A stretch of DNA of 64,000 nucleotides. It comes from Prochlorococcus sp. MIT 1341 (GTDB lineage: Bacteria; Cyanobacteriota; Cyanobacteriia; PCC-6307; Cyanobiaceae). The translations under genes were made by a program, and so were the position numbers. The notes under the pieces were generated by a model, which did no database searches, was not told where the DNA came from, and worked only from the letters and a program-made list of their open reading frames with translations. Every line of letters begins with the position of its first letter. The first letter of the stretch is position 1. Of this stretch, positions 1 through 64,000 are shown in pieces. The stretch lies in assembly GCF_034092415.1 (NCBI RefSeq), contig NZ_CP139304.1, forward strand, positions 496,001 through 560,000, written 5' to 3'.

Positions 1-134
1 CCATATAAAATCACCCTTTGGGTCATAGCAAGTCAAAGTATTACTTGCTAATGGCTTTAACGGCTTCCTCAAGACCTTCAGTAGAACGAAGGGAATGACA
101 TTTAATCAAACTCTAATCACCAAAAGACTCTTTC

Positions 135-1556
135 ATGAGACTTCTTCCTTTGTTGACGCAACTTCATACCAAAAGCAGGTCTCTACACCTCCCGGCACAC
201 GGTCGTGGTCTCGCGCTCCCAAAAGATCTAATTGCATTACTCAAAAAAAAACCTGGTTTATGGGACCTACCTGAACTAAATGAGATTGGAGGCCCTACTG
301 AAAAAAACGGAATAATCGCCGAAAGCCAATCATTCGTAGCTAATGCGATGGGAGTTAAAAACGCATGGTACGGAGTAAATGGAGCAACTGGTCTCCTTCA
401 AGTTGGCCTTCTTTCAATGACAAAGCCAGGAGGCAAGGTATTAATGCCGAGAAATACTCATAAAAGCTTGATCCACGCATGTGTTCTTGGAAATTTATCT
501 CCGGTTCTTTTCGACATTCCTTTCTTGCCTGATAGAGGCCATTATTCTCCTCCTGATCTAAATTGGCTAGAACAAGTTTTGGAACAACTTACAAAGGACG
601 ATATCCAAATAGATGCTGCTGTATTGATTCACCCTACTTACCACGGGTATGCAAAGGACTTAAATCCATTAGTCAAGCTTCTGCAAAAAAAAGGAGTGCC
701 TGTCTTGGTAGACGAAGCACATGGATCATATTTGGCAGGCAACATCGACAATGACCTGCCTGCATCCTCTCTAGGGTCAGGAGCGGATCTAGTTGTTCAC
801 TCATTACACAAGTCCGCTTGTGGGCTAAATCAAACTGCAGTCCTTTGGTTACAAGGCAATAAAATTAATCCCAACCAAATAGAAAAAAATCTTGAGTGCC
901 TACAAACAACAAGTCCAAGTGCCCTATTAATGGCTTCTTGTGACTCTGCAATCCGAGAATTACTTTCTGCGAAAGCCTTGAAAAATTTACAGCAACGGCT
1001 CTATGAAGCAAGAATAATCTACTCACAATTAATTGAACGAGGAGTACCACTACTAACTACACAAGACCCTTTACGACTAATCCTCCATACGGCACCACAT
1101 GGTATTAATGGCTTAATCGCTGATGGTTGGTTTATTGAGCATGGACTAGTGGCTGAGCTTCCTGAACCTGGATGTATCACGTTCTGTCTAGGAATGGTTC
1201 GGCATAAAGGTCTTTCAAATTTCATTTCTCGTAAGTGGTTTCAGCTTCTAGATTCTGTTGGACCAACAAACCCACTAGGTCCATTTGAATGTCCCCCTAA
1301 TGGATTGCTGACAATTCCATCAATATCCCCTACAAAAGCCTGGTTCTCAAAGAAACAAAAGGTGAAATTAAAAGAGGCTATTGGCAGAATTTCAGCAGAA
1401 TTGATATGTCCTTACCCTCCAGGAATCCCCTTAGTGATTCCTGGCATGTACCTTGACATGAACTTAGTTCACTGGTTATTAAAACAACGATTATTTTGGT
1501 CCAATCAGATATCCGATGAGATCTCAGTTGTTTGCCGTGAAGAAACTCTGATCTAG
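135..1556 (+). CDS. PLP-dependent Orn/Lys/Arg decarboxylase family protein
   Basis: A 473-residue fold-type I PLP enzyme of the ornithine/lysine/arginine decarboxylase major-domain family. The cofactor region is visible: DEAHGSYLAG (Asp contacting the pyridine ring), then HSLHKSACG near residue 227, where the Lys would form the Schiff base. It is shorter than E. coli inducible decarboxylases (about 715 aa) because the N-terminal wing domain is absent, as in cyanobacterial and Bacillus SpeA-type enzymes. Arginine decarboxylation for polyamine synthesis is the likely role, but substrate cannot be read from sequence. cdsA follows after 12 bases, so the two may be co-transcribed. Bases 1-134 upstream hold no gene I can support. 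Confidence 0.85.
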   Translation: MRLLPLLTQLHTKSRSLHLPAHGRGLALPKDLIALLKKKPGLWDLPELNEIGGPTEKNGIIAESQSFVANAMGVKNAWYGVNGATGLLQVGLLSMTKPGGKVLMPRNTHKSLIHACVLGNLSPVLFDIPFLPDRGHYSPPDLNWLEQVLEQLTKDDIQIDAAVLIHPTYHGYAKDLNPLVKLLQKKGVPVLVDEAHGSYLAGNIDNDLPASSLGSGADLVVHSLHKSACGLNQTAVLWLQGNKINPNQIEKNLECLQTTSPSALLMASCDSAIRELLSAKALKNLQQRLYEARIIYSQLIERGVPLLTTQDPLRLILHTAPHGINGLIADGWFIEHGLVAELPEPGCITFCLGMVRHKGLSNFISRKWFQLLDSVGPTNPLGPFECPPNGLLTIPSISPTKAWFSKKQKVKLKEAIGRISAELICPYPPGIPLVIPGMYLDMNLVHWLLKQRLFWSNQISDEISVVCREETLI

Positions 1557-1568
1557 TTTTAAATTCTG

Positions 1569-2462
1569 ATGGCACCAGTCTCACCAAACAACCGACTAAA
1601 AAGCGGTCTTGCTGCCGGAGCTTTTGGCCTTTTGATTGTTGGTCTAGGAGGCTGGTGGTTCACCTTCGCAGTAAGTTTGATAGTTCATCTAGCCCTTTTA
1701 GAATTTTTTCGAATGGCTCAGTTTGCGGGGATTCGACCTGCCACTAAAACAACTCTTTTAGCATGTCAATTATTAATATTTAGCACACAATTGGCGGCAA
1801 TTGGAATTTTATCTACTGACTTCACTTCCGCAGTTCTACCATTATCGGGTGCGGCTATTTGTGGATGGTTGTTACTGCAACCAATAACAGGTTCAATTGC
1901 TGATATAGCGGTATCAATCTTTGGATTATTTTATCTTGGCTTCCTTCCCAGCCATTGGCTAAAACTTAGAAATATTACCAGCCCTGATCTTACTCCGAAT
2001 TTAACTCTGATAACAGAAAGATGGGTTGATTTCTTAACTCCAGGAATGACCATCACCCTCATGGCTTGCCTAATAATTGTTTCGAGTGACATTGGTTCAT
2101 ATTTTCTTGGGAAAAACTATGGGCGACTTCCTCTTTCACCAATCTCACCAGGAAAGACTATTGAAGGGGCGATCGGCGGAGGAATTTGCGCAATCATTAT
2201 GGGAGGCATAAATGGCTCAATAATCGGATGGCCATATGGATTTTTAATCGGAGGAATACTAGGCGGATTAGTGGCATTATTTGCACTCGTAGGAGACTTA
2301 ACCGAGTCAATGATGAAAAGGAACGCAGGTCTTAAAGATTCAGGTGCGGCACTTCCCGGACATGGTGGGATCCTTGACAGAATTGACAGTTATCTTTTTA
2401 CTCCAGCAGTTGTCTACTATTCAATAAACTTAGTCTTACCATTGTTTTTTGCAAACAACTAA
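1569..2462 (+). CDS. cdsA: Phosphatidate cytidylyltransferase CdsA
   Basis: Makes CDP-diacylglycerol from phosphatidic acid and CTP, the branch point for phosphatidylglycerol synthesis in the membrane. The 297 residues contain repeated hydrophobic segments and the C-terminal family signature: GDLTESMMKRNAGLKDSG followed by PGHGGILDRIDS, with the metal-binding acidic residues present. The ATG is 12 bases after the upstream decarboxylase. The stop overlaps the stop of the convergent DUF2993 gene by four bases, so there is no room for a terminator between them. Confidence 0.93.
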   Translation: MAPVSPNNRLKSGLAAGAFGLLIVGLGGWWFTFAVSLIVHLALLEFFRMAQFAGIRPATKTTLLACQLLIFSTQLAAIGILSTDFTSAVLPLSGAAICGWLLLQPITGSIADIAVSIFGLFYLGFLPSHWLKLRNITSPDLTPNLTLITERWVDFLTPGMTITLMACLIIVSSDIGSYFLGKNYGRLPLSPISPGKTIEGAIGGGICAIIMGGINGSIIGWPYGFLIGGILGGLVALFALVGDLTESMMKRNAGLKDSGAALPGHGGILDRIDSYLFTPAVVYYSINLVLPLFFANN

Positions 2463-3091
2463 GGTCTAACTTCTGCTTCCGCATCAATACAAAGACTATC
2501 TTGATAAATATAAGCTGTCTTAATTGATATCGAACTATCCATTGGCAAGGAAAATTCTTTACATTCATTAAAAATTAGAATTGTTTTATTATCAGATCTA
2601 ATAGTAAACCTATCCTCAATCATCTCTGAATTTGTGTCTTTTATAACTTTTAAGAAAAGGCTATCATCCTTAATATTCGCCTTAAAAAAACTGACACTTC
2701 CGAATAATTTATCCAAAACTGTCTGCCCCAAATTATTGAATGATTCAGAGGAGAAAAATTCATTAATGCCAGCATTAGAAAGTTTAATGCACCCATTAAT
2801 GTGAAAGGGCTCATTAAGTGAAACAAGCTTATTTATTTTCTTTAAATTATAAGAAAGCTTTAACGAATTGCTTTGAATCTCAACATCATCAATCTGGAGT
2901 CCCCGAAAACTAATCTCCCTAGCATTAACAGATACCCCTGAAAGATTACCTCGAAGCAACTCTAAACCTGATCCATTTATGACCAAAGATAAGTCGGCTA
3001 CCGATTCACACTTGGAACGAATCCAAATTTTTAATCCCTTAGCTAAGATATTTAGTAATGGATCTGATTTGCTCCCTGGGGAATCATTCAT
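2459..3091 (-). CDS. DUF2993 (LmeA-like) lipid-binding family protein
   Basis: A 210-residue protein matching the style of cyanobacterial DUF2993 proteins, whose actinobacterial relative LmeA binds phospholipid. The helical start (LAKGLKIWIRSKCES) is followed by an alternating beta pattern (VSVNAREISFRGLQIDDVEI) typical of the lipid-transfer-like fold. There is no obvious signal peptide. The start codon overlaps the stop of the upstream alpha/beta hydrolase (ATGA), implying translational coupling. The precise role in cyanobacteria is unknown to me. Confidence 0.72.
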   Translation of the reverse strand: MNDSPGSKSDPLLNILAKGLKIWIRSKCESVADLSLVINGSGLELLRGNLSGVSVNAREISFRGLQIDDVEIQSNSLKLSYNLKKINKLVSLNEPFHINGCIKLSNAGINEFFSSESFNNLGQTVLDKLFGSVSFFKANIKDDSLFLKVIKDTNSEMIEDRFTIRSDNKTILIFNECKEFSLPMDSSISIKTAYIYQDSLCIDAEAEVRP

Positions 3092-4002
3092 ACAGATCTA
3101 GAAAATTCAAGCCATCTTCTCGCTACAAATTCTGGGCAATCCAGGTGGGGCAAGTGACCACAATCCTTAAGTTCTTCTACGTTTGGATCTAAGAGTTTAT
3201 GAACTTGTTTTTTTATAGTTGAACTCAGAATACGGTCATTTTTCCCAAAAATCACATTTATAGCCTTATCCGGCAGCGGGCTTCCACAATTAGCCATGCC
3301 TCCAGAACGGGCAAAAGAAGAAAGAGACCTGCCCCAGCCAGGTACAGACAAATGAAGAGAAGCGATTTGTTCCTCCTTCTCTCCTACGCTCAGATCAGGA
3401 TCAGAGAAAGCTTGTCTACACAATGATCTTCTCACAAAAGGTCTACTGAGAAACCAAACACCTAATTGATCCAAACCTGGGGGCAATGGCATAGGTTTAC
3501 CTGTAAGTCCCGCTGGTGCCAATAAAAGCAATCTTTGAATTCTTTCTGGATATCTTCTTCCCAACTCCATAGCGACTGCGCCTCCCATTGAAGCGCCAAT
3601 CAAACCAACAGGCCTTGAAAAAGGAATGACTCGTTCCAAAAGCTCTCGAAGATGTTGAAAAATGGCTTCTGGCCCAAAATCAACATCAACTGGTCGAGGG
3701 CAAAATCCAAATCCGTATAAGTCAGGAATGATCAATAGATGATTTTTCTTCAGCAAAGGCACAAGGCGACGGAATTCAAGAAAGCTGCTATCAAAACCAT
3801 GCAAGAGAAGTAAAGGGTTCCCCTGTCCGGTAATCACGACTGGATAATTATCAGTCTTGGATGAAATACCTTTAAGAGGAATCCATTTAACTTCTTGAGC
3901 TAAGTCCTTAGCCAAAGGATCAATTAATTCTTTAGTGAGTTCTCTAAATAAGACCTCTCCTGAAGAGACTTGATCGGATAGTTTCTGGTTTGTAGGGCTC
4001 AA
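3088..4002 (-). CDS. Alpha/beta hydrolase
   Basis: A 304-residue alpha/beta hydrolase of the 2-hydroxymuconate-hydrolase or Mg-chelatase-associated BchO-like shape. Visible are LLLHGFDSS (oxyanion HG motif), the nucleophile elbow GASMGG, a likely acid in FGKNDR and the catalytic His in CGHLPHLDCPE. The substrate cannot be inferred. It is translationally coupled to the downstream DUF2993 gene and sits 14 bases after the upstream dehydrogenase, so the three probably form one minus-strand operon. Coupling with a lipid-binding protein makes an acyl or lipid ester substrate a reasonable guess, no more. Confidence 0.85.
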   Translation of the reverse strand: MSPTNQKLSDQVSSGEVLFRELTKELIDPLAKDLAQEVKWIPLKGISSKTDNYPVVITGQGNPLLLLHGFDSSFLEFRRLVPLLKKNHLLIIPDLYGFGFCPRPVDVDFGPEAIFQHLRELLERVIPFSRPVGLIGASMGGAVAMELGRRYPERIQRLLLLAPAGLTGKPMPLPPGLDQLGVWFLSRPFVRRSLCRQAFSDPDLSVGEKEEQIASLHLSVPGWGRSLSSFARSGGMANCGSPLPDKAINVIFGKNDRILSSTIKKQVHKLLDPNVEELKDCGHLPHLDCPEFVARRWLEFSRSV

Positions 4003-4016
4003 TTTAATTTAAACTC

Positions 4017-5132
4017 CTAAACTTTTAAGGGAAGTTTAGGCACGTCTTTTTCACCAGCTTCTAACAAGGCAATAAGTAAAGCATCCTGATTAACTTCAAA
4101 AGGAAGATAATGAATTTCTGATCCAGGCCTACAGGCGAAATTGCAAACTTCTTTAAGAGTAATTTTATCTAAATTCTCATACCCAAGAGATTCAAGAGAT
4201 GTAGGTAAATTAAGTTGTTTAAATAGTTGGATTAACTGCTTTCTAGCTTGCCCTGCCAAATGGTTTCCTCCTAATAACTCTTCAAGTCTTAACTGCACTA
4301 AGACTCCAAAGCCTACCTTTTCTCCATGTAGAGATTTACAGGGAGAGTCTAACTGTGTTAATGCATTATGTACTGCATGTGCCCCAACTGTTCTACATTT
4401 AGCACCTCCAATTCCACCAATCAAACCTGCTGTGATAGAACAGGCCTCAGCAACACGTATCCATTCTTTACTATGTATATCTTGCAAGGCTCTTGTACCA
4501 TCCAATAACAATTGATCTCGCAACACTCTTGCCATCTGAACGGCCTGTTGAACAAGTCCATCATCGCTTGAGCCACTGCTTACAGATGCCTCATACCATT
4601 TTGCAATCGCATCTGCTATTCCACTTGCAAGAGTTTTTGTAGGAGCTGTTCTTACAAGAGAATGATCGAAAATCAGAAGCTGAGGACAAGTATTAAGAAC
4701 AACATCCTTTATAAAAGCACCTTTAGCTGAATAGATATTTGACAAAGCAGTCCATCCTGCACAGGTAGATGCGCTCAATGGAACAGTAATACAGGGAATA
4801 TCTAATCGATTAGCAAGAAGTTTTCCTGAATCAAGAACTTTACCTCCTCCTGCAGCAACAATTCCATCAGAAGAGTGGTCTTTCATAATATTTTCTAATA
4901 AAGACAAGTCTTCTTCACAACAATCATTCTCTAGCTCAGCGAAGAAAGGTTCTAAACACATTCCTCTCAGATCTTCAAAGAGGTTATTTCTCAAATCAAA
5001 TGTATCTTGACTTCTTCCAATAAATAGAGGCCTCCTACATAAATCAGGAATTATTTTTCGGCCCTCTACCCATGCTCCTTCACCTCTGAAAACAACATTT
5101 GGTGCAATATTATTTTTAGAAAAATTTCTCAA
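4017..5132 (-). CDS. Iron-containing alcohol dehydrogenase, glycerol dehydrogenase family
   Basis: A 371-residue member of the GldA/dehydroquinate-synthase-like superfamily. The NAD-binding GGGKVLDSGK motif is near residues 96-105. Candidate metal ligands are the Asp in SGIADAIAKWYE, the His in VGAHAVHNAL and the His in SLHGEKVGFG. The family oxidises glycerol or related polyols, and glycerol-1-phosphate dehydrogenases share the fold, so the substrate is uncertain. It is upstream of the hydrolase/DUF2993 pair on the same strand, 39 bases from clpC. Confidence 0.8.
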   Translation of the reverse strand: MRNFSKNNIAPNVVFRGEGAWVEGRKIIPDLCRRPLFIGRSQDTFDLRNNLFEDLRGMCLEPFFAELENDCCEEDLSLLENIMKDHSSDGIVAAGGGKVLDSGKLLANRLDIPCITVPLSASTCAGWTALSNIYSAKGAFIKDVVLNTCPQLLIFDHSLVRTAPTKTLASGIADAIAKWYEASVSSGSSDDGLVQQAVQMARVLRDQLLLDGTRALQDIHSKEWIRVAEACSITAGLIGGIGGAKCRTVGAHAVHNALTQLDSPCKSLHGEKVGFGVLVQLRLEELLGGNHLAGQARKQLIQLFKQLNLPTSLESLGYENLDKITLKEVCNFACRPGSEIHYLPFEVNQDALLIALLEAGEKDVPKLPLKV

Positions 5133-5170
5133 TTGATTATAACTAATGGCAAATATAGGAGAGCATTGCC

Positions 5171-7759
5171 TTAAGCACTAGCTTCCGCTAATTCTGGTGT
5201 AGAAGAACCTTTAGGTAAATGTCGAACTATAACCTCCTTGTTTTCATTTACATCCACTTCAGCATTATCTCCATCCTTTATCCTCCCTGAGAGCACTTCT
5301 TCCGCCAGGCTATCTTCTAGCAACCTCATCACAGCTCTTCTTAAAGGCCTAGCACCGTAAGCTGGGTTATAACCTTCTTCAACCAATCGTTCCTTAAAGG
5401 CATCAGTAACAGTAAGCTCAATTCCCTTGTCTTGCATACGAAGGAACACCTCCTTTAACATTATTTCTGCAATTGACTTAACTTCCTCTCGAGTCAGCTG
5501 ACGGAAGACAATTGTCTCATCCAATCTATTTAAAAACTCTGGTCTAAAATACTGCTTTAATTCTTCAGTTAGTAATGACCTAATTCTGTTGTATTGGGTT
5601 TCCTCAGAATTCTCTCCTGAAAATTCAAACCCAAGACCTCCACCACCCTTTTCTATTACCTTTGATCCAATATTAGAAGTCATAATAATCAATGTATTTT
5701 TAAAATCAACAGTTCTTCCTTTTGAATCAGTCAACCTTCCGTCCTCTAACAATTGAAGAAGAAGATTAAAAACATCCGGATGAGCTTTTTCAATCTCATC
5801 AAAAAGAACAACTGTATAAGGCCTCCTACGAACAGCCTCAGTCAGTTGTCCACCTTCATTAAAACCCACATAACCAGGAGGTGAGCCAATCAATTTACTA
5901 ACAGTATGCCTCTCCATGAATTCAGACATATCTAATCGAATCATCGCTTCTTCACTACCGAAGAAATATGCAGCTAAGGCCTTAGTAAGCTCTGTTTTAC
6001 CGACACCTGTAGGGCCAGAAAATATAAAACTTGCTATAGGCCTATTTGGGTTCTTAAGTCCTACTCTTGCTCTACGGATTGCTTTAGAAACTGCTTTAAC
6101 TGCTTCATCTTGGCCAATCAATCGTTGATGAAGAGTATCTTCCATATTTAAAAGCTTTACCGACTCACTTTCAGTAAGCTTCTGAACAGGAACACCGGTC
6201 CATGATGCGACTATATGTGCAATGTCATCCTCATCAACTTGAGGGGTAGTTAATTTAGAAGAAGTAGTATTTTCTATTAGGTTATCTTTTACAGATTCAT
6301 CACTTGCTTTAACGGTCGGAGCGGAAAGCCCCTCTGATGAAGTTTCCCCTTGCACCTCAACTTCTTTCCGTTTGAGTTGTAAAACATTCCGAATCTCTTC
6401 TCTTAATTCTACCTCTTTCTCACGCAACTCTCCAGCCTTATTAAAATCCTGCTGACGAACAGCTTCTTCTTTCTGCTTCTGAACACTTCTAAGTTCCTTA
6501 TCAACTTTTTTTGCCTCTGGAGGAAGCTTTGAATTCAATAATCGAACTCTACTTCCTGCTTCGTCAATTAAATCAATTGCCTTGTCAGGAAGAAAGCGAT
6601 CAGAAATATACCTATCTCCCAAATTTGCTGCTGCTTCAAGGGCTAAATCAGTAATTTTCAGTCGATGATGTTGTTCATACCGCTCTCTCAATCCACGCAA
6701 TATCTCAATGGTATCCGCTATAGAAGGCTCCCCAACCATCACAGGCTGGAAACGCCTTTCCAAGGCAGCATCCCGCTCTATATGTTTTCTATATTCATCT
6801 AAAGTTGTAGCACCAATGCATTGCAGTTCGCCTCTCGCCAAAGCTGGTTTGAGTATATTTGCAGCATCAATTGCTCCTTCCGCAGCACCTGCACCAATTA
6901 AGGTATGTACTTCATCTATTACGAGAATTACATTCCCTGCTGATTTAATCTCCTCCATAATCTTTTTAAGTCTCTCTTCAAACTCCCCTCTATATTTGGT
7001 TCCTGCAACTAACAATCCAATATCTAAAGTAAGAACTCTCTTTTCTTCAAGAATATCTGGAATTTCCCCTTGTTGAATTCTCTGAGCCAAGCCCTCTGCT
7101 ATAGCAGTCTTACCAACACCTGGCTCTCCAATTAATACAGGATTGTTTTTTGTGCGTCTTCCTAAAATCTGAACTACTCGATCTATCTCACTTTGTCGTC
7201 CAACAACTGGATCTAGTTTTGACTCACTAGCTAGTTGTGTCAAATTCGTACCAAACTCATCAAGAGTGGCTGTCTTCTGTGATCCCTTAGCACCACCACC
7301 TCCGGAACCTGCAGCGACTTCAGCCGTCTCGCCCAGCATCCTTATAACTTCACTACGTATTTTCGAAAGATCTACTCCTACATTTTCCAAAACCCGTGCA
7401 GCCACACCCTCACCTTCTCTAATAAGACCTAACAACAAATGTTCAGTACCTATGTAGTTATGGCCAAGCTGTCGGGCTTCCTCCAAAGACAATTCAAGAA
7501 CCCTTTTAGCTCTAGGGGTAAACGGAATTTCAACAGCAACAAATCCTGAGCCTCGACCAATAATCTTTTCCACCTCAACGCGAGCATCCTTAAGGTTGAC
7601 CCCCATTGATTTGAGTACTTTTGCCGCAACACCAGTACCCTCACCAATCAGACCTAAAAGGATCTGTTCAGTGCCAACAAAATTATGACCAAGACGACGA
7701 GCCTCCTCCTGGGCAAGCATTATCACCTTGATTGCCTTCTCAGTAAACCGCTCAAACAT
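5171..7759 (-). CDS. clpC: ATP-dependent Clp protease ATP-binding subunit ClpC
   Basis: An 862-residue HSP100 unfoldase that feeds substrates to ClpP in the cytoplasm. Two Clp-N repeats occupy residues 1-145. The first AAA module has Walker A GEPGVGKT, the UVR-type middle domain is near 420-460, and the second AAA module has Walker A GPTGVGKT and arginine-finger regions. The GGLGFEF loop corresponds to the ClpP-docking tripeptide loop. Length and the [12 protein letters not shown] start match cyanobacterial ClpC. The 191 bases upstream (7760-7950) contain no gene and must hold its promoter. Confidence 0.97.
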
Positions 7760-7950
7760 GGGCTAAGCCACGTATATGTATAACCAAGTTATCAGGGCCT
7801 AGAGTTCAGTGCGATGTATTTAAGTTTTCAATCAGATCCTTTTTAAAAAACCTATTGTAAAAGTTGAAAATAAAAATCTCTTTCTGAAAAAATGGCCAAC
7901 TTTTTCTGGTGGGTAAACCGAACTATCTAAAATCTATACCTGAAGATTCA

Positions 7951-8403
7951 TTAGGTTCCCAAATTGGCCCATTGGATAAAAGCATCACTACCATCACGAT
8001 AGTAATTCCTTCTGACACCCCTAGTATTAAAGCCAAAATTCTTGTAGAAAGACTGTGCCTCTAGATTCAAGCCTGAAACCTCAAGGCTTGCCCATTTTGC
8101 ACCAGCCGCTTTAGCCCTTTTTAAAAGACTTGAAAGAAGCTTCTTCGCACTCCCAGCTCTCCTATGAGATGGGTGCACTGCAATTAGATTTAAATGCAAC
8201 TCATCAACTACTAGCAGACCACAGGCGATTGCATACAAATATGAAGAGTTCTTCAAGCCTAAACATAGACATTTTTGATTAACCAATTCTGCCTGCCATT
8301 GTGCTTTACTCCAAAATCCACCCATTACCAATTGATCTAAATCAATGCAAGAGCTCAAATCATCTATGTCAAGAGTGACTAAATGCTGAGGCCCTTTGCC
8401 CAT
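7951..8403 (-). CDS. rimI: GNAT acetyltransferase, RimI-like (ribosomal protein S18 N-acetyltransferase)
   Basis: A 150-residue GNAT protein. The acetyl-CoA loop is HRRAGSAKKLL, slightly off the canonical R-x-x-G-x-G/A. The C-terminal block with LEVSGLNLEAQSFYKNFGF and YYRDGSDAFI matches the RimI family, including the conserved N-x-x-A-x-x-x-Y pattern. The expected role is N-terminal acetylation of ribosomal protein S18. It is divergent from lysA, a neighbour arrangement I recall from picocyanobacteria but cannot confirm here. Confidence 0.8.
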   Translation of the reverse strand: MGKGPQHLVTLDIDDLSSCIDLDQLVMGGFWSKAQWQAELVNQKCLCLGLKNSSYLYAIACGLLVVDELHLNLIAVHPSHRRAGSAKKLLSSLLKRAKAAGAKWASLEVSGLNLEAQSFYKNFGFNTRGVRRNYYRDGSDAFIQWANLGT

Positions 8404-8459
8404 AATTGCCTAGTAGATCACACAAAAGTATCATTTTGACCACCATATACCTAAATTGA

Positions 8460-9854
8460 TTGAGTAATAGCCAATTATCAATTTCCATGGCCGATCAAAA
8501 ACCATATGAACAAGAGCCTAACCTTTTAAGTCCGAATAGAAATATTGCACCAACCTCAACCATCCTGAATAAGGAGGGAAAACTATTGATTGGAGGATGC
8601 TTGCTAAGTGATCTAGCTAAGAAGTATGGCACACCTCTTTATATTTTAGATGAATCAACCATAAGACTATCCTGTGCTGCGTATAGAGAGGCCCTATGCA
8701 AATATTACCCAGGAGATTCTCTAGCAATATATGCATCTAAAGCAAATAGTTCTATAGCTATTAGTAGTATTATAAAATCCGAAAACTTGGGTATTGATGT
8801 AGTATCTGAAGGTGAATTAATTACAGCCCTTAAAGGCGGATTTGAAGGGGGGAAAATCTTTCTACACGGCAACAATAAGTCCGAAGAAGAATTGCTTCTA
8901 GCTTACAAAAGTCAATCAACCATAGTAATTGATAATGAGCAGGATATAACTGAACTAGGACGACTCATTCCAAGAGGAGAGACACCTGTAAAACTCATGC
9001 TAAGGGTAACTCCAGGGATAGAATGTCACACCCATGAATATATACGCACTGGGCACCTTGATAGTAAATTTGGATTTGACCCTGAAAAGGTTGAGGAGAT
9101 CCTATATCAATTAAGGGATTGCAAATGGGCAAAACTCGAGGGCCTTCATTCACATATTGGTTCCCAAATCTTTGAGTTACAACCTCATCAAGATCTAGCT
9201 GAAGTCCTTTCAGAGACTTTATTGCTAGCTAAGCGAATAGGACATCAGATCAATGATCTAAACGTAGGAGGAGGGCTAGGTATCAAATATACAAATTCTG
9301 ATGACCCTCCAACTATCCAAAACTGGGTTGAAGCAGTAGCTCGTGCAATCACAAAAGCATGTGAGAAAAGGAACCTTAAACTTCCAAGGCTAATTTGCGA
9401 GCCAGGAAGATCTCTAATAGGGACATCTGGGGTGACTCTTTATAAAATTGGCTCTAGAAAAGATATTCCAGGAATAAGAACCTACCTATCTATTGATGGT
9501 GGAATGAGTGATAATCCTCGACCGATTACATATCAGTCTGCCTATGAAGCATGCCTGGTTGACCGCCCATTACACACTCCCCAAGAAACTGTCACCCTTG
9601 CAGGAAAACATTGCGAATCTGGAGATGTTCTCATAAAAGATCTTTCTATACCACAGAGTTCCAGTGGAGACATCCTGGCTGTATTTGGAACAGGCGCTTA
9701 CAACTCATCAATGAGCTCTAATTACAACCGTATCCCAAAGCCAGCAACAGTCCTGGTTCACGATGGGAGCTCTGACTTAATCCAAAGAAGGGAGCAGCCA
9801 GAAGAACTTCTGAGATACGATGTCTTTCCTGAGCACCTTCGGAAGGTAATCTAA
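8460..9854 (+). CDS. lysA: Diaminopimelate decarboxylase
   Basis: The last step of lysine synthesis: PLP-dependent decarboxylation of meso-diaminopimelate. The fold-type III features are present: the Schiff-base Lys in YASKANSS, LNVGGGLGIKY for phosphate binding, CEPGRSLIG, and CESGDVL with the C-terminal active-site Cys. The longest frame opens with TTG at 8460; an in-frame ATG at 8487 (MADQKP) is an equally acceptable start. The diadenylate cyclase gene follows after 26 bases, and the run lysA-cdaA-uppS-bioB-trhO continues on the same strand. Confidence 0.95.
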   Translation: MSNSQLSISMADQKPYEQEPNLLSPNRNIAPTSTILNKEGKLLIGGCLLSDLAKKYGTPLYILDESTIRLSCAAYREALCKYYPGDSLAIYASKANSSIAISSIIKSENLGIDVVSEGELITALKGGFEGGKIFLHGNNKSEEELLLAYKSQSTIVIDNEQDITELGRLIPRGETPVKLMLRVTPGIECHTHEYIRTGHLDSKFGFDPEKVEEILYQLRDCKWAKLEGLHSHIGSQIFELQPHQDLAEVLSETLLLAKRIGHQINDLNVGGGLGIKYTNSDDPPTIQNWVEAVARAITKACEKRNLKLPRLICEPGRSLIGTSGVTLYKIGSRKDIPGIRTYLSIDGGMSDNPRPITYQSAYEACLVDRPLHTPQETVTLAGKHCESGDVLIKDLSIPQSSSGDILAVFGTGAYNSSMSSNYNRIPKPATVLVHDGSSDLIQRREQPEELLRYDVFPEHLRKVI

Positions 9855-9880
9855 ATAAGTAAGTCTGCTTAGGAGTCAAG

Positions 9881-10732
9881 ATGACATGGGGGGTGTTCGA
9901 TGCGCGCCTCCTTCTTGACATACTTTTAGCTTTTGGGCTGGGGGTGTTGCTCTTTTCAAGAGTCAACGAACCACGAACCCTGTGGCTGCTCAGAGGATAT
10001 CTATTACTTGTATCCAGTGCTTGGTTTATACAAAGATTAGAGACCCTTCCGCTTACTTCGAAGCTAGTTGATGCTCTTGTATTAGCTTGCTCTTTATCGC
10101 TTGCAATTCTCTGGCAGGGAGAATTGAGACGATTAATGGAATTACTAGGGACAGGTCGACTGGCAGTCCTCCTAGGAAACCCTCAAAAAGAATTACGAGC
10201 AACTGCAAGTACCGTTGCTCAACTTACCGAAGCAGCAGGACGACTTTCTCAAAGCCGTCGAGGAGCCCTAGTTGTTGTTGACATGGGAAGTGACTTGCGT
10301 CCAGAAGACTTTCTTTATCCTGGTATACCCCTTGATGCCCAACTAAGCAGCGAATTGCTACTTAATCTTTTCGCTTCAGACACTCCTCTACACGATGGTG
10401 CTGTACTAATTAAGGGAAACAGAATAATCGCTGCTGGAGTGATTCTTCCTCTCTCTAGACAAGGCATAAGCCGATATGGAACAAGACATCTAGCCGCCCT
10501 TGGCATAACAGAACGTTTCGACAGATGTATTTGTGTAGTTGTTTCTGAAGAGACAGGGACGCTTTCCCTTGCGAGCCAAGGAAAGCTTGAAAGACCCATA
10601 ACAAGTAGCAGGTTGGGTGATTTGCTTACTGAGCTAACAGGTGGATCAGTAGCTTCACCAACAAGCACAAAAAGCTCTATTAGCGCATCTAAACAGCCTT
10701 CTTCCGCCCCTAGCGAGACTAATTCTCCGTAA
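9881..10732 (+). CDS. cdaA: Diadenylate cyclase, CdaA/DacA type
   Basis: Synthesises cyclic di-AMP from two ATP at the membrane. Three hydrophobic segments fill residues 1-75, followed by the DAC domain with the two catalytic motifs LHDGAVLI and YGTRHLAALG (DGA and the RHxxA element). The C-terminal 30 residues are low-complexity, Ser/Pro-rich. In cyanobacteria c-di-AMP influences osmotic and night-time physiology. It sits between lysA and uppS, and the downstream gap is 37 bases. Confidence 0.93.
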   Translation: MTWGVFDARLLLDILLAFGLGVLLFSRVNEPRTLWLLRGYLLLVSSAWFIQRLETLPLTSKLVDALVLACSLSLAILWQGELRRLMELLGTGRLAVLLGNPQKELRATASTVAQLTEAAGRLSQSRRGALVVVDMGSDLRPEDFLYPGIPLDAQLSSELLLNLFASDTPLHDGAVLIKGNRIIAAGVILPLSRQGISRYGTRHLAALGITERFDRCICVVVSEETGTLSLASQGKLERPITSSRLGDLLTELTGGSVASPTSTKSSISASKQPSSAPSETNSP

Positions 10733-10769
10733 AGGGTTAGCGTAAGAGGTTATAAAGACACTCCCTTAA

Positions 10770-11570
10770 GTGAGCTGCGTTTCGACCACCAGCCAAGGAC
10801 ATCCTCAAGTTTCCAGAATTCCATCGGATCTGGACATACATCGGATGCCTGCCCATGTAGCCATCATCATGGATGGCAATGGAAGGTGGGCACAGGCACG
10901 TGGTCTTCCCCGAATGATGGGTCATCGCGCAGGGGTTGAGGCACTTAAAACTACGCTTCGCCTTTGCAATGACTGGGGGATAAAAGCGCTTACTGCCTAT
11001 GCCTTCTCCACAGAGAACTGGTCTAGACCTGGGGACGAAGTAAGTTTTTTAATGACACTGTTTGAACGTGTACTACAACAGGAACTAGATTCTCTTGAAA
11101 AAGAACAGGTTCAAATTCGGTTTTTAGGAGACCTTGAAGCCCTTCCAAAGCGTTTGCAAAATCTTATTGAAGAAGCAACAAAGCGGACTGCTTTAAACAA
11201 AGGAATTCATTTCAATGTATGCACAAACTATGGAGGTAGGCGAGAACTAGTACTGGCCGCGAAGAAACTTGCTGAACGTTCCGCTAGTGGAGAGTTAGAT
11301 CCGGCTTTAATTGACGAGAATATTTTTTCTGCGGAACTCCTCACAGCAGATGAAGTAGATCCAGACCTACTAATACGAACAAGCGGGGAGAATCGTATAA
11401 GCAATTTCCTTCTATGGCAGTTGGCCTATGCAGAAATTCATGTAACAGAAGTTCTTTGGCCTGATTTCAACTCGGTTGAGCTCAAAAAGGCACTGATTGA
11501 TTATCAATCACGCTCTAGACGTTTTGGAGGTTTGGATCCAATCTCTCCCTCTGAGCAAATCAATTCCTAA
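10770..11570 (+). CDS. uppS: Undecaprenyl diphosphate synthase
   Basis: A cis-prenyltransferase making the C55 lipid carrier for peptidoglycan and surface polysaccharide. The diagnostic [14 protein letters not shown] block is near residues 32-45, with the Mg-binding Asp and following N-x-R-W. The C-terminal block [15 protein letters not shown] and EI(H)VTEVLWPDF is also present. The frame opens with GTG at 10770. The first 25 residues before the conserved domain are not characteristic, so a later start is possible. Confidence 0.94.
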
Positions 11571-11601
11571 ATCTATCTTCTAACTAAAACCCTGAAAGAA
11601 A

Positions 11602-12588
11602 GTGTCTACAAAAGAAGTTGCTAAATCCAATGAAATCATCCAACGTCATGACTGGACTCTTGATGAAATAAAAGAACTATTAGAAAGACCACTAATTGAT
11701 CTTCTTTGGAAAGCTCAGAATGTCCACAGAAAAGCAAATCCAGGCTATCAAGTACAACTAGCGTCACTACTGAGTGTCAAAACCGGTGGATGTCAAGAGG
11801 ATTGCTCTTATTGCCCTCAATCGATACATAACAGTAGCGACGTATCTGGTCAGCCCGACCTAGAAGTTGATTCAGTACTTAGACAAGCTAAAACAGCCAA
11901 AGATTCTGGTGCAGATCGGTTCTGCATGGGATGGGCATGGCGAGAAATAAGAGATGGGGAAAAGTTTGAAGAAATGCTCAGCATGATTCGTGGAGTTAAG
12001 TCCCTTGGACTGGAGGCCTGTGTAACTGCAGGAATGGTTACTGAGCGACAAGCTTCTCGCCTAGCAGAAGCTGGTTTAACCGCTTACAACCACAATCTAG
12101 ATACAAGTCCAGAGAACTATGGTGAAATAATTACTACGCGCACTTATCAAGAAAGACTTGATACTTTGGCAAGAATTCGAAGAGCAGGAATAAATATTTG
12201 CTGCGGAGGGATCATAGGTATGGGTGAAACAATTTCAGACCGAGCATCTCTATTGAAAGTGCTAGCTTCATTAGATCCACACCCTGAAAGCGTTCCTATC
12301 AATTCCCTTGTAGCAGTTGAAGGCACACCTTTAGAACATCAATCAAAAGTAGAACCATTAGAAATGGTTCGCATGGTTGCCACAGCAAGAATCCTTATGC
12401 CTAAAAGCAAAATTAGACTTAGCGCTGGTAGACAACAGCTAGGAAAAGAGGCCCAAATCCTTTGTCTTCAAGCAGGCGCAAACTCAATTTTTTATGGTGA
12501 CAAACTCCTTACAACCGGAAATCCTGACATCGGAAGCGATCGTGAGCTACTTTCTCAAGCTGGAGTAAACACAAAAATCAGTCGATAG
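11602..12588 (+). CDS. bioB: Biotin synthase
   Basis: A radical SAM enzyme that inserts sulfur into dethiobiotin. The CxxxCxxC cluster motif is visible in [13 protein letters not shown], with the second Fe-S cluster ligands around ACVTAG and [12 protein letters not shown]. The SAG(R) motif RLSAGRQQL ligates the auxiliary cluster Arg. It starts with GTG at 11602, preceded by GAAAGAA as a plausible ribosome-binding site. trhO begins 5 bases after the stop. Confidence 0.96.
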
Positions 12589-12593
12589 AAATA

Positions 12594-13541
12594 GTGCTCT
12601 CATCTACAGAAAAAAGCCACAAGAGTTTGTACCTAATAGCAGCATTCTATAAATTCACACCTTTGTCAGATGAGGAAATTAACCTGATACTCAGAGAGGC
12701 AAAGGAGTTCGGAGACCTATATCAGATAAAAGGCACTATTCTTCTTGCCGAAGAAGGCATAAACGGAACTATATGTGGATCTGAAAGTGGAGTAAAGAAA
12801 TTATTTGAGAAACTTGAGTCTAATCTTCCTGAGAAGAAGTTAGATAAGAAATTTAGTTGGTCAAATGAATTCGCTTTTAAACGGCTAAGAGTACGTAGAA
12901 AAAAGGAGATTGTTACGATGGGGATCCCTGAGGTTAACCCCCTAATTGCAGTTGGGAAATATGTTTTGCCCTCTAAATGGAATGAACTTATAGATGATCC
13001 ATCAACACTTCTAATTGACACCAGAAATGAATATGAAATAGGAATTGGAACCTTTCAAAATGCTTTAAACCCACATACAGACAACTTTAGAGAATTTCCA
13101 AAATGGGTGAAAAATCATCTCGCCTCTTTTCTCAAAGAAAATAAACCTAAAAGAATCGCAATGTTCTGCACTGGCGGGATCCGGTGCGAAAAAGCTAGTT
13201 CATATTTAATCCAAGAAGGTTTCACTCACATCCATCATTTAAAAGGTGGCATTCTTCGTTACCTAGAAGAGGTTCCCAACAACCAATCCCGTTGGCAGGG
13301 TGAGTGTTATGTATTTGACCAAAGAGTATCTCTAAACCATGATCTTGGGCCTGGAAGGTACAAGTTATGCCATGCTTGTGGATTTCCACTAGCACCTGAG
13401 GATTTGAAGAAAGAATGCTACATACCTGGAGTTCAATGTCATCAATGTAAAGATCTATTTAATGAATCTGACAGAAAACGTTTTGCAGAGCGTCAACGCC
13501 AATATGAAAAGCAAAACCACATACAAGGTGGTCAACTCTAA
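12594..13541 (+). CDS. trhO: tRNA uridine(34) hydroxylase, rhodanese family
   Basis: A 315-residue TrhO/YceA-type protein: an N-terminal acylphosphatase-like domain (KGTILLAEEGINGTI), a rhodanese domain with catalytic Cys in MFCTGGIRCEKAS, and a C-terminal Cys-rich tail (CHACGFPLAP, CHQCKDLF). The family hydroxylates U34 of certain tRNAs, oxygen-dependently, toward 5-carboxymethoxy- or methoxyuridine. It starts with GTG five bases after bioB and is followed 9 bases later by the next gene, consistent with one operon. Confidence 0.9.
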   Translation: MLSSTEKSHKSLYLIAAFYKFTPLSDEEINLILREAKEFGDLYQIKGTILLAEEGINGTICGSESGVKKLFEKLESNLPEKKLDKKFSWSNEFAFKRLRVRRKKEIVTMGIPEVNPLIAVGKYVLPSKWNELIDDPSTLLIDTRNEYEIGIGTFQNALNPHTDNFREFPKWVKNHLASFLKENKPKRIAMFCTGGIRCEKASSYLIQEGFTHIHHLKGGILRYLEEVPNNQSRWQGECYVFDQRVSLNHDLGPGRYKLCHACGFPLAPEDLKKECYIPGVQCHQCKDLFNESDRKRFAERQRQYEKQNHIQGGQL

Positions 13542-13550
13542 ATCAATGAA

Positions 13551-14081
13551 ATGAATTTAACTACAACATCATTAGCAGAATTAGAAAGACACGCTGCAAA
13601 GCAAGACCTCCTTCTTCGTCTACAAGTTCAAAGACCTCTAAACTTATGGTCATTAAGACTTGTCGTGGCAGAAAAAATCTCAGAAGAGCGCATCAGAATT
13701 CTTGGAGAGATGAAGGCGTGGGCCTATAAAGGGGAGAATGGATTGCAGCTAGACACAATGAGAGTTTCTCCAAACTCAAAAACTGGAATTGGTGACCTTA
13801 TTTGGGCGGCAACAATGGCATGGGCGATTGAACAGACCCCATGTCGCAAAGCTCGCTTACTCGCAATTAGAGACGAAGAAAATCATCACACAAAACTAGT
13901 TAGGTATTTCAGGCAAAGAGGTTTCAGCAAAACAAGGCAAGTTGGCTCAAGTCCATCAGACCTTCCGATTAGAATGGTTTGGGGAGGTGCAGGAACTCTT
14001 ATGACAGGAGAATGCAAATTGGTTTACGAAAGAAGTCTTCGACGTTTGTTGAACTCAGGAGAATCTATCATTGCTATTTAG
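13551..14081 (+). CDS. Conserved cyanobacterial GNAT-like protein
   Basis: A 176-residue protein that I recognise only by fold pattern. The block LQLDTMRVSPNSKTGIGDLIWAATMAW resembles a GNAT core with a shortened acetyl-CoA loop, followed by LLAIRDEENHHTKLVRYFRQRGF, like the GNAT C-terminal strand-helix. No substrate can be proposed. It is the last gene of the plus-strand run that starts with lysA, and its stop lies 2 bases from the convergent lipA stop. Confidence 0.7.
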   Translation: MNLTTTSLAELERHAAKQDLLLRLQVQRPLNLWSLRLVVAEKISEERIRILGEMKAWAYKGENGLQLDTMRVSPNSKTGIGDLIWAATMAWAIEQTPCRKARLLAIRDEENHHTKLVRYFRQRGFSKTRQVGSSPSDLPIRMVWGGAGTLMTGECKLVYERSLRRLLNSGESIIAI

Positions 14082-14083
14082 CC

Positions 14084-15010
14084 TTACTTTTCGCCATACT
14101 CTGCATGATAACTACTTCGTACCAAAGGACCACTACTAACCTTAGAAAAGCCTAACTGAATAGCAATCTCCCTTAAAGAGGAAAATTCATCTGGTGTCCA
14201 ATAGCGATAAACTGGAATATGTGCCAATGAAGGCCTTAAATACTGTCCGAAAGTCACCCTCTGACAGTCAACTTCACGAAGATCTTTGAGTGTTTGAATA
14301 ACCTCCTCAAATTCTTCGCCAAGGCCTAGCATCAAGCCTGACTTTGTAGGTATTTGAGGCGCAATTTCTTTTGCATATTTCAATAAAGATAATGAATGCT
14401 CATACGTAGCGCCCCTTCTAACCTCCCCTTGTAGTCGCTGTACCGTTTCAAGATTGTGATTAAAGCAAACCGGTTTAGCAGATAAAACAATTTTCAGACG
14501 TTCTTTCTGTTTCCTTGTAGCCATAAAGAAATCAGAAGTCCCACCCCAAAAATCTGGAGTCAAAACCTCAATGGCAATAAGAGGATTAGACCTGCGAATA
14601 GCGGCTATCGTACTTGTGAAAAGACTTGCACCATGATCTTGCAAATCATCTCTAGCAACAGAGGTAAGAACTACATACCGAAGGCCTAACTTAATGACAG
14701 CTTTCGCGACTCGCTCGGCCTCTAAAGGATCGATCTTTTGAGGAGGGGTTCCTTTTTCCACTTGGCAAAAAGCACAACTTCTCGTGCAAATAGATCCACC
14801 AAGCAAAAAAGTAGCGGTTCCTGCGGAATAACACTCGGCTCTATTGGGACATCTTCCTTCTTCACATATGGTATGCAGGCGAGATTCCTTCACTAGAGAA
14901 TCAACTCTTTCTAACTCTGAAACTCTGCCAATAGATCTTCTTAACCATAGAGGCAACTTCTCGCTTGGAAGAATATGGCTATAGCGAGTTTCTTTGCGGC
15001 CGATAGACAT
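14084..15010 (-). CDS. lipA: Lipoyl synthase
   Basis: A radical SAM enzyme that inserts two sulfurs into protein-bound octanoate. It has the radical SAM motif [13 protein letters not shown] and the family-specific auxiliary cluster motif [12 protein letters not shown] near residues 49-60. The C-terminal RSSYHAE block provides the conserved Ser ligand. Its 308-residue length matches the family, and picocyanobacteria commonly have two lipA paralogues. It sits 15 bases downstream of recR on the same strand. Confidence 0.95.
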
Positions 15011-15025
15011 CGTTTCGTTGTTCCT

Positions 15026-15655
15026 TCATTCCATAGCTGTTCGCCCTTCAAGAGCGCGAGCAAGAGTTACTTCATCAGCATATTCCAATTCACTTCCCAT
15101 AGGAAGCCCATATGCAATACGACTGACTTTCGCAAAAGGTTTGATCAATTTTGAAAGATAAAGACTGGTAGTGTCGCCTTCAACACTTGGAGGTAACGCA
15201 AGTATTACCTCAGCAATTCCTTCTTGATCAACCCTTCTAACAAGACTTGAAATCATTAACATTTCTGGACCAACGCCATCTAAAGGGGAAATTAATCCTC
15301 CAAGAACATGATAAAAGCCTTTGTACTCTCTAGTACGTTCTAAGGCAAGTAAGTCTCTGGAGTCAGCAATTACACATAGCAAATCATTCTTCCTGGATGA
15401 GCTTTTACATATTTCGCAAAGCGGTTCTGAGCTCAAATGAAAACACCTTTGACACTGTCCCACCTGAGACCTTGCAGCAAGCAATGCATCAGCAAAACTT
15501 CTGGTTTTCTCTTCGGGTTGCCTTAACAAATAAAGCGCAAGTCTTTGAGCTGTCCTAGGGCCTATCCCAGGTAACCGCTCAAATTGATCAATCAGGCGGG
15601 CAAGTGGGCGCGTAAAACCGCTCAGAACAAAAAAGCAAATAATTGGACTAGGCAT
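15026..15655 (-). CDS. recR: Recombination protein RecR
   Basis: Part of RecFOR gap repair. The order is an HhH region ([20 protein letters not shown]), a C4 zinc finger ([16 protein letters not shown]), then a Toprim domain ([17 protein letters not shown] ... [17 protein letters not shown]). The frame adds about 14 residues ([14 protein letters not shown]) before the usual family start TRPLARLI. No later ATG or GTG precedes that point, so the ATG at 15655 is kept. Confidence 0.94.
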
Positions 15656-15695
15656 TTATCTTACTAAGAAGTCAACATTTAGGATCTCCGGCAGA

Positions 15696-16274
15696 ATGGA
15701 TAGACCTCTAGCGAAATCAATGGTGAATTTTCTCCGAACCTCATCACGATTCTTGTTTGCTTTTTTTCTCGCCATATTGCTAGTTGCCTGTAATAGCAAT
15801 ACAGGTGGAATGGAATCTTTCCAAAGCCCCGATGGACGCTACGCTTTTCTATACCCGACTGGATGGACAAGGGTAGCTGTAAACGATGGCCCCCAAGTCG
15901 TTTTTCATGATCTAATCAACAGCGATGAAACATTGAGTCTCGTCGTCTCAAAAGTCGATGAATCGATAGATCTGTCAAAACTGGGAGATCCTGATTCAGT
16001 TGGCGTAGCGATATTTAATAACGTAATCGCACCCGAGGGAACAGGTAGAGAAATTGAGTTGGTCGAGGCAAAAGCAAGAGACAATAATGACCATACTTTC
16101 TACGACCTGGAATACATAGTTCATCTACAAAATAGAGACCGGCATGAACTCGCAACTGTCGTCATTGACAGGGGCACCCTATATACACTTGCAACAAGTA
16201 CAAATGAAACTAGATGGTTACGAGTAAAGAATTTATTTGAAACAGTTGTCACATCACTTACTTTCTTAATCTAG
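15696..16274 (+). CDS. psbP: PsbP-like (CyanoP) photosystem II lipoprotein
   Basis: A 192-residue thylakoid-lumen lipoprotein. A signal sequence ends in a lipobox, LLVAC near residue 32, followed by the PsbP domain: SPDGRYAFLYPTGWTRV, then VVFHDLI and a C-terminal TLATSTNETRW. Cyanobacterial PsbP homologues assist photosystem II assembly. An in-frame ATG at 15720 (MVNFLRTSS) would give a shorter, typical signal peptide and may be the true start. It is divergent from recR with only 40 bases between starts. Confidence 0.88.
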   Translation: MDRPLAKSMVNFLRTSSRFLFAFFLAILLVACNSNTGGMESFQSPDGRYAFLYPTGWTRVAVNDGPQVVFHDLINSDETLSLVVSKVDESIDLSKLGDPDSVGVAIFNNVIAPEGTGREIELVEAKARDNNDHTFYDLEYIVHLQNRDRHELATVVIDRGTLYTLATSTNETRWLRVKNLFETVVTSLTFLI

Positions 16275-16392
16275 AAGTCGAAAACTAAATTAAATTCTCG
16301 TTAATAGAATCTTGATCCTAAAAAATAAATTAACAGATTAATAGGATTAATTATAAATCCTTATCTTGGAATATTTTTTACGTCAATCATTT

Positions 16393-18195
16393 TTAAAATA
16401 AAATTTTATCGTCAACTCTTAGACCAGCTTGAATCCTCCATAAATCAGAATAAAAACCACCTTCTTTTATCAACTCATCATGCGTACCCTGCTCAACAAT
16501 GCGCCCTTTATCCATAACAATAATTGCGTCTGCATGCCTTACAGTACTTAGCCTATGAGCTATTACTATAGTTGTTCTTCCCCTTGTTATTTTCTCTAAA
16601 GATCGTTGTATGGCAGCTTCCGTTTCATTATCCACAGAGGCTGTTGCTTCATCCAATATCAGTATTGGTGAATCTTTAAGAATTGCCCTAGCTAAAGCAA
16701 TTCGTTGGCGTTGCCCACCCGATAAACGCTGACCTCTTTCACCAACTAAAGTATTAAAGCCTTGTGGCAAAGCCTCAATAAATTCCTTGGCTTCAGAAAG
16801 TTCCGAAGCTCTAACAATTTCATCATGACCTGCTTCTTGACTTCCATATGAAATATTATCCGCAACTGTTCCATAAAAAAGATATACCTCTTGACTAACT
16901 AAAGCAAAACACTTCCGCAAATCAGTTAGATTTAAGGAATCTATAGACATATCATCAAGATAGATATTGCCGGAGTTTAGTGAGTAAAGAAGAAGCATTA
17001 GTTTAACCAATGTACTCTTTCCTGATCCAGTATTACCCACAATTCCATAAGTTTTACCCGCTGGTATTTCTAAATTAAAATTATTAAGCAAAGGATCTCT
17101 ATTTTGATATTGAAAACATACATTCTCAAATCTAATCCTTCCCTTAATCTTTTCAGGAGAAAGTCTCTTTAGACCACCTAATATTTTTATTGGTGTATCA
17201 ATTAAATCTAAGACTCTATTCGTAGAGGCCATAGAGCGTTGATACTCATCCAATGTCTGGCCAAGGGTAGTAAGAGGCCAAAGCAGCCTTTGTGTAATAA
17301 AGACCAGAAAACTATATGCTCCAACCCCGATTTTTCCCTGCCAAGCCTGAAGTCCACCTAATATCAGGATCACTAGAAATGCAAATAAGATAGCGAATCT
17401 AATAAGTGGAATAAAAGCCGCCGAAAGCCTTATTGCCTTCGCATTACTATGTTTATAAGCCTCACTATCTATACGCATACGTTCCAACTCCCAATCTTCA
17501 GTAGCAAAACTCTTTATAGTAAGTATTCCACCAAGATTATTACTCAATCGAGCCGCTAGATCACCTACTTTTTCTCGAACTTCTCTATATCTTGGTGATA
17601 AGAGCCTTTGAAAATAAATAGATCCAAATAAGATTATGGGTATCGGAATAAATGACAGAAATGCTATCCCAGGTGCCAGAACTGCCATGGCCCCTCCAAC
17701 TAGAACAACCGTTGTAATTAATTGAAGAATTTGATTGGCTCCATGATCAAGGAATCTTTCCAACTGGTTAATATCATCATTAAGAACGGCCATGATTTGG
17801 CCAGTGCTGCCGCATTCGAAAAAAGCCATCTCAAGTTTCTGAAGATGTCCGTAAGCCTTTAGCCTTAAATTATGTTGTGCAACTTGAGCCAAATTTCTCC
17901 AAAGGACTCCATATAAATATTCAAAAAAAGACTCTGCACTCCAAATCAAGAAAGAAAGTATAGCCAAAAATATTAATTGAGCAGGTACAGTTTCATATCC
18001 GATTTTAGATAGCCATGAATTCTGATCCATTGCTACAACATCAACGGCCAATCCAATAATTACTGGTGGAGCGAGATCAAAAAACTTATTCAGAACAGAA
18101 CAACTTGCCGCAGCAACAATTAATCTATGCCTACTTCTAAGGCTATCGATTAATCTTCTTAAAGAACTTTTTCTTAATCTAGCCCGTGAAGACAT
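16393..18195 (-). CDS. ABC exporter, fused membrane and ATPase domains (MsbA-like)
   Basis: A 600-residue half-transporter. Six hydrophobic segments fill residues 20-300, followed by a nucleotide-binding domain with Walker A GNTGSGKST, signature LSGGQRQRIALARA, Walker B LILDEATASVD and the H-loop AHRLS. It would work as a homodimer exporting a lipid or hydrophobic compound, and the substrate is not deducible. No partner gene is adjacent. The 292-base gap after its start (18196-18487) contains no recognisable gene. Confidence 0.9.
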   Translation of the reverse strand: MSSRARLRKSSLRRLIDSLRSRHRLIVAAASCSVLNKFFDLAPPVIIGLAVDVVAMDQNSWLSKIGYETVPAQLIFLAILSFLIWSAESFFEYLYGVLWRNLAQVAQHNLRLKAYGHLQKLEMAFFECGSTGQIMAVLNDDINQLERFLDHGANQILQLITTVVLVGGAMAVLAPGIAFLSFIPIPIILFGSIYFQRLLSPRYREVREKVGDLAARLSNNLGGILTIKSFATEDWELERMRIDSEAYKHSNAKAIRLSAAFIPLIRFAILFAFLVILILGGLQAWQGKIGVGAYSFLVFITQRLLWPLTTLGQTLDEYQRSMASTNRVLDLIDTPIKILGGLKRLSPEKIKGRIRFENVCFQYQNRDPLLNNFNLEIPAGKTYGIVGNTGSGKSTLVKLMLLLYSLNSGNIYLDDMSIDSLNLTDLRKCFALVSQEVYLFYGTVADNISYGSQEAGHDEIVRASELSEAKEFIEALPQGFNTLVGERGQRLSGGQRQRIALARAILKDSPILILDEATASVDNETEAAIQRSLEKITRGRTTIVIAHRLSTVRHADAIIVMDKGRIVEQGTHDELIKEGGFYSDLWRIQAGLRVDDKILF

Positions 18196-18487
18196 CAGAA
18201 ACTAACTCCATTCTCGAAAAAGATCATTTTGATCAAGATAATGCATAAGTATATACAACTTAGTTTATTGAAGAATACTCTTACTACTAAGTGATGCAAT
18301 CCTCAAATAGATTAATTCTCTGAGCCTGTTTACATACACTAATCGCTTAAACAATGTCCTCAATACTCAGATTTGAAAATTTCTTCTAAGACGAATAGTA
18401 AATTCTCACAAGTTTAAACTAAGTAAATCAAAATGCTAACAATATATATTAAGGCAGTTTAATTTCTTAGAGGAGATAGTTTTTTTT

Positions 18488-18763
18488 TCAGCTCGGGCCT
18501 CCTCTCCCTCCAGATGATCGTTCACGAGGTGTTGCTTTATTGACTCTTATCATTCTCCCCATCCACTCAACGTCCTGAAGATCATCAATTGCTTTTTGTT
18601 CATCAGCGTCGTTATCCATTTCAACAAACGCAAAACCACGTTTGCGACCCGTCTCCCTATCTAAAGGGAGGCTGCATTGCTTAATCTCACCATATTGACT
18701 GAAAAGGTGGATCAGGTCTTCTTGTTCTGCCTGGAAGGACAAATTGCCTATGTAAATGGTCAT
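18488..18763 (-). CDS. RRM-type RNA-binding protein (cyanobacterial Rbp)
   Basis: A 91-residue single RRM protein with RNP2 IYIGNL at residues 3-8 and RNP1 RKRGFAFVEM near 41-50. The C-terminus is a short Gly/Arg tail (SSGGRGGPS) as in type I cyanobacterial Rbp proteins, which are often cold-induced and influence mRNA localisation or stability. Its neighbour on the same strand is a DEAD-box helicase. The 370-base upstream gap is long for this compact genome and may include a structured leader. Confidence 0.93.
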   Translation of the reverse strand: MTIYIGNLSFQAEQEDLIHLFSQYGEIKQCSLPLDRETGRKRGFAFVEMDNDADEQKAIDDLQDVEWMGRMIRVNKATPRERSSGGRGGPS

Positions 18764-19133
18764 TGCCTAATTGGACCGATGAGGATTGATCTGTGAAACG
18801 TTGGTCCAAAAAGGAAAGTCCTTTGATGCAATAGCTTATTAGCTGAAGCCTAGGGAGCGAGCCATTCAGGGCCTATGTACAAAAACACTTTACTCAACAA
18901 AGCTACCTAAAGGGAAATAAAAGAAGTTCAAAAAACAAATAATTAATAATTAAAAAGTCAAAAATCTTTCCTGAAAGCAGGAAAAAATCTCTGTTTGCTG
19001 CAAAAAAAGAGTTCATCTTCTAATGAACTACTCAACTAGAGTGAACTAGTTCTTGAGAAAATCCAGCAAAAAATTTTCAAAAACTTCTCTTAACCAAACT
19101 ACTAAGCCTTTTGATCACGGATAAGAAGGAGGC
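18764..19133. other. Long intergenic region upstream of the RRM gene
   Basis: 370 bases without a supportable ORF between the helicase stop and the RRM start, both on the minus strand. It contains the hairpin at 18967-18984 and an imperfect pair of inverted repeats near 19013-19060 (GTTCAT / ATGAAC). The part nearest the RRM gene is a candidate leader or promoter. Long leaders are known for cold-regulated cyanobacterial RNA-binding protein genes. That link is inference. Confidence 0.4.
18967..18984 (-). terminator. Probable Rho-independent terminator of the DEAD-box helicase gene
   Basis: A perfect 7-bp stem, TTTCCTG/CAGGAAA, with a 4-base loop, followed on the minus strand by GATTTTTGACTTTTT. 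It lies about 150 bases past the helicase stop and about 200 bases before the RRM start, so it could separate the two transcripts. Confidence 0.5.
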
Positions 19134-20978
19134 CTAGCTGGTCCGTTGTATTTGCAACTCTCGATTCATAACCTTTAGCTTCTTCAAAATTTTAAAAACA
19201 TCTTCTGGCATCCCCTTTGGAAGGTCCACAAAACTATGCGTATCGAAAATCTGTATCCTTCCTATCTTTCTTCCATGTAAACCTGATTCATTCGCTATTG
19301 CACCTACCAAATTACCAGGTTTCACATGATCTCTATGACCCACCTCGACCCTAAAACGTTCCATGTTTTCCTCAGGAGGCCTTGCGTTCCTATCCTGACG
19401 TCTACCTGAACCATGACGATCCTGTCGACGATCAACACGTCGGCCTCTAGGTAATGGTTCATCTATCCATCTTTCGTCACCATCAAAAAGCAAAGAATCA
19501 GGTCCTATACCAAGTTTAAGAGCTGCAAGTGCAATATCTTCTAAATTAAGGTTTTCCTCTTTTGCTAAGCCTGAAAGGATTTCTTTCAGAAGCTCAGTTT
19601 CTTCATTACTGGAGTCAAGTGTTTTGGAGGTCAAAGTGAGTCGTTCTCTCAAACGATTAACACGGCTTTCATTAATCTCTGAATTACTGGGAATTCCCAT
19701 GGCCTCAATAGGCTGTCCAACAGCTCTTTCCAGGGTGCTTACGAAGCGTCTTTCTCTTGGGTTAATGAAAAGAATTGCTTCTCCTTTTCGTCCAGCCCTT
19801 CCTGTTCGTCCAATTCGATGCACATAAGCCTCACTATCAAAAGGTATGTCATAGTTAACGACTAGACCAACCCGATCAACGTCAAGGCCTCTAGCGGCAA
19901 CATCTGTCGCCACTAAAACATTAACTCGGCCATTTTTTAAACTTTCAACTGTACGTTCTCGTTGATTTTGAGGCACATCTCCATTCAAAACGGCTACTTC
20001 ATGTCCGGAAGCCTCTAAAGACTCTGCCACATCAAGAGTAATCACCTTAGTACGTGCAAACACAATGACTCCCTCTCCTACAAAAGACTCCAAAACCCTT
20101 TTAAGAGCCTCCAGCTTACGACTATTGTGAATAGTTATACAACGATGGCGAATTCGACGAGCTTCCTGGGCTTTCGTTTTAATCGTAATTTCAGCAGGTG
20201 CATTTAAATATCTCTTAGATAGCCGACGAATCTCAGTAGGCATGGTTGCTGAAAAGAGAACCATTTGTCGCTCTGAAGGTAACTGTTCAAGGATCCACTC
20301 GACGTCATCAATAAATCCCATACGCAGCATTTCATCAGCTTCATCAAGGATCAAACTCTTCAAATTAGAAGTATCAAAAGTCTTTTGACGAATGTGATCC
20401 ATTACCCTTCCGGGTGTACCTACTACAACATCTACACCCTTTCTGAGAGAATTAATTTGAAAGCGAAAGTCTGCACCTCCATAAACAGCAAGAATTTTTA
20501 AGTGCTTATGCCCAACTGCATAGGCTCTAAAAGAATCTGCGACCTGCAATGCAAGCTCACGAGTGGGAGCAAGAACTAATGCTTGTGGACTAACTTGATG
20601 CTCCTGAAGCCTTTCAATTAAAGGTAACGCAAAGGCTGCTGTTTTTCCTGTACCAGTTTGAGCCTGGCCAACTAAATCACGGCCCAGCATTAGCTCAGGA
20701 ATAGCCGCTCTCTGAATAGGAGATGGGTTCTTGTACCCTTTTTCTAAGAGGGTTTTCAAAAGAGTACTGCTAAAACCAAACCCATCAAAACCTGTCTCAA
20801 AAATAGATTTATCGTCACCTTGAACAGAGCCCTCTATTTCTTTGGAGGGGCTTTGGTCAGAACTTTTTAAATCTGGCCGTTTTTCGTCAACTGAAATCTC
20901 ATCCTCTAGAGACAGGATCTTAGACGCACTTATGTCCTCAGTGCACGAGGATCCCTCATGCGGTTTTGCATTAGTCAT
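19134..20978 (-). CDS. deaD: DEAD-box ATP-dependent RNA helicase (DeaD/CsdA-like)
   Basis: A 614-residue RNA helicase. Motif Q precedes Walker A AQTGTGKT, then PTRELA, DEAD, SAT, ARTK, and the HRIGRTGRAGR motif VI. The C-terminus (about 540-605) resembles the DbpA/CsdA RNA-binding domain (LVGAIANESGLHGRKIGRIQIFD). The N-terminal 70 residues are acidic and poorly ordered. Likely role: ribosome assembly and mRNA unwinding in the cold. It is upstream of the RRM gene, a functionally sensible pairing. Confidence 0.93.
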   Translation of the reverse strand: MTNAKPHEGSSCTEDISASKILSLEDEISVDEKRPDLKSSDQSPSKEIEGSVQGDDKSIFETGFDGFGFSSTLLKTLLEKGYKNPSPIQRAAIPELMLGRDLVGQAQTGTGKTAAFALPLIERLQEHQVSPQALVLAPTRELALQVADSFRAYAVGHKHLKILAVYGGADFRFQINSLRKGVDVVVGTPGRVMDHIRQKTFDTSNLKSLILDEADEMLRMGFIDDVEWILEQLPSERQMVLFSATMPTEIRRLSKRYLNAPAEITIKTKAQEARRIRHRCITIHNSRKLEALKRVLESFVGEGVIVFARTKVITLDVAESLEASGHEVAVLNGDVPQNQRERTVESLKNGRVNVLVATDVAARGLDVDRVGLVVNYDIPFDSEAYVHRIGRTGRAGRKGEAILFINPRERRFVSTLERAVGQPIEAMGIPSNSEINESRVNRLRERLTLTSKTLDSSNEETELLKEILSGLAKEENLNLEDIALAALKLGIGPDSLLFDGDERWIDEPLPRGRRVDRRQDRHGSGRRQDRNARPPEENMERFRVEVGHRDHVKPGNLVGAIANESGLHGRKIGRIQIFDTHSFVDLPKGMPEDVFKILKKLKVMNRELQIQRTS

Positions 20979-21193
20979 GACTAGAAATCATTAGCCTGAT
21001 TAATCCTTCAAATCAGGCCAGCAACTCCCAATCGGCAGAAAACCCGCAGTGTTGCTTTGCCTTTGCTTTAAAGGTTCCTTTTGACTTTATCACCCGAGGC
21101 CTACCACTCATTAGAATTCCAAGCAAAAGAATGCTGTACCAACCTGATTGACAAAGTAAATTTTCGATTTAAATAAATTGATAAAAAGTTTTC

Positions 21194-22912
21194 TCAGCCA
21201 TCTTTACCAATTGGCATAAATAAATCAACGTGATCACTGGCCCTAGTTATAGCTGTATATAACAATCTCATCTCATATTCTTGATTGGTGTTCTTTGATG
21301 TATTTATCTGAGACTGAGCAACCTGAAATTCTTCTGGCCATAAAACAAAAACATTTTTGGCCTCACTTCCTTGAGATTTATGAATTGTCAAAGCCATTGC
21401 TGGCTCTAAAGCCTTTATCCGGGAAGGATTTATTAAAATAATGGATCCCCCTACCTCATCAATAGAAACCCTAAACAAAATACGTCGTCTTTTCCCGTCG
21501 CCAATAACTAGCCCAATATCTCCGTTTGCAAGAGCTATCTCTGGCTGATTTTCACAACACATTACAGGAAATCCCTGAGGCCAATACATAACTCCTAACC
21601 CAAATTTCTTCCCTAAAAAACTTTGGTGAACGTGATCTATACCCCATACCCCACTGCGTCGAGGACATAACACCATATATTCATCCAAAACATCAAAAAG
21701 CTGAGAAGCAATGGTTAAGGTGTCTGGTCTTGTAATGATTGTGGGAATATCGTGCTTGAATTGCTTAGCTACCAATTCCCCCGATAATTTGCTCAACTGA
21801 TAGCTATAAGCCTCTAATTGGCTAGATAGATGAGAGGGTATCCCATTAAGTTGAGAATTGTGCAAAGAGAAATTAGATGACTGAGACGAATCAATAATTC
21901 CTTTCCAAAATGAAGATAAACCTTCCTTGCGAAGAAGATTACTTAAATAGCTTAAGGCTCCCTTATTTCTATATACATGATGAAAATGAACAGAACAATC
22001 ATGATAATTTTTGAAAGCCTCAGACTGAAGTAAATGCCAAATCGAACCACCTCCAACAGGAGGTAATTGGTCAGGGTCACCAACAAGAACCAGTTGACAT
22101 TTAGAAGGCAAAGCCATTAACAAGACACTCATAAGGCTTAAATCAACCATCGACATCTCGTCTACGATTAACAAGTCAATAGCCAGTGGGTTTCTCTTGT
22201 TTCTACGAAAACCTTCGCTGCTAGCCTCAAGCAGACGATGGAGAGTTATACAAGGAAGTTTATAAAGTTTTTCCCTCTGCAGCGAATCAAGTCTCTCAAT
22301 GTTTTTCTGCATAGATTCCTGTAGACGCCTAGCTGCCTTACCTGTGGGGGCTGATACAACTACTTTGGAATCGGGACGTAGTGTTATTGCCCTTGCAATT
22401 ATTTGGACAATAGTACTCGTTTTTCCAGTACCTGGACCCCCACTAATTAACAGAAGACCATGGTCATCAATTGCTGCAACAGCTCTGGCTTGCTCCTCAT
22501 TAAGTCCAGATGGCAAATCAAAATCAATTGAAAGAATTTCTGATGAAAGTTTTTTTGATCCCTGAGATCTCCTTAAAAGTTCATCCAAGACAACTTTCAA
22601 ATCCTCATGGCATCTATTCCAACTAAGTCGAGACTTACTTAACACTATTGGCGCTAAATCTCCATCGATCCAACCACTTTCGCGCAAAGCCTTTAGATGT
22701 GTCTCAGGCCAACCAGGTTGTCTCAACTCACAATTTGGGTAATCAGAAGTTAAGTCAAAAAACAATTCGCCATTAGAGAGAGAATAGATCAAAACATCTA
22801 CGATGTCTTCTAGATGGGATGATCTCACCTTTGGGGGCAAACGTTTTAAAAGTAGCTTGTAGGTAGCACTAGCCAATCTTGGAGACCAAGAATCGAAATC
22901 GAAAAGGCTCAT
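21194..22912 (-). CDS. recD: Exodeoxyribonuclease V alpha subunit RecD
   Basis: The 5'-3' helicase subunit of RecBCD. It has Walker A GGPGTGKTST near residue 136, DEMSMVD (motif II), LVGDPDQLPPVG (motif III) and a C-terminal TIHKSQGSEAKNVFVLWP with AITRA. The start overlaps the recB stop by four bases (ATGA), so the two are translationally coupled. recC lies separately upstream beyond two genes. 572 aa is near the family length. Confidence 0.94.
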   Translation of the reverse strand: MSLFDFDSWSPRLASATYKLLLKRLPPKVRSSHLEDIVDVLIYSLSNGELFFDLTSDYPNCELRQPGWPETHLKALRESGWIDGDLAPIVLSKSRLSWNRCHEDLKVVLDELLRRSQGSKKLSSEILSIDFDLPSGLNEEQARAVAAIDDHGLLLISGGPGTGKTSTIVQIIARAITLRPDSKVVVSAPTGKAARRLQESMQKNIERLDSLQREKLYKLPCITLHRLLEASSEGFRRNKRNPLAIDLLIVDEMSMVDLSLMSVLLMALPSKCQLVLVGDPDQLPPVGGGSIWHLLQSEAFKNYHDCSVHFHHVYRNKGALSYLSNLLRKEGLSSFWKGIIDSSQSSNFSLHNSQLNGIPSHLSSQLEAYSYQLSKLSGELVAKQFKHDIPTIITRPDTLTIASQLFDVLDEYMVLCPRRSGVWGIDHVHQSFLGKKFGLGVMYWPQGFPVMCCENQPEIALANGDIGLVIGDGKRRRILFRVSIDEVGGSIILINPSRIKALEPAMALTIHKSQGSEAKNVFVLWPEEFQVAQSQINTSKNTNQEYEMRLLYTAITRASDHVDLFMPIGKDG

Positions 22913-25900
22913 CTCCCTCCCTGTTCAAGCAATCGATCTAAAGCCAAGACTCGCTCTAGAGAAGTTGTTTCAACAATTAACCCAGGGATAAAATTGTTTG
23001 GACTTTGCTTAGAAACCGCCACCTCTCCAGGCATGCCTCTAATAAAAGCATAGATATATCCACCAAGGTGTCTCAATGGAACATAGCTTGGGAGCCTCCA
23101 TCGAAGAAATCGATGGAGGGCAACCAAATACAAATTGGCTTGTAATGGATAATGATGACGAAGCATTTGCTTCTCCATCGCAGTATTGGTGTAATGAAAT
23201 GGACCACATGCTTGACAATTACCTTCTCCATCCCTTTCGCCAATCCAATTGCTTTTCCAATCGACAACCCACCATCGAGCTTTAGCTAAATCATCGTTAT
23301 CTGTAAAAACAAGATCTATAGATCCAGTAAAAAACCCTTTGCTAGAGATTTGTAGTTTAGAAAGGATATCAGCATAATTAGTTGAAAACCGAGCAGATGA
23401 ACCCTGCCTAAAAGCATCAGCCAAATCATCTGAACTCACCAGTTTGCCATTTTGCGCTATTGGAAGATCGAAACTCATTTCATGAATTCGCCTCTTCTTA
23501 GTCAAATGTTTAAATTTCAACCCTCCTAAGGGGCCACCCAAAGGAGTATTGAAAACCATTTCCAAACCATTTTGGACAGAAGACAAGAGTTCCTTCTCTA
23601 GCCCTGCTCTTGAGAGTTCTGTGGTTATCAATTGAGCAGTTGACGAAGCATCCAATGCGCGACAAAAATCTACCTTTTCCAGAATCCGATGTAAACAATC
23701 CCCTGGTACAGCACCTCTCGGAAAATCAAAAAGAGGTCCTTTTGTTGACCATTCACTTTTACAAGAGTTCTCTAGAACGTCATCCATTAACTCAAAAGAG
23801 TCTGACAAGTCAGACTTCTCTTGTTGAGTATCACGCCCGACTTCTATGACAAAAGGATCAAGAGATTCTGCATTGACAACACTATCCTTTCCAGAGATCC
23901 AAGCGGAATAACTACTCCGGCCCCAACTTGTATCTAGACTTTTAGAAGGTATCGGTCCCAAGGAAAGTTCCCCTTTAATTTCCTGATCTACCCATCGTCT
24001 ATTGTGATAATTCGCCCGTGCTTCATAGATAGTAATTGGGACCTTATTAGTAAGTAGCCATGCTCTCATCTGAGCAATAGAAAGTTTCTCATTAGATGCT
24101 TTGTTATCACATGGACTATGCAAGAAATTCTTCAAGGGATTGTCATCCTGACCTAATCCACGAGCCCAAAACAAAATCAACATCGATCGAGCTCTAGTCA
24201 TTGCAACATATGCAATTCTCTCTGCTTCTTGTATCGAAGCGATACTATTTTGTTGAGAAATAATCCTTCCTTGACCCCACCCATGACTTAAAGCCAGTCT
24301 CCAGCAAGGTCCTTCGGCGTCTCGTAAAAGAGGATTCCTTTCGTGAGGAGGAGCTTGCCATAAATAAGGACATAAAACCACTCTGTACTCAAGCCCCTTG
24401 CTCCTATGAACAGTGACAACAGAAACAGCTTTGTCCGCAAGATCACTATGAGGCTGTCGATTATCAGGAATATGGGCTTTTGGTTGTAGACGTTCACGCC
24501 TAAACCATATAGCTGCACTTAACGGATCTAATGATCTTGAATGTATATTCTCTTGTACAAGTTGTGCGCATTGCTGTAAATCCCCCAACAAACGCCCTTG
24601 TTCCGAAAGATTAGCAATAGTCTGTCCCTTAAGACTATCTGCTAAGCAGCCAAGAAGTCCTAAGTGTGAGAAGTTCTGGGAAAGATCAGAAAACCTCTCA
24701 GCCAATTCATCTAATTCTCCGCTCATTTCGGAAGCCTCTAATCTGGAAACATTCCATTGGAACAATGCTGAGCAAGCTAAAAGTCGAAGGCAAGCTGTAT
24801 CAGTTGGTTTAGCAATACAATCCATGAAACATTGAAGCAACTCAGCACCTTCGGTTTGAAAGACATCGCCACTGCTTACAAGTCGTGTTGGCAATCCAAC
24901 TGAAGACATTGCTGATCGAATAGCGCTAGCCTGATCATGACGACTCACCAAAATACAAAAATCATCAGGCTTAAGTTCGCCTTTATGTCGATCCAAAAGA
25001 TCTAAAACAGAATTTGCAACAACCTCTGGAATAAATTCTTCAATTCTGGTTTTTGACAGCAATTTTGAAGAAAGGTTATTTTTTCCTGAATCAAAACTCT
25101 CTAGAGTAATCAACTGGAGAGGGTACTCACCTTTATTCAGTCGAATAGGATCATCTTTACCACAAGAGTTTAATGAAGGTATCGGGAGGTTTGAAACTCT
25201 AAGGCCATTAGCCATAAAGCAATTCAATCCACTCATCAAAGTAGGCGTTGCACGAAAATTATCCAATAGAACATCTATACGATCTACATTAGCTCTAGCC
25301 TCTAAATAAACATTCAAATCACCTCCTCGAAACCTATAAATTGCCTGCTTGGGATCGCCGACCATCAACAAAAGATGATCTTGGCTTGTCCCAAATAACC
25401 TTCTAAGAATTTGCCATTGAAGAGGGTCCGTATCTTGAAACTCATCTATCAAAGCAACCTTATACCTTAGTTGAATAGTCTTTAACCATTTGTTCTGCTT
25501 CTTTATTTCAGGATTGCAGGTAAATGAGTCCCTTAAACCATTCTCAACAGCTCTAAGGAGACCTCCATAGGAAATAACCCCTTGACGATGACGACGTTCC
25601 TCAAGAGTCTTTAGACAGAAGTGAAGAGAATGAGTCCATACCTTTTCAGCAGGAGAATCAACTAATGCACTTATAGATTTCTGTAAAAGTGGATGAATAA
25701 GTTTAGGAAAGTCTTCCCCACACCTACGCGCAGTATCACAAAAAATTGCAGGGTGGAAATAATTCCTTAATAAGGTTTGGTCCCTTATAAATCCATAGGA
25801 GATATCTAAGCCTCTTTGATCAAGATCTCTGTTCTCAAAAAAGGTTTCTGCCCAGTTATTTACGATCTCAAATCTATTCTTTCTAGGTTTAGAACTAAAG

Positions 25901-26739
25901 GGTTTTGTATTATCGCATCCAAGACTTCGCCATTCTTGAGCTTGACGGCATAGATCCTCTTCTAATTTTTGCCCTTCTAAGCGCCAAAGATCAAGAAAAT
26001 TTTTCAAGCAAGTTTCTAAATAATCTTTGAACTCAACTTCAAATTGACAAGAATTATTGAAAGTTAAATCATCATCATTTAAAGTCATACTTGGGTCATT
26101 ATCTAATCTCAGTAGCGATTCTGATAGCGTGTCTATATTTAAACCAGCATCATAAAAGCCTCTAAGATCATCTGGGTCCAAAGTAAGAATCTTCTGATTC
26201 CAGTAGTCGTTAACTACCTCAAAAATAATTTCTTGTCCATCCCCCTCAAGAACGGGATCGACACCAGCAGAGCTATACAGTGCGTCTTTTTGCAAAGTAC
26301 GGCTACAGAAACCATGAATAGTAGTTATATCAACAAAATCAAGGCCTTCCAAAGCCTCAAGTAGAAGCTGTATATATGAGATTCTTTGAGACGTATTTTT
26401 ACGACTTGTCTCCAACCATACCTTAAGGACTTCATCTGGGTAGGTGTAATCAATTCCACCCTCAAAAGACTCAAGACCTTCTAAAGCCTGTTCAAGGCGA
26501 TTACAAATCCTGGCTTTTAACTCTGCTGCTGCTGCCTCTGTAAAGGTGACAACAAGAATTTCCTTAATGTTAACTGTCCTCTCGGTGACCAGGCGCAAAA
26601 CTAAATGAGCTAAAGCAAAAGTTTTACCTGTACCTGCACTTGCCTCAAGAAGCCTTAAGCCTTGGCCTAAAGGGTATTCATTTGGCTCAAATCGAACTTC
26701 TGAACGACATCTAAGATCATCCATTACTGGTATCCACAA
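22909..26739 (-). CDS. recB: Exodeoxyribonuclease V beta subunit RecB
   Basis: A 1276-residue UvrD-type 3'-5' helicase and nuclease, with Walker A EASAGTGKTFALAHL near residues 32-46, DEFQDTDPLQW, GDPKQAIYRFRGGD and VVTVHRSKGLEYRVV. The C-terminal nuclease domain keeps the catalytic GSIDLVF ... WVVDWKSNW motif (Asp and Lys of the PD-(D/E)xK fold). With recD it forms the dsDNA-end processing enzyme. The 225 bases upstream hold no gene and should contain the promoter. Confidence 0.95.
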   Translation of the reverse strand: MWIPVMDDLRCRSEVRFEPNEYPLGQGLRLLEASAGTGKTFALAHLVLRLVTERTVNIKEILVVTFTEAAAAELKARICNRLEQALEGLESFEGGIDYTYPDEVLKVWLETSRKNTSQRISYIQLLLEALEGLDFVDITTIHGFCSRTLQKDALYSSAGVDPVLEGDGQEIIFEVVNDYWNQKILTLDPDDLRGFYDAGLNIDTLSESLLRLDNDPSMTLNDDDLTFNNSCQFEVEFKDYLETCLKNFLDLWRLEGQKLEEDLCRQAQEWRSLGCDNTKPFSSKPRKNRFEIVNNWAETFFENRDLDQRGLDISYGFIRDQTLLRNYFHPAIFCDTARRCGEDFPKLIHPLLQKSISALVDSPAEKVWTHSLHFCLKTLEERRHRQGVISYGGLLRAVENGLRDSFTCNPEIKKQNKWLKTIQLRYKVALIDEFQDTDPLQWQILRRLFGTSQDHLLLMVGDPKQAIYRFRGGDLNVYLEARANVDRIDVLLDNFRATPTLMSGLNCFMANGLRVSNLPIPSLNSCGKDDPIRLNKGEYPLQLITLESFDSGKNNLSSKLLSKTRIEEFIPEVVANSVLDLLDRHKGELKPDDFCILVSRHDQASAIRSAMSSVGLPTRLVSSGDVFQTEGAELLQCFMDCIAKPTDTACLRLLACSALFQWNVSRLEASEMSGELDELAERFSDLSQNFSHLGLLGCLADSLKGQTIANLSEQGRLLGDLQQCAQLVQENIHSRSLDPLSAAIWFRRERLQPKAHIPDNRQPHSDLADKAVSVVTVHRSKGLEYRVVLCPYLWQAPPHERNPLLRDAEGPCWRLALSHGWGQGRIISQQNSIASIQEAERIAYVAMTRARSMLILFWARGLGQDDNPLKNFLHSPCDNKASNEKLSIAQMRAWLLTNKVPITIYEARANYHNRRWVDQEIKGELSLGPIPSKSLDTSWGRSSYSAWISGKDSVVNAESLDPFVIEVGRDTQQEKSDLSDSFELMDDVLENSCKSEWSTKGPLFDFPRGAVPGDCLHRILEKVDFCRALDASSTAQLITTELSRAGLEKELLSSVQNGLEMVFNTPLGGPLGGLKFKHLTKKRRIHEMSFDLPIAQNGKLVSSDDLADAFRQGSSARFSTNYADILSKLQISSKGFFTGSIDLVFTDNDDLAKARWWVVDWKSNWIGERDGEGNCQACGPFHYTNTAMEKQMLRHHYPLQANLYLVALHRFLRWRLPSYVPLRHLGGYIYAFIRGMPGEVAVSKQSPNNFIPGLIVETTSLERVLALDRLLEQGGR

Positions 26740-26964
26740 AACTATTAGGGATCAAGAGATTGAACCTGCAAAAACTGCTGGACTGCATATAGGAACACAT
26801 TGCATAACAAGCATAAAGAGGTTTCCAGGCAGAAGTATTTTTTCGAGACCAATTTATTCAATCAGTCACCTGGAAATTAAAAGAATTGAATTTAATATCT
26901 TTTTGCACTAAGAAAAATATTTCATTAGCAACAACACTTCGAAATAAATACTCACCATTAGTAC

Positions 26965-27558
26965 TCAAAATCTCCAATCTAAAAATATTAGACCTTTTAT
27001 TATAGCTGGTGTCTTGGCCATATATTTAACATAATTTGTATGGATCAATTTGAGCCGAGCTTCTTCCCTCAAAGCTTTAGCTCGCAAAATAATTGCAAAA
27101 ATCAAAAATAAAAGTAGATGAAACAAGCTCGCTAGAAAAATACAGACTCCTATTGAACAAAGCAATAAAGCCTGATAAAGAGGATGGCGACAACGACTAT
27201 AAATCCCTTCAGTAACAAGACTTGCGCCTGATTTCGGTTCCGGGAACGGTGAAAGACTTGAGCCCAATCTCAGAAATGATGTCAACGCTCTAAAAAATCC
27301 AAAAAAGAAAAGTACAGAACCAAAAATCCTCAAAAAGAGCAACAAAAATAGATTAAGGTCAATAAAAACCGGCCAGGCAGGAAAAAGATGAGCTAATACG
27401 AGAATTAATTGAATTACTAAAAACCATTCACCCTGAGAGTTATCAATGAAGCCTTGCCAAGAAATCTTCCATCCTGAAAATGCACTACGAAAATCAAAGG
27501 AGCCGAACTGGTCAAAGAAGCTACGCATGAACAATAAATAAAAAGAAGCAAAAACCAA
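26965..27558 (-). CDS. Membrane methyltransferase-like protein (ICMT/NnrU family)
   Basis: A 197-residue integral membrane protein with about five hydrophobic segments. The C-terminal half has the isoprenylcysteine methyltransferase-like signature: LVTEGIYSRCRHPLYQALLL (G-x-Y-x-x-x-RHP-x-Y), then an acidic helix ALREEARL. This half binds S-adenosylmethionine in characterised relatives. The substrate is unknown. It is a single gene between recB and the small ORF upstream. Confidence 0.72.
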   Translation of the reverse strand: MVFASFYLLFMRSFFDQFGSFDFRSAFSGWKISWQGFIDNSQGEWFLVIQLILVLAHLFPAWPVFIDLNLFLLLFLRIFGSVLFFFGFFRALTSFLRLGSSLSPFPEPKSGASLVTEGIYSRCRHPLYQALLLCSIGVCIFLASLFHLLLFLIFAIILRAKALREEARLKLIHTNYVKYMAKTPAIIKGLIFLDWRF

Positions 27559-27628
27559 TTTTTTGAAGTTTCATTCAATCACTATTTACCAAGAAAATCC
27601 AAAAAAGATACATTACAAGACAAAAATG

Positions 27629-27787
27629 TTAGCTTTTAGGTGCCTTAAAGTTCGCTTTCCTATCAATTTGCATAGGGCAATTAGTCGCAAAGACAACAAC
27701 CGACGAACGCCTACCTGCATCAATTGAAGTTTGCCTAATCCATTTGTTGGGAGCGGGTTTTAGATAAACCTTTTCGAAAGAAGCCAA
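27629..27787 (-). CDS. Small unrecognised protein, 52 aa
   Basis: A short frame with convincing protein-like composition: it begins MASFEKVYLKPAPNKW (TTG start) and ends KANFKAPKS. A stop lies about 11 codons before the start, and AAAGG stands about 11 bases upstream as a weak ribosome-binding site. It contains a hydrophobic strand VVVFATNC but no membrane segment. I do not recognise a family. The alternatives are a non-coding stretch or a translated leader in the gap between recC and the methyltransferase-like gene. Confidence 0.42.
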   Translation of the reverse strand: MASFEKVYLKPAPNKWIRQTSIDAGRRSSVVVFATNCPMQIDRKANFKAPKS

Positions 27788-27980
27788 AATAATTTCAAAC
27801 CTTTTACTTGGATTTTATATTACCAAAGCTACTAATCAAGCATGTAGCAATTAAAACATTATAGGGCCTTAGAGCTTACAACTTAATGTACTTAACAGTA
27901 AAAGTTCAACAATCGTCTTCTTATTTAGACAATTATAAATCCTTATATATCTTTGAGAGTTCAAAAGAATACAAAAAATT

Positions 27981-30900
27981 TCAGGAGTTAATGTTATCAA
28001 TTATTGGCTGATAAAGAAATGACATTGCATCTATAAAACCCTCTATCTCAAAAAGGTCAGAGGCTTCACAACTATCCCCAAAGCATAAACGCATCTCTGC
28101 CCTCTTAGATTCACCTTTATGCATAAAGCCACCTTTCCATTTTTTTTCAAATGCAATAAAGCCAGTTCCACAAAGCTTGTTCTCTGAAATTGAATATTCC
28201 CAACCACTCTCAGGAGGAACAGGCCAACACTCATGTATATAAATCGAAGCTAAGGTTTTGATTCCTCTAATCATTTCAAAGGCTTCTGAAGGCGAAATAG
28301 GTGAGAATTTAATGCTCAAATCAAATTCATCTTTCTTTAATGAAGATAAACTTCTTGAGACTATATATGTTGATGGAGAACTGAATTCGCCACTACAAAT
28401 ATGGAGATGGTTTATCCACGTTTCCATTATACATTTCGATGTAATCCTACCCGGTTGAATGATTAACATATTTTCTCCAGCCCATAAAGTCTTCTTACGA
28501 ATATCTCCTAAATCTAAAGTCCTAATAGTGCATTTACCTATTGTAGAAATAGTTTCCTCCAAATTCTTAAATCTAGAGAAAAGTTGTCTTATCTCTAGTT
28601 TTCCAGAAGCTCCATAAGGTAATTTACCCTGTCCAACAAACCTCTCCTCCCATCTCGACAAAGACATATTTAGATCTACTATTTGTATATCATTGGATTC
28701 GATTTGATCAAAGCAATGGTCAAGGTATTCAGTAAATAAGGTTTGTCTTTGCCATTCCTCTAAAGAAACAGAATCCAAATCTTCTATAGGGTCAATCCAT
28801 TCGCCTGGCCTTAATTCTAAATGCTCTAGCCAAATACGTTGAGGAGCACTTAACCACCTATGCAAAATATTAATTGGCACTTCTTTTGAGACACTTAAAT
28901 CAGGTTTCTTCCATTCCAATGGAACTGCGAATGACTTTTGAGGAACAGAAGAGCAGCTATCCAACAAAAGCCTCGCGTCTAGATAACGTCGATCACAACT
29001 GACAGGAGGACGATTATTGGATGAGACGAAATTTTCACGACTTAGAGGGTTTGGGGAATGCTGTAATAAAAGACCTTCAAAAGAAAGAGGCCCAAGCTCT
29101 TTCTTCAACTGAGAAATCATTTGTTGAACAGGATTTGATGGAGGAAGATACTCGCCCGTTCGCTCCTCTCTCCCATTCCACGTGATCAGAAGATGCTGCC
29201 TTGACGACATTAAAGCCTCTAAAAGAGCATAGCGATCTTGGTCACTACCACTTGGATCGCCAAGATTCCTTTCTTGCTCTAAAAGATGAAAAGCCGATCT
29301 TCGCGAAGGTCTTGGAAAAAAATTGGCATCTAATCCCATAAGAACAATCACCCGATGGGGGATAGCTCTCATCGGTTCCAATGCACTAATAGTCAATGCG
29401 CCACTTCGATGACCAAATCTGCCACTATGAAGTGCAAGAGAATCAGCTAATAAATCTAAAACGACTCCTGAGTCAAGTAAAAGAGGACATTCTCTTGCAC
29501 AATTAAGCCAATCATTAAGGGCAGTCAGAAAGCTTTCTCTCTCCCAATGCCAACTTTCAGCCTCGCTAAAATTTTCATCCAAAAGAGACTTAAGCAACCC
29601 AACCCATTCAGAACAAACTCGTGGAAGACGTAAATCTTTTATTTGATTAGAGAGCTTTGAAAGCAGGTCCCACCAGCTCATCAGTTGAGATGGATCCAAT
29701 CCCTCAGAGAATGGTGCCAAACCACCAGGAGCAATTGAGGCATTTGATGAGAAAACTAATCCCAACAACCAACGTTCTAAGCACCAATTAAGACTGTGAG
29801 TTTCATCACCACCACGCTCTTCTTCATCAAGGCCCCACCTAAATCCTGTGAGCTGTAGGGCCTTGGTGATATTGAAAACTTCTTCCTGATCCAAACCATG
29901 CCGTTTCTGAATAGCAGGATTTGAAAGCAATTCCTGAAGGGAAGATGCCGTCAATCTTCCACTTGCCAATTGCAAAAGATCCAACATTGCTTTTATCAAA
30001 CCTGGAGTATCTAATTGACTTCTATCAGTTATTCGCCAAGGAATATTTACCCCTGTCGCACCAATATCATTAAATATAGAAGAGATAAGAGGAGCGAAAG
30101 ACTCAACTTGAGGAGTCATTATCAAAACATCACGAGGTTGCAGGCTTACGTCAGCCGCAAACCACTGAATAATTTGATCACGGATAAGCTGAACTTCACG
30201 AAATTTTCCAGGACAACTAAAAAACTGAAGAGAATTATCTTTAGGGTTTCTCTTCAGTTCCGAAGCTAAAGCTGGCTCAACCAACTGTTGCTGTAATTGT
30301 TCCAATAAAGATGGCTCATGTCCTGCAGCTATAGAAATATTTGCTGGTGCAGCAAACAAATTTTCTGTATAGCATTCACCTAATTGGCTCTCTCCAGTCC
30401 CTTCAACTAGTTGCTGAAACTCAGCACCCATACGACCAAGAAAACCCTCTAATCTCGGTTCTTCTAACAACCATTCTCCATCAAAAGGGTTTATCCAAGA
30501 AAGACCAAGCTTGTCTCGCCTGGTTCTCAATCTCTGCCAAAGATCTGAGCATGGAGTCAAAATATACATGTGTACATCTATCAACCCAGACAAGGCCTGT
30601 ATAAATTCAATTTGAACTTGAGAGAGGCTACTTATCGCGAAGAAACGAAGAACTTTAGGCAACTCAAAAGAAGCAACCTCTCCTCTACGAATCTTGAAGA
30701 TTGCCTTTCTAGCATTTATTCCAAAAGGTTCTGCCGAAATTTCCTTACCAAGCAAACGAATTAATGATGGTTGCCATTGCATCGATTCTGGAAGATCCTT
30801 ATAGGCTTTTACATAAGAATTCCTACCTTCAAGCCAATCTTGAATTAAGCCAGGGCGATAAATTGCGTAATCATCAAACGCCTTAGAAATCTTATAAACG

Positions 30901-31295
30901 AGTGTCCATTCATCCTTATTCAATTGGCCTGACAAAGAAGGATTTCTACCCAACAAGTTTCGTAAAGGTTCTGCTTCATCCTTCTCAAGAAAATTTGGTA
31001 ATACCTCTAACAAATACCAAACAAGTTGACTAGGCCTCCAAGGATCATCTATATCAGGGTCAGCTCCAAGAATAATGCCAACAAGCTTCTTCAAAAATGA
31101 GCCCGGGAAAGGGAATCGCACCTGAGCAGTAATGCCATTAACAGTTGCAAGTTGCTCACCAAGCCATCGACTAGTTGGCCAAGTGCTTACAACCACATCA
31201 ATTGAATCGAATGGGCTTGGAGGGTTTAACCGAAGCTCCTCCCCAAGAACTTTTGCTAGCCATTCAATCCGATTCCCTCGAAAGACTTTTAACAA
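27981..31295 (-). CDS. recC: Exodeoxyribonuclease V gamma subunit RecC
   Basis: An 1104-residue RecC subunit, the Chi-recognition and scaffold component of RecBCD. The N-terminus MLKVFRGNRIEWLAKVL and the block PHRVIVLMGLDANFFPR (degenerate helicase motif typical of RecC) identify it. The C-terminal inactive nuclease-like domain includes WRGF-like segments such as GGFMHKG. Chi itself in picocyanobacteria is not known to me. The gene stands alone, with 224 bases upstream to the pdxJ stop and no ORF there. Confidence 0.93.
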   Translation of the reverse strand: MLKVFRGNRIEWLAKVLGEELRLNPPSPFDSIDVVVSTWPTSRWLGEQLATVNGITAQVRFPFPGSFLKKLVGIILGADPDIDDPWRPSQLVWYLLEVLPNFLEKDEAEPLRNLLGRNPSLSGQLNKDEWTLVYKISKAFDDYAIYRPGLIQDWLEGRNSYVKAYKDLPESMQWQPSLIRLLGKEISAEPFGINARKAIFKIRRGEVASFELPKVLRFFAISSLSQVQIEFIQALSGLIDVHMYILTPCSDLWQRLRTRRDKLGLSWINPFDGEWLLEEPRLEGFLGRMGAEFQQLVEGTGESQLGECYTENLFAAPANISIAAGHEPSLLEQLQQQLVEPALASELKRNPKDNSLQFFSCPGKFREVQLIRDQIIQWFAADVSLQPRDVLIMTPQVESFAPLISSIFNDIGATGVNIPWRITDRSQLDTPGLIKAMLDLLQLASGRLTASSLQELLSNPAIQKRHGLDQEEVFNITKALQLTGFRWGLDEEERGGDETHSLNWCLERWLLGLVFSSNASIAPGGLAPFSEGLDPSQLMSWWDLLSKLSNQIKDLRLPRVCSEWVGLLKSLLDENFSEAESWHWERESFLTALNDWLNCARECPLLLDSGVVLDLLADSLALHSGRFGHRSGALTISALEPMRAIPHRVIVLMGLDANFFPRPSRRSAFHLLEQERNLGDPSGSDQDRYALLEALMSSRQHLLITWNGREERTGEYLPPSNPVQQMISQLKKELGPLSFEGLLLQHSPNPLSRENFVSSNNRPPVSCDRRYLDARLLLDSCSSVPQKSFAVPLEWKKPDLSVSKEVPINILHRWLSAPQRIWLEHLELRPGEWIDPIEDLDSVSLEEWQRQTLFTEYLDHCFDQIESNDIQIVDLNMSLSRWEERFVGQGKLPYGASGKLEIRQLFSRFKNLEETISTIGKCTIRTLDLGDIRKKTLWAGENMLIIQPGRITSKCIMETWINHLHICSGEFSSPSTYIVSRSLSSLKKDEFDLSIKFSPISPSEAFEMIRGIKTLASIYIHECWPVPPESGWEYSISENKLCGTGFIAFEKKWKGGFMHKGESKRAEMRLCFGDSCEASDLFEIEGFIDAMSFLYQPIIDNINS

Positions 31296-31519
31296 AGTTG
31301 TGTCACCGGTTTACTAGCTTTTAAGCCCAATATTAATGCTGATTTCTCCATATGATAATATTTTGCACAAACATAAATACACCGATTCCAAACTAAGATA
31401 TAAACTCAAAATATTATTCATGCTAAGAAGACGTCTATTGCTTAATATAAGAAATGTCTAGAAAGTCTTGGTAGATAATCACGCTAATCTATTCAGCTTG
31501 AAACAGTAATTTTAAGTGG

Positions 31520-32257
31520 TTAGCCTAATGAATTACTATTTCTAGGATTTCTAATCAAATCCTTCATTTCTCTTACTGCCTGTCTAAGCCCAACAGCCAA
31601 TGCTCTAGAAATAATAGAATGGCCAATATTCAACTCTTCCATATCCTTTATGGAAGCGATTGGTTCTACATTTTGATATGTCAATCCATGACCCGAATTA
31701 ACCCTAAGGCCCAAGCAAGTTGCTCTAGCTGTTGCCTCTATAAGCCTAGAAAGCTGTAATTGTCGATTCTGCCAACTTGCTTCTGCATAACTTCCCGTAT
31801 GAAGCTCTATCCAATTCGCTCCCACCTTTGAAGACGCCTCAATTTGAGGAGATAACGGATCTATAAATAAGCTCACTGGGATTGACTCTAATTTCAATTC
31901 ATTAATCATCTCTGAAAGATGAGACTGCTGATTAACAACATCCAGACCCCCTTCGGTAGTTACCTCCTCACGTTTTTCGGGCACCAAAGTCACCATGTCT
32001 GGAGAAATCTTTAAAGCAATTGCAAGCATTTCAGAAGTAGCAGCCATCTCAAGATTGAGGCGACTTCTAACCGTTTGACGTAGTAGTTCCAAATCTCGAT
32101 CTTGTATATGTCTACGGTCCTCTCTCAAATGGACTGTGATGCCATCTGCACCTCCTAATTCTGCCAACAATGCCATTGGGACAGGGTCAGGCTCGACTGT
32201 TTTACGAGCCTCACGAACATTGGCGATATGATCAATATTGACTCCGAGACTAGCCAT
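31520..32257 (-). CDS. pdxJ: Pyridoxine 5'-phosphate synthase
   Basis: Catalyses the ring closure in DXP-dependent vitamin B6 synthesis. The N-terminus [17 protein letters not shown] carries the conserved substrate loop. [31 protein letters not shown] and the C-terminal [15 protein letters not shown] are all family hallmarks. 245 residues is the usual length. It is divergent from the plsC gene with 152 bases between. Confidence 0.97.
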
Positions 32258-32409
32258 AATAAAAACGAATTAAAGGATATTTTAATTAGGAAATCACACA
32301 ATTACCTTTTATCCAATCTTTTACAGATAGCCGCAAAATCAACTGCCCAAAAAAAACGTACTCTCGCCTGAATGCCCTTTAGGTTCATAGCATTGCAAAT
32401 TTATCGCCC

Positions 32410-33096
32410 GTGGCTTCGGCCCAGACAAACCGAGAAACCAACTTATGTCTTGGAGTAGACCCGTTTTGGAGTCCACTTGCAATGGTCCTCACTCAGGATT
32501 TGCTTCTGAGGAACTATTTTCGTGAAAGAATTGTTATCGGTAGAGAGCTTTTGCCAAAAACTGGGCCAGTTGTCTTAGCTCCCACTCATAGAGCACGTTG
32601 GGATGCACTTATGTTGCCAATGGCATCTGGTCGAAGAGTAACTGGTAGAGACTGTCGCTTCATGGTCACCATTACCGAAATGAAAGGTTTACAAGGGTGG
32701 TTCCTAAAAAGGCTGGGCTGTTTCCCAATAGATCAAAACAAACCTTCTTTGAAAAGCTTGCGCTATGCAATTGATTTGATGGCTAGCAGTCATCAACTAG
32801 TTTTATTCCCAGAAGGCCACATCAGACGCAGGAATGAGCAGATTTCTCTTCAACCTGGCCTAGCAAGGCTAGTTAAGATGGCCCAAAGTAAAGGGGTTCA
32901 AGTTCCTGTAGTTCCAATAGGCATTGGCTATAGCAATGCCATACCAAAGCTTTTTGGAAAGGCAGCGATCTGCTTCGGAGAAAAACTCCAATTAGAAAAT
33001 TCAAACAAAGAATCTGCGGTGTATTTCAACAAAGAATTATCTCGACGCATGCATGCAGCTGAACAAGCTGCCCTTAAAGCTGTTGGAAGAATCTAG
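32410..33096 (+). CDS. plsC: 1-acyl-sn-glycerol-3-phosphate acyltransferase
   Basis: A 228-residue lysophosphatidic acid acyltransferase of the PlsC family, making phosphatidic acid. The catalytic HX4D motif is seen in PTHRARWDALMLP near residue 58-63, and the substrate-binding motif is FPEGHIRRR. It starts with GTG at 32410; the first 25 residues are polar. The product is the substrate of CdsA, encoded 30 kb away in this window. A secreted-protein gene follows after 24 bases. Confidence 0.88.
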   Translation: MASAQTNRETNLCLGVDPFWSPLAMVLTQDLLLRNYFRERIVIGRELLPKTGPVVLAPTHRARWDALMLPMASGRRVTGRDCRFMVTITEMKGLQGWFLKRLGCFPIDQNKPSLKSLRYAIDLMASSHQLVLFPEGHIRRRNEQISLQPGLARLVKMAQSKGVQVPVVPIGIGYSNAIPKLFGKAAICFGEKLQLENSNKESAVYFNKELSRRMHAAEQAALKAVGRI

Positions 33097-33120
33097 AAAT
33101 CGCATAAAGTCTGGCTCATA

Positions 33121-33672
33121 TTGCTTAAACCATTAATGCGATATCGCATAAGGATTACCATTTTCGCCCTACTTACAGCACTAAGCTGCTCTTCTGCTTC
33201 CGTTGTTGCAGAGACTAATCCCTTGTCAAGCTCAAGAGTATTAGCCCAGAAAAGTGCTGGCTTTAATGCTGATGCAGTTGAATCCCTAATCAAAAAAGGA
33301 GACTCAGCTGCTTCTTCAGGCAAGTTAGAAGAAGCTAAGAAAAACTATGATCAAGCTAGATCTGCATCAAAACAACTACTCTCGTTCTATAGAGATCTAA
33401 GTGGGGCTTTTCGGGGGTTAGATGCACGTATACCGCGTGAAATGGATGCAAAAGGGAGAAGAGTTCTAGGCCTACTGGCTAAAACAAACCTTAGACTTGC
33501 GGCCCTTTTTCGTCGCCAAAACCAACCTGAAATTGCTGTTCCAGTTTTAGTTGAAGTAGTAAGGCTTATGTCCCCAGCAAAACCAGAAGGACAAAAAGCT
33601 TATCAGCGTCTCTTAGAATTAGGGTTCGTTGAAACTCCTTATTCTTCAGCTGATAGGAAGTCCTTTAATTAG
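33121..33672 (+). CDS. Secreted protein with TPR-like helices
   Basis: A 183-residue protein with a signal peptide (hydrophobic stretch TIFALLTALSCSSASVVA). A Cys within it could mark a lipoprotein, but the lipobox is poor. A helical region, ADAVESLIKKGDSAASSGKLEEAKKNYDQA, resembles a single TPR hairpin. The frame opens with TTG at 33121; the in-frame ATG at 33136 (MRYRIRIT) is the likelier start. The function is unknown, and it precedes bolA by 56 bases. Confidence 0.7.
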   Translation: MLKPLMRYRIRITIFALLTALSCSSASVVAETNPLSSSRVLAQKSAGFNADAVESLIKKGDSAASSGKLEEAKKNYDQARSASKQLLSFYRDLSGAFRGLDARIPREMDAKGRRVLGLLAKTNLRLAALFRRQNQPEIAVPVLVEVVRLMSPAKPEGQKAYQRLLELGFVETPYSSADRKSFN

Positions 33673-33728
33673 TTAAAGAGTTTCAAACAATCTATCTAGA
33701 TCAATTAATTAAACCCACCACTTGAAAA

Positions 33729-33962
33729 ATGGTTACTCCAGAAGAAGTAAAGACTGCGATTCAACGTGTTTTACCCAAAGCACAAGTCACAATTGAAGAC
33801 CTTAGTGGTACTGGTGACCACCTACAGGTAAGTGTTATTTCATCAAAGTTCGATGGACTATCTAGGGTGCGTCAACACCAGCTAATTTATGAAGCCCTGA
33901 GTAATGAAATTGCCAGCGAAGCTATTCATGCTCTCGCATTAACCACTTCAGTACCCTCTTAA
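33729..33962 (+). CDS. bolA: BolA family protein
   Basis: A 77-residue BolA-like protein, with the family core VTIEDLSGTGDHLQVSVISSKFDGLSRVRQHQLIY and the conserved C-terminal HALALTTSVP with its His ligand. BolA proteins pair with monothiol glutaredoxins to bind a [2Fe-2S] cluster. The adjacent gene, 25 bases downstream, is exactly such a glutaredoxin, which strongly supports this role. Confidence 0.93.
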   Translation: MVTPEEVKTAIQRVLPKAQVTIEDLSGTGDHLQVSVISSKFDGLSRVRQHQLIYEALSNEIASEAIHALALTTSVPS

Positions 33963-33987
33963 TCAATTCTCTTTAAGGAAAATCGCT

Positions 33988-34311
33988 ATGGAATCAAATG
34001 CTACAAATCGAATCAAGGAACTTATCAACTCCAATCAGATAATGGTTTTCATGAAAGGTACAAAATTGATGCCCCAATGCGGTTTTTCCAACAATGTGGT
34101 GCAAATTCTAAATTCATTAGGAATGAGTTTCGAAACATTTGATGTGCTCTCTGATGATGAAATCCGCCAAGGGATCAAGGAATATTCAAATTGGCCAACC
34201 ATCCCTCAGGTATATGTGAAAGGAGAATTTCTTGGTGGTTCGGACATTTTGATAGAGATGTATAACTCTGGTGAACTTAAAGAAAAGTTAGAAATTGCGC
34301 TCGCCTCCTAA
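33988..34311 (+). CDS. grxD: Monothiol glutaredoxin, Grx4 type
   Basis: A 107-residue CGFS glutaredoxin: the active site is PQCGFSNNVV, and WPTIPQVYVKGEFLGGSDI carries the glutathione-binding TIPQ loop. It is a [2Fe-2S] carrier and partner of BolA. A ribosome-binding site, TTTAAGGA, sits upstream of the ATG. The pair bolA-grxD is a common cyanobacterial operon. Confidence 0.95.
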   Translation: MESNATNRIKELINSNQIMVFMKGTKLMPQCGFSNNVVQILNSLGMSFETFDVLSDDEIRQGIKEYSNWPTIPQVYVKGEFLGGSDILIEMYNSGELKEKLEIALAS

Positions 34312-34327
34312 AGGCTTCAGCAAATAC

Positions 34328-34600
34328 TCACCACTTTTTTTCCTTCTTGACAAACAAATTCCTCATGTCACCATCGACACCAACAAAACTTGAAGGGTCA
34401 AGAATCCAGCGATCAACTAGGCTCTCAAACTTCTCTTGTTCCCTAGGATTTAACTTCTCAGAACGCCTCAAAGCATGAATATATCCATCTGCATAAAGAC
34501 GAAGCTCCGATACGCTATGCCTTCGAGTGATCAACTCTTGGCAAGCATCACAAAGAGATTGGAAATGTCTAATCGAGTCAGGATGATTGAGAGATGTCAT
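34328..34600 (-). CDS. Conserved cyanobacterial protein (DUF6761-like)
   Basis: A 90-residue all-helical soluble protein with RHFQSLCDACQELITRRHSVSELRLYADGYIHALR, which resembles a small family found widely in cyanobacteria and catalogued as DUF6761. The function is unknown. It is convergent with grxD and divergent from the response regulator gene. Confidence 0.7.
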   Translation of the reverse strand: MTSLNHPDSIRHFQSLCDACQELITRRHSVSELRLYADGYIHALRRSEKLNPREQEKFESLVDRWILDPSSFVGVDGDMRNLFVKKEKKW

Positions 34601-34706
34601 GGTCTCAATTTAAATCAAACTAAGCCAACAAACCGTCATCTAATTTGGTTAGCTTAATAAGGCAATATTGTTGACAGTGATCTCCATCCCTAAAGAACTC
34701 CCATCA

Positions 34707-35441
34707 ATGGAGCACTCAACCACCTCACAATCTCAATCGTATCTAGTGCAGGAAGCGCCCCAAGACCCTGCAAAGGTACTTGTTGTGGAACCTCATCCAA
34801 CACTTAGAACAGTTTTAGTTCAGCGACTTAGGCAAGATGGTCATCTCACTGCTGCAGTAAGCACAACTGATGAAGCTATTGGGCTTTGCAGAGATCAAAC
34901 GCCTGATCTACTAGTTTCGGCGGAATTGATCGCAAAGAGTTCTGCATTACGACTAGCTCAGAAGATTGGCTGTCCACTAATTGTTCTCACCGCAAGAGCA
35001 GGGTCGGAAGCGCTGGTTGAATTGCTTGATCAAGGTGCTGATGACGTGATGAGAAAACCCTTTGGCCTTGAAGAACTAGCCGCACGCTGCAGAACCTTGC
35101 TAAAGAAAGGAAGAACAGGACTTCAAGAGCGCGTAACAGTTGGTCCTCTAGAGGTGCATCTATTACTTAGACAAGTCACTCTTAGAGAAAAGCCAGTTGA
35201 ATTAAGCCCACGAGAATTTGCACTACTATGTGCCTTATTAATGCCTCCAGGCATGGTGAGAAGTCGACAAGAACTTCTTCGAATGGCTTGGCCACCTTTT
35301 AGTGGAGGGCCTAGATCAGTAGATACACAGGTTTTAACCTTACGAAGAAAACTCGAGCAGGCAGGACTTGGTGAAGGAGGAGGAATTACAACCGTAAGAC
35401 AACAAGGTTATCGCTTTAGCCTTGATTCCTTAGGTTCATAA
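34707..35441 (+). CDS. OmpR-type response regulator with degenerate receiver
   Basis: A receiver domain (about residues 20-135) and a winged-helix DNA-binding domain (about 145-240, with SPREFALLCALLM and VDTQVLTLRRKLEQAGL). The receiver keeps the Thr (VLTAR) and Lys (RKPF). The usual N-terminal acidic pair is replaced in VVEPHP, and the phosphoacceptor Asp position falls on PDLLVSAEL, with no Asp. It probably acts without classical phosphorylation. The longest frame opens with TTG at 34668; ATG at 34707 (MEHSTTSQ) is preferred. No kinase gene is adjacent. Confidence 0.85.
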   Translation: MEHSTTSQSQSYLVQEAPQDPAKVLVVEPHPTLRTVLVQRLRQDGHLTAAVSTTDEAIGLCRDQTPDLLVSAELIAKSSALRLAQKIGCPLIVLTARAGSEALVELLDQGADDVMRKPFGLEELAARCRTLLKKGRTGLQERVTVGPLEVHLLLRQVTLREKPVELSPREFALLCALLMPPGMVRSRQELLRMAWPPFSGGPRSVDTQVLTLRRKLEQAGLGEGGGITTVRQQGYRFSLDSLGS

Positions 35442-35547
35442 CTAAAAGATTGCTAACCAAGTCAAATCGATTTTGATATAAATCACTCACCGAAATAATC
35501 TATATTTAAATCACTAAAAGTAATACTTAAAAAAATTTTTATTCTGT

Positions 35548-37089
35548 TTATGTTGGCAGGTTCCAAGCATTAATTCCAAGTTCAGAACCAATTCGATGAG
35601 CACACGCAAAACCACTAAAAGCTACAGCATTAAGGCCTTGGCCAGGAAAACAAGAATCACCAACACAAAAAAGATCTTTTACTCCAGTAGTATTAAAAGG
35701 CATTGGAAGAAGACCAGATAATTTTCGAGATGGTATAGGGCCATAGCTACCTTGATGTCGACCTAAAAAACGTCGATGACTTCGAGGGGAGCCAATCTCT
35801 TTGTGGACAATAGAATTTGTAATGCCAGGTAAAATCTTTTCCAATCTGGATATAAGAGTAGAAGCATCTTGTTGTTTCTTGGCTGAATAATCAGAAGGGC
35901 TTAGATCGGTCCAAAATTCCATTGAAGAAGGAGTAAAAGCATGAACTATGTGAGAGTTATCTGGAGCCAATTCTGAATCGAGTAAAGTTGGAATAGAAAC
36001 AAAAGCTACACCTTGTTCTGCATCCATTTCCTTCCAGGAGTCTAATAAAATATGATGGCATTGAAAATCATCAGGAATCAAGGATTTTTGGACACCCAAA
36101 TGAAGAGACAGGAAAGAAGAGGAAGGCTTATAGTTACGTCTCCAGGAGATCTCTGACTTTGGTATTTGCGATTCCTCAACTAAAGAATTTCGTACTTTTT
36201 CACCGCCAAAAGTATTCCATCTTGTGGCATTTGATACAATCTTTTTAGCATAAATAATCTCTCCGTCTGACAATTGAACACCTCGGGCTTTTTTGCCTTC
36301 GATTATTATCTTTTTCACCCTTGACTTATAGCGAATTTCACCTCCGTGAGCCCTTAAACCTTTAACTAGCTTTTCTGCGATCACTCCAACTCCTCCTTTT
36401 GGATAATTAATTCCTCCTGCATGACGATCAGAAAATACCATGCCCGCATTAATCATTGGTGTTCTATCAGCAGGCATTACAGACCAACAAAAGCATTCAA
36501 TATCTATAAATCTGAGAAGCACTTGATCCTTTATAAATCGTCTTGCAACATCTCCAACATTAACTGGCAACCATCTAGCTAGTCCAAGGCAAGCTAAAGG
36601 CGCTTTAAAGAAAACTTTTGCAAGGTACAATGGATCCTCAATAGATAAAAGAGGCATAGAGTCCAAACAATTAAAAACACTCCAACAAATTCCATAAAAC
36701 TTGCGAATCCCATCCTCCTCATGAGGAAATCTCTGAATAAGATTTGAAATAAATATTTCATAGTTTCTACTAACTTCCAATTCAAAACCTGAAGGAAGGT
36801 GGTAAACAAGTTGTGAAGGATCTGGAAAAGTTTCACATGCTTCATCAACAGCTGATAAAGCCCTTGTTAAAAGGTTTGTAAAGCCCTTTTCCCCAAAACC
36901 AAAAATCATCGAGGCTCCCACGTCAAACGTATAGCCATTACGAGAGAAGGAGCCTCCGCTACCACCAGGAATGGTATATCGCTCTAAAACTAAAACTTTT
37001 GCTCCTTTTGAAGCAAGCTGGGAAGCTGTAACAAGGCCACCAATACCAGAACCTATAACAACTGCATCAAGAAGATCATCTTTATTCAT
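35548..37089 (-). CDS. crtH: Carotenoid (prolycopene) isomerase CrtISO
   Basis: A 513-residue flavoprotein that converts poly-cis lycopene to all-trans lycopene. The FAD-binding dinucleotide motif VVIGSGIGGLVTASQL is at residues 10-25, and ERYTIPGGSGGSFSRNGYTFDVGASM is the family signature. The C-terminal FCVGDSCFPGQGLNAVAFSG binds FAD. The 12-base gap to upstream trmFO suggests co-transcription. Confidence 0.93.
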   Translation of the reverse strand: MNKDDLLDAVVIGSGIGGLVTASQLASKGAKVLVLERYTIPGGSGGSFSRNGYTFDVGASMIFGFGEKGFTNLLTRALSAVDEACETFPDPSQLVYHLPSGFELEVSRNYEIFISNLIQRFPHEEDGIRKFYGICWSVFNCLDSMPLLSIEDPLYLAKVFFKAPLACLGLARWLPVNVGDVARRFIKDQVLLRFIDIECFCWSVMPADRTPMINAGMVFSDRHAGGINYPKGGVGVIAEKLVKGLRAHGGEIRYKSRVKKIIIEGKKARGVQLSDGEIIYAKKIVSNATRWNTFGGEKVRNSLVEESQIPKSEISWRRNYKPSSSFLSLHLGVQKSLIPDDFQCHHILLDSWKEMDAEQGVAFVSIPTLLDSELAPDNSHIVHAFTPSSMEFWTDLSPSDYSAKKQQDASTLISRLEKILPGITNSIVHKEIGSPRSHRRFLGRHQGSYGPIPSRKLSGLLPMPFNTTGVKDLFCVGDSCFPGQGLNAVAFSGFACAHRIGSELGINAWNLPT

Positions 37090-37101
37090 AGGAAGAGGTC
37101 T

Positions 37102-38475
37102 TTAAAGAAATTCACAGCTAATCGCACCTTTTAATTCTGCTAATGCTCTATCACGATACGCGCCATACCGTTCCCGTTTATCTCTTATCCGCTTTGACAG
37201 TTTCGGTAAAAGACCAAAGTTTGCAGGCATAGGCTGAAATTCGCCTTTGGAGCGTTTAGCTCTTTCTGGACTTGTCACAAAAGCAATTAAAGCTCCAATC
37301 ATTGTTGTAGAAGGAAGAGAAATTGACTCAATGCCCTTCGCCAAGCGTGCTGCATTAGTACCTGCAAGCCATCCGCCAGCGACTGCAGCTGCATACCCTT
37401 CAGTACCAATTAATTGACCAGCAACCAAAAAATTAGGTTGTTCACTGAATTGCAAAGTTGGTTCTATCAACTTTGGAGAATTCAAAAAAGTATTCCTATG
37501 CATAACACCAAGACGAACGAATTCAGCATTTTGCAAACCAGGTATCTTGCGAAAAATCCTCTTCTGCTCTCCCCATTTGAGATTAGTTTGAAATCCAACC
37601 ATGTTCCAAAGCTGTCCTTCAAGATCTTCTTGACGCAGTTGAATAATTGAATAAGCCCGCTTAGCTCGCCGAAGATCACGATCATTAAAATCTCCCCAGC
37701 GAGGGTCCCAAATCCCAATGGGCTTTAAAGGTCCAAAACGCATTGTATCTTCGCCTCGACGAGCAAGTTGCTCAATAGGAAGGCATCCTTCAAAGAAACA
37801 AGCATTTGCTTGATCAAAGTCCTTTACTTCTGCCTGTTCCCCATTGACTAGCTCCTCACGGAACTCCAGGTATTGTTCTTTGTTCATTGGACAATTTATA
37901 TAATCTGCATCTCCCTTGTCATATCTGCTAGCACGAAAGGCTACGGAAAGATCTATTGATTCGCCTAAAACTATTGGGCTGGCAGCGTCATAAAAATGAC
38001 AATGAGAAATTCCAGTAAATTTTCTCAACTCCTCCGCAAGAGTTTCACTAGTCAATGGACCAGTTGCTAATACTGTGATCTCTTGAGGGTTTGGAAGGCT
38101 TACTTGTTCAGCCCTCTCAATTGTCACCAAAGGATGAGAGGCAAGTACGTCAGTAAGAGAAAAACTAAATTTTGATCGATCAACTGCCAATGCTCCGCCT
38201 GCAGGCACTGAATTTATATCTGCCTTCCCAATAACCAATGAATTCAATAATCGCAGCTCTTGATGAAGCAAACCTGCTGCACGATCACTACTTTTAGCTC
38301 CAAAGCTATTACTACATACCAACTCAGCAAATTCATTCGTATGGTGAGCTGGAGACCTCCTTAGAGGTCTCATCTCAACCAAAGTCACGGGAACACCTGC
38401 CTGAGCCACTTGCCAAGCAGCCTCGGTACCAGCCAAGCCAGCACCGATAACTCTTACAGAAGAGTAATTGCTCAA
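37102..38475 (-). CDS. trmFO: Methylenetetrahydrofolate--tRNA-(uracil-5-)-methyltransferase TrmFO
   Basis: A 457-residue folate/FAD-dependent enzyme that forms ribothymidine at tRNA position 54. The N-terminal FAD motif [17 protein letters not shown] and [25 protein letters not shown]-type block are diagnostic, and the C-terminal half contains [12 protein letters not shown]. It was formerly annotated Gid/TrmA-like. It starts at ATG 38475, 70 bases from psbY, all on the minus strand. Confidence 0.95.
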
Positions 38476-38545
38476 TGTTCAAAAAAGAACAAATTAGTTA
38501 GCTATACAAGCCGTTCTTAGAGGGCAAATTGCCTGTTTAGCATGC

Positions 38546-38653
38546 TTAGTCCATACTCCTCCACTGGTCTTTTGCAGGTTCGGAGATGTTGAAAAGTACC
38601 CAACCAAGAGCAGCAAGAATCGGGAATGAAACGAGTATTAGCCGAAGCAGCAT
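38546..38653 (-). CDS. psbY: Photosystem II protein PsbY
   Basis: A 35-residue single-span protein. The pattern VSFPILAALGWVLFNI closely follows the PsbY membrane helix (P-x-L-A-A-x-G-W-x-x-F-N-I) seen in cyanobacteria. A longer frame opens at 38731, but the internal ATG at 38653 gives the usual PsbY length, and the upstream part lacks protein character. PsbY binds at the edge of photosystem II near cytochrome b559. Confidence 0.78.
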   Translation of the reverse strand: MLLRLILVSFPILAALGWVLFNISEPAKDQWRSMD

Positions 38654-38859
38654 GACAAGAAATTTGAATTTATTCGGGGATATTACGGACAAGGGGGCAG
38701 AACTGTCTCGAATTACGCAACAGTTGATCAAAAACTAAGCAATTGGAACATTTTAGAAATTTGCCAAAACTCTGATTTACTTGGAAAAACGAATGAAGTG
38801 CCTTGTCGTGATGCCCCGCGTGATAACTTCCATTTGTGCTAGTAAAGCACTAAAGGAAT

Positions 38860-38931
38860 GGGTCGCTAGCTCAGCGGTAGAGCATCCGGCTTTTAACCGG
38901 CTGGTCCTGAGTTCGAATCTCAGGCGACCCA
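38860..38931 (+). tRNA. trnK: tRNA-Lys(UUU)
   Basis: A 72-nt cloverleaf: acceptor GGGTCGC pairs with GCGACCC with discriminator A. The D arm is GCTCAGCGGTAGAGC, the anticodon loop CTTTTAA gives UUU, and the T loop is GTTCGAATC. No CCA is encoded. It marks the left border of the orphan-rich region. I saw no second copy of its 3' end. Confidence 0.96.
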
Positions 38932-38993
38932 TAAATTCTTTGGGTTACAAGATATGTTTCACGTCTTTCGACTTGAGGTATTGAGATAAGGCT

Positions 38994-39167
38994 ATGATTA
39001 ATTTGATATCTCAAATTCCTGCTCTTTACAGACCATTTAAAAAAATGCCTTTTGGGTTATCAAGAAAACAAATAATAAGTTGGGGACTACTCGCTACAGG
39101 TTTGAAGGTTGCATTTGGAGCATATTTGTTTAGCAAGCTTGGCTTACATCTTCCTTGGTCATTGTAA
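38994..39167 (+). CDS. Small membrane protein, 57 aa
   Basis: It starts MINLISQIPALYRPFKKM and carries one hydrophobic helix, WGLLATGLKVAFGAYLF, near residues 31-47. GAGATAAG precedes the ATG as a possible ribosome-binding site. The composition (basic, then membrane helix, then PWSL) is typical of real small cyanobacterial membrane proteins. I recognise no family. It directly follows tRNA-Lys. Confidence 0.55.
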   Translation: MINLISQIPALYRPFKKMPFGLSRKQIISWGLLATGLKVAFGAYLFSKLGLHLPWSL

Positions 39168-39212
39168 TAAGTACAAACAAAAAGAAATAATATTAAGGCA
39201 TAATGAATATTG

Positions 39213-39590
39213 TTAAACATATCTTCTTTTACCTTTAGATGTATATCTAAAGACACCACCCTTGGGTCCCAGATAAAGCATCTTCCCATTCATCTTAGAA
39301 CATCCGTATTTTTTCAACCTAGAACGATGGACATCCGCCTTCTCACGGAGTTCCTCCTCAGAGTCCCAAATAGTTGTCTTAATATCACGCTCAGGATCCG
39401 CCATAAGAAAATCAGAAATGCCCATCAGGAACCTCTCTCTGACAATATTTTTATTATTATTGAATTCATTATTCTCTCGTCTGGGTTGAAAAATACTGAG
39501 ACCTTTTCTCCTGATCAAAATATAAAATAAAGCAACTATAATTGCAACAATAAGCAAGATCATAAATTTTAAAGGTTTCACGAAAGTCAA
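39213..39590 (-). CDS. Membrane-anchored protein with C-terminal basic-adaptor-like motif
   Basis: 125 residues. An N-terminal membrane helix (MILLIVAIIVALFYILI) is followed by a polar middle and a compact basic end, GPKGGVFRYTSKGKRRYV. That end resembles the short basic adaptor repeat first noted in chlorella viruses (G-P-x-G-G-x-x-x-x-x-S-K-G-x-x-x-Y). The middle carries DSEEELREKADVHRSRLKKYG. The function is unknown. A plus-strand frame at the same place is judged a shadow. Confidence 0.65.
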   Translation of the reverse strand: MTFVKPLKFMILLIVAIIVALFYILIRRKGLSIFQPRRENNEFNNNKNIVRERFLMGISDFLMADPERDIKTTIWDSEEELREKADVHRSRLKKYGCSKMNGKMLYLGPKGGVFRYTSKGKRRYV

Positions 39591-39694
39591 TCTAGTCGCA
39601 TACGAATAAGAAAACTTTTGACTTTAATAAATGCAAAGCCGTCAGCCTGCTATGAGCTATAGTTAATAACTAAGACAATGAACTCAGGAGGAGA

Positions 39695-39946
39695 ATGTCG
39701 ACATCACTCCTATTACTAGTAATTTCTATAGGAGCAATTAGCCTATTTCTGACAATTAGACAAAAATTATTGAAGAAATATAATTATAAGAGGAAAAGAA
39801 CTCAAAGCATTAAGACATGGATGGAAATGAGTCCGGAAGAAAGGCAGACAACTGAAGAAGCACGCAAGCTCGCCTCTATCAAGAAGCGAAGAGAGCTCCT
39901 CAAAACCATAAGGAAAGAGTACAAAGCTCTCAAATCAACGCATTAA
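39695..39946 (+). CDS. Small membrane protein with basic tail, 83 aa
   Basis: A strong ribosome-binding site, AGGAGGAG, immediately precedes the ATG, good evidence of translation. A hydrophobic helix (LLLLVISIGAISLFLTI) is followed by a highly basic, helical cytoplasmic tail containing WMEMSPEERQTTEEARKLA. It resembles the small single-span proteins common in Prochlorococcus islands. No function can be named. Confidence 0.7.
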   Translation: MSTSLLLLVISIGAISLFLTIRQKLLKKYNYKRKRTQSIKTWMEMSPEERQTTEEARKLASIKKRRELLKTIRKEYKALKSTH

Positions 39947-39963
39947 GCGCTATGAAGTGCCAC

Positions 39964-40050
39964 CTATTCACTGGTTATCACATAAAACAAACCAATCAAG
40001 GATATTAAAAATACAATCAACAAGATAACTGTCAAAGGACTTGAATGCAT
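39964..40050 (-). CDS. Tiny membrane peptide, 28 aa
   Basis: It encodes MHSSPLTVILLIVFLISLIG and a short FYVITSE end: almost entirely one membrane helix. TAGAG precedes the ATG. An overlapping frame lacks such order. It may be a regulatory or photosystem-associated peptide, but no family is recognised. Confidence 0.42.
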   Translation of the reverse strand: MHSSPLTVILLIVFLISLIGLFYVITSE

Positions 40051-40467
40051 CTCTAGCCATAATTGTGTCAGGAAAAAAGAGTTCAAAGTGACAATATAAT
40101 CCTTATTATACTAAGAAGCCCACAAGACTTTAGATATATCTTCGAAATTATTTAACACCATATACAAAGGGGCCTTTTCTCAAAGCCTTTTCTCAAAGCC
40201 TTATCATCAGTTCCTAATAATAGATTTCAAACAACATTTTCACCCCTCTAAAATCTAATCCTTTACGTGTAAAATAAAAAAAGATAATTTCTATGGTAAA
40301 AATTTAGACAAAAGAGGCATCACACAGATTAGATCCATCAATCCATAGAAATAAAAGTGATGGAGAGGAAAGAGGCTTTATCAAAACTCTCGGGAAAGAA
40401 TAAAACCAACTTCTAACTAACCACAAATAGAAAAGACTCTTAGGCAAATGTTTCTGATTAAAGGTTT
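40051..40467. other. Intergenic region without a supportable gene
   Basis: 417 AT-rich bases between the 28-aa peptide and the next minus-strand ORF. I see only a 13-base tandem repeat (40173-40202) and poly-A stretches, with no ORF that I can defend. It may be decayed island sequence. Confidence 0.4.
40173..40202. repeat. 13-bp tandem repeat, 2.3 copies
   Basis: The unit CCTTTTCTCAAAG occurs twice exactly, followed by CCTT. It is too short to be an array and is probably a slippage product in non-coding sequence. Confidence 0.85.
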
Positions 40468-40659
40468 TCAGTCCTCTTCTTTCAAGTTATAAGATTGCTT
40501 CTCAACAGGAGGATTTCCCTCTATTAACCCGGAAAAAATACTAAGAATCCTTCCAAAAATTGGGACCCAAAAGTGTTCATAAAACAATTTCAATGGATTC
40601 TTTGTCGAGTCTTTTAATGGGTTATCCTTTGTTGATTTAGCCAAAATCAGTCCAAGCAA
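40468..40659 (-). CDS. Small orphan protein, 63 aa
   Basis: It starts with TTG (MLGLILAKSTKDN) and ends NPPVEKQSYNLKEED. The middle, FYEHFWVPIFGRILSIFSGLI, is amphipathic or membrane-associated. The composition is plausible for a real protein, but the non-ATG start and lack of a clear ribosome-binding site lower confidence. No family is recognised. Confidence 0.4.
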   Translation of the reverse strand: MLGLILAKSTKDNPLKDSTKNPLKLFYEHFWVPIFGRILSIFSGLIEGNPPVEKQSYNLKEED

Positions 40660-40768
40660 TGTTTTCTTAAAAATGCTAAGATGATAGATTAACCATCATT
40701 AAACAACCTAATCTTAATAGGAATTATTCTTAATGATTTGCTTAGAACCTCGAATAGCATAAAAATTA

Positions 40769-41113
40769 ATGGAATATCTTTTAAGAACTTTAATTTTAAT
40801 TTTTTATCTGCTCGGAGCTTCAACTAAGGCAGGTATTGATAAATTTACAACGTTAGACAAAGTGGGGCGTTGGGAGATAGAGCGAAAAATCGATTCTAAA
40901 ACACAAGAACCCCGTTGCAGAGCCTTTATACCAAATCATTATGCATGGTTTGGTGGCAGAATAAGGCTAAACAAAAAGGGGGAAGTAATAATTCCTAAGG
41001 AGCTCACTAAAACCTATTTACTGAATCAAGAGACAATTAAAGAAGTAAAAAAGTCTTTGCAAAGCTGCGAGAAAGGACTTATATATAAAATCGACATAAA
41101 GGAATTTGATTAG
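40769..41113 (+). CDS. Secreted orphan protein, 114 aa
   Basis: An N-terminal signal peptide (LLRTLILIFYLLGASTKA) is followed by a mature domain with two Cys (PRCRAF and LQSCEKG) that could form a disulfide. GRWEIERKIDSKTQEPRC reads like a beta-rich periplasmic fold. Small secreted proteins with this kind of W-E-x-x-x-x-x-D-x-x-x-x-x-x-C-R-A pattern are frequent in picocyanobacterial islands. No function is known to me. Confidence 0.65.
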   Translation: MEYLLRTLILIFYLLGASTKAGIDKFTTLDKVGRWEIERKIDSKTQEPRCRAFIPNHYAWFGGRIRLNKKGEVIIPKELTKTYLLNQETIKEVKKSLQSCEKGLIYKIDIKEFD

Positions 41114-41175
41114 GAACTCATATTCCGAACACTTAGTCTATTTAAATTAAACAAAAAATAAATCCTAAAGGTATA

Positions 41176-41430
41176 ATGGGTAGACCTATTATAAGTTTTT
41201 GTTTGATTGGTTTTGCTTTACAGCCTGCAACCCAAAGCGTAATACCAAAACAAAAAGAAGTAAGGCAAGAAATGGAGAACTGTGGCTAAAAATTTCAATC
41301 AGCACGTCTCTCTCTGGTCAGTGACACATAATTATCCTCAGCCAATATTATTCAAGAATCGGGACTAAACCATCCTCATACGCCATTAATTGCAACACTT
41401 CTAGAAGAAAAGCTTCGCTTAGAAATTTAA
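41176..41430 (+). pseudogene. Probable decayed small secreted-protein gene with two in-frame stops
   Basis: An ATG preceded by AAAGGTATA opens MGRPIISFCLIGFALQPATQ (signal-peptide-like) and reaches a TAA after MENCG at 41287-41289. The same frame continues KFQSARLSLVSDT, meets a second TAA at 41329-41331, then continues SSANIIQESGLNHPHTP and ends LLEEKLRLEI at 41430. Three consecutive protein-like segments in one frame split by two stops suggest a dead gene of 85 codons. Alternatively only the first 37 codons are real. Confidence 0.35.
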
Positions 41431-42069
41431 TTTATATAAAACTAGGTTTAATAAAGTTCCTGAAGTCGAATTCGAGTTCTTAAGCAAAGTACTTATCGAC
41501 TTAGCAGATTCTTCAACGAGCACAACGAAACGAAACGCAAGAAAAGCAACATTCGTTAATCCCATTCATCTCTCGCTGATCGAGGTTACAAGGCTTATAC
41601 CTCTTCCGTTTTCCTATACAAGCTGACGGGCAAATTTTTTGGTTCTAAATAGCTGCAATCAGCAGATCTGAACTTCTAATAATCAGAACAAGACTGTTAT
41701 GAGCCATATTTATCGGCTTGTACTGTTATAAAAAATTCGCAAGTTAATCAAAACTTTGAAATGCCACCCCCTAAATCAATGCATTACTAAAATCACCCCT
41801 TAACGAATAACTCGCCCTTCATAGACATTCCTAAAGCTTTCTTCAACTTTTTACCTGCATAGACCGCTAAGCATTCATCGAGACAACCCAGCATTCAACC
41901 TTAAAAGAATTACTAGCTGATCCCAACTGATCTTTTATTGACAAAACCTTCCCAGCTTGCTAGTACAGGTGTACTGCTACTACTGCATGACTTCACCTGC
42001 ATCTCCATACGCTGTTTTTCGCTCTGAAGACTGGAGTTTTCCTGTTCCTCAACCCATTGGAATAGGTCA
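41431..42069. other. Intergenic region without a clear gene
   Basis: 639 bases. There are frames on both strands near 41913-42187, but none has a convincing start plus protein pattern. The plus-strand frame from 41987 (MTSPASPYAVFRSED) is the best and overlaps the next gene. I see no tRNA, terminator or repeat of note. Confidence 0.35.
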
Positions 42070-42351
42070 ATGTCTCCGCATGACACACAAAAAAAAATCC
42101 TCACGAAAAGCTATCCAGAAAATAAAAATGGGGAATACGTCGAAGAAAGTGCTCCCCAAGGATCACATTCAGCTTGTATTTCTATGACCTGCCAGCATTT
42201 TGTTTTTTCATCCGACAGAAATTGCAGACCTCTTCTTACATTTCAAATAAGTGAGCATCTGATTCCTCATGGAGAACATCTCAAGAAAAGGTGTCCTTTA
42301 TGGAGTAAACGCTTTGCAATGGAGTTCGGTTGGTATCCAGAGGTAACGTAA
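42070..42351 (+). CDS. Small Cys-containing orphan protein, 93 aa
   Basis: An ATG with upstream AGG opens MSPHDTQKKILTK. The body SYPENKNGEYVEESAPQGSH then ACISMTCQHFVFSS has three Cys and His residues (CISMTC, RNC, KRC) that could bind metal. It ends FGWYPEVT. Its stop overlaps the next ATG (TAATG), which supports both genes. A run of nine A bases at about 42088-42096 lies just inside the start, so a frame change from the overlapping upstream frame cannot be excluded. Confidence 0.5.
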   Translation: MSPHDTQKKILTKSYPENKNGEYVEESAPQGSHSACISMTCQHFVFSSDRNCRPLLTFQISEHLIPHGEHLKKRCPLWSKRFAMEFGWYPEVT

Positions 42352-42530
42352 TGACTAAAGAAGAGCTCGCAATACGCATCACAAGAGCAATGTATCAAGA
42401 CTGTCGTAACATTGACAGCTTAAACAATTCTCAATCCATCAAAGGCTATTTCTTAGGTCTTGAAATGGCCGACTTGATAGGTATTGCAGGCCAATACGGC
42501 GTTAACCTCAACTTTCCTGAAGCTATTTAA
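42351..42530 (+). CDS. Small orphan protein, 59 aa
   Basis: It starts at the ATG that overlaps the stop of the preceding gene (TAATG), so translation is likely coupled. The sequence MTKEELAIRITRAMYQDCRN is helical and soluble, ending VNLNFPEAI. No family is recognised. A longer frame from 42330 exists, but the coupled ATG is preferred. Confidence 0.6.
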   Translation: MTKEELAIRITRAMYQDCRNIDSLNNSQSIKGYFLGLEMADLIGIAGQYGVNLNFPEAI

Positions 42531-42631
42531 AGGATCGACAATTGAGTAGTTACAGCTCTATTCAGTAGCTAATAATTGACTGAAGTCCCATTTTCTTGCT
42601 AGATGTTATACAGATAGGAGTTAACCAACTA

Positions 42632-43147
42632 ATGGCTCAATTAACAATCAAAGTGAGCGCCAAGGCAGATGCCATGATCGCTCAACTTCAAAAGGAAATC
42701 TTCAATAGAAGGCGAAAGAAAGTAACGGCTCAAGGTGTCGTTGAAACACTTGTGGAAAGTGGTGCAAAATCGCAATCTGACAAGCGTTATGCGGCTTCAT
42801 GGAAGAATCTCATCAAGGATATTGAAAAAGCCGCCAAACAATCTGAAGTGCATGGAAACAAGCCTGCAAACATAACCGCTGAAGAATGGGCCTTGATACT
42901 CTCTCATCGCACACGCAAGAGCGCAAAGCCAGCACCTCAGAAAAGAGCCAAGTCTCCAAAGATAACTACTAAAAAGCCTGCAGCTAAGAAGGCAACAGTA
43001 AAGAAAGTGACAAAGAAAACCGTTGGCACAAAACCTACAGTTAAAAAAGCTGTCGTAAAGAATGCTCCTGTTAAAGCAACCGCTCCTCGAAAAGCCAGAA
43101 GAGCCAGAAGAGCTCCTACCGCTACTGCTACTGCTACCGCAAAGTAA
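42632..43147 (+). CDS. Histone H1-like basic protein
   Basis: 171 residues. The N-terminal 90 form a folded domain: MAQLTIKVSAKADAMIAQL, then VTAQGVVETLVESG and ITAEEWALILSHR. It resembles a ribbon-helix-helix-like or otherwise small DNA-binding module. The C-terminal 80 residues are Lys/Ala/Thr/Pro repeats (TKKPAAKKATVKKVTKKT), as in eukaryotic H1 tails and bacterial Hc1-type proteins, ending in an Ala-Thr repeat. It probably binds nucleic acid and compacts DNA. A longer frame from TTG 42596 is less likely. No partner is nearby. Confidence 0.7.
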   Translation: MAQLTIKVSAKADAMIAQLQKEIFNRRRKKVTAQGVVETLVESGAKSQSDKRYAASWKNLIKDIEKAAKQSEVHGNKPANITAEEWALILSHRTRKSAKPAPQKRAKSPKITTKKPAAKKATVKKVTKKTVGTKPTVKKAVVKNAPVKATAPRKARRARRAPTATATATAK

Positions 43148-43486
43148 AGCCTTCAGTCAGATCCGTTCAAGCGGCATGAGAGGTGCAAAGCCTCTCACTG
43201 ACTATTAATTGCCAACTAACCCCCCTTCTAAATAGATAAAAGCGTTAGAAGGAGAAATCTTATTTGCTATAGAGATATTTCTATGCTGATTTTAACAGGA
43301 AGATCAATAGCGCTAACAACGGAGCCTAATCAATCTGGATCGAGCAACTACCGTCCTTCTTCATATGAATGAATAAAGAAAACACATCTATCCCACAAGT
43401 CGAAATCCAAAAGCCTAGGTTACGAAGCAAAGCTTGGTGGCCTTAACAAAGCTAATCAGTATCCTGTAGTTAATTAGATCGGCAGA
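43148..43486. other. Intergenic region with two hairpins
   Basis: 339 bases. A hairpin, AGAGG-loop-CCTCT, near 43179-43195 follows the H1-like gene and may aid termination. A second, CTTCTAA/TTAGAAG, lies near 43226-43255. A 29-codon frame at 43283-43372 (MLILTGRSIALTTEPNQ) is possible but weak. Nothing else is seen. Confidence 0.4.
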
Positions 43487-43822
43487 ATGAACACAAAAAA
43501 CCTACCTGTGCAAGCGAGGATCAAATTACTTGTTGAGTCATTGGATGGAGCCGAGAAGACCAATAAAACTTTGTCTGAATGTAAGGATGCAGAAGCAATG
43601 CTTGATATTCTTCTCGAAGTCTCATCTCAGTTGGAACTAGACCTTACTAGAGAGGAATTGAGACAAAGTCCACCAATACGCGATTGGGTTTGGTGGAAAA
43701 ACAAAGAGGCGCTAGTGAATTTAGGCGACAATAATCTTCGTCATCAACAAGACAGTTCAGGAAAGACAAGATGGGATGCCTGGACCATCAGTTTCTTTAA
43801 GTTTTTAAGGGTTTGGCGCTGA
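43487..43822 (+). CDS. Nif11-like small protein, 111 aa (tentative)
   Basis: The helical N-terminus (VQARIKLLVESLDG then CKDAEAMLDILLEVSSQLELDLTREEL) resembles the Nif11 domain pattern (short helices, then an L-x-L-T-x-E-E-L end). The C-terminus contains DWVWWKNKEALVNLGD, a Trp-rich patch. Nif11 domains act as leaders of lanthipeptide precursors in some Prochlorococcus, but here there is no Gly-Gly cleavage site and no Cys-rich core, so it is not a prochlorosin precursor. Assignment by pattern only. Confidence 0.5.
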   Translation: MNTKNLPVQARIKLLVESLDGAEKTNKTLSECKDAEAMLDILLEVSSQLELDLTREELRQSPPIRDWVWWKNKEALVNLGDNNLRHQQDSSGKTRWDAWTISFFKFLRVWR

Positions 43823-43866
43823 GCAACATTTCTGATAACTCAATCAACCAAAAAACTAAAGAAAGC

Positions 43867-43986
43867 ATGAAAAGTTTCCGCAATCCTTTTATTCCAACCT
43901 TCTTGGATCCCCTAACAGAGACAAACTCCTCTCAGCCAAACAGATCAAAAGCCCCCTCCCCTTTTTTAACTGGGAATTATTTTTAA
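43867..43986 (+). CDS. Possible tiny protein, 39 aa
   Basis: An ATG with GAAAG upstream opens MKSFRNPFIPTFLDPLTETN and ends SPFLTGNYF. It is Pro- and Ser-rich, with no membrane helix. It lies between the Nif11-like gene and tRNA-Pro. The composition is plausible but the frame is short, so it may be fortuitous. Confidence 0.3.
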   Translation: MKSFRNPFIPTFLDPLTETNSSQPNRSKAPSPFLTGNYF

Positions 43987-44055
43987 AGATTAACGACTCT
44001 CCCTACCTCCACTGCATGAAAATCAAGCCATGTCAGGCCCTACAATGATTGAATA

Positions 44056-44129
44056 CGGGGCGTGGCGCAGCTTGGTAGCGCGGGTGCTTTGGGAGCACTA
44101 GGTCGCAGGTTCGAATCCTGTCGCCCCGA
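44056..44129 (+). tRNA. trnP: tRNA-Pro(UGG)
   Basis: A 74-nt cloverleaf: acceptor CGGGGCG pairs with CGCCCCG with discriminator A. The D arm is GCGCAGCTTGGTAGCGC, the anticodon loop TTTGGGA gives UGG, and the T arm is CAGGTTCGAATCCTG. No CCA is encoded. Its 3' half is duplicated at 46156-46199, so it is the attachment site of an integrated element, which restores the tRNA 3' end. Confidence 0.96.
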
Positions 44130-44131
44130 CT
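44088..44131 (+). repeat. attL-like direct repeat: 3' half of tRNA-Pro
   Basis: 44 bases, from the anticodon loop through the tRNA 3' end plus two bases, are identical to 46156-46199. Recombination at a tRNA 3' end by a tyrosine integrase leaves exactly this pattern. The enclosed element is 2068 bp from repeat start to repeat start. Confidence 0.92.
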
Positions 44132-44133
44132 AG

Positions 44134-44303
44134 CTTTTCAAGGAATGCGCTTTTTGGCGCAGACAAAACGCAGACAAGTCAACTACGGGAAAACCTTGCC
44201 AAAGCATTTGCGGCCTTTTCAAGGAATAGAGATTTCCAAGGTGCCTAAAAAAGGTGTCCCAAATGCCTAATTGGCCTCAGGGAATTTTCAAGGTGTATCC
44301 AAG
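44134..44303. repeat. Short repeats inside the left end of the element (possible integrase arm sites)
   Basis: Just inside the left junction are CTTTTCAAGGAAT at 44134-44146 and 44215-44227, with the core TTTTCAAGG again at 44285-44293. GCAGACAA occurs at 44159-44166 and 44170-44177. AAGGTGTCCCAAA is at 44251-44263, with a related AAGGTATCCAAAA at 46052-46064 inside the right end. Clustered short repeats near both ends resemble arm-type sites for integrase or excisionase. Function inferred. Confidence 0.45.
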
Positions 44304-44318
44304 ATTTATCAGTCCAAA

Positions 44319-44741
44319 TCAAGCTGCCAATTCTTTTTGGACTGACTTGATCTCGGCCTTGAGAAGAAGATCCATCAAATTTTTAGAGAAAACAACTAAT
44401 TCTTTTTTATTCAGATCTTCAATAGGCCTTGGAGGTGCCTCCACTCCTTTTTCTTCAAGGGCTGCTGAAAGATCTGATTTATTCAATTTTGAAAAAGGCT
44501 TGTTCCCATACCTTTTGACCCCATGGTTTTTCCCTAAGGCTTTAAGGGTCTCTTTGCTTTGCTGCATAAAGGTACCTGGACCAAGAAGAGCTTTTAAAAA
44601 ATCACTTTGATTTTGGTCACTAGGAAGAACTTCTGATTCACGAGCAGCCTTCAATTCCGCATCAATCCCTCGAAGAGTCCTTGAATGGGAATGAGCAAGT
44701 TCGCGCAGATTGGCACGAAGGATGTTAGCGAGTTCTCCCAT
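44319..44741 (-). CDS. Orphan helical protein of the tRNA-Pro element, 140 aa
   Basis: A soluble, mostly helical protein with a basic, charged composition. It has a short C-terminal pattern, LSAALEEKGVEAPPRPIEDL, reminiscent of SAP- or Rho-N-like helix-loop-helix modules (F-S-K-L-N-K-S-D-L-x-x-x-L-x-x-x-G), repeated as DLNKKELVVFSKNLMD. Such modules bind nucleic acid. The start overlaps the end of the upstream coiled-coil gene by 17 bases, so they form one unit inside the integrated element. Confidence 0.6.
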   Translation of the reverse strand: MGELANILRANLRELAHSHSRTLRGIDAELKAARESEVLPSDQNQSDFLKALLGPGTFMQQSKETLKALGKNHGVKRYGNKPFSKLNKSDLSAALEEKGVEAPPRPIEDLNKKELVVFSKNLMDLLLKAEIKSVQKELAA

Positions 44742-45240
44742 TTTTCTCTTCCAATTTCTTTGTTACCGACACTTGTTTTAGTGCAATTGATTTGATGAGG
44801 TCCTTGATAATTTTCCAACTTTTGAAGAAGTCACGGACAGAATCAAGCAAGCTTTTTAGAGATCGACCTCCTTGGAAGCTTCGTCTACCTGTCTCATATT
44901 CCTCATATCCAAGGACAAGCTTATTGCCGGCATCTTCAAATTGTTCAAATGCATCTGTAACTAAGTCGAGGATCTCGTATATCTCCTTGCTTACTGAAGC
45001 TTCTTTAATGGCAATGGCTCTTATACGTGCCTCTAAATCTGACTTAGTAGCTTGAATAGTTTGGTTTTGCTTAAGAACTAGAGATTTTGTTTTGGAGTGA
45101 GAGACATGCAGTCCCCTGCTGATCTTCAGACGTTTATACCAATCACGAAGACTTAAGTAAGAAGTTTCAAGTTCAGAACGTGGAAGTTCAACTATTTTGA
45201 TCGGAAATTCAGAGCTAGAAGGGAAGTGTTTCATGGCCAA
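44725..45240 (-). CDS. Coiled-coil orphan protein of the tRNA-Pro element, 171 aa
   Basis: Helical throughout, with a long predicted coiled coil (KSDLEARIRAIAIKEASVSK) and a C-terminal SLKSLLDSVRDFFKSWKIIK segment. No catalytic motif is visible. It is transcribed divergently from the MerR-type gene, with a dyad operator between them, and overlaps the downstream gene. Together the three look like a small regulated cargo module. Function unknown. Confidence 0.6.
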   Translation of the reverse strand: MAMKHFPSSSEFPIKIVELPRSELETSYLSLRDWYKRLKISRGLHVSHSKTKSLVLKQNQTIQATKSDLEARIRAIAIKEASVSKEIYEILDLVTDAFEQFEDAGNKLVLGYEEYETGRRSFQGGRSLKSLLDSVRDFFKSWKIIKDLIKSIALKQVSVTKKLEEKNGRTR

Positions 45241-45308
45241 TTTAAAAATGACTACAGACTTTGAGAAGGCATAAGGACTGCAGCCCCACTAAAAACAATA
45301 GCACTATA

Positions 45309-45337
45309 TTGACACTTGCACTGCAACTGTGTAAGTT
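45309..45337 (+). promoter_or_regulatory. MerR-type operator/promoter between divergent genes
   Basis: TTGACA at 45309-45314 is followed by the dyad CTTGCAC (45315-45321), 7 bases, GTGTAAG (45329-45335). The arms match at 6 of 7 positions. A dyad placed between promoter boxes is the usual MerR operator arrangement, and a MerR-type gene starts 31 bases downstream. Autoregulation and control of the divergent pair are inferred. Confidence 0.5.
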
Positions 45338-45367
45338 TCTTGTCTGATTGTTATTGCCTATTCGATC

Positions 45368-45964
45368 TTGGCTAGCGATTCTCAAACCTTCAGCCTTGAG
45401 GAGCTTCTTAAAGTTGCAAGTGAAGAACTTGGAGAAGAAATCAGCCAAAGAACCGTTCGCTTATATGCGACTCAGGGATTGATTGATCGGCCTGGGAAAG
45501 ATGGTCGTAGTGCAATTTATGAGAGACGTCAACTTTTGCAATTGGTCCTAATTCGCTTTCTTGCAAGACGCGGGTTGAGTCTTTCTGCTATTGCCCCCCT
45601 TGCCGCTCTCCCTAACGAAGAAATGCAGTTACAGATTCTCAGTTTCGACAAATCAGCAGAAGAGAAATTTAAAGCTTCTCTCATTTCAGAGAGTAGAGAA
45701 CAAGATTCAGGCAAATCCAACCCTTTGCTCCAATTGCTTGGAGCCCCCCTTAAATCAACGGCTTTGCCTGACTCAAATAGTTCTGCGAAGAATAGTCGCA
45801 CTCGTTTGGCATCATCTCGATGGAGCCGATTTACTCTTGCTCCAGGAGTTGAGCTTCATATCAGTGACAGTGCGTCTATTCCTCCATCGGGATCTCGTCG
45901 TATTACCTGGATTCAGCGTTTAACGGATCGACTAATCGAACAATTAGAAGAAACCAAAAACTAA
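45368..45964 (+). CDS. MerR-family transcriptional regulator
   Basis: A 198-residue protein. The N-terminal winged helix carries the MerR pattern EISQRTVRLYATQGLIDRPG followed by YERRQLLQLVLIRFLARRGLSLSAIA. The effector part lacks Cys metal ligands. The C-terminal 50 residues, after a Ser-rich linker, contain LAPGVELHISDSASIPPSGS, a separate small beta-rich element. It starts with TTG at 45368. It is the likely master regulator of the 2-kb tRNA-Pro element and lies 192 bases from the right repeat. Confidence 0.82.
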   Translation: MASDSQTFSLEELLKVASEELGEEISQRTVRLYATQGLIDRPGKDGRSAIYERRQLLQLVLIRFLARRGLSLSAIAPLAALPNEEMQLQILSFDKSAEEKFKASLISESREQDSGKSNPLLQLLGAPLKSTALPDSNSSAKNSRTRLASSRWSRFTLAPGVELHISDSASIPPSGSRRITWIQRLTDRLIEQLEETKN

Positions 45965-46155
45965 ATTCTTTAAATGAGAACTTGGTAAATCATTCGACAA
46001 CTAACTATTGCTTTGCAAATTTCTATCTATTGAACTATTCAGAGTGCCCAAAAGGTATCCAAAATATCTCCTGATGTGTGCACATGCCACCTTGTAGATC
46101 CTCAAAATATTGGTATGACTCAACCCCCGAGTTGTACTAATACCTTTCCGGATGT

Positions 46156-46199
46156 TTTGGGAGCACTAGGTCGCAGGTTCGAATCCTGTCGCCCCGACT
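46156..46199 (+). repeat. attR-like direct repeat of the tRNA-Pro 3' half
   Basis: An exact 44-base copy of 44088-44131. The tRNA 5' half is missing here, so this is not a second tRNA but the right junction of the integrated element. Confidence 0.92.
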
Positions 46200-46500
46200 G
46201 GTTTTTTGGAGATCTCGAATTGGGATTGGGCCCTCATTGGGCCCTCCTGAACGATTAGTTCTGAGTTCTATTGAGTCTGTCACGAGGTTTTGAGGAAGAA
46301 GAAGATTAGACACTGCAGATGGTGTTATTGCCCGATTAAAAAACTAAAAAAATCTCTATAGTTCTTTTAATCCAGTTGGGTGCCCAGGTTAGTCCTGCTA
46401 AACCAACCTCCCATTTGGGAGTCGGACTGCCAGCAAAAGGCCTCGAAATCTTTTGTTTTTGGTGGATTGATGAGCGGGTTCTGTTGTTGCCTTGGGCTCT
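46200..46500. other. Intergenic region right of the junction
   Basis: 301 bases without an ORF I can support. It contains a repeated GGGCCC (46229-46234 and 46240-46245) that could fold as a hairpin, and G/C-rich pairs near 46390-46440 (GGTTAG...CTAAACC) suggesting another structure. No tRNA could be built from it. Confidence 0.4.
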
Positions 46501-46710
46501 ATGCCACGAAAACAGAACAAGTTCGCCAATAGATCACAAGTGAATGGCATATCAGTTGCCGTCCCACTTGTCTCTCAGCAGTCTGCATCTCAAATCGACA
46601 AGGATCTTGACCGTCTTACTGAAGGGCGTGATGGAATTGTCTGGGAATTAGGCAATTGGCCGGAATCTGTTCAAGCCGTAGCAAGAGCAAAAGGAATACC
46701 CCTCGCATAA
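46501..46710 (+). CDS. Small orphan protein of the satellite-like region, 69 aa
   Basis: ATG at 46501 opens MPRKQNKFANRSQVNGISVA; the end is WPESVQAVARAKGIPLA. It is basic at the N-terminus and helical at the C-terminus. Its stop lies 3 bases before the excisionase-like gene, so the two are probably co-translated. No family is recognised. A TTG start nine bases earlier is possible. Confidence 0.5.
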   Translation: MPRKQNKFANRSQVNGISVAVPLVSQQSASQIDKDLDRLTEGRDGIVWELGNWPESVQAVARAKGIPLA

Positions 46711-46713
46711 TTC

Positions 46714-46935
46714 GTGCAAACTCTTAATTCGGTCCAATGGATCGGCACGTCTCAATGTGCTTTCGCATTGGGAATACATCCACTCACCCTGCTTCAGAAA
46801 AGAAAGGAAGGATATTTTGAACAAGGTGTTCACTACTACAAATCAGGGATAACGAAGACTTGCAAATATCTTTGGAATCTCGAAGAAGTAGAAAAGGTCT
46901 TTGCCAATTGGGCAGCTCCAACTCTCATGAATTAA
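46714..46935 (+). CDS. Excisionase-like / MerR-like DNA-binding protein, 73 aa
   Basis: A compact winged-helix pattern: WIGTSQCAFALGIHPLTLLQ (helix-turn-helix), KRKEGYFEQGVHYY (wing), then KYLWNLEEVEKVFANW. This arrangement is typical of phage excisionases (recombination directionality factors) and of N-terminal domains in cyanophage and satellite regulators. It starts with GTG at 46714. It sits near the tRNA-Pro right junction, where an excisionase is expected, although no integrase is in the window. Confidence 0.55.
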   Translation: MQTLNSVQWIGTSQCAFALGIHPLTLLQKRKEGYFEQGVHYYKSGITKTCKYLWNLEEVEKVFANWAAPTLMN

Positions 46936-47003
46936 CTGCCCTCTCATTCGCCATTCTTGATTGCAACGCTGTCCCTACGCGCGCGCGGGGATATTTACCA
47001 GAT

Positions 47004-47166
47004 GTACCATCTAGGGGACTTTCCTCTCCACCACTGGGTTTTGGGGTGGTACAGGTGGGGGGGGTACAGGTTCGTTTATGCCAGAGGGGGTACAACTTGG
47101 CTCTGTACCAGGGGGTTGTACCCCCCTTATTTCCGCTCCACCACTATCTTTTCCTAGGGTGGTACA
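47004..47166. repeat. Cluster of seven GTAC-centred motifs with inverted and direct repeats
   Basis: GTAC occurs at 47004, 47049, 47064, 47090, 47105, 47118 and 47162, usually as GGGGGTACA or its complement. GGGGGTACAAC (47086-47096) and GTTGTACCCCC (47115-47125) are a perfect 11-bp inverted repeat. CTCCACCACT (47026-47035, 47136-47145) followed by GGGTGGTACA (47044-47053, 47157-47166) is a duplicated hairpin module. It is much more GC-rich than its surroundings. This may be a replication origin, packaging or regulatory site. The gap 46936-47301 holds no convincing gene. Confidence 0.75.
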
Positions 47167-47301
47167 CCTATCTACAACCTCTCCACGCGCGTAAGTCGCT
47201 GGAACGTCAGCTAATGGATTCGTAAAACTGAGTTAATTCATTAATGTCATTTATCGCCATTTTGAAGACTGTTTAATCTCTCAGGAAACAAATTTACTTA
47301 G

Positions 47302-47541
47302 ATGAATTACACACTTCGATTGGAACGTCTACGAGCCAAAGTTGCAAAGCTTTCAGTTGCTCAACATCCCCCCATCCTCAGGTTTGTTAAAGACAATGCA
47401 GCAGAGGCCCAACCGAATCCAGATGACCTCACAGAATGGGATTTAGTAATTAACGTCAAGGGCAAAATAAATGAACCCCTTCAAGCTCTTGTGGGACGGG
47501 TTAAACAGGGCACGCATGAAGGTGGCCCGCAGTGTTCTTGA
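47302..47541 (+). CDS. Small orphan protein, 79 aa
   Basis: ATG opens MNYTLRLERLRAKVAKLSVA; the body includes TEWDLVINVKGKINEPLQAL, and the end is KQGTHEGGPQCS. The first 65 residues look protein-like, while the last 15 overlap another frame and may be forced by it. No family is recognised. Confidence 0.4.
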   Translation: MNYTLRLERLRAKVAKLSVAQHPPILRFVKDNAAEAQPNPDDLTEWDLVINVKGKINEPLQALVGRVKQGTHEGGPQCS

Positions 47542-47605
47542 TGCACTTGTACCGCTAATAGAAAATGATTCGAGCAAGGAAGATTCTTCCAAGAAAGAGA
47601 AGTAG
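47471..47605 (+). CDS. Possible overlapping tiny gene, 44 aa
   Basis: A +1-shifted frame within the end of the previous gene opens MNPFKLLWDGLNRARMKVA and continues SVLDALVPLIENDSSKEDSS. The amphipathic helix and charged tail look real. The 71-base overlap suggests either a true overlapping pair or a frameshift joining the two frames into one longer protein. It is not otherwise supported. Confidence 0.35.
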   Translation: MNPFKLLWDGLNRARMKVARSVLDALVPLIENDSSKEDSSKKEK

Positions 47606-47638
47606 CAAAATAGTTTGGCGGCCCTCTTTAATAGGGAT

Positions 47639-47812
47639 ATGAACTTTCCAACTTTTCTAGCCACTACTACACAAGCAAATGTGTTGTATGCCGTAGCCGC
47701 TGTGGGCTTCCTGGTGGGAAGTTGGTTTTTAGGCAAAGCTATAACAGTAATGACGAAAGGGAATAACCCGCTGGTGTGGCGAGGCATGAAAAAGCAGGAC
47801 GAACCCAAATGA
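47639..47812 (+). CDS. Small membrane protein, 57 aa
   Basis: ATG at 47639, with AGGG just upstream, opens MNFPTFLATTTQANVLYAVA and a membrane helix through LVGSWFLGKAI, then a basic tail RGMKKQDEPK. A TTG start at 47615 is an alternative. It overlaps the next tiny gene by ATGA. A single-span protein in a satellite could be holin-like, but nothing proves it. Confidence 0.5.
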   Translation: MNFPTFLATTTQANVLYAVAAVGFLVGSWFLGKAITVMTKGNNPLVWRGMKKQDEPK

Positions 47813-47898
47813 GTCCATCCCTGCTCATAAGAATTAGTGTTGTAGATACGTTGGTTTTAATTGGGATAGCGGTTTATTTGATTAAGCGAAAGCTATAG
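47809..47898 (+). CDS. Tiny membrane peptide, 29 aa
   Basis: Its ATG overlaps the stop of the preceding membrane gene (ATGA), a standard coupling signal. MSPSLLIRISVVDTLVLIGI continues into a short basic end, YLIKRKL: one membrane helix. It probably works with its neighbour. No family is recognised. Confidence 0.42.
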   Translation: MSPSLLIRISVVDTLVLIGIAVYLIKRKL

Positions 47899-48099
47899 CA
47901 GCTGTTTTAGCTGTCTTGGTAAGAAGGGGGAAGGGTAAGAGATTCTTGGGATTGGGATCAGCGTCCAGGGAACCTGTATCTAGCTCTCAATATTTTCGTC
48001 AATGATTTCTAATGTGCTACACCCCGCAAGATTTCAAGCCTCAGCTTATGATTAGCGGCCATATTGAGCTCATAAAAGTATTCCTAGATTGATGAATTG

Positions 48100-48549
48100 A
48101 TGACAATTACAAACCACGGAAAACGTGAGAGTCGAGGTCGTCCACCCATAGAAGAAATCCCATTGCCTCCTGATGTTCAAAGGGCATTAACTCTCAGGAG
48201 TGGTGGTGCGTCTTGGAAGGATGCAGCGGCCGCAGTGGATATGGACTACAGAACATTGAGGCGATATGTGAGAGCACATCCAGACAGTCTGCAATTCCTC
48301 GAAGAGCAAACTAAAGATCACCTCGATCAAAGTCATTCAGTTTTGATTGCCAATGCCCCCGCAGTGGCAGAGCGTCTACTCCAAATTGCCTTAGATCCCA
48401 ATACCAAAAACTATGCCGCTGTCAGTGCTTGTCAGGCAGTGTTTGCCATCATCGATAAGAGTGTCACTGACAGGGAGAATGCAGAACAACTACGGGCTAT
48501 TAGAGAGTCTTTGAATGCACTTGAGGGCGGCAGCGTTATTGATGTTTAG
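48100..48549 (+). CDS. Terminase small subunit-like protein
   Basis: 149 residues. A basic N-terminus (GKRESRGRPP) precedes a helix-turn-helix, ALTLRSGGASWKDAAAAVDM then YRTLRRYVRAHP. A C-terminal helical oligomerisation part follows, with VAERLLQIALDPNTKNYAAV and a further helix AVFAIIDKSVTDRENAEQL. This layout fits phage terminase small subunits, which recognise the packaging site. There is no large subunit or capsid gene nearby, as in phage satellites that redirect helper packaging. It could instead be another HTH protein. ATG 48100 is preferred over TTG 48097. Confidence 0.6.
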   Translation: MTITNHGKRESRGRPPIEEIPLPPDVQRALTLRSGGASWKDAAAAVDMDYRTLRRYVRAHPDSLQFLEEQTKDHLDQSHSVLIANAPAVAERLLQIALDPNTKNYAAVSACQAVFAIIDKSVTDRENAEQLRAIRESLNALEGGSVIDV

Positions 48550-48583
48550 GACTCATTAACATTGAAGAGACAGCTCTCCTCAA

Positions 48584-48751
48584 ATGGATACACTTGACCC
48601 ATTAAGCCAAGTTACTGGAGGGAATGCCCCTTCCCCGCTGCTGTTAATCATGGAATTAATGGAGCGTTTTTGTTGGTGCGTTGATCACTTCCCTAATGAG
48701 AGAAGAACAGAGCAGGGCTGGTTTAAAGAGAGTAAGGAAGACGATGAATGA
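48584..48751 (+). CDS. Small orphan protein, 55 aa
   Basis: It follows the terminase-like gene by 34 bases. It reads MDTLDPLSQVTGGNAPSPLL, then LIMELMERFCWCVDHFPNER and an acidic end KESKEDDE. It is probably the last gene of the satellite-like region, because the downstream neighbour is convergent and much more AT-rich. No family is recognised. Confidence 0.5.
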   Translation: MDTLDPLSQVTGGNAPSPLLLIMELMERFCWCVDHFPNERRTEQGWFKESKEDDE

Positions 48752-48846
48752 TCTTTGCTTCAATTGAGCTTTGATTCAGTCAAAGGCATCAAGACAAGTT
48801 TGGTTTGAGGAAGAAGAAATCGTTATTTGAGAGTTTGGGATGCTTT

Positions 48847-49941
48847 TTATAGATGATTGGTCTCTAAAAGGTCAGAGGCCGTTATGGCATACCAAGCTTG
48901 AAATGCTTGATGATCTAGATCATCATCGGTATAGCCGAGTCTGGCTCCAAAATGCATTACTAGATAGTCATATAGCCTTATAAAAAAGTTTGGAATAATT
49001 CTGATTGCTTGATATTGATCAACCCCAATATCATCTAGTATACAAAGTGTATTCGAAACTAATTGTCCATAGACAAAAGCTAGGGGAGTTGTTTTTAATT
49101 TGTCTATCATTCCACCCCAATGTATAAAGAGCATTAAATGAGTTGACAGCCAAAGAAATCTCGTATCCCAATCATATTGGATAATTGTCTCAGGTAAACA
49201 GCTCATATCTATCTTTGTGTCTCTATAAGCCTCTTCATAGGCATCTGACCAATTATTAATTTTATCTATTAAATCATTAGAGATCACCTCTTGATTCAAT
49301 AGTTCTGAGTGAGATTTAACAAAACTGGGTTGTTTCGTTATGTATGATTCGTAATTAAACTGTTTATTTTTCTTTGTCCTTGCAGAAAACATACCTTCTA
49401 TCGATTGCTCCCAATATTTCACCCAGCATTCATTTAAACCAAATGGATGTTCTTCACCTATAGGATTAATTTGATTCAATAAAAAGATAAGGTGGTCATA
49501 CAATAGCTGGCTCTTGCCTTTTATTATGGCTTCTAAATCAATATTAAATTGGTTCGTCAAGCTTCTTTCAAAATAAAGAAGCATTGCATAATGAGAGCAA
49601 AGATTAAGGTCATTGACATTACCATTATACTTTTCTTTTAATGAGAGTAAATAATGATTACTACAATTACGTGTAAACATATAACAATGAATCTCATTGT
49701 TATCAGAGTCTTTACTATTACCGAGGACCTGTAGATCCCGATGATCATCTACAAACATTAATTGGTTGTATCCTTTTAGAATATCAATAACTATTTGACC
49801 AGTTAATCTAGGGAATTTCCCTTCAGAGTCTTTAGATATATCTTCACCTGACTTTAGTTGATTAAAACGATAAAGCATTATTTTCTTTGAAACATCATTA
49901 AAGATTCCTTCAGCATATTCATTAAATTTAGAATTAGACAC
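48847..49941 (-). CDS. Unrecognised protein, 364 aa
   Basis: A soluble protein rich in aromatic and acidic residues, likely helical: examples are LCSHYAMLLYFERSL, WDTRFLWLSTHLMLFIHWGG and HFGARLGYTDDDLDHQAFQ. I see no Walker motif, catalytic triad or signal peptide. It starts with GTG at 49941. The same two-box element as its neighbours lies upstream (49968-49994), with exactly 26 bases between the second box and the start. That places it in the putative regulon with the ATPase, protease and sigma-like genes. Confidence 0.75.
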   Translation of the reverse strand: MSNSKFNEYAEGIFNDVSKKIMLYRFNQLKSGEDISKDSEGKFPRLTGQIVIDILKGYNQLMFVDDHRDLQVLGNSKDSDNNEIHCYMFTRNCSNHYLLSLKEKYNGNVNDLNLCSHYAMLLYFERSLTNQFNIDLEAIIKGKSQLLYDHLIFLLNQINPIGEEHPFGLNECWVKYWEQSIEGMFSARTKKNKQFNYESYITKQPSFVKSHSELLNQEVISNDLIDKINNWSDAYEEAYRDTKIDMSCLPETIIQYDWDTRFLWLSTHLMLFIHWGGMIDKLKTTPLAFVYGQLVSNTLCILDDIGVDQYQAIRIIPNFFIRLYDYLVMHFGARLGYTDDDLDHQAFQAWYAITASDLLETNHL

Positions 49942-49967
49942 TTTAGCTTTATGTTGTTGTCTGTATG

Positions 49968-49994
49968 TAGTTCTAGAGTGTCTTAACTGATTCC
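49968..49994 (-). promoter_or_regulatory. Two-box promoter-like element, copy A
   Basis: On the minus strand: GGAATCA, 13 bases, AGAACTA, then 26 bases to the start of the 364-aa gene. Copies B to F share both boxes and spacing. Confidence 0.7.
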
Positions 49995-50083
49995 ATAAAA
50001 TCTATTACTACATTAATAGTTGTTATTTATTGAGAATATAAACTAATTTTTGGTTAATTCAAAATATTGCAATCATAGATATA

Positions 50084-51157
50084 CTAAAGATTAGTTAGCT
50101 CTATTTCCGAAAGATGGAAATCTTGAGAGGTTAATCTCATAAGTTCTTCTTTACTTCTTGAAACTTTTTGCATTAACCTAAATGCTTGTTTTTTGATGGC
50201 AAGGTCTAAAAGGTTACGCATAGATCTTGCATTACCATTATTCTCTTTTTTGTTTGCCATATGTATCTTTATAATTTGATCTATTATAGGTTTAGAATCT
50301 TTACTAAGTATATAACCACTTTGGAATGCTTTTTTAATCAGGATTTTTAAAAGTTCATCTTCTGTATAGTTAGGGAAGGATATATAAGTACTAAATCGAC
50401 TCTTTAAGCCTGGATTACTTTTTAGAAAGCTCTCCATTAAATTTGGATACCCAGCAACTATTACTATAAGATCATCTCGAAAATCTTCCATGAACTTAAG
50501 CAATATTTCAATAGCTTCTTCACCATAAGGGTCTGACTGGTTATCTCCCCAGCTTTTTGAAAGGCTATACGCTTCATCGATGAAAAGGACACCACCGGAT
50601 GCTCTCTCAAGAAGCTTATAGGTTTTGTGTGTAGTTTGACCTATATATCGGCCAATCAGTTTGTTTCGATCTACTTCTACAAAATGCCCTTTGGATAAAA
50701 CGCTTAGTGATTTATATAGTTTACCTATAATTCTTGCAACAGTTGTCTTTCCTGTTCCAGGAGGACCCTGAAAAACCATATGCCTAGAGTTACTATCATT
50801 GGAGAGTCCATGAAATCTCCGTTCTTGTATGATCTTAGTTAAAGAAATGATTTCGTGTACTTCTTTTTTTATAGAAGATAAACCTATTAGATTTTCTAAT
50901 TCATTAAGGCTTTGTTCTAATAATGGCTGTGCTATTACGTATTCAGTACCATCGGTATTTGATTCATTTTGATTAGATATAAGCAAACCATTAGCTGTTA
51001 AAAGATTATTATAAAATGTAGTAAAGTCAGGGACGGCATTCCCATATCTATCGTATTTAATATAACCACAAGACCTAACAATATTAGCTTTAGATGTTTT
51101 CCCAAACTCAATAAACTTGTTAATCAACTCTTGTCCAACCAAGCATGATTGTTGCAT
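50084..51157 (-). CDS. AbrB-like domain fused to a CbbX/SpoVK-type AAA ATPase
   Basis: 357 residues. Residues 1-60 (LVGQELINKFIEFGKTSK, then IVRSCGY and DFTTFYNNLLTANGL) resemble the N-terminal domain of cyanobacterial AbrB-like regulators. After a linker, residues 85-320 form an AAA module of the CbbX family: Walker A QGPPGTGKTT (about 130-139), Walker B GVLFIDEAYSL (about 189-199) and sensor/Arg-finger region NPGLKSRFSTYISFPNY. CbbX relatives remodel Rubisco or protein assemblies, and the partner here is unknown. Element B lies 26 bases upstream. An AbrB-like/AAA fusion is unusual. Confidence 0.82.
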   Translation of the reverse strand: MQQSCLVGQELINKFIEFGKTSKANIVRSCGYIKYDRYGNAVPDFTTFYNNLLTANGLLISNQNESNTDGTEYVIAQPLLEQSLNELENLIGLSSIKKEVHEIISLTKIIQERRFHGLSNDSNSRHMVFQGPPGTGKTTVARIIGKLYKSLSVLSKGHFVEVDRNKLIGRYIGQTTHKTYKLLERASGGVLFIDEAYSLSKSWGDNQSDPYGEEAIEILLKFMEDFRDDLIVIVAGYPNLMESFLKSNPGLKSRFSTYISFPNYTEDELLKILIKKAFQSGYILSKDSKPIIDQIIKIHMANKKENNGNARSMRNLLDLAIKKQAFRLMQKVSRSKEELMRLTSQDFHLSEIELTNL

Positions 51158-51183
51158 TAGATTCCTATGAGCTATTTGTTATT

Positions 51184-51210
51184 AGTTCTGAGTTTGAAAA
51201 CCTGATTCCA
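51184..51210 (-). promoter_or_regulatory. Two-box promoter-like element, copy B
   Basis: On the minus strand: GGAATCA, 13 bases, AGAACTA. 26 bases separate it from the start of the AbrB-AAA gene, and AGGA sits just before that ATG. Confidence 0.72.
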
Positions 51211-51239
51211 AAAGCTCGACTTTAATCTTGTGCTTTTAG

Positions 51240-51497
51240 TCAGTCATCACCACAAAGGTGTAATAGGACCTCAATCTGTCTTCTTTGCACTTGGATTGTT
51301 TCCAATATGCCATTAAGAACAGAGATTTGATCCAAGAGCTCAGATATCCTATCTGCTCTCTCCACATCTAAATCCCATCGCCACAGCCCCTCCCAATGCG
51401 ATTGGAGCTCTTTTAATTCTAATTCTAACTCATACAATGTTGCTTGGGTTTGATTCTCAGAAACTTTAAGTTCAGTTAGTTCATCATAATAATTCAT
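51240..51497 (-). CDS. Coiled-coil protein, 85 aa
   Basis: Two long helices with heptad character: LKVSENQTQATLYELELELK and ISELLDQISVLNGILETIQV. A Trp-rich joint, HWEGLWRWDLDVERA, separates them. It probably forms a helical hairpin or oligomer. Its ATG overlaps the stop of the YbjN-like gene by one base (TAATG), so the two are coupled and may bind each other. Confidence 0.65.
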   Translation of the reverse strand: MNYYDELTELKVSENQTQATLYELELELKELQSHWEGLWRWDLDVERADRISELLDQISVLNGILETIQVQRRQIEVLLHLCGDD

Positions 51498-51961
51498 TAA
51501 ATAGGAGATAGGTTTAGTTCTAACTGTTTGAATTTATATTTTCTTGAGATGCTTTTTTCTCTATAGTTTAAAGCAGCTTCTGTTACAAGTTCCTCGAAGC
51601 AATGATGGAGAAAGTGTATATAGCTAAAGCTAAATTCTTCAGAGGGTTGGATGAACTTTTCTGCAGAAAGAGTTAGATCATTAGAGCCATCGGGATTAGT
51701 ATATTCATCGTAGTTAACTTTTAATTGTGGAAGATTTCTATTTAAAAAAGAAACTAATTCATCAATCTCTTGCTTAGTAAAATTTCTTGCTGGAATATAA
51801 GAAGAAAATTTCAAAACAGATTTCTTTAGATCTACCCAAACGCTCGAAATGGCATCCTTCATTACTAAGCACATGTCATCATCGACAATCTCAGATTGAA
51901 TTTGTGGGGACGACTCAAAAATACAATGAATCGTTGCTGCATTTAAATCTTTCAATAACAT
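51497..51961 (-). CDS. YbjN-like (type III chaperone-like fold) protein
   Basis: 154 residues from ATG 51961. The pattern AISSVWVDLKKSVLKFSSYI, then IDELVSFLNRNLPQLKVNYD and a long C-terminal helix with HHCFEELVTEAALNY, resembles the YbjN/secretion-chaperone fold. That fold binds partners and is common beside AAA ATPases and conflict proteins. A longer frame starts at 51994, but that would leave only 7 bases after element C; the internal ATG leaves 40, nearer the 26-33 of the other copies. Family call tentative. Confidence 0.55.
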   Translation of the reverse strand: MLLKDLNAATIHCIFESSPQIQSEIVDDDMCLVMKDAISSVWVDLKKSVLKFSSYIPARNFTKQEIDELVSFLNRNLPQLKVNYDEYTNPDGSNDLTLSAEKFIQPSEEFSFSYIHFLHHCFEELVTEAALNYREKSISRKYKFKQLELNLSPI

Positions 51962-52001
51962 GGCTTTAAGTCTGCATAAGAGGCGTATGTACATTTCCTT
52001 A

Positions 52002-52028
52002 TAGTTCTTGAATTGTTAGTCCGATTCC
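52002..52028 (-). promoter_or_regulatory. Two-box promoter-like element, copy C
   Basis: On the minus strand: GGAATCG, 13 bases, AGAACTA. It precedes the YbjN-like and coiled-coil pair and argues for the start at 51961 rather than 51994. Confidence 0.65.
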
Positions 52029-52057
52029 AAACTTTATAGCTTGATCTCTGTCAATCT

Positions 52058-53041
52058 TTAAGAAATAATTGAGCAAGTTCCATTATTATGATAATCAATA
52101 AAATAATGAACTTTGCTGATATCTCCACCAAGCCAAGCATTAGAATGATATTTGGTATCCAAAAAATAATCGTTTTCTCTCCTTCTATAGAAATAACTAT
52201 GACGTCTCTGTGTAAATCTTATCGTTGCATAGTCTAGGGAATCATTAAATATTGTCTTATATAAAGCAACTATTTCGCTGGCATCTTCTATTGGTATATA
52301 TTCATATTTAAAAGGTAGTTCCCATAGATTTGGATGTAATATAAAGTCTTCAAATATATCGAATGAGGCAAAACAACCACCCATAAGTTTATATATTTCA
52401 ATTAGATTTGGTCTTCTTCTATGTTTCTCTGAAAATGATATTGAACAACTGATTAGTTTTTCGATCTTGAACCGAAAGATTGGTTTGACAATATTTAGGT
52501 ACTCTTCCCAACTTATTGCTTGAATAATAGACCCTACAATTGTCCCGAAGGCATATTTAGAGAAAGTATTGATCTTATCAGTATTAAAATTTGAGCATGA
52601 CAACTTCATTGATCTATCGAATTTATTAATACTTCTGTCCCTAAAATAGCTTTTAAAGCCTAAAATTGCACGCTCGAGTCCGATCATACCTTCTTGCATT
52701 AAGTTTATTCTACTTTCCTTGTTATCTTTAGTATAATAAAGCGCTATTTTCTCAACCAAATAAATATGATTATCCAGCAGAAACTTTTTTAAATTCAACA
52801 TCTTTTTATAATGTTTTTGAAAATTTTTAACTCCAAATGCTTCCGTTATAAAATCTATATTGATATCATCAGAACCTTCTAATTTAAGCAAAAGTAAACT
52901 TGTATATATCTCAGAAACTTCTTTTAAGGAAGGGTATAGATTCCTTCTGAATTTAATATCTTCTATTAATTCTAATATTGTTGATAATTCTATTACATCC
53001 TTTTCTCCAATGATTTCTTTGTTTGCTTTAAGTATTTCCAT
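52058..53041 (-). CDS. Divergent sigma-70-like protein
   Basis: 327 residues. Residues 91-177 follow sigma region 2: LVEKIALYYTKDNKES, INLMQEGMIGLERAILGF (the conserved L-x-Q-E-G-x-x-G-L-x-x-A) and FSKYAFGTIVGSIIQAI in place of the usual F-S-T-Y-A-x-W-W-I-R-x-A-I. An insert of about 25 residues separates the two halves. Residues 190-222 resemble region 3 (SFSEKHRRRPNLIEIYKLMGG). Region 4 is not obvious. Promoter-melting Trp residues are missing, so it may be a specialised or defective sigma. Element D precedes it. Confidence 0.65.
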   Translation of the reverse strand: MEILKANKEIIGEKDVIELSTILELIEDIKFRRNLYPSLKEVSEIYTSLLLLKLEGSDDINIDFITEAFGVKNFQKHYKKMLNLKKFLLDNHIYLVEKIALYYTKDNKESRINLMQEGMIGLERAILGFKSYFRDRSINKFDRSMKLSCSNFNTDKINTFSKYAFGTIVGSIIQAISWEEYLNIVKPIFRFKIEKLISCSISFSEKHRRRPNLIEIYKLMGGCFASFDIFEDFILHPNLWELPFKYEYIPIEDASEIVALYKTIFNDSLDYATIRFTQRRHSYFYRRRENDYFLDTKYHSNAWLGGDISKVHYFIDYHNNGTCSIIS

Positions 53042-53070
53042 TGATTTTCTTTATTGCAATTAATTTTTTT

Positions 53071-53096
53071 TAGTTCTGATTCCAAAAAACGATTCC
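53071..53096 (-). promoter_or_regulatory. Two-box promoter-like element, copy D
   Basis: On the minus strand: GGAATCG, 12 bases, AGAACTA, then 29 bases to the sigma-like start. A second GGAATCA directly abuts the AGAACTA box, so this copy has two possible first boxes. Confidence 0.62.
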
Positions 53097-53110
53097 AAAT
53101 CAAAAGTTTC

Positions 53111-54283
53111 TTATAAAGGCAGTCTGCAAACTTCCCCAAATGGGACTTCCTCACTATCCAAGCCACCAGCATTAATGATCCATAGAACTGGTAGCTCAGG
53201 AGTTTTCTCTGGGTAATATCCCCACCCATCAGTTAGATAGACACAAACTGCTTGTTTTTCATTTGGAAAGTCTTTCTCTATTGCTTGAAAAAAAGGGATA
53301 AAATTTGTTCCACCGCCACCTTTGGGCTTAGGAACTTTTTCTATGGATTCCAACTTATAGGGCCCATAACAATCGTGATCGGCATACCAAAGGTGACACT
53401 CAAGATGTGTATAGCCTGAAAGAATACCTTTGAGCTCACCAAGGAATTGACTGAGTTCCTCTTTACCAATTGACCCACTTGTATCAATACAACAAAAGAC
53501 CATTACCTTCTCACCTTCAAGCTGTTCCAGGTAGAGACCTCTATACAAAAAACGTCTATCAAATCCACTGAAGTCTGTAGGTGTACGAATTAAGTGCCTA
53601 GACAACCGAGTCTTCCAATCAATCTGTGGTTTTGATACCTCATCTAAATGTCTAGTAAAACTTGTAGGTAATCTGTGCCTTTCGTCGGCATCAATCAAAG
53701 TTAATGATTCTTGGATTGCTCCAGTCCAATATTCCTTGATCTCCGATTGCGCCTCTAGGTCCTCTAAATCATCCTCGGTATAAGAAGTCTCTATATCCTT
53801 TGAAGGATCTAACAAGTCTGAAAGTAATCGATTTTGTTTGTCTTCAAGAGATTTGGGATCTTTCAAGAGGATGGTATAAATTTCTTCAACACTTAAATGC
53901 TCTAACTGCTCATCACATATTGCATCCTTAGGCAGCTCGACATTCGATTCCTTAGCAACCATTCCGTTAACAACTATATCTGCAGCTATGTTGAAAATCT
54001 TTTGATCTCTAACTCCTCGCCTCATTGGATGTAGCAAGGCTGCATGTAATAGCTCATGTAAGAACACAGCATCTCTTTCTTCTTTGGGCAGATTCCCATA
54101 CCTCTCAGGATGAAAAAAAATTACCCTGCCATTGGTTGCTGCAACATTTACTTTTCTTGTGAAAATAGCTTTTGCATATAGTGCAAGAGCCGCAAAGAAG
54201 GGCGAATATCTACGCAATCTCAGTCTTGAAGCAACAATTAAATCTTCAAGTTGCTTTGCCTTAGAACTATTGTTGATGATCAT
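53111..54283 (-). CDS. vWA protein with metallopeptidase-like N-terminal domain (DUF2201 type)
   Basis: 390 residues. The N-terminal domain carries a zinc-peptidase-like HELLH at residues 76-80 (FLHELLHAALLHPMRRG). The C-terminal vWA-like domain has an intact metal-ion adhesion motif D267-x-S269-x-S271 (CIDTSGSIG), and GGGTNFIPFF supplies the Thr ligand. This two-domain family is typically encoded beside a MoxR ATPase, as here, where the genes overlap by four bases. MoxR/vWA pairs act as chaperone-like activators. The HExxH may be catalytic or only structural. Confidence 0.88.
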   Translation of the reverse strand: MIINNSSKAKQLEDLIVASRLRLRRYSPFFAALALYAKAIFTRKVNVAATNGRVIFFHPERYGNLPKEERDAVFLHELLHAALLHPMRRGVRDQKIFNIAADIVVNGMVAKESNVELPKDAICDEQLEHLSVEEIYTILLKDPKSLEDKQNRLLSDLLDPSKDIETSYTEDDLEDLEAQSEIKEYWTGAIQESLTLIDADERHRLPTSFTRHLDEVSKPQIDWKTRLSRHLIRTPTDFSGFDRRFLYRGLYLEQLEGEKVMVFCCIDTSGSIGKEELSQFLGELKGILSGYTHLECHLWYADHDCYGPYKLESIEKVPKPKGGGGTNFIPFFQAIEKDFPNEKQAVCVYLTDGWGYYPEKTPELPVLWIINAGGLDSEEVPFGEVCRLPL

Positions 54284-55302
54284 GTGGATAGAATTTCTTC
54301 GTATTGCTTGATGTACATTCCAATTGATTCGTCATTCACAAGAACACCGGCAAGATCTACTAACTTCTTACGCTTCTTGAATTGATTAATAACATCGGTT
54401 GCATAAAGTTGAATCCACTCTGACGTGGTTTTGTGAATCAACCAATGAAAAGCTTCTTTCACCTGCAAAGGTGTTTTGGAGCGAGAAGTTAGACCAGTAG
54501 CAGTTGCCCAACGTCTAGACACCTCTTTAGGGAAGGCAATCTTTTCTCCTTTGCCATTTAAAATTGCATTGAGATCAGGAAGCTTCTTATAAATTTTTAG
54601 GTAAGTCTTAAATTCTGATGCTGCTGCATCTCCTATTGCAGGGTTAACAGGAAGACTTGCCTTGAACAAGCTGCTAGCCATTTCCCATGTTCTTGGAGAT
54701 GGCCAGGCTGACTCTTCATATTGAAGTTGATGCAATAACTTTGGGCGATACCCTAAAAACGCGATGACCTCTTCTGAGAAGTTGTGTTCTAAGGCATATT
54801 TTCGAAAGCACTCGAAATTAACTTCAACACATAGATGTAGAAACCTATTAGCAAGGGGAGCAGGCATATCGAATACAGAAGCATGGTCTTCTTTTCGATT
54901 GCCTGCTGCAAAGATAAACCAACCATCAGGAAGCTTATAACTACCTACTTGTCGATCAAGAATTAATTGCTGAGCAACACCTTGCATGGCAGGTGGAGCC
55001 ATGTTGAGCTCATCCAGAAAAAGAATACCTTTCCCTTTTGTTGGTAAGAACTCAGGCGGATACCATTTGGATATACCAAGCTCGTTGTCGGTTGATGGGG
55101 CTTCTGGCACTGGAAGACCCCTTAGATCTGTAGGAGCTAGCTGACTTAAGCGAATGTCGATGAACCCCATCTTTGCTTGGCGTGCAACTGAAGCAACAAT
55201 TGAAGACTTCCCAATTCCTGGAGCCCCCCAGATCATTGTGCTGATAGGTATTGAATTTTGAATTAACTTGGTGAGATAGTCGATTAATTCACTAGGAGAC
55301 AT
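54280..55302 (-). CDS. MoxR-family AAA+ ATPase
   Basis: 340 residues. Walker A IWGAPGIGKSS is at about residues 24-34, Walker B GILFLDELN at about 92-100, sensor 1 FAAGNRKED, then the arginine-finger region PAPLANRFLHL. The N-terminus begins directly with the AAA module, as in MoxR proteins. It overlaps the vWA gene (ATGA) and is probably its partner. It is divergent from the TPR-CHAT gene with 145 bases between starts. Element F is upstream. Confidence 0.9.
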   Translation of the reverse strand: MSPSELIDYLTKLIQNSIPISTMIWGAPGIGKSSIVASVARQAKMGFIDIRLSQLAPTDLRGLPVPEAPSTDNELGISKWYPPEFLPTKGKGILFLDELNMAPPAMQGVAQQLILDRQVGSYKLPDGWFIFAAGNRKEDHASVFDMPAPLANRFLHLCVEVNFECFRKYALEHNFSEEVIAFLGYRPKLLHQLQYEESAWPSPRTWEMASSLFKASLPVNPAIGDAAASEFKTYLKIYKKLPDLNAILNGKGEKIAFPKEVSRRWATATGLTSRSKTPLQVKEAFHWLIHKTTSEWIQLYATDVINQFKKRKKLVDLAGVLVNDESIGMYIKQYEEILST

Positions 55303-55335
55303 TGCTGTGCCAGCACATATTTATCTAAACCGATG

Positions 55336-55362
55336 TAGTTCCATCTTTCGTAAAGTGATTCC
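55336..55362 (-). promoter_or_regulatory. Two-box promoter-like element, copy F
   Basis: On the minus strand: GGAATCA, 13 bases, GGAACTA (one change from the other copies), then 33 bases to the MoxR start. It lies in the divergent interval with the TPR-CHAT gene, which has no such element on its own strand. Confidence 0.65.
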
Positions 55363-55447
55363 AGTACAAAAGAAAAAGAATTTATTGCTTTACAACGGTA
55401 TTTTCGAACAAGACAACTTCATAGGCTTTTCAATAGCCTAAAAATAG

Positions 55448-58216
55448 ATGAGAAAGCAATTCATAACAGCAACTATATTTCTAATCGTCACTTCCGCGGC
55501 TTTATTTTCCGGACGCTTTTTTAGATTAGTTTTGGATAATTATGCCAGATTAAGTTCTTCAGAAGAAAGCTCATTACAATCTACAGATAAGTCTTATCAA
55601 GCACTCTTACCACTTTTAGAAAAGGCAAAAAATGCAAAAAACAATGAAGAGGCTCTTCAGATCTTTTATCAAATTCTTTCCAAAATTGAAAGTCTAGATA
55701 CAACGTCTAAACAAAAAAGTATTTATGCAGCTGCTACATTAGAAAAGATTGGAGAATATCACAAAGCATTAGGGGATTTTGTTCTTGCAGAAAAGTCATA
55801 CAGACAAGCTTTAGATCTTGAAAGAGATCTATATGGAAAGAATTCTCCCGAGCTAATAACTAATTATATTGACTTGTCAGCACTATATAAATCAGCTAAT
55901 CAATACGATTTAGCAATTGCTTCAAATCTAATTGCACTGGAGATTATGTACAAATATTGGGGAAAGGAAGGTCCACTGACTTATAAAGTAACTAAAGATT
56001 TAGCAGAACTTCTTGAAATCAAGGGAGATTTAGCTCAGGCTGAGAAGTTCTATGCTATTGCATTGAATGGGCTAAATAAACTAGATAAAAAGGATTTAGA
56101 TAAAGTTGAGGAGTCTATCCTTGATAAAATTGAATATGGGCTTTCTAAAATATATATCCAACAAGGAAAATTTCAAACTGCAGAGGTGACATTGAAGGAT
56201 TTATTAGAACAACTAAATCCAGAGCATAAAGAAAGAAATACAGTTTTAAGGACTTTATCTACAGCTCTAACTCTTCAAGGAAAAGATCAAGAAGCGGAAG
56301 AAATTTTGCTTAGACTTTTGAAGTCAAGTCAAGAAACCTTAGGAAATGATCACCCTGCAACATTACTGAATCTTGCCACTTTAGCTGGGCACTACGATAG
56401 TCTTGAACTATTTGCAAAAGCACTTCCTTATTACAAACAACTACTAAAATATGATCTTTCTACCTTAGAAGATTATCTTCAACCCAGCTTATTAAATAAT
56501 CTGGGATATAATTTTCTAGCCAATGGTTTATACTCGCCTGCTGAAAAAGCATTTCAGAGCTCGATAAAACTAAATGATATCTTGCATGGTAAAGAGAATA
56601 AAAATAACATTAAACCAATTAATAGTTTGGCTTTATTATATAAACTACAAGACAAAGAAGTTGATGCAATTGATTTTGCAAATAAAGGAATTAAAATTTT
56701 ATTTAAATTCATTCAATCCGAATCCCAAAATCTTTCCACTTCAGAACGTCAAAGTTTTCTAGTTTCTTACGCAGGTCCATATATGATGCCATTTGGTTGG
56801 GCATTAGATGCTAAGTCTTATAATGAAATTGCTTTATTCTCACGCTTAAATCATTATGGATTGTTGCAAGAATTGGAGAATAGACAGTCTAAATTAGAGA
56901 AGTTAAGTGACGAAGATATCCAATTAAAAAAAGACATCTCACTAATAACTAATCAGATTACATCTCCTAATCTTTTAGCGAAGGAACGTAGAGAGTTAGA
57001 GATAAAAAGAATCGCTCTAGAGAAAATATTATATACCTCACTTCCAGAATTAGAGCCAAGAATAGTGGAGGTAAAACAGATCGCACAAGTCTTACCCAAA
57101 AATGCTGTATTAATTGAATTTCAGAAATATGATATTCGCTGGAAAAACCCATTTAAGGAACTTGAATCAAAAGAGGGGTATTTATCTTTAATACTTAAAC
57201 CAGACGGTAATATTGATTTGGTGGATCTAGGACCAGCATCCGCTATAGAAAGTAAAATCAATGAAGCTTTATTTGCTACAACACAAGGAAAGGATTCCGA
57301 ATATGTTCTTTGGGATGAAGTTACTGATCTTGTTATTAAACCCCTTCAAGATGCAATAGCAGGCAGTCAGAGGTTATTTATTACCGCAGATGCAGATCTG
57401 AACAAAATTCCATTTGCTCTCTTGAGTTCTGTAAATGGTGAAGGATTCTTAGGTGATGATCTAAAAATTCATCCTTTATCTACCGGAAGAGAATTGCTAA
57501 ATCTCAATAAAATATCAGAATTAACAAATAATCAATCACTTGTACTTGCAAATCCCAATTTTGGTAAAAAGGTTAGATATAAAATTACTCAACTTGAGCA
57601 GACGCAAAAAGAAGGAGAAATAGTTGCTAATTTACTAAAAGCCAAATTATTAGTGAGCGAGGACGCTACAGAATCTGTTATTCAAAATTTGAAGCAACCA
57701 CCTAAAGTTCTTCATATAGCTAGTCATGCCTATTATGATTCACCACTATTTAGTAAATACAACAATCCATTACTAAGGAGTGGGATTGTTTTAGCTGGTG
57801 TAAACCAACTTGATGTTAAGAGTAGGCATGATGGCTTCCTAAATGCGTTAGAAGTCTCAACCCTAGATTGGAATGGAATTGAGCTTGTAACGATCTCTGG
57901 ATGTGAATCTGGTCGAGGTGATTTCCGTTTTGGAGAAGGAGTATATGGTCTAAAACGATCTATCGCAGTTGCAGGAGCTCGATCCAGTCTATTGTCATTA
58001 TGGGAAGTTGATGATGAGGCAACTTCAGTATTTATGCAAACTTTTTACAAGAGGTTGAGTAATGGAGCCAGTAAGGCAGATGCCTTAGCTTTAACACAAA
58101 GAGACTTTAGAGATGGGCGAATTACAAGTTCTAATCCAATAATATTTGACTGGAAAAAACCATACTATTGGGCAGCATTTCAACTTAGTGGTGATTGGAG
58201 GCCTATTAATAAATAA
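55448..58216 (+). CDS. Membrane-anchored TPR-CHAT protease-like protein
   Basis: 922 residues. An N-terminal membrane helix (ITATIFLIVTSAALFSG) is followed by about eight TPR or TPR-like repeats (residues 55-430), a helical linker and a C-terminal CHAT domain (about 600-920). The caspase-type dyad is intact: His760 in HIASHAY and Cys819 in TISGCESGRG. CHAT proteins are cysteine proteases of the caspase-separase clan, used as effectors in bacterial conflict systems, and TPR-CHAT proteins are common in cyanobacteria. Its position opposite MoxR-vWA suggests it is the effector of this locus. Confidence 0.9.
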   Translation: MRKQFITATIFLIVTSAALFSGRFFRLVLDNYARLSSSEESSLQSTDKSYQALLPLLEKAKNAKNNEEALQIFYQILSKIESLDTTSKQKSIYAAATLEKIGEYHKALGDFVLAEKSYRQALDLERDLYGKNSPELITNYIDLSALYKSANQYDLAIASNLIALEIMYKYWGKEGPLTYKVTKDLAELLEIKGDLAQAEKFYAIALNGLNKLDKKDLDKVEESILDKIEYGLSKIYIQQGKFQTAEVTLKDLLEQLNPEHKERNTVLRTLSTALTLQGKDQEAEEILLRLLKSSQETLGNDHPATLLNLATLAGHYDSLELFAKALPYYKQLLKYDLSTLEDYLQPSLLNNLGYNFLANGLYSPAEKAFQSSIKLNDILHGKENKNNIKPINSLALLYKLQDKEVDAIDFANKGIKILFKFIQSESQNLSTSERQSFLVSYAGPYMMPFGWALDAKSYNEIALFSRLNHYGLLQELENRQSKLEKLSDEDIQLKKDISLITNQITSPNLLAKERRELEIKRIALEKILYTSLPELEPRIVEVKQIAQVLPKNAVLIEFQKYDIRWKNPFKELESKEGYLSLILKPDGNIDLVDLGPASAIESKINEALFATTQGKDSEYVLWDEVTDLVIKPLQDAIAGSQRLFITADADLNKIPFALLSSVNGEGFLGDDLKIHPLSTGRELLNLNKISELTNNQSLVLANPNFGKKVRYKITQLEQTQKEGEIVANLLKAKLLVSEDATESVIQNLKQPPKVLHIASHAYYDSPLFSKYNNPLLRSGIVLAGVNQLDVKSRHDGFLNALEVSTLDWNGIELVTISGCESGRGDFRFGEGVYGLKRSIAVAGARSSLLSLWEVDDEATSVFMQTFYKRLSNGASKADALALTQRDFRDGRITSSNPIIFDWKKPYYWAAFQLSGDWRPINK

Positions 58217-58254
58217 ATATTGTTTAAAAATAGATTTTATCAAATTAAGCTCTA

Positions 58255-58935
58255 TCAAGTCGCTCCCCAAACAACACTTGTAAATACAACGAGGAATAGA
58301 CTTACCCAAGCTAATACTTGAGAGCCTCTAGCTGAGGCTAAATCTTCAATTAATAGTGTCTTAGATTGTGGAAGATATTTTTCAAACGGAAACTCAATCT
58401 TAAAAAGTTCTTTAGCAGCTCCATATCTTGAATTAAGTCTTGGATATTTGCTGCGGGCCCAGTTGTTAGAGACCGTATGACCAGGAGTAAAGAGCCCAGT
58501 AAAAAACATAATTCCCAATCCAAAGCCACTTATCCAACTAATACTTCCTGAGAGTATTGCCCACCCTATAAGGCCTAAAATAAAGAATGGGTTTGCGAAC
58601 AAGAAATAATGGACAGGTATCAATTTGGAAATCATCTCTTTATTAACTATCGTCATTAAAAATCCGAGCAATAAAGATATATAGATCGAAGTGAAGACCG
58701 GCTTAATACCTACTGGATATATAGAAAATAATAGGAAGGAAAGAATAAAGGTAACCGTAGGAAGGGTATACCATATCTCACAAATATTTTTTTGCTTGTC
58801 ATCTAAATAAGGATTGTAAGGGGAGTAAAGCTGTGACTCTGTATATGCTCTGACATCTAATGCTTCTTTCTTTATCCCTCCTTTAGGAAGTGCCATTCCT
58901 GTCTCATCAACGTTGTATTTAGGGAAATTAATCAT
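58255..58935 (-). CDS. Polytopic membrane protein, 226 aa
   Basis: About five or six hydrophobic segments (WYTLPTVTFILSFLLFSIYP, PVFTSIYISLLLGFLMTIV, FFILGLIGWAIL and others). A polar N-terminus of 50 residues and a helical segment near 170-205 precede the last helix. No transporter motif is visible. Its ATG overlaps the upstream DUF1822-like gene by four bases, so it is the last gene of a coupled three-gene operon. The stop is 38 bases from the convergent CHAT gene stop. Confidence 0.72.
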   Translation of the reverse strand: MINFPKYNVDETGMALPKGGIKKEALDVRAYTESQLYSPYNPYLDDKQKNICEIWYTLPTVTFILSFLLFSIYPVGIKPVFTSIYISLLLGFLMTIVNKEMISKLIPVHYFLFANPFFILGLIGWAILSGSISWISGFGLGIMFFTGLFTPGHTVSNNWARSKYPRLNSRYGAAKELFKIEFPFEKYLPQSKTLLIEDLASARGSQVLAWVSLFLVVFTSVVWGAT

Positions 58936-60137
58936 TCCGAACAGGTGTTGATATTCGAAAGCTTTTGCTTGCCAAAATTAAGAGTTTTTATTTTTGGAGC
59001 ATCTTCTGAGAATAATAAAGCCAAAGCTAGATTGCTATCTTGCTTTAATTTTCGGTTAATAGTCTTTACCCATAATGACTCATTCTTTCCAAGAGATGAA
59101 ATTATCGGTGTAATTTTTAGTAGAGACTGTTTAGTAGTTAACCTCAACTTCAGATTTACTTGCTCGCCAATAGAAGTGCCTTTTGGTCTGAGCCTTAAAG
59201 AATATTCTTGACCACTTTCAATTGGTTCAATAGGCCATGAGATAGGTGCCTGAATACTTTTTCCTGGCGAGGCAATTTCACTCCAAGCAATTTGTCCATT
59301 TCTAAAAATACTTATTTCACTTAAAGGGGTTAGGGAGAAAATCAATGGCTGATCAATAGAGATTTCTGCTGTTGGTTCCGCTTTGCTTTCGGTGTCTGAG
59401 ATGGCAGGTGATAACAAACAAATTGCTTGTTGAGTTGAGGACAAGGCTGATCTTGAAGAGGAGACTTTGATTGAGTTAATAGGTAACGAGGCCAAATTTA
59501 GTGAAAGTCTTGGCCTGAAAATCTCCGGCCCAACTATTAATGCTCCTCCCAAAAGTGCAGCTATTGAAAGGGTAGCTTTAATCTTTTTAGAGATTTCTGA
59601 CCCTAATAACGAAGATTCTTGGTTAACTGCTAAACCGTTTTGCGAAATAGCACTGAGCTCGAGGAATCGAACAAATCTCAGCAGTCGATCAACACCTCCT
59701 GAAAACTTCTCGATCGGAATCGTGATGTTCTGTTTCTCGGTTATTGAACTTGAGACGAGTGCCACAAACTCTTCTGCTGTAAGAGCTCCAGGAAAGTGCA
59801 CCACATTATTTTCATCATCAACTTGGGCAATAAGTAGAAGCTGAGGTGCCGATCCTTTTTTAAACCATGGCTTGAGAGGGATAGTGATTTGATCAGATGT
59901 AAAGCCTGTAGCTACGACTTGAACAGCAAAATGATTCAGCTTTAAGAGCTGATTAAGATTCTTAGGGCTAAAGCCAGTGTTTAAAGGCAAATCTAAATTT
60001 CTAATTTCGAGCGTCTTCTTGAGAGCAGCGATAGCGAGTTCTTTTAGGGTTGCCCCTTCTGCAAGAGGCAATGCCACAGCACCTTCTGGGATAGGAACAG
60101 CTTCCATAGGTTGATTATTGGAAGGGCTGTCAATCAT
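58932..60137 (-). CDS. DUF1822-like protein
   Basis: 401 residues. The N-terminal part (VALPLAEGATLKELAIAALK, then LLIAQVDDENNVVHFPGALT and AEEFVAL) resembles cyanobacterial DUF1822 proteins, which I recall next to sigma-70-like genes. A single membrane helix (TLSIAALLGGALIVG, about 189-203) divides it from a beta-rich C-terminal domain with SLRLRPKGTSIGEQVNLKLR. It is probably a membrane-bound sensor or anti-sigma-like partner. Both neighbours overlap it by four bases. The family call is from memory of pattern. Confidence 0.5.
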   Translation of the reverse strand: MIDSPSNNQPMEAVPIPEGAVALPLAEGATLKELAIAALKKTLEIRNLDLPLNTGFSPKNLNQLLKLNHFAVQVVATGFTSDQITIPLKPWFKKGSAPQLLLIAQVDDENNVVHFPGALTAEEFVALVSSSITEKQNITIPIEKFSGGVDRLLRFVRFLELSAISQNGLAVNQESSLLGSEISKKIKATLSIAALLGGALIVGPEIFRPRLSLNLASLPINSIKVSSSRSALSSTQQAICLLSPAISDTESKAEPTAEISIDQPLIFSLTPLSEISIFRNGQIAWSEIASPGKSIQAPISWPIEPIESGQEYSLRLRPKGTSIGEQVNLKLRLTTKQSLLKITPIISSLGKNESLWVKTINRKLKQDSNLALALLFSEDAPKIKTLNFGKQKLSNINTCSE

Positions 60138-61423
60138 TGTTTCAAGGCGGTAGCGACTGATTGCCGCAATAAAGAGACACCACTTTCTTGTTTAGAAGTA
60201 GTCAAATAAATAGTCAATTGCTCAATCATGCGATCAAGTCCTACAGGATCGACTCGGATAGAGATGAAATCAGTTCTTCTTATTAGTTCTTCAGCTGATT
60301 CTTGGGCAATGATTTCGGCAAGCATTTTTTCTTTGAGCAACTTACTCACCCAACCCTGCTTGTGATCACAACGAAGAGCGATATCTCTTTGTCCTAAGCC
60401 TTCGGAGTAAAGCTGCCAGGCTAATTTCCGATTAGGGTCTTTTTCCCATCTAGACCGATCTGAATTGATTTCATGACTGACTGTTTTAAAAGCTGTCCTG
60501 GTGAGTGACTGGAGAATTTGGTTTATAAGCTCTTCACTAAATTCTGAGTTTTGATCAGAGCTGGCTTGAGGGATGTCATCTTTGAATTCTTCAACTCCGT
60601 AATTGGCCCCTGAAAGATATTTACGAATAGCATCGTCGATTAAAACTAGATTCTTGAGGTCGGTTTGAGTAGGCGTTAACGAGACAAGAAACTTTTTATC
60701 TGGTTCCCAGCCAGAATTTCTACCCGTGCGTTTCTTATAAATCTGTTTGGCAATCTTATATTCAACTAAATATGAGGCATGAAGCTTCTCGACTCCTTCT
60801 AGTTGCATTGAACCACGACCGTATCTCATCCAAGCCTGAGAAACCCTGGTAGGACTGCTATCTGCAATCAAGGCCCATTTGCTGATTAAAAGCAAGCCGG
60901 AATTACGTAAGCAAGACTTCAGTTCAGCATTGGACTGAACTTTGTTTTTTGCCCATGTTGAGAGATTTGATAAGGACGGGTCAAAGCTATAAATAACCTC
61001 AGCTCCAAAGGGCCTGATCTTTTTTCCTGGAAATAAGGCAAGAGAGTTCCAACAAAATGGTTTGCGTATGGAATCCAGGCTTTTCTCATCATTGTTTTTT
61101 GGGATTCTTAAAAAGTTCTCTCCGCAATCATCAAGAACACAAGCCAAAATTTCCAAGAGATCTAGTTCATACTCATTACGATTGTGATTAAAGATTTGTT
61201 TTACCTTGCCTACTATTGGATGACTTACTCGACATCTCAGGCATAGCAGGGCATCTGAAAGATACTCATTGTCTTGACAATGTTGCCAAAGTCTTCTGTC
61301 TGTCTCCTCTGACTCAGTCTCTGTATTGGTTTTGAGCGCTAGAGAAGCTCCTTCAAAATTCTTTAGACCAACACCTTGGTTAAAGGAATCAATTATGCAT
61401 AATTCGGTGTAGAGATTGGCCAA
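60134..61423 (-). CDS. Divergent cyanobacterial sigma-70-like regulator
   Basis: 429 residues. The N-terminal half follows a pattern I associate with atypical cyanobacterial sigma-like proteins found beside DUF1822 genes: PFCWNSLALFP, FDPSLSNLSTWAKNKVQS, LRNSGLLLISKWALIADSSP. Residues 338-366 form a helix-turn-helix like sigma region 4 (GQRDIALRCDHKQGWVSKLL). Coupling to the DUF1822-like gene fits a sigma/anti-sigma arrangement. No copy of the two-box element with the standard spacing lies upstream; a lone AGAACTA (minus strand) is at 61471-61477. Confidence 0.55.
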   Translation of the reverse strand: MANLYTELCIIDSFNQGVGLKNFEGASLALKTNTETESEETDRRLWQHCQDNEYLSDALLCLRCRVSHPIVGKVKQIFNHNRNEYELDLLEILACVLDDCGENFLRIPKNNDEKSLDSIRKPFCWNSLALFPGKKIRPFGAEVIYSFDPSLSNLSTWAKNKVQSNAELKSCLRNSGLLLISKWALIADSSPTRVSQAWMRYGRGSMQLEGVEKLHASYLVEYKIAKQIYKKRTGRNSGWEPDKKFLVSLTPTQTDLKNLVLIDDAIRKYLSGANYGVEEFKDDIPQASSDQNSEFSEELINQILQSLTRTAFKTVSHEINSDRSRWEKDPNRKLAWQLYSEGLGQRDIALRCDHKQGWVSKLLKEKMLAEIIAQESAEELIRRTDFISIRVDPVGLDRMIEQLTIYLTTSKQESGVSLLRQSVATALKQ

Positions 61424-61531
61424 TTAACGTTTATCGCCATGATCATTCTATAGAGCCCACCTAAATCAGCTAGTTCTACTCCAAATAGGTTTAACCCTAT
61501 CGAATCCAATACAGAGATAAAACTTTCTAAT

Positions 61532-61804
61532 TTAGGAACAATCATTATATATGATTTCTATAAGTATTTTCCTTACAATAGCTGAGAAAGGTAGTCGAAG
61601 CTTACCTGCCAAGTTAGATATTTTCCTTTCTAATTCAAGCGGCAGAGCAATCCTAATTAGTTTTTCGCAAGAGATATATCGAAAGTCTTCTTCAGGAAAG
61701 ATAGCGATGTTCATTGCATCTATCTTATCAATCATTAGTTGTGATATTGTCTCATCTAAATTGCATCTATTTCCAGTAAGCGTGTGGAAAGATTCTAATT
61801 TCAT
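61532..61804 (-). CDS. Ribbon-helix-helix-like protein, 90 aa
   Basis: The C-terminus KLIRIALPLELERKISNLAG plus LPFSAIVRKILIEII is a clear ribbon-helix-helix pattern (beta strand, two helices), as in Arc/CopG regulators. The N-terminus (MKLESFHTLTGNRCNLDETI) is unassigned. A longer frame from 61882 adds 26 atypical residues, so the ATG at 61804 is preferred. It may regulate the cluster. No toxin gene is adjacent. Confidence 0.55.
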   Translation of the reverse strand: MKLESFHTLTGNRCNLDETISQLMIDKIDAMNIAIFPEEDFRYISCEKLIRIALPLELERKISNLAGKLRLPFSAIVRKILIEIIYNDCS

Positions 61805-61932
61805 AATCACATTGTAAGGTAAGACAACATAAAGCAAGGAATAAGAATAATTTTCTGGCAATGGAAATGAATACATGTACAATCAATTCTATTTGACATA
61901 ATAATTTATTATCAATAGACTGATAAATAAGA

Positions 61933-62313
61933 TTAACTTTTAAAAGTTCTCGATAGATCTGCTGCCAACATAGATTTATTTTGTGGATCTTTTTTCCATG
62001 CGGGTTTTGGGCAACTTGCATATGATTTTTTAATAACAACAGAGTTATTTGTGTAAAGTAAAATATTTTCACTTATTTTTCTTGGAACCATTTTATTAGT
62101 AAATGTTGCTCCTGAAAGAAAGTCCAAGGTTCTTTGGACTAGATCCGGAGACATCAATGTGAGATTCAATATTAGAGTTTTACCTTCCAGGATTGCATCA
62201 CCAATTCGTGGGATCTCATCAAAACTTGTCGGTTCCATAAGGCTGATCTGAGGAATTGATGGAGAAGTCTGATGAAACTTCTTTTGGATTGTTCTAATCA
62301 AGGGATTAGTCAT
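61933..62313 (-). CDS. SepF-like protein
   Basis: 126 residues. The block FDEIPRIGDAILEGKTLILN, LTLMSPDLVQRTLDFLSGAT, then ISENILLYTNNSVVI matches the SepF domain (the R-x-x-D-F-x-x-G core is intact). SepF (Cdv2 in cyanobacteria) ties FtsZ to the membrane and is normally a core gene with an N-terminal amphipathic helix. Here MTNPLIRTIQKKFHQ could serve as that helix. An accessory copy in a putative conflict cluster suggests an effect on division. Element E precedes it by 26 bases. Confidence 0.7.
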   Translation of the reverse strand: MTNPLIRTIQKKFHQTSPSIPQISLMEPTSFDEIPRIGDAILEGKTLILNLTLMSPDLVQRTLDFLSGATFTNKMVPRKISENILLYTNNSVVIKKSYASCPKPAWKKDPQNKSMLAADLSRTFKS

Positions 62314-62339
62314 TTTGTTGAGGTTGGCTTATCTGCTTA

Positions 62340-62366
62340 TAGTTCTGAGGGCCTGAAAGTGATTCC
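62340..62366 (-). promoter_or_regulatory. Two-box promoter-like element, copy E
   Basis: On the minus strand: GGAATCA, 13 bases, AGAACTA, then exactly 26 bases to the SepF-like start. It is 10 kb from copy D, so the element spans the whole cluster. Confidence 0.7.
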
Positions 62367-62391
62367 CAAAATCAAGCCCTCTGTTTCTATA

Positions 62392-64000
62392 TTATTTTTT
62401 ATAGAGTTTGATTGATTGACAAATAGCATCTGACCTTTTCTGATAGCAAGAGCGCTTTTTGTAATACCCCATAGGATTTTCTTTAATCGACATTGAGTAA
62501 TTATCTATAGCATCATCATATTTGCCGAGCTTAAATAGGCAATCGCCCATCTTTTCATAAATTTCAAATAAGTTGAGGTACTTACTTGAGATATCACTAT
62601 ACGCAGTAATAGCTTGATCATATTTCCCTTTGTCAAAAAGGATATCTCCTTTTCTCTCTAGAATAGAGTCCTTAGCTCTAGGATTAAGCTTTATAGCCTT
62701 ATTACAAATAATAAGCGCATTATTATTTTGGTCAAACTGACATAAAATATCTATTATTTTCATAATATTCTCAAACTCAGAATTTAGCTTAAGTGATGTT
62801 TTTAATTCTTTAAGGGATTTATCTATTATTTGCAAATTTAAATATGAAGCTCCTTTCTTTAGATATTTTTCAGACAAGAATATATTGTAATATGACCAAT
62901 TAGGTTTCTTCATCTCCAGACCCTTTGAATAGTATTTAACAGCCTTCTTGAACTCACCTAAACAAAAATAATTATCAGCTTTAAGTAGATAGCTGCTTTT
63001 AAGCATTCTATTACTTTTAATATTTTTAATCAACTTATTTATAAATTGTATGGACTGACTATATCTCTTTAATTCAAATAATAATCCAGCTCTAGCCCAT
63101 AAAGCTGATGTATTATTAGGTTTAAAACTCATATATTTTGATAATAATTCAATTGCTAATTCTAATTCATTTTTCTCCCACAATAGTCTGCAAGCTACCC
63201 TGTAGCCAACAAGTTTCTTTGGAAAGATTTTCATTAACTTACAACATACATAAAGTCTAACTTCTTCAGGCTGAAAATAGTCAACATCAGGAATAACCTC
63301 AAAAGAGGAATCCGTATCTTCCAAGTCAATTGAGTCCATAAAATCAGAAATAGAACCTTCATAATCTCCAAGTTTATATTTGCAAATTCCTCGCCAATAG
63401 AAATTCATATCGTCTTCAGAATCCATTTCTATTGCTTTTGTATAAGCATCAATTGCTCCTTTGAAATCTTCATGTTCATCAAGTATATTACCTAAGTATG
63501 AATACGTAGACCCATATTTGACTCCTATAGACATTGCCTTGTTAACATCCTCTTTAACAAGATCTTTATTTTTAAGACTTACATGAATGCTTGCTCTATT
63601 TATATAGCAAAAATGTTTGTCAGGATTAATATCAACTGCTTTATTGGCATCTGTTAAGGCGCCTGGGTAATCATTTAGGCTAATCAGTAAGCGACTTCTA
63701 AATAGATATAAATAAACAGCTCTGTAATCCAATGCAAATTCAATTGCTTTGGTTACATAGTAATAGGCTCTAAGATTATCCCCAGTATGGGATGTACAGA
63801 TACCTCTAAGGAAATAATCATAATAATAAATTGATCCCATATCAATCACTTCATCAAAAGCCTTTATAGCTCCTTCATAATCATCTAATATATATTTAAA
63901 ATATCCAATATAACGGTAAAATGTTGCCCAATCATGATGAATTTCAATAGCTTTATTATAATCATTTAGACTCTGTATAAAATCCTCTTTAGCGTATCGA
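62392..64000 (-). CDS. Large TPR protein, 5' end beyond the window
   Basis: At least 536 codons of tandem TPR repeats. Typical A/B helix pairs recur about every 34 residues (GDYEGSISDFMDSIDLEDTD, GKYDDAIDNYSMSIKENPMG, FKGAIDAYTKAIEMDSEDDM). The frame is open to base 64000 (it continues upstream of the ATG at 63849 without a stop), so the start lies outside. No other domain is visible in this part. It ends in a basic C-terminus. TPRs mediate protein binding, perhaps to the CHAT or ATPase proteins of the cluster. Confidence 0.88.
   Translation of the reverse strand, partial: RYAKEDFIQSLNDYNKAIEIHHDWATFYRYIGYFKYILDDYEGAIKAFDEVIDMGSIYYYDYFLRGICTSHTGDNLRAYYYVTKAIEFALDYRAVYLYLFRSRLLISLNDYPGALTDANKAVDINPDKHFCYINRASIHVSLKNKDLVKEDVNKAMSIGVKYGSTYSYLGNILDEHEDFKGAIDAYTKAIEMDSEDDMNFYWRGICKYKLGDYEGSISDFMDSIDLEDTDSSFEVIPDVDYFQPEEVRLYVCCKLMKIFPKKLVGYRVACRLLWEKNELELAIELLSKYMSFKPNNTSALWARAGLLFELKRYSQSIQFINKLIKNIKSNRMLKSSYLLKADNYFCLGEFKKAVKYYSKGLEMKKPNWSYYNIFLSEKYLKKGASYLNLQIIDKSLKELKTSLKLNSEFENIMKIIDILCQFDQNNNALIICNKAIKLNPRAKDSILERKGDILFDKGKYDQAITAYSDISSKYLNLFEIYEKMGDCLFKLGKYDDAIDNYSMSIKENPMGYYKKRSCYQKRSDAICQSIKLYKK

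Follow-up and report, generated by a model that had tools for sequence, protein, structure and literature searches.

Within a stretch of 64,000 nucleotides of the Prochlorococcus sp. MIT 1341 genome (hereafter, the window), a gene for a sigma-like protein, P0001, lies behind a two-block DNA element that recurs in front of its neighbours. A sequence-only reading had proposed that P0001 is a self-regulated, atypical sigma factor which reads this element and thereby explains the regulon. The question is, therefore, which protein reads the element, and whether P0001 is the switch of the regulon or one of its targets. The gene and its own copy of the element, which lies where that reading had placed it, are as follows:

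52058-53041, minus strand: flagged gene P0001, 327 amino acids, with ATG at 53041 and stop at 52058; the frame of 327 codons is intact.
53071-53096, minus strand: element D, GGAATC-N14-GAACTA, 29 nt before the start codon of P0001.

P0001 descends from a group-2 sigma factor. In an alignment with group-2 sigmas, regions 1.2, 2.1, 2.2, an insert, 2.3/2.4, and 3.0/3.1 follow one another in that order. Comparison with 12 ordinary group-2 sigmas (hhalign) gave E 1e-7 (94%), and the group-2 HMM scored P0001 at 21.3 bits, the top score among 2000 shuffles being 8.8. Matches to domain models are weak, with 17.5 bits for Pfam Sigma70_r2 (cut-off 24) and E 6.8e-5 for TIGR02997 cyanoRpoD, the best sigma model. 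Hence, the patterns of regions 2 and 3 recognised in the earlier reading were real, and so was the insert that splits region 2, which measures ~23 residues in the alignment and lies between 2.2 and 2.3.

While regions 1.2, 2.1, 2.2, and 3 align in order with those of cyanobacterial group-2 sigma-70 factors, P0001 differs from them by the region-2 insert, the loss of the melting and −10 residues, the absence of region 4, and an unrelated C-terminus. The core-binding surface of 2.1/2.2 is present, partly changed (INLMQEGMIGLERA vs LDLIQEGTLGLVRG), and the hydrophobic core is kept, whereas the DNA-contact positions have changed. In 2.3/2.4, KFSTYAYWWIRQGITRAL of the host's own sigmas corresponds to TFSKYAFGTIVGSIIQAI in P0001; FGTIVGSIIQA stands in place of YWWIRQGITRA, with both tryptophans as well as R, Q, T, and R replaced, which confirms the predicted loss of the melting tryptophans. 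Neither Pfam nor NCBIfam detects a region-4 helix-turn-helix, again in agreement with the earlier description, and residues 223-327 give no convincing alignment to sigmas and no confident model. Structure prediction against sigma factors, which had been suggested as a check, did return sigma matches, but since sigma factors were part of the alignment behind the model, these are partly circular and do not count as independent evidence, and confidence is limited to approximately residues 11-130.

The element itself is not a chance pattern. GGAATC-N13..15-AGAACTA occurs in eight exact copies in the 1.94-Mb single-contig genome, all on the minus strand and all within 17.7 kb (genome positions 545968-563684), while the reversed pattern has no match in the whole genome. 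These genome-wide counts are pattern searches; matching with three mismatches proved too loose and was swamped by chance matches. Two further copies, one base off, sit among the eight exact ones, and the window holds five exact copies against 0.02 expected. The regulon on which the sequence-only reading was built is, thus, genuine. Apart from element D, the copies are located as follows:

49968-49994, minus strand: element before 48847-49941.
51183-51209, minus strand: element before the AAA ATPase gene.
52002-52028, minus strand: element before 51497-51994.
55336-55362, minus strand: element before the MoxR-like gene, GGAATC-N14-GGAACTA.
62340-62366, minus strand: element before the SepF gene.
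64305-64331, 64677-64703, 66225-66251, and 67658-67684: elements beyond the window.

Ten units follow these elements; among them are the AAA ATPase, MoxR with DUF2201/VWA, SepF, TPR proteins, and the flagged gene. The two blocks of the element keep a near-fixed spacing, are always oriented towards the gene start, and lack the symmetry of an operator. Strict elements around p429 genes (p429 is introduced below) mostly stand ~25-50 nt from the start codon. The consensus TTTGGAATCACC...CAGAAC[A/G/T]AGAAGGAG is valid from 31% to 69% GC.

All of the approximately ten putative promoters lie in what seems to be a mobile island, and none was found in the rest of the genome. Direct repeats of the 3' half of tRNA-Pro, which are of the kind left by integrating elements, flank the island at 44056-44130, 46149-46206, and 75461-75520, the last beyond the window. 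In the closest comparable genome, G054, the genes that flank the island here sit 4.4 kb apart without it, and G054 has a p429 island of its own at another site, flanked by copies of this tRNA-Pro end. Beyond the window, 67696-67971 (L024:7696-7971) encodes a 91-aa integrase-like fragment without a Pfam match. Over 54 aa, this fragment is 94% identical to part of a 428-aa protein of G054, which by eye resembles a tyrosine recombinase. With the island missing from the site in G054, tRNA-Pro repeats around it, and an integrase-like fragment present, the regulon and a movable DNA segment cover the same ground. In its flanking tRNA-Pro 3'-half repeats and its integrase-like remnant, the island resembles the tycheposons, tRNA-bound mobile elements known from Prochlorococcus; it differs in that no intact integrase was found in it. 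Close to the p429 island of G054, between tRNA-Pro copies, L089:2590-4197 encodes a fusion of phage capsid and prohead protease, which hints at packaging of the element or of a neighbouring satellite.

Besides P0001, the following genes of the island lie in the window:

48847-49941, minus strand: 364-aa protein without a family, the leftmost island gene.
50084-51157, minus strand: SpoVK/CbbX-like AAA ATPase.
51497-51994, minus strand: 165-aa ORF, its start codon only 7 nt after the element.
53111-54283, minus strand: DUF2201 metallopeptidase-like/VWA-like protein.
54280-55302, minus strand: MoxR-like AAA ATPase, one unit with 53111-54283 behind element 55336-55362.
55448-58216, plus strand: TPR-CHAT protease-like protein, a conserved neighbour of p429.
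58255-58935, minus strand: hydrophobic (membrane) protein of 226 aa, encoded at the end of the p429 operon.
58932-60137, minus strand: p401, overlapping the end of p429, with a DUF1822-like N-terminal part, a hydrophobic segment, and a C-terminal domain; a candidate partner or inhibitor of p429.
60134-61423, minus strand: p429, a divergent sigma-70-like protein and the likeliest reader of the element.
61933-62313, minus strand: SepF-like protein, first gene of a probable operon that includes p429.
62392-64000, minus strand: TPR protein of 633 aa, running on to 64293 beyond the window.

For 51497-51994, whose listed start follows the element by just 7 nt, translation probably begins further inside the frame, or else the transcript has no leader. 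The element before SepF probably also serves the small ORF 61532-61882, p429, p401, and the 226-aa gene, since these follow closely on the same strand; as judged from this spacing, p429 would control its own expression. The TPR-CHAT protein matches CHAT at E 6.9e-64, and both the His (IASHA) and the Cys (ISGCESG) of the catalytic dyad are present. In p401, one hydrophobic segment is visible by eye. Its family matches the DUF1822 genes of distant p429 loci (87.6%, E 3.5e-6) in the N-terminal part only, and the C-terminal domain matched no known family.

Two further proteins are shared with other p429 loci. Residues 1-58 of the SpoVK-like ATPase (50084-51157) match the start of small proteins encoded there (L102:1386-1772, with an AbrB-like domain, and L096:3245-3625), so that these proteins have a tag domain in common with the ATPase. 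Beyond the window, 64733-65671 (L024:4733-5671) encodes a stand-alone C-terminal domain of DnaB helicase (E 1.3e-89), which has counterparts of 56-75% identity in three other p429 islands; the gene in G054 overlaps the p429 start.

Across genomes, the element goes with p429. An exact-element scan of 300 family genomes, made without the use of p429, found dense clusters in four genomes only. Homologues of p429 are found in 26 of the 300, and all four cluster genomes are among these (hypergeometric 4.5e-5). Three other neighbourhoods that were compared with this one share CHAT and, whole or in nearby DNA, p429 and p401; P0001 is not among the shared genes. Only p429, p401, and CHAT are common to most loci compared.

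Around p429 genes, the strict element occurs in 84 copies in 24 stretches (421,782 bases, 23 genomes), compared with none in reversed sequence and one in 99 kb of control DNA. A weight-matrix scan found matches in 21 of 23 fetched stretches, with ~0.2 expected in each, the matrix having been trained partly on six of the 23 loci and most of the others lying outside the training set. Genome-wide, the pattern gave 96 hand-counted matches in the 26 p429 genomes (mean 3.7), mostly near p429 where positions were listed; in genomes without p429, matches are few and scattered. The element was not found at the two most distant p429 loci of the family (L107, L108) or at six p429 loci outside it. It is present, usually in several copies, in 20 other genomes that lack P0001, and it tracks p429; therefore, the element belongs with p429, and the claim that the flagged protein explains the regulon is not upheld.

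In most p429 genomes, one copy of the element lies within the last codons of p429 itself, 26-59 nt before the p401 start, where it encodes RNHLLEPEREGD or similar. Such embedded copies were located at L091:5311, L092:9673, L096:9322, L100:10283, and similar loci. In 12 GC-rich genomes, the embedded element uses AAT for Asn (12/12) and GAA for Glu (12/12); outside the element, the frequency of these two codons in those p429 genes is 26%, which puts the chance at about 1e-7 each. As silent codon positions are held fixed, the codon usage points to selection on the DNA, and the 3' end of p429 would, thus, be coding sequence that doubles as a promoter. The embedded copy is lost in the present genome.

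p429 has its own two-block, promoter-like element, and its structure model (pLDDT 86.5) is sigma-like: of its 50 best matches in VIA-align, almost all are sigma factors. Residues 32-175 superimpose on domain 2 of WhiG with 93 aligned residues, an rmsd of 2.4 Å, and Z 7.2, which is moderate, as values of ~7 (<8) lie in the range that the tool calls common for unclear cases. Foldseek gave no significant match for the model, and the p429 profile did not match group-2 sigmas. No Pfam sigma family matched above its cut-off, although the sigma70-ECF model was matched below cut-off by 10 of the 22 p429 members. In the model, helices 330-363 form a candidate for a C-terminal, region-4-like helix-turn-helix; Sigma70_r4_2 appears below cut-off in two members, and other HTH families score alike. 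Based on the structure model and the association with a promoter-like element, p429 is likely a member of the sigma-70 family, likely rather than proven because Z is ~7 and no group-2 profile match was obtained.

P0001, on the other hand, is known from a single sequence. No relative was found in 399 other genomes of the host's taxonomic family, in the genome_contigs, viral_contigs, or phages collections, or as an ORF at any other p429 locus. In 99 relatives, the search yielded nothing beyond ordinary sigma factors and, at marginal E, chance stretches. Matches of P0001 to proteasome chains among PDB sequences were rejected as chance. The comparison of P0001 with the p429 profile gave no match, and a keyword search of the literature gave nothing on sigma proteins without region 4.

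Taken together, we consider it probable that P0001 is a target of an island regulon which is read by p429 and controlled by p401 and CHAT, and that its role, if any, would be that of a modulator which binds core polymerase. p429 would direct RNA polymerase to the GGAATCA-N12..14-GAAC[A/G/T]A promoters of the island genes, which mostly stand ~26-50 nt before the start codon, probably including that of its own operon. p401, the DUF1822-like membrane protein encoded directly after it, would probably keep p429 inactive, and the TPR-CHAT protease would probably free p429 by cleaving p401 or a third protein; this part of the scheme is modelled on Csx29, Csx30, and CASP-sigma (see below). P0001 would be a group-2 sigma descendant that was added late to this one island, a target and not a switch. 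It appears to keep part of the core-docking surface, while every known feature for DNA reading and melting is lost. Once the island is switched on, its likeliest role, if it has any, would be to occupy or modulate core polymerase and not to choose promoters, as the features kept and lost and the partly conserved region 2.2 suggest.

Other readers of the element are conceivable. An ordinary regulator might bind the element, which would then be no sigma promoter; this would fit the presence of at least one small ribbon-helix-helix-like ORF in the island (61532-61882, recognised by eye; no Pfam match). We regard this as improbable, as two near-fixed-spaced blocks that point to the gene start, mostly from 25-50 nt before it, without operator symmetry, are not what such a regulator would predict, and as most loci have only p429, p401, and CHAT in common. 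A two-part sigma factor, with one of P0001 and p429 binding core polymerase and the other reading DNA, has a precedent in Bacillus subtilis, where RsoA, a sigma-like protein without region 4, is the needed partner of the region-4 protein SigO. P0001 resembles RsoA in lacking region 4, p429 has a candidate C-terminal helix-turn-helix in its model, and both belong to one regulon. Nevertheless, p429 appears complete, with a region-2-like domain of its own, and does without P0001 in every other genome searched, so that we hold this arrangement to be very improbable. Least probable of all is the original proposal that P0001 itself is the atypical sigma which reads GGAATC/AGAACTA and drives the regulon. 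Its sigma ancestry, its atypical build, its place inside the regulon, and its own element all stand, but it is missing from the 399 family genomes and from other p429 loci although the element is found there, it lacks region 4, and its 2.3/2.4 carries other residues at the DNA-contact positions.

If p429 is taken as the reader, the fate of P0001 itself can be seen differently. A serious rival, which we rate as a real possibility although not as the expected one, is that the P0001 gene is a group-2 sigma copy in decay, without function, which merely happens to follow an island promoter. Decay would account for the disappearance of region 4 and of every DNA-reading feature, for the lack of any relative in the databases and family genomes searched, and for the low model confidence past residue 130. 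Against it, the frame of 327 codons is intact, a well-formed element precedes it at the usual distance, and 2.1/2.2 and the hydrophobic core were kept while the DNA-contact positions changed. A bolder view, which we consider rather unlikely, makes P0001 a pseudo-sigma, i.e., a former sigma factor turned into a blocker of core polymerase, which the mobile island would deploy to displace the sigmas of the cell while p429 takes over. If true, it would be a cellular counterpart of the transcription takeover by phages. The reading we prefer remains that of a regulon target which modulates core polymerase.

How the island relates to known systems can be seen from the distant homologues of p429, which are found in 50 of 145 genomes of the class, the host's family included. 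They lie directly before DUF1822 genes (PF08852, E 2e-35 to 8e-27), and in the distant locus examined in full, a CHASE2-CHAT gene comes after DUF1822. Kaur et al. (2021; PMC8195603) described cyanobacterial gene neighbourhoods of ECF sigma, DUF1822, and caspase-like (EACC2, CHASE2) proteins. These agree with the distant loci, where p429 homologues directly precede DUF1822 and CHASE2-CHAT genes, and with the island, where p401 matches DUF1822 N-terminally and the TPR-CHAT gene is close. The p429 loci of the family differ in an extra domain on p401 or its neighbour, and CHASE2 was not seen there; the promoter element, the regulon, and the island do not appear in the available part of that account. 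Our literature search found no paper that names a promoter of sigma-DUF1822-caspase neighbourhoods. Hence, sigma genes beside DUF1822 and caspase-like proteases were already known, and the promoter element is the addition made here. With it, this family has a predicted promoter, its targets can be listed, and a reporter assay can test it directly.

A 2024 survey (PMC11119718) gives one sigma architecture only for 14 Prochlorococcus species. Our results suggest that picocyanobacteria, with their streamlined genomes, possess a further sigma switch which escapes domain searches; p429 stays below the cut-off of every Pfam sigma family.

The closest parallel in control logic is the type III-E CASP/Craspase system, which combines the TPR-CHAT protease Csx29, the sigma inhibitor Csx30, and CASP-sigma, and in which the CASP-sigma motif is repeated within its own locus (PMC10028731). 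The island likewise has a TPR-CHAT protease, a sigma factor, a possible inhibitor, and a sigma motif repeated in the locus; it differs in that no CRISPR effector (Cas7-11/gRAMP) is among the island proteins searched. By analogy with Csx30, p401 may inhibit p429 and be cleaved. With a TPR-CHAT protease adjoining a sigma factor, and copies of the sigma motif across the locus, the p429/TPR-CHAT locus could be a CRISPR-free version of the CASP logic.
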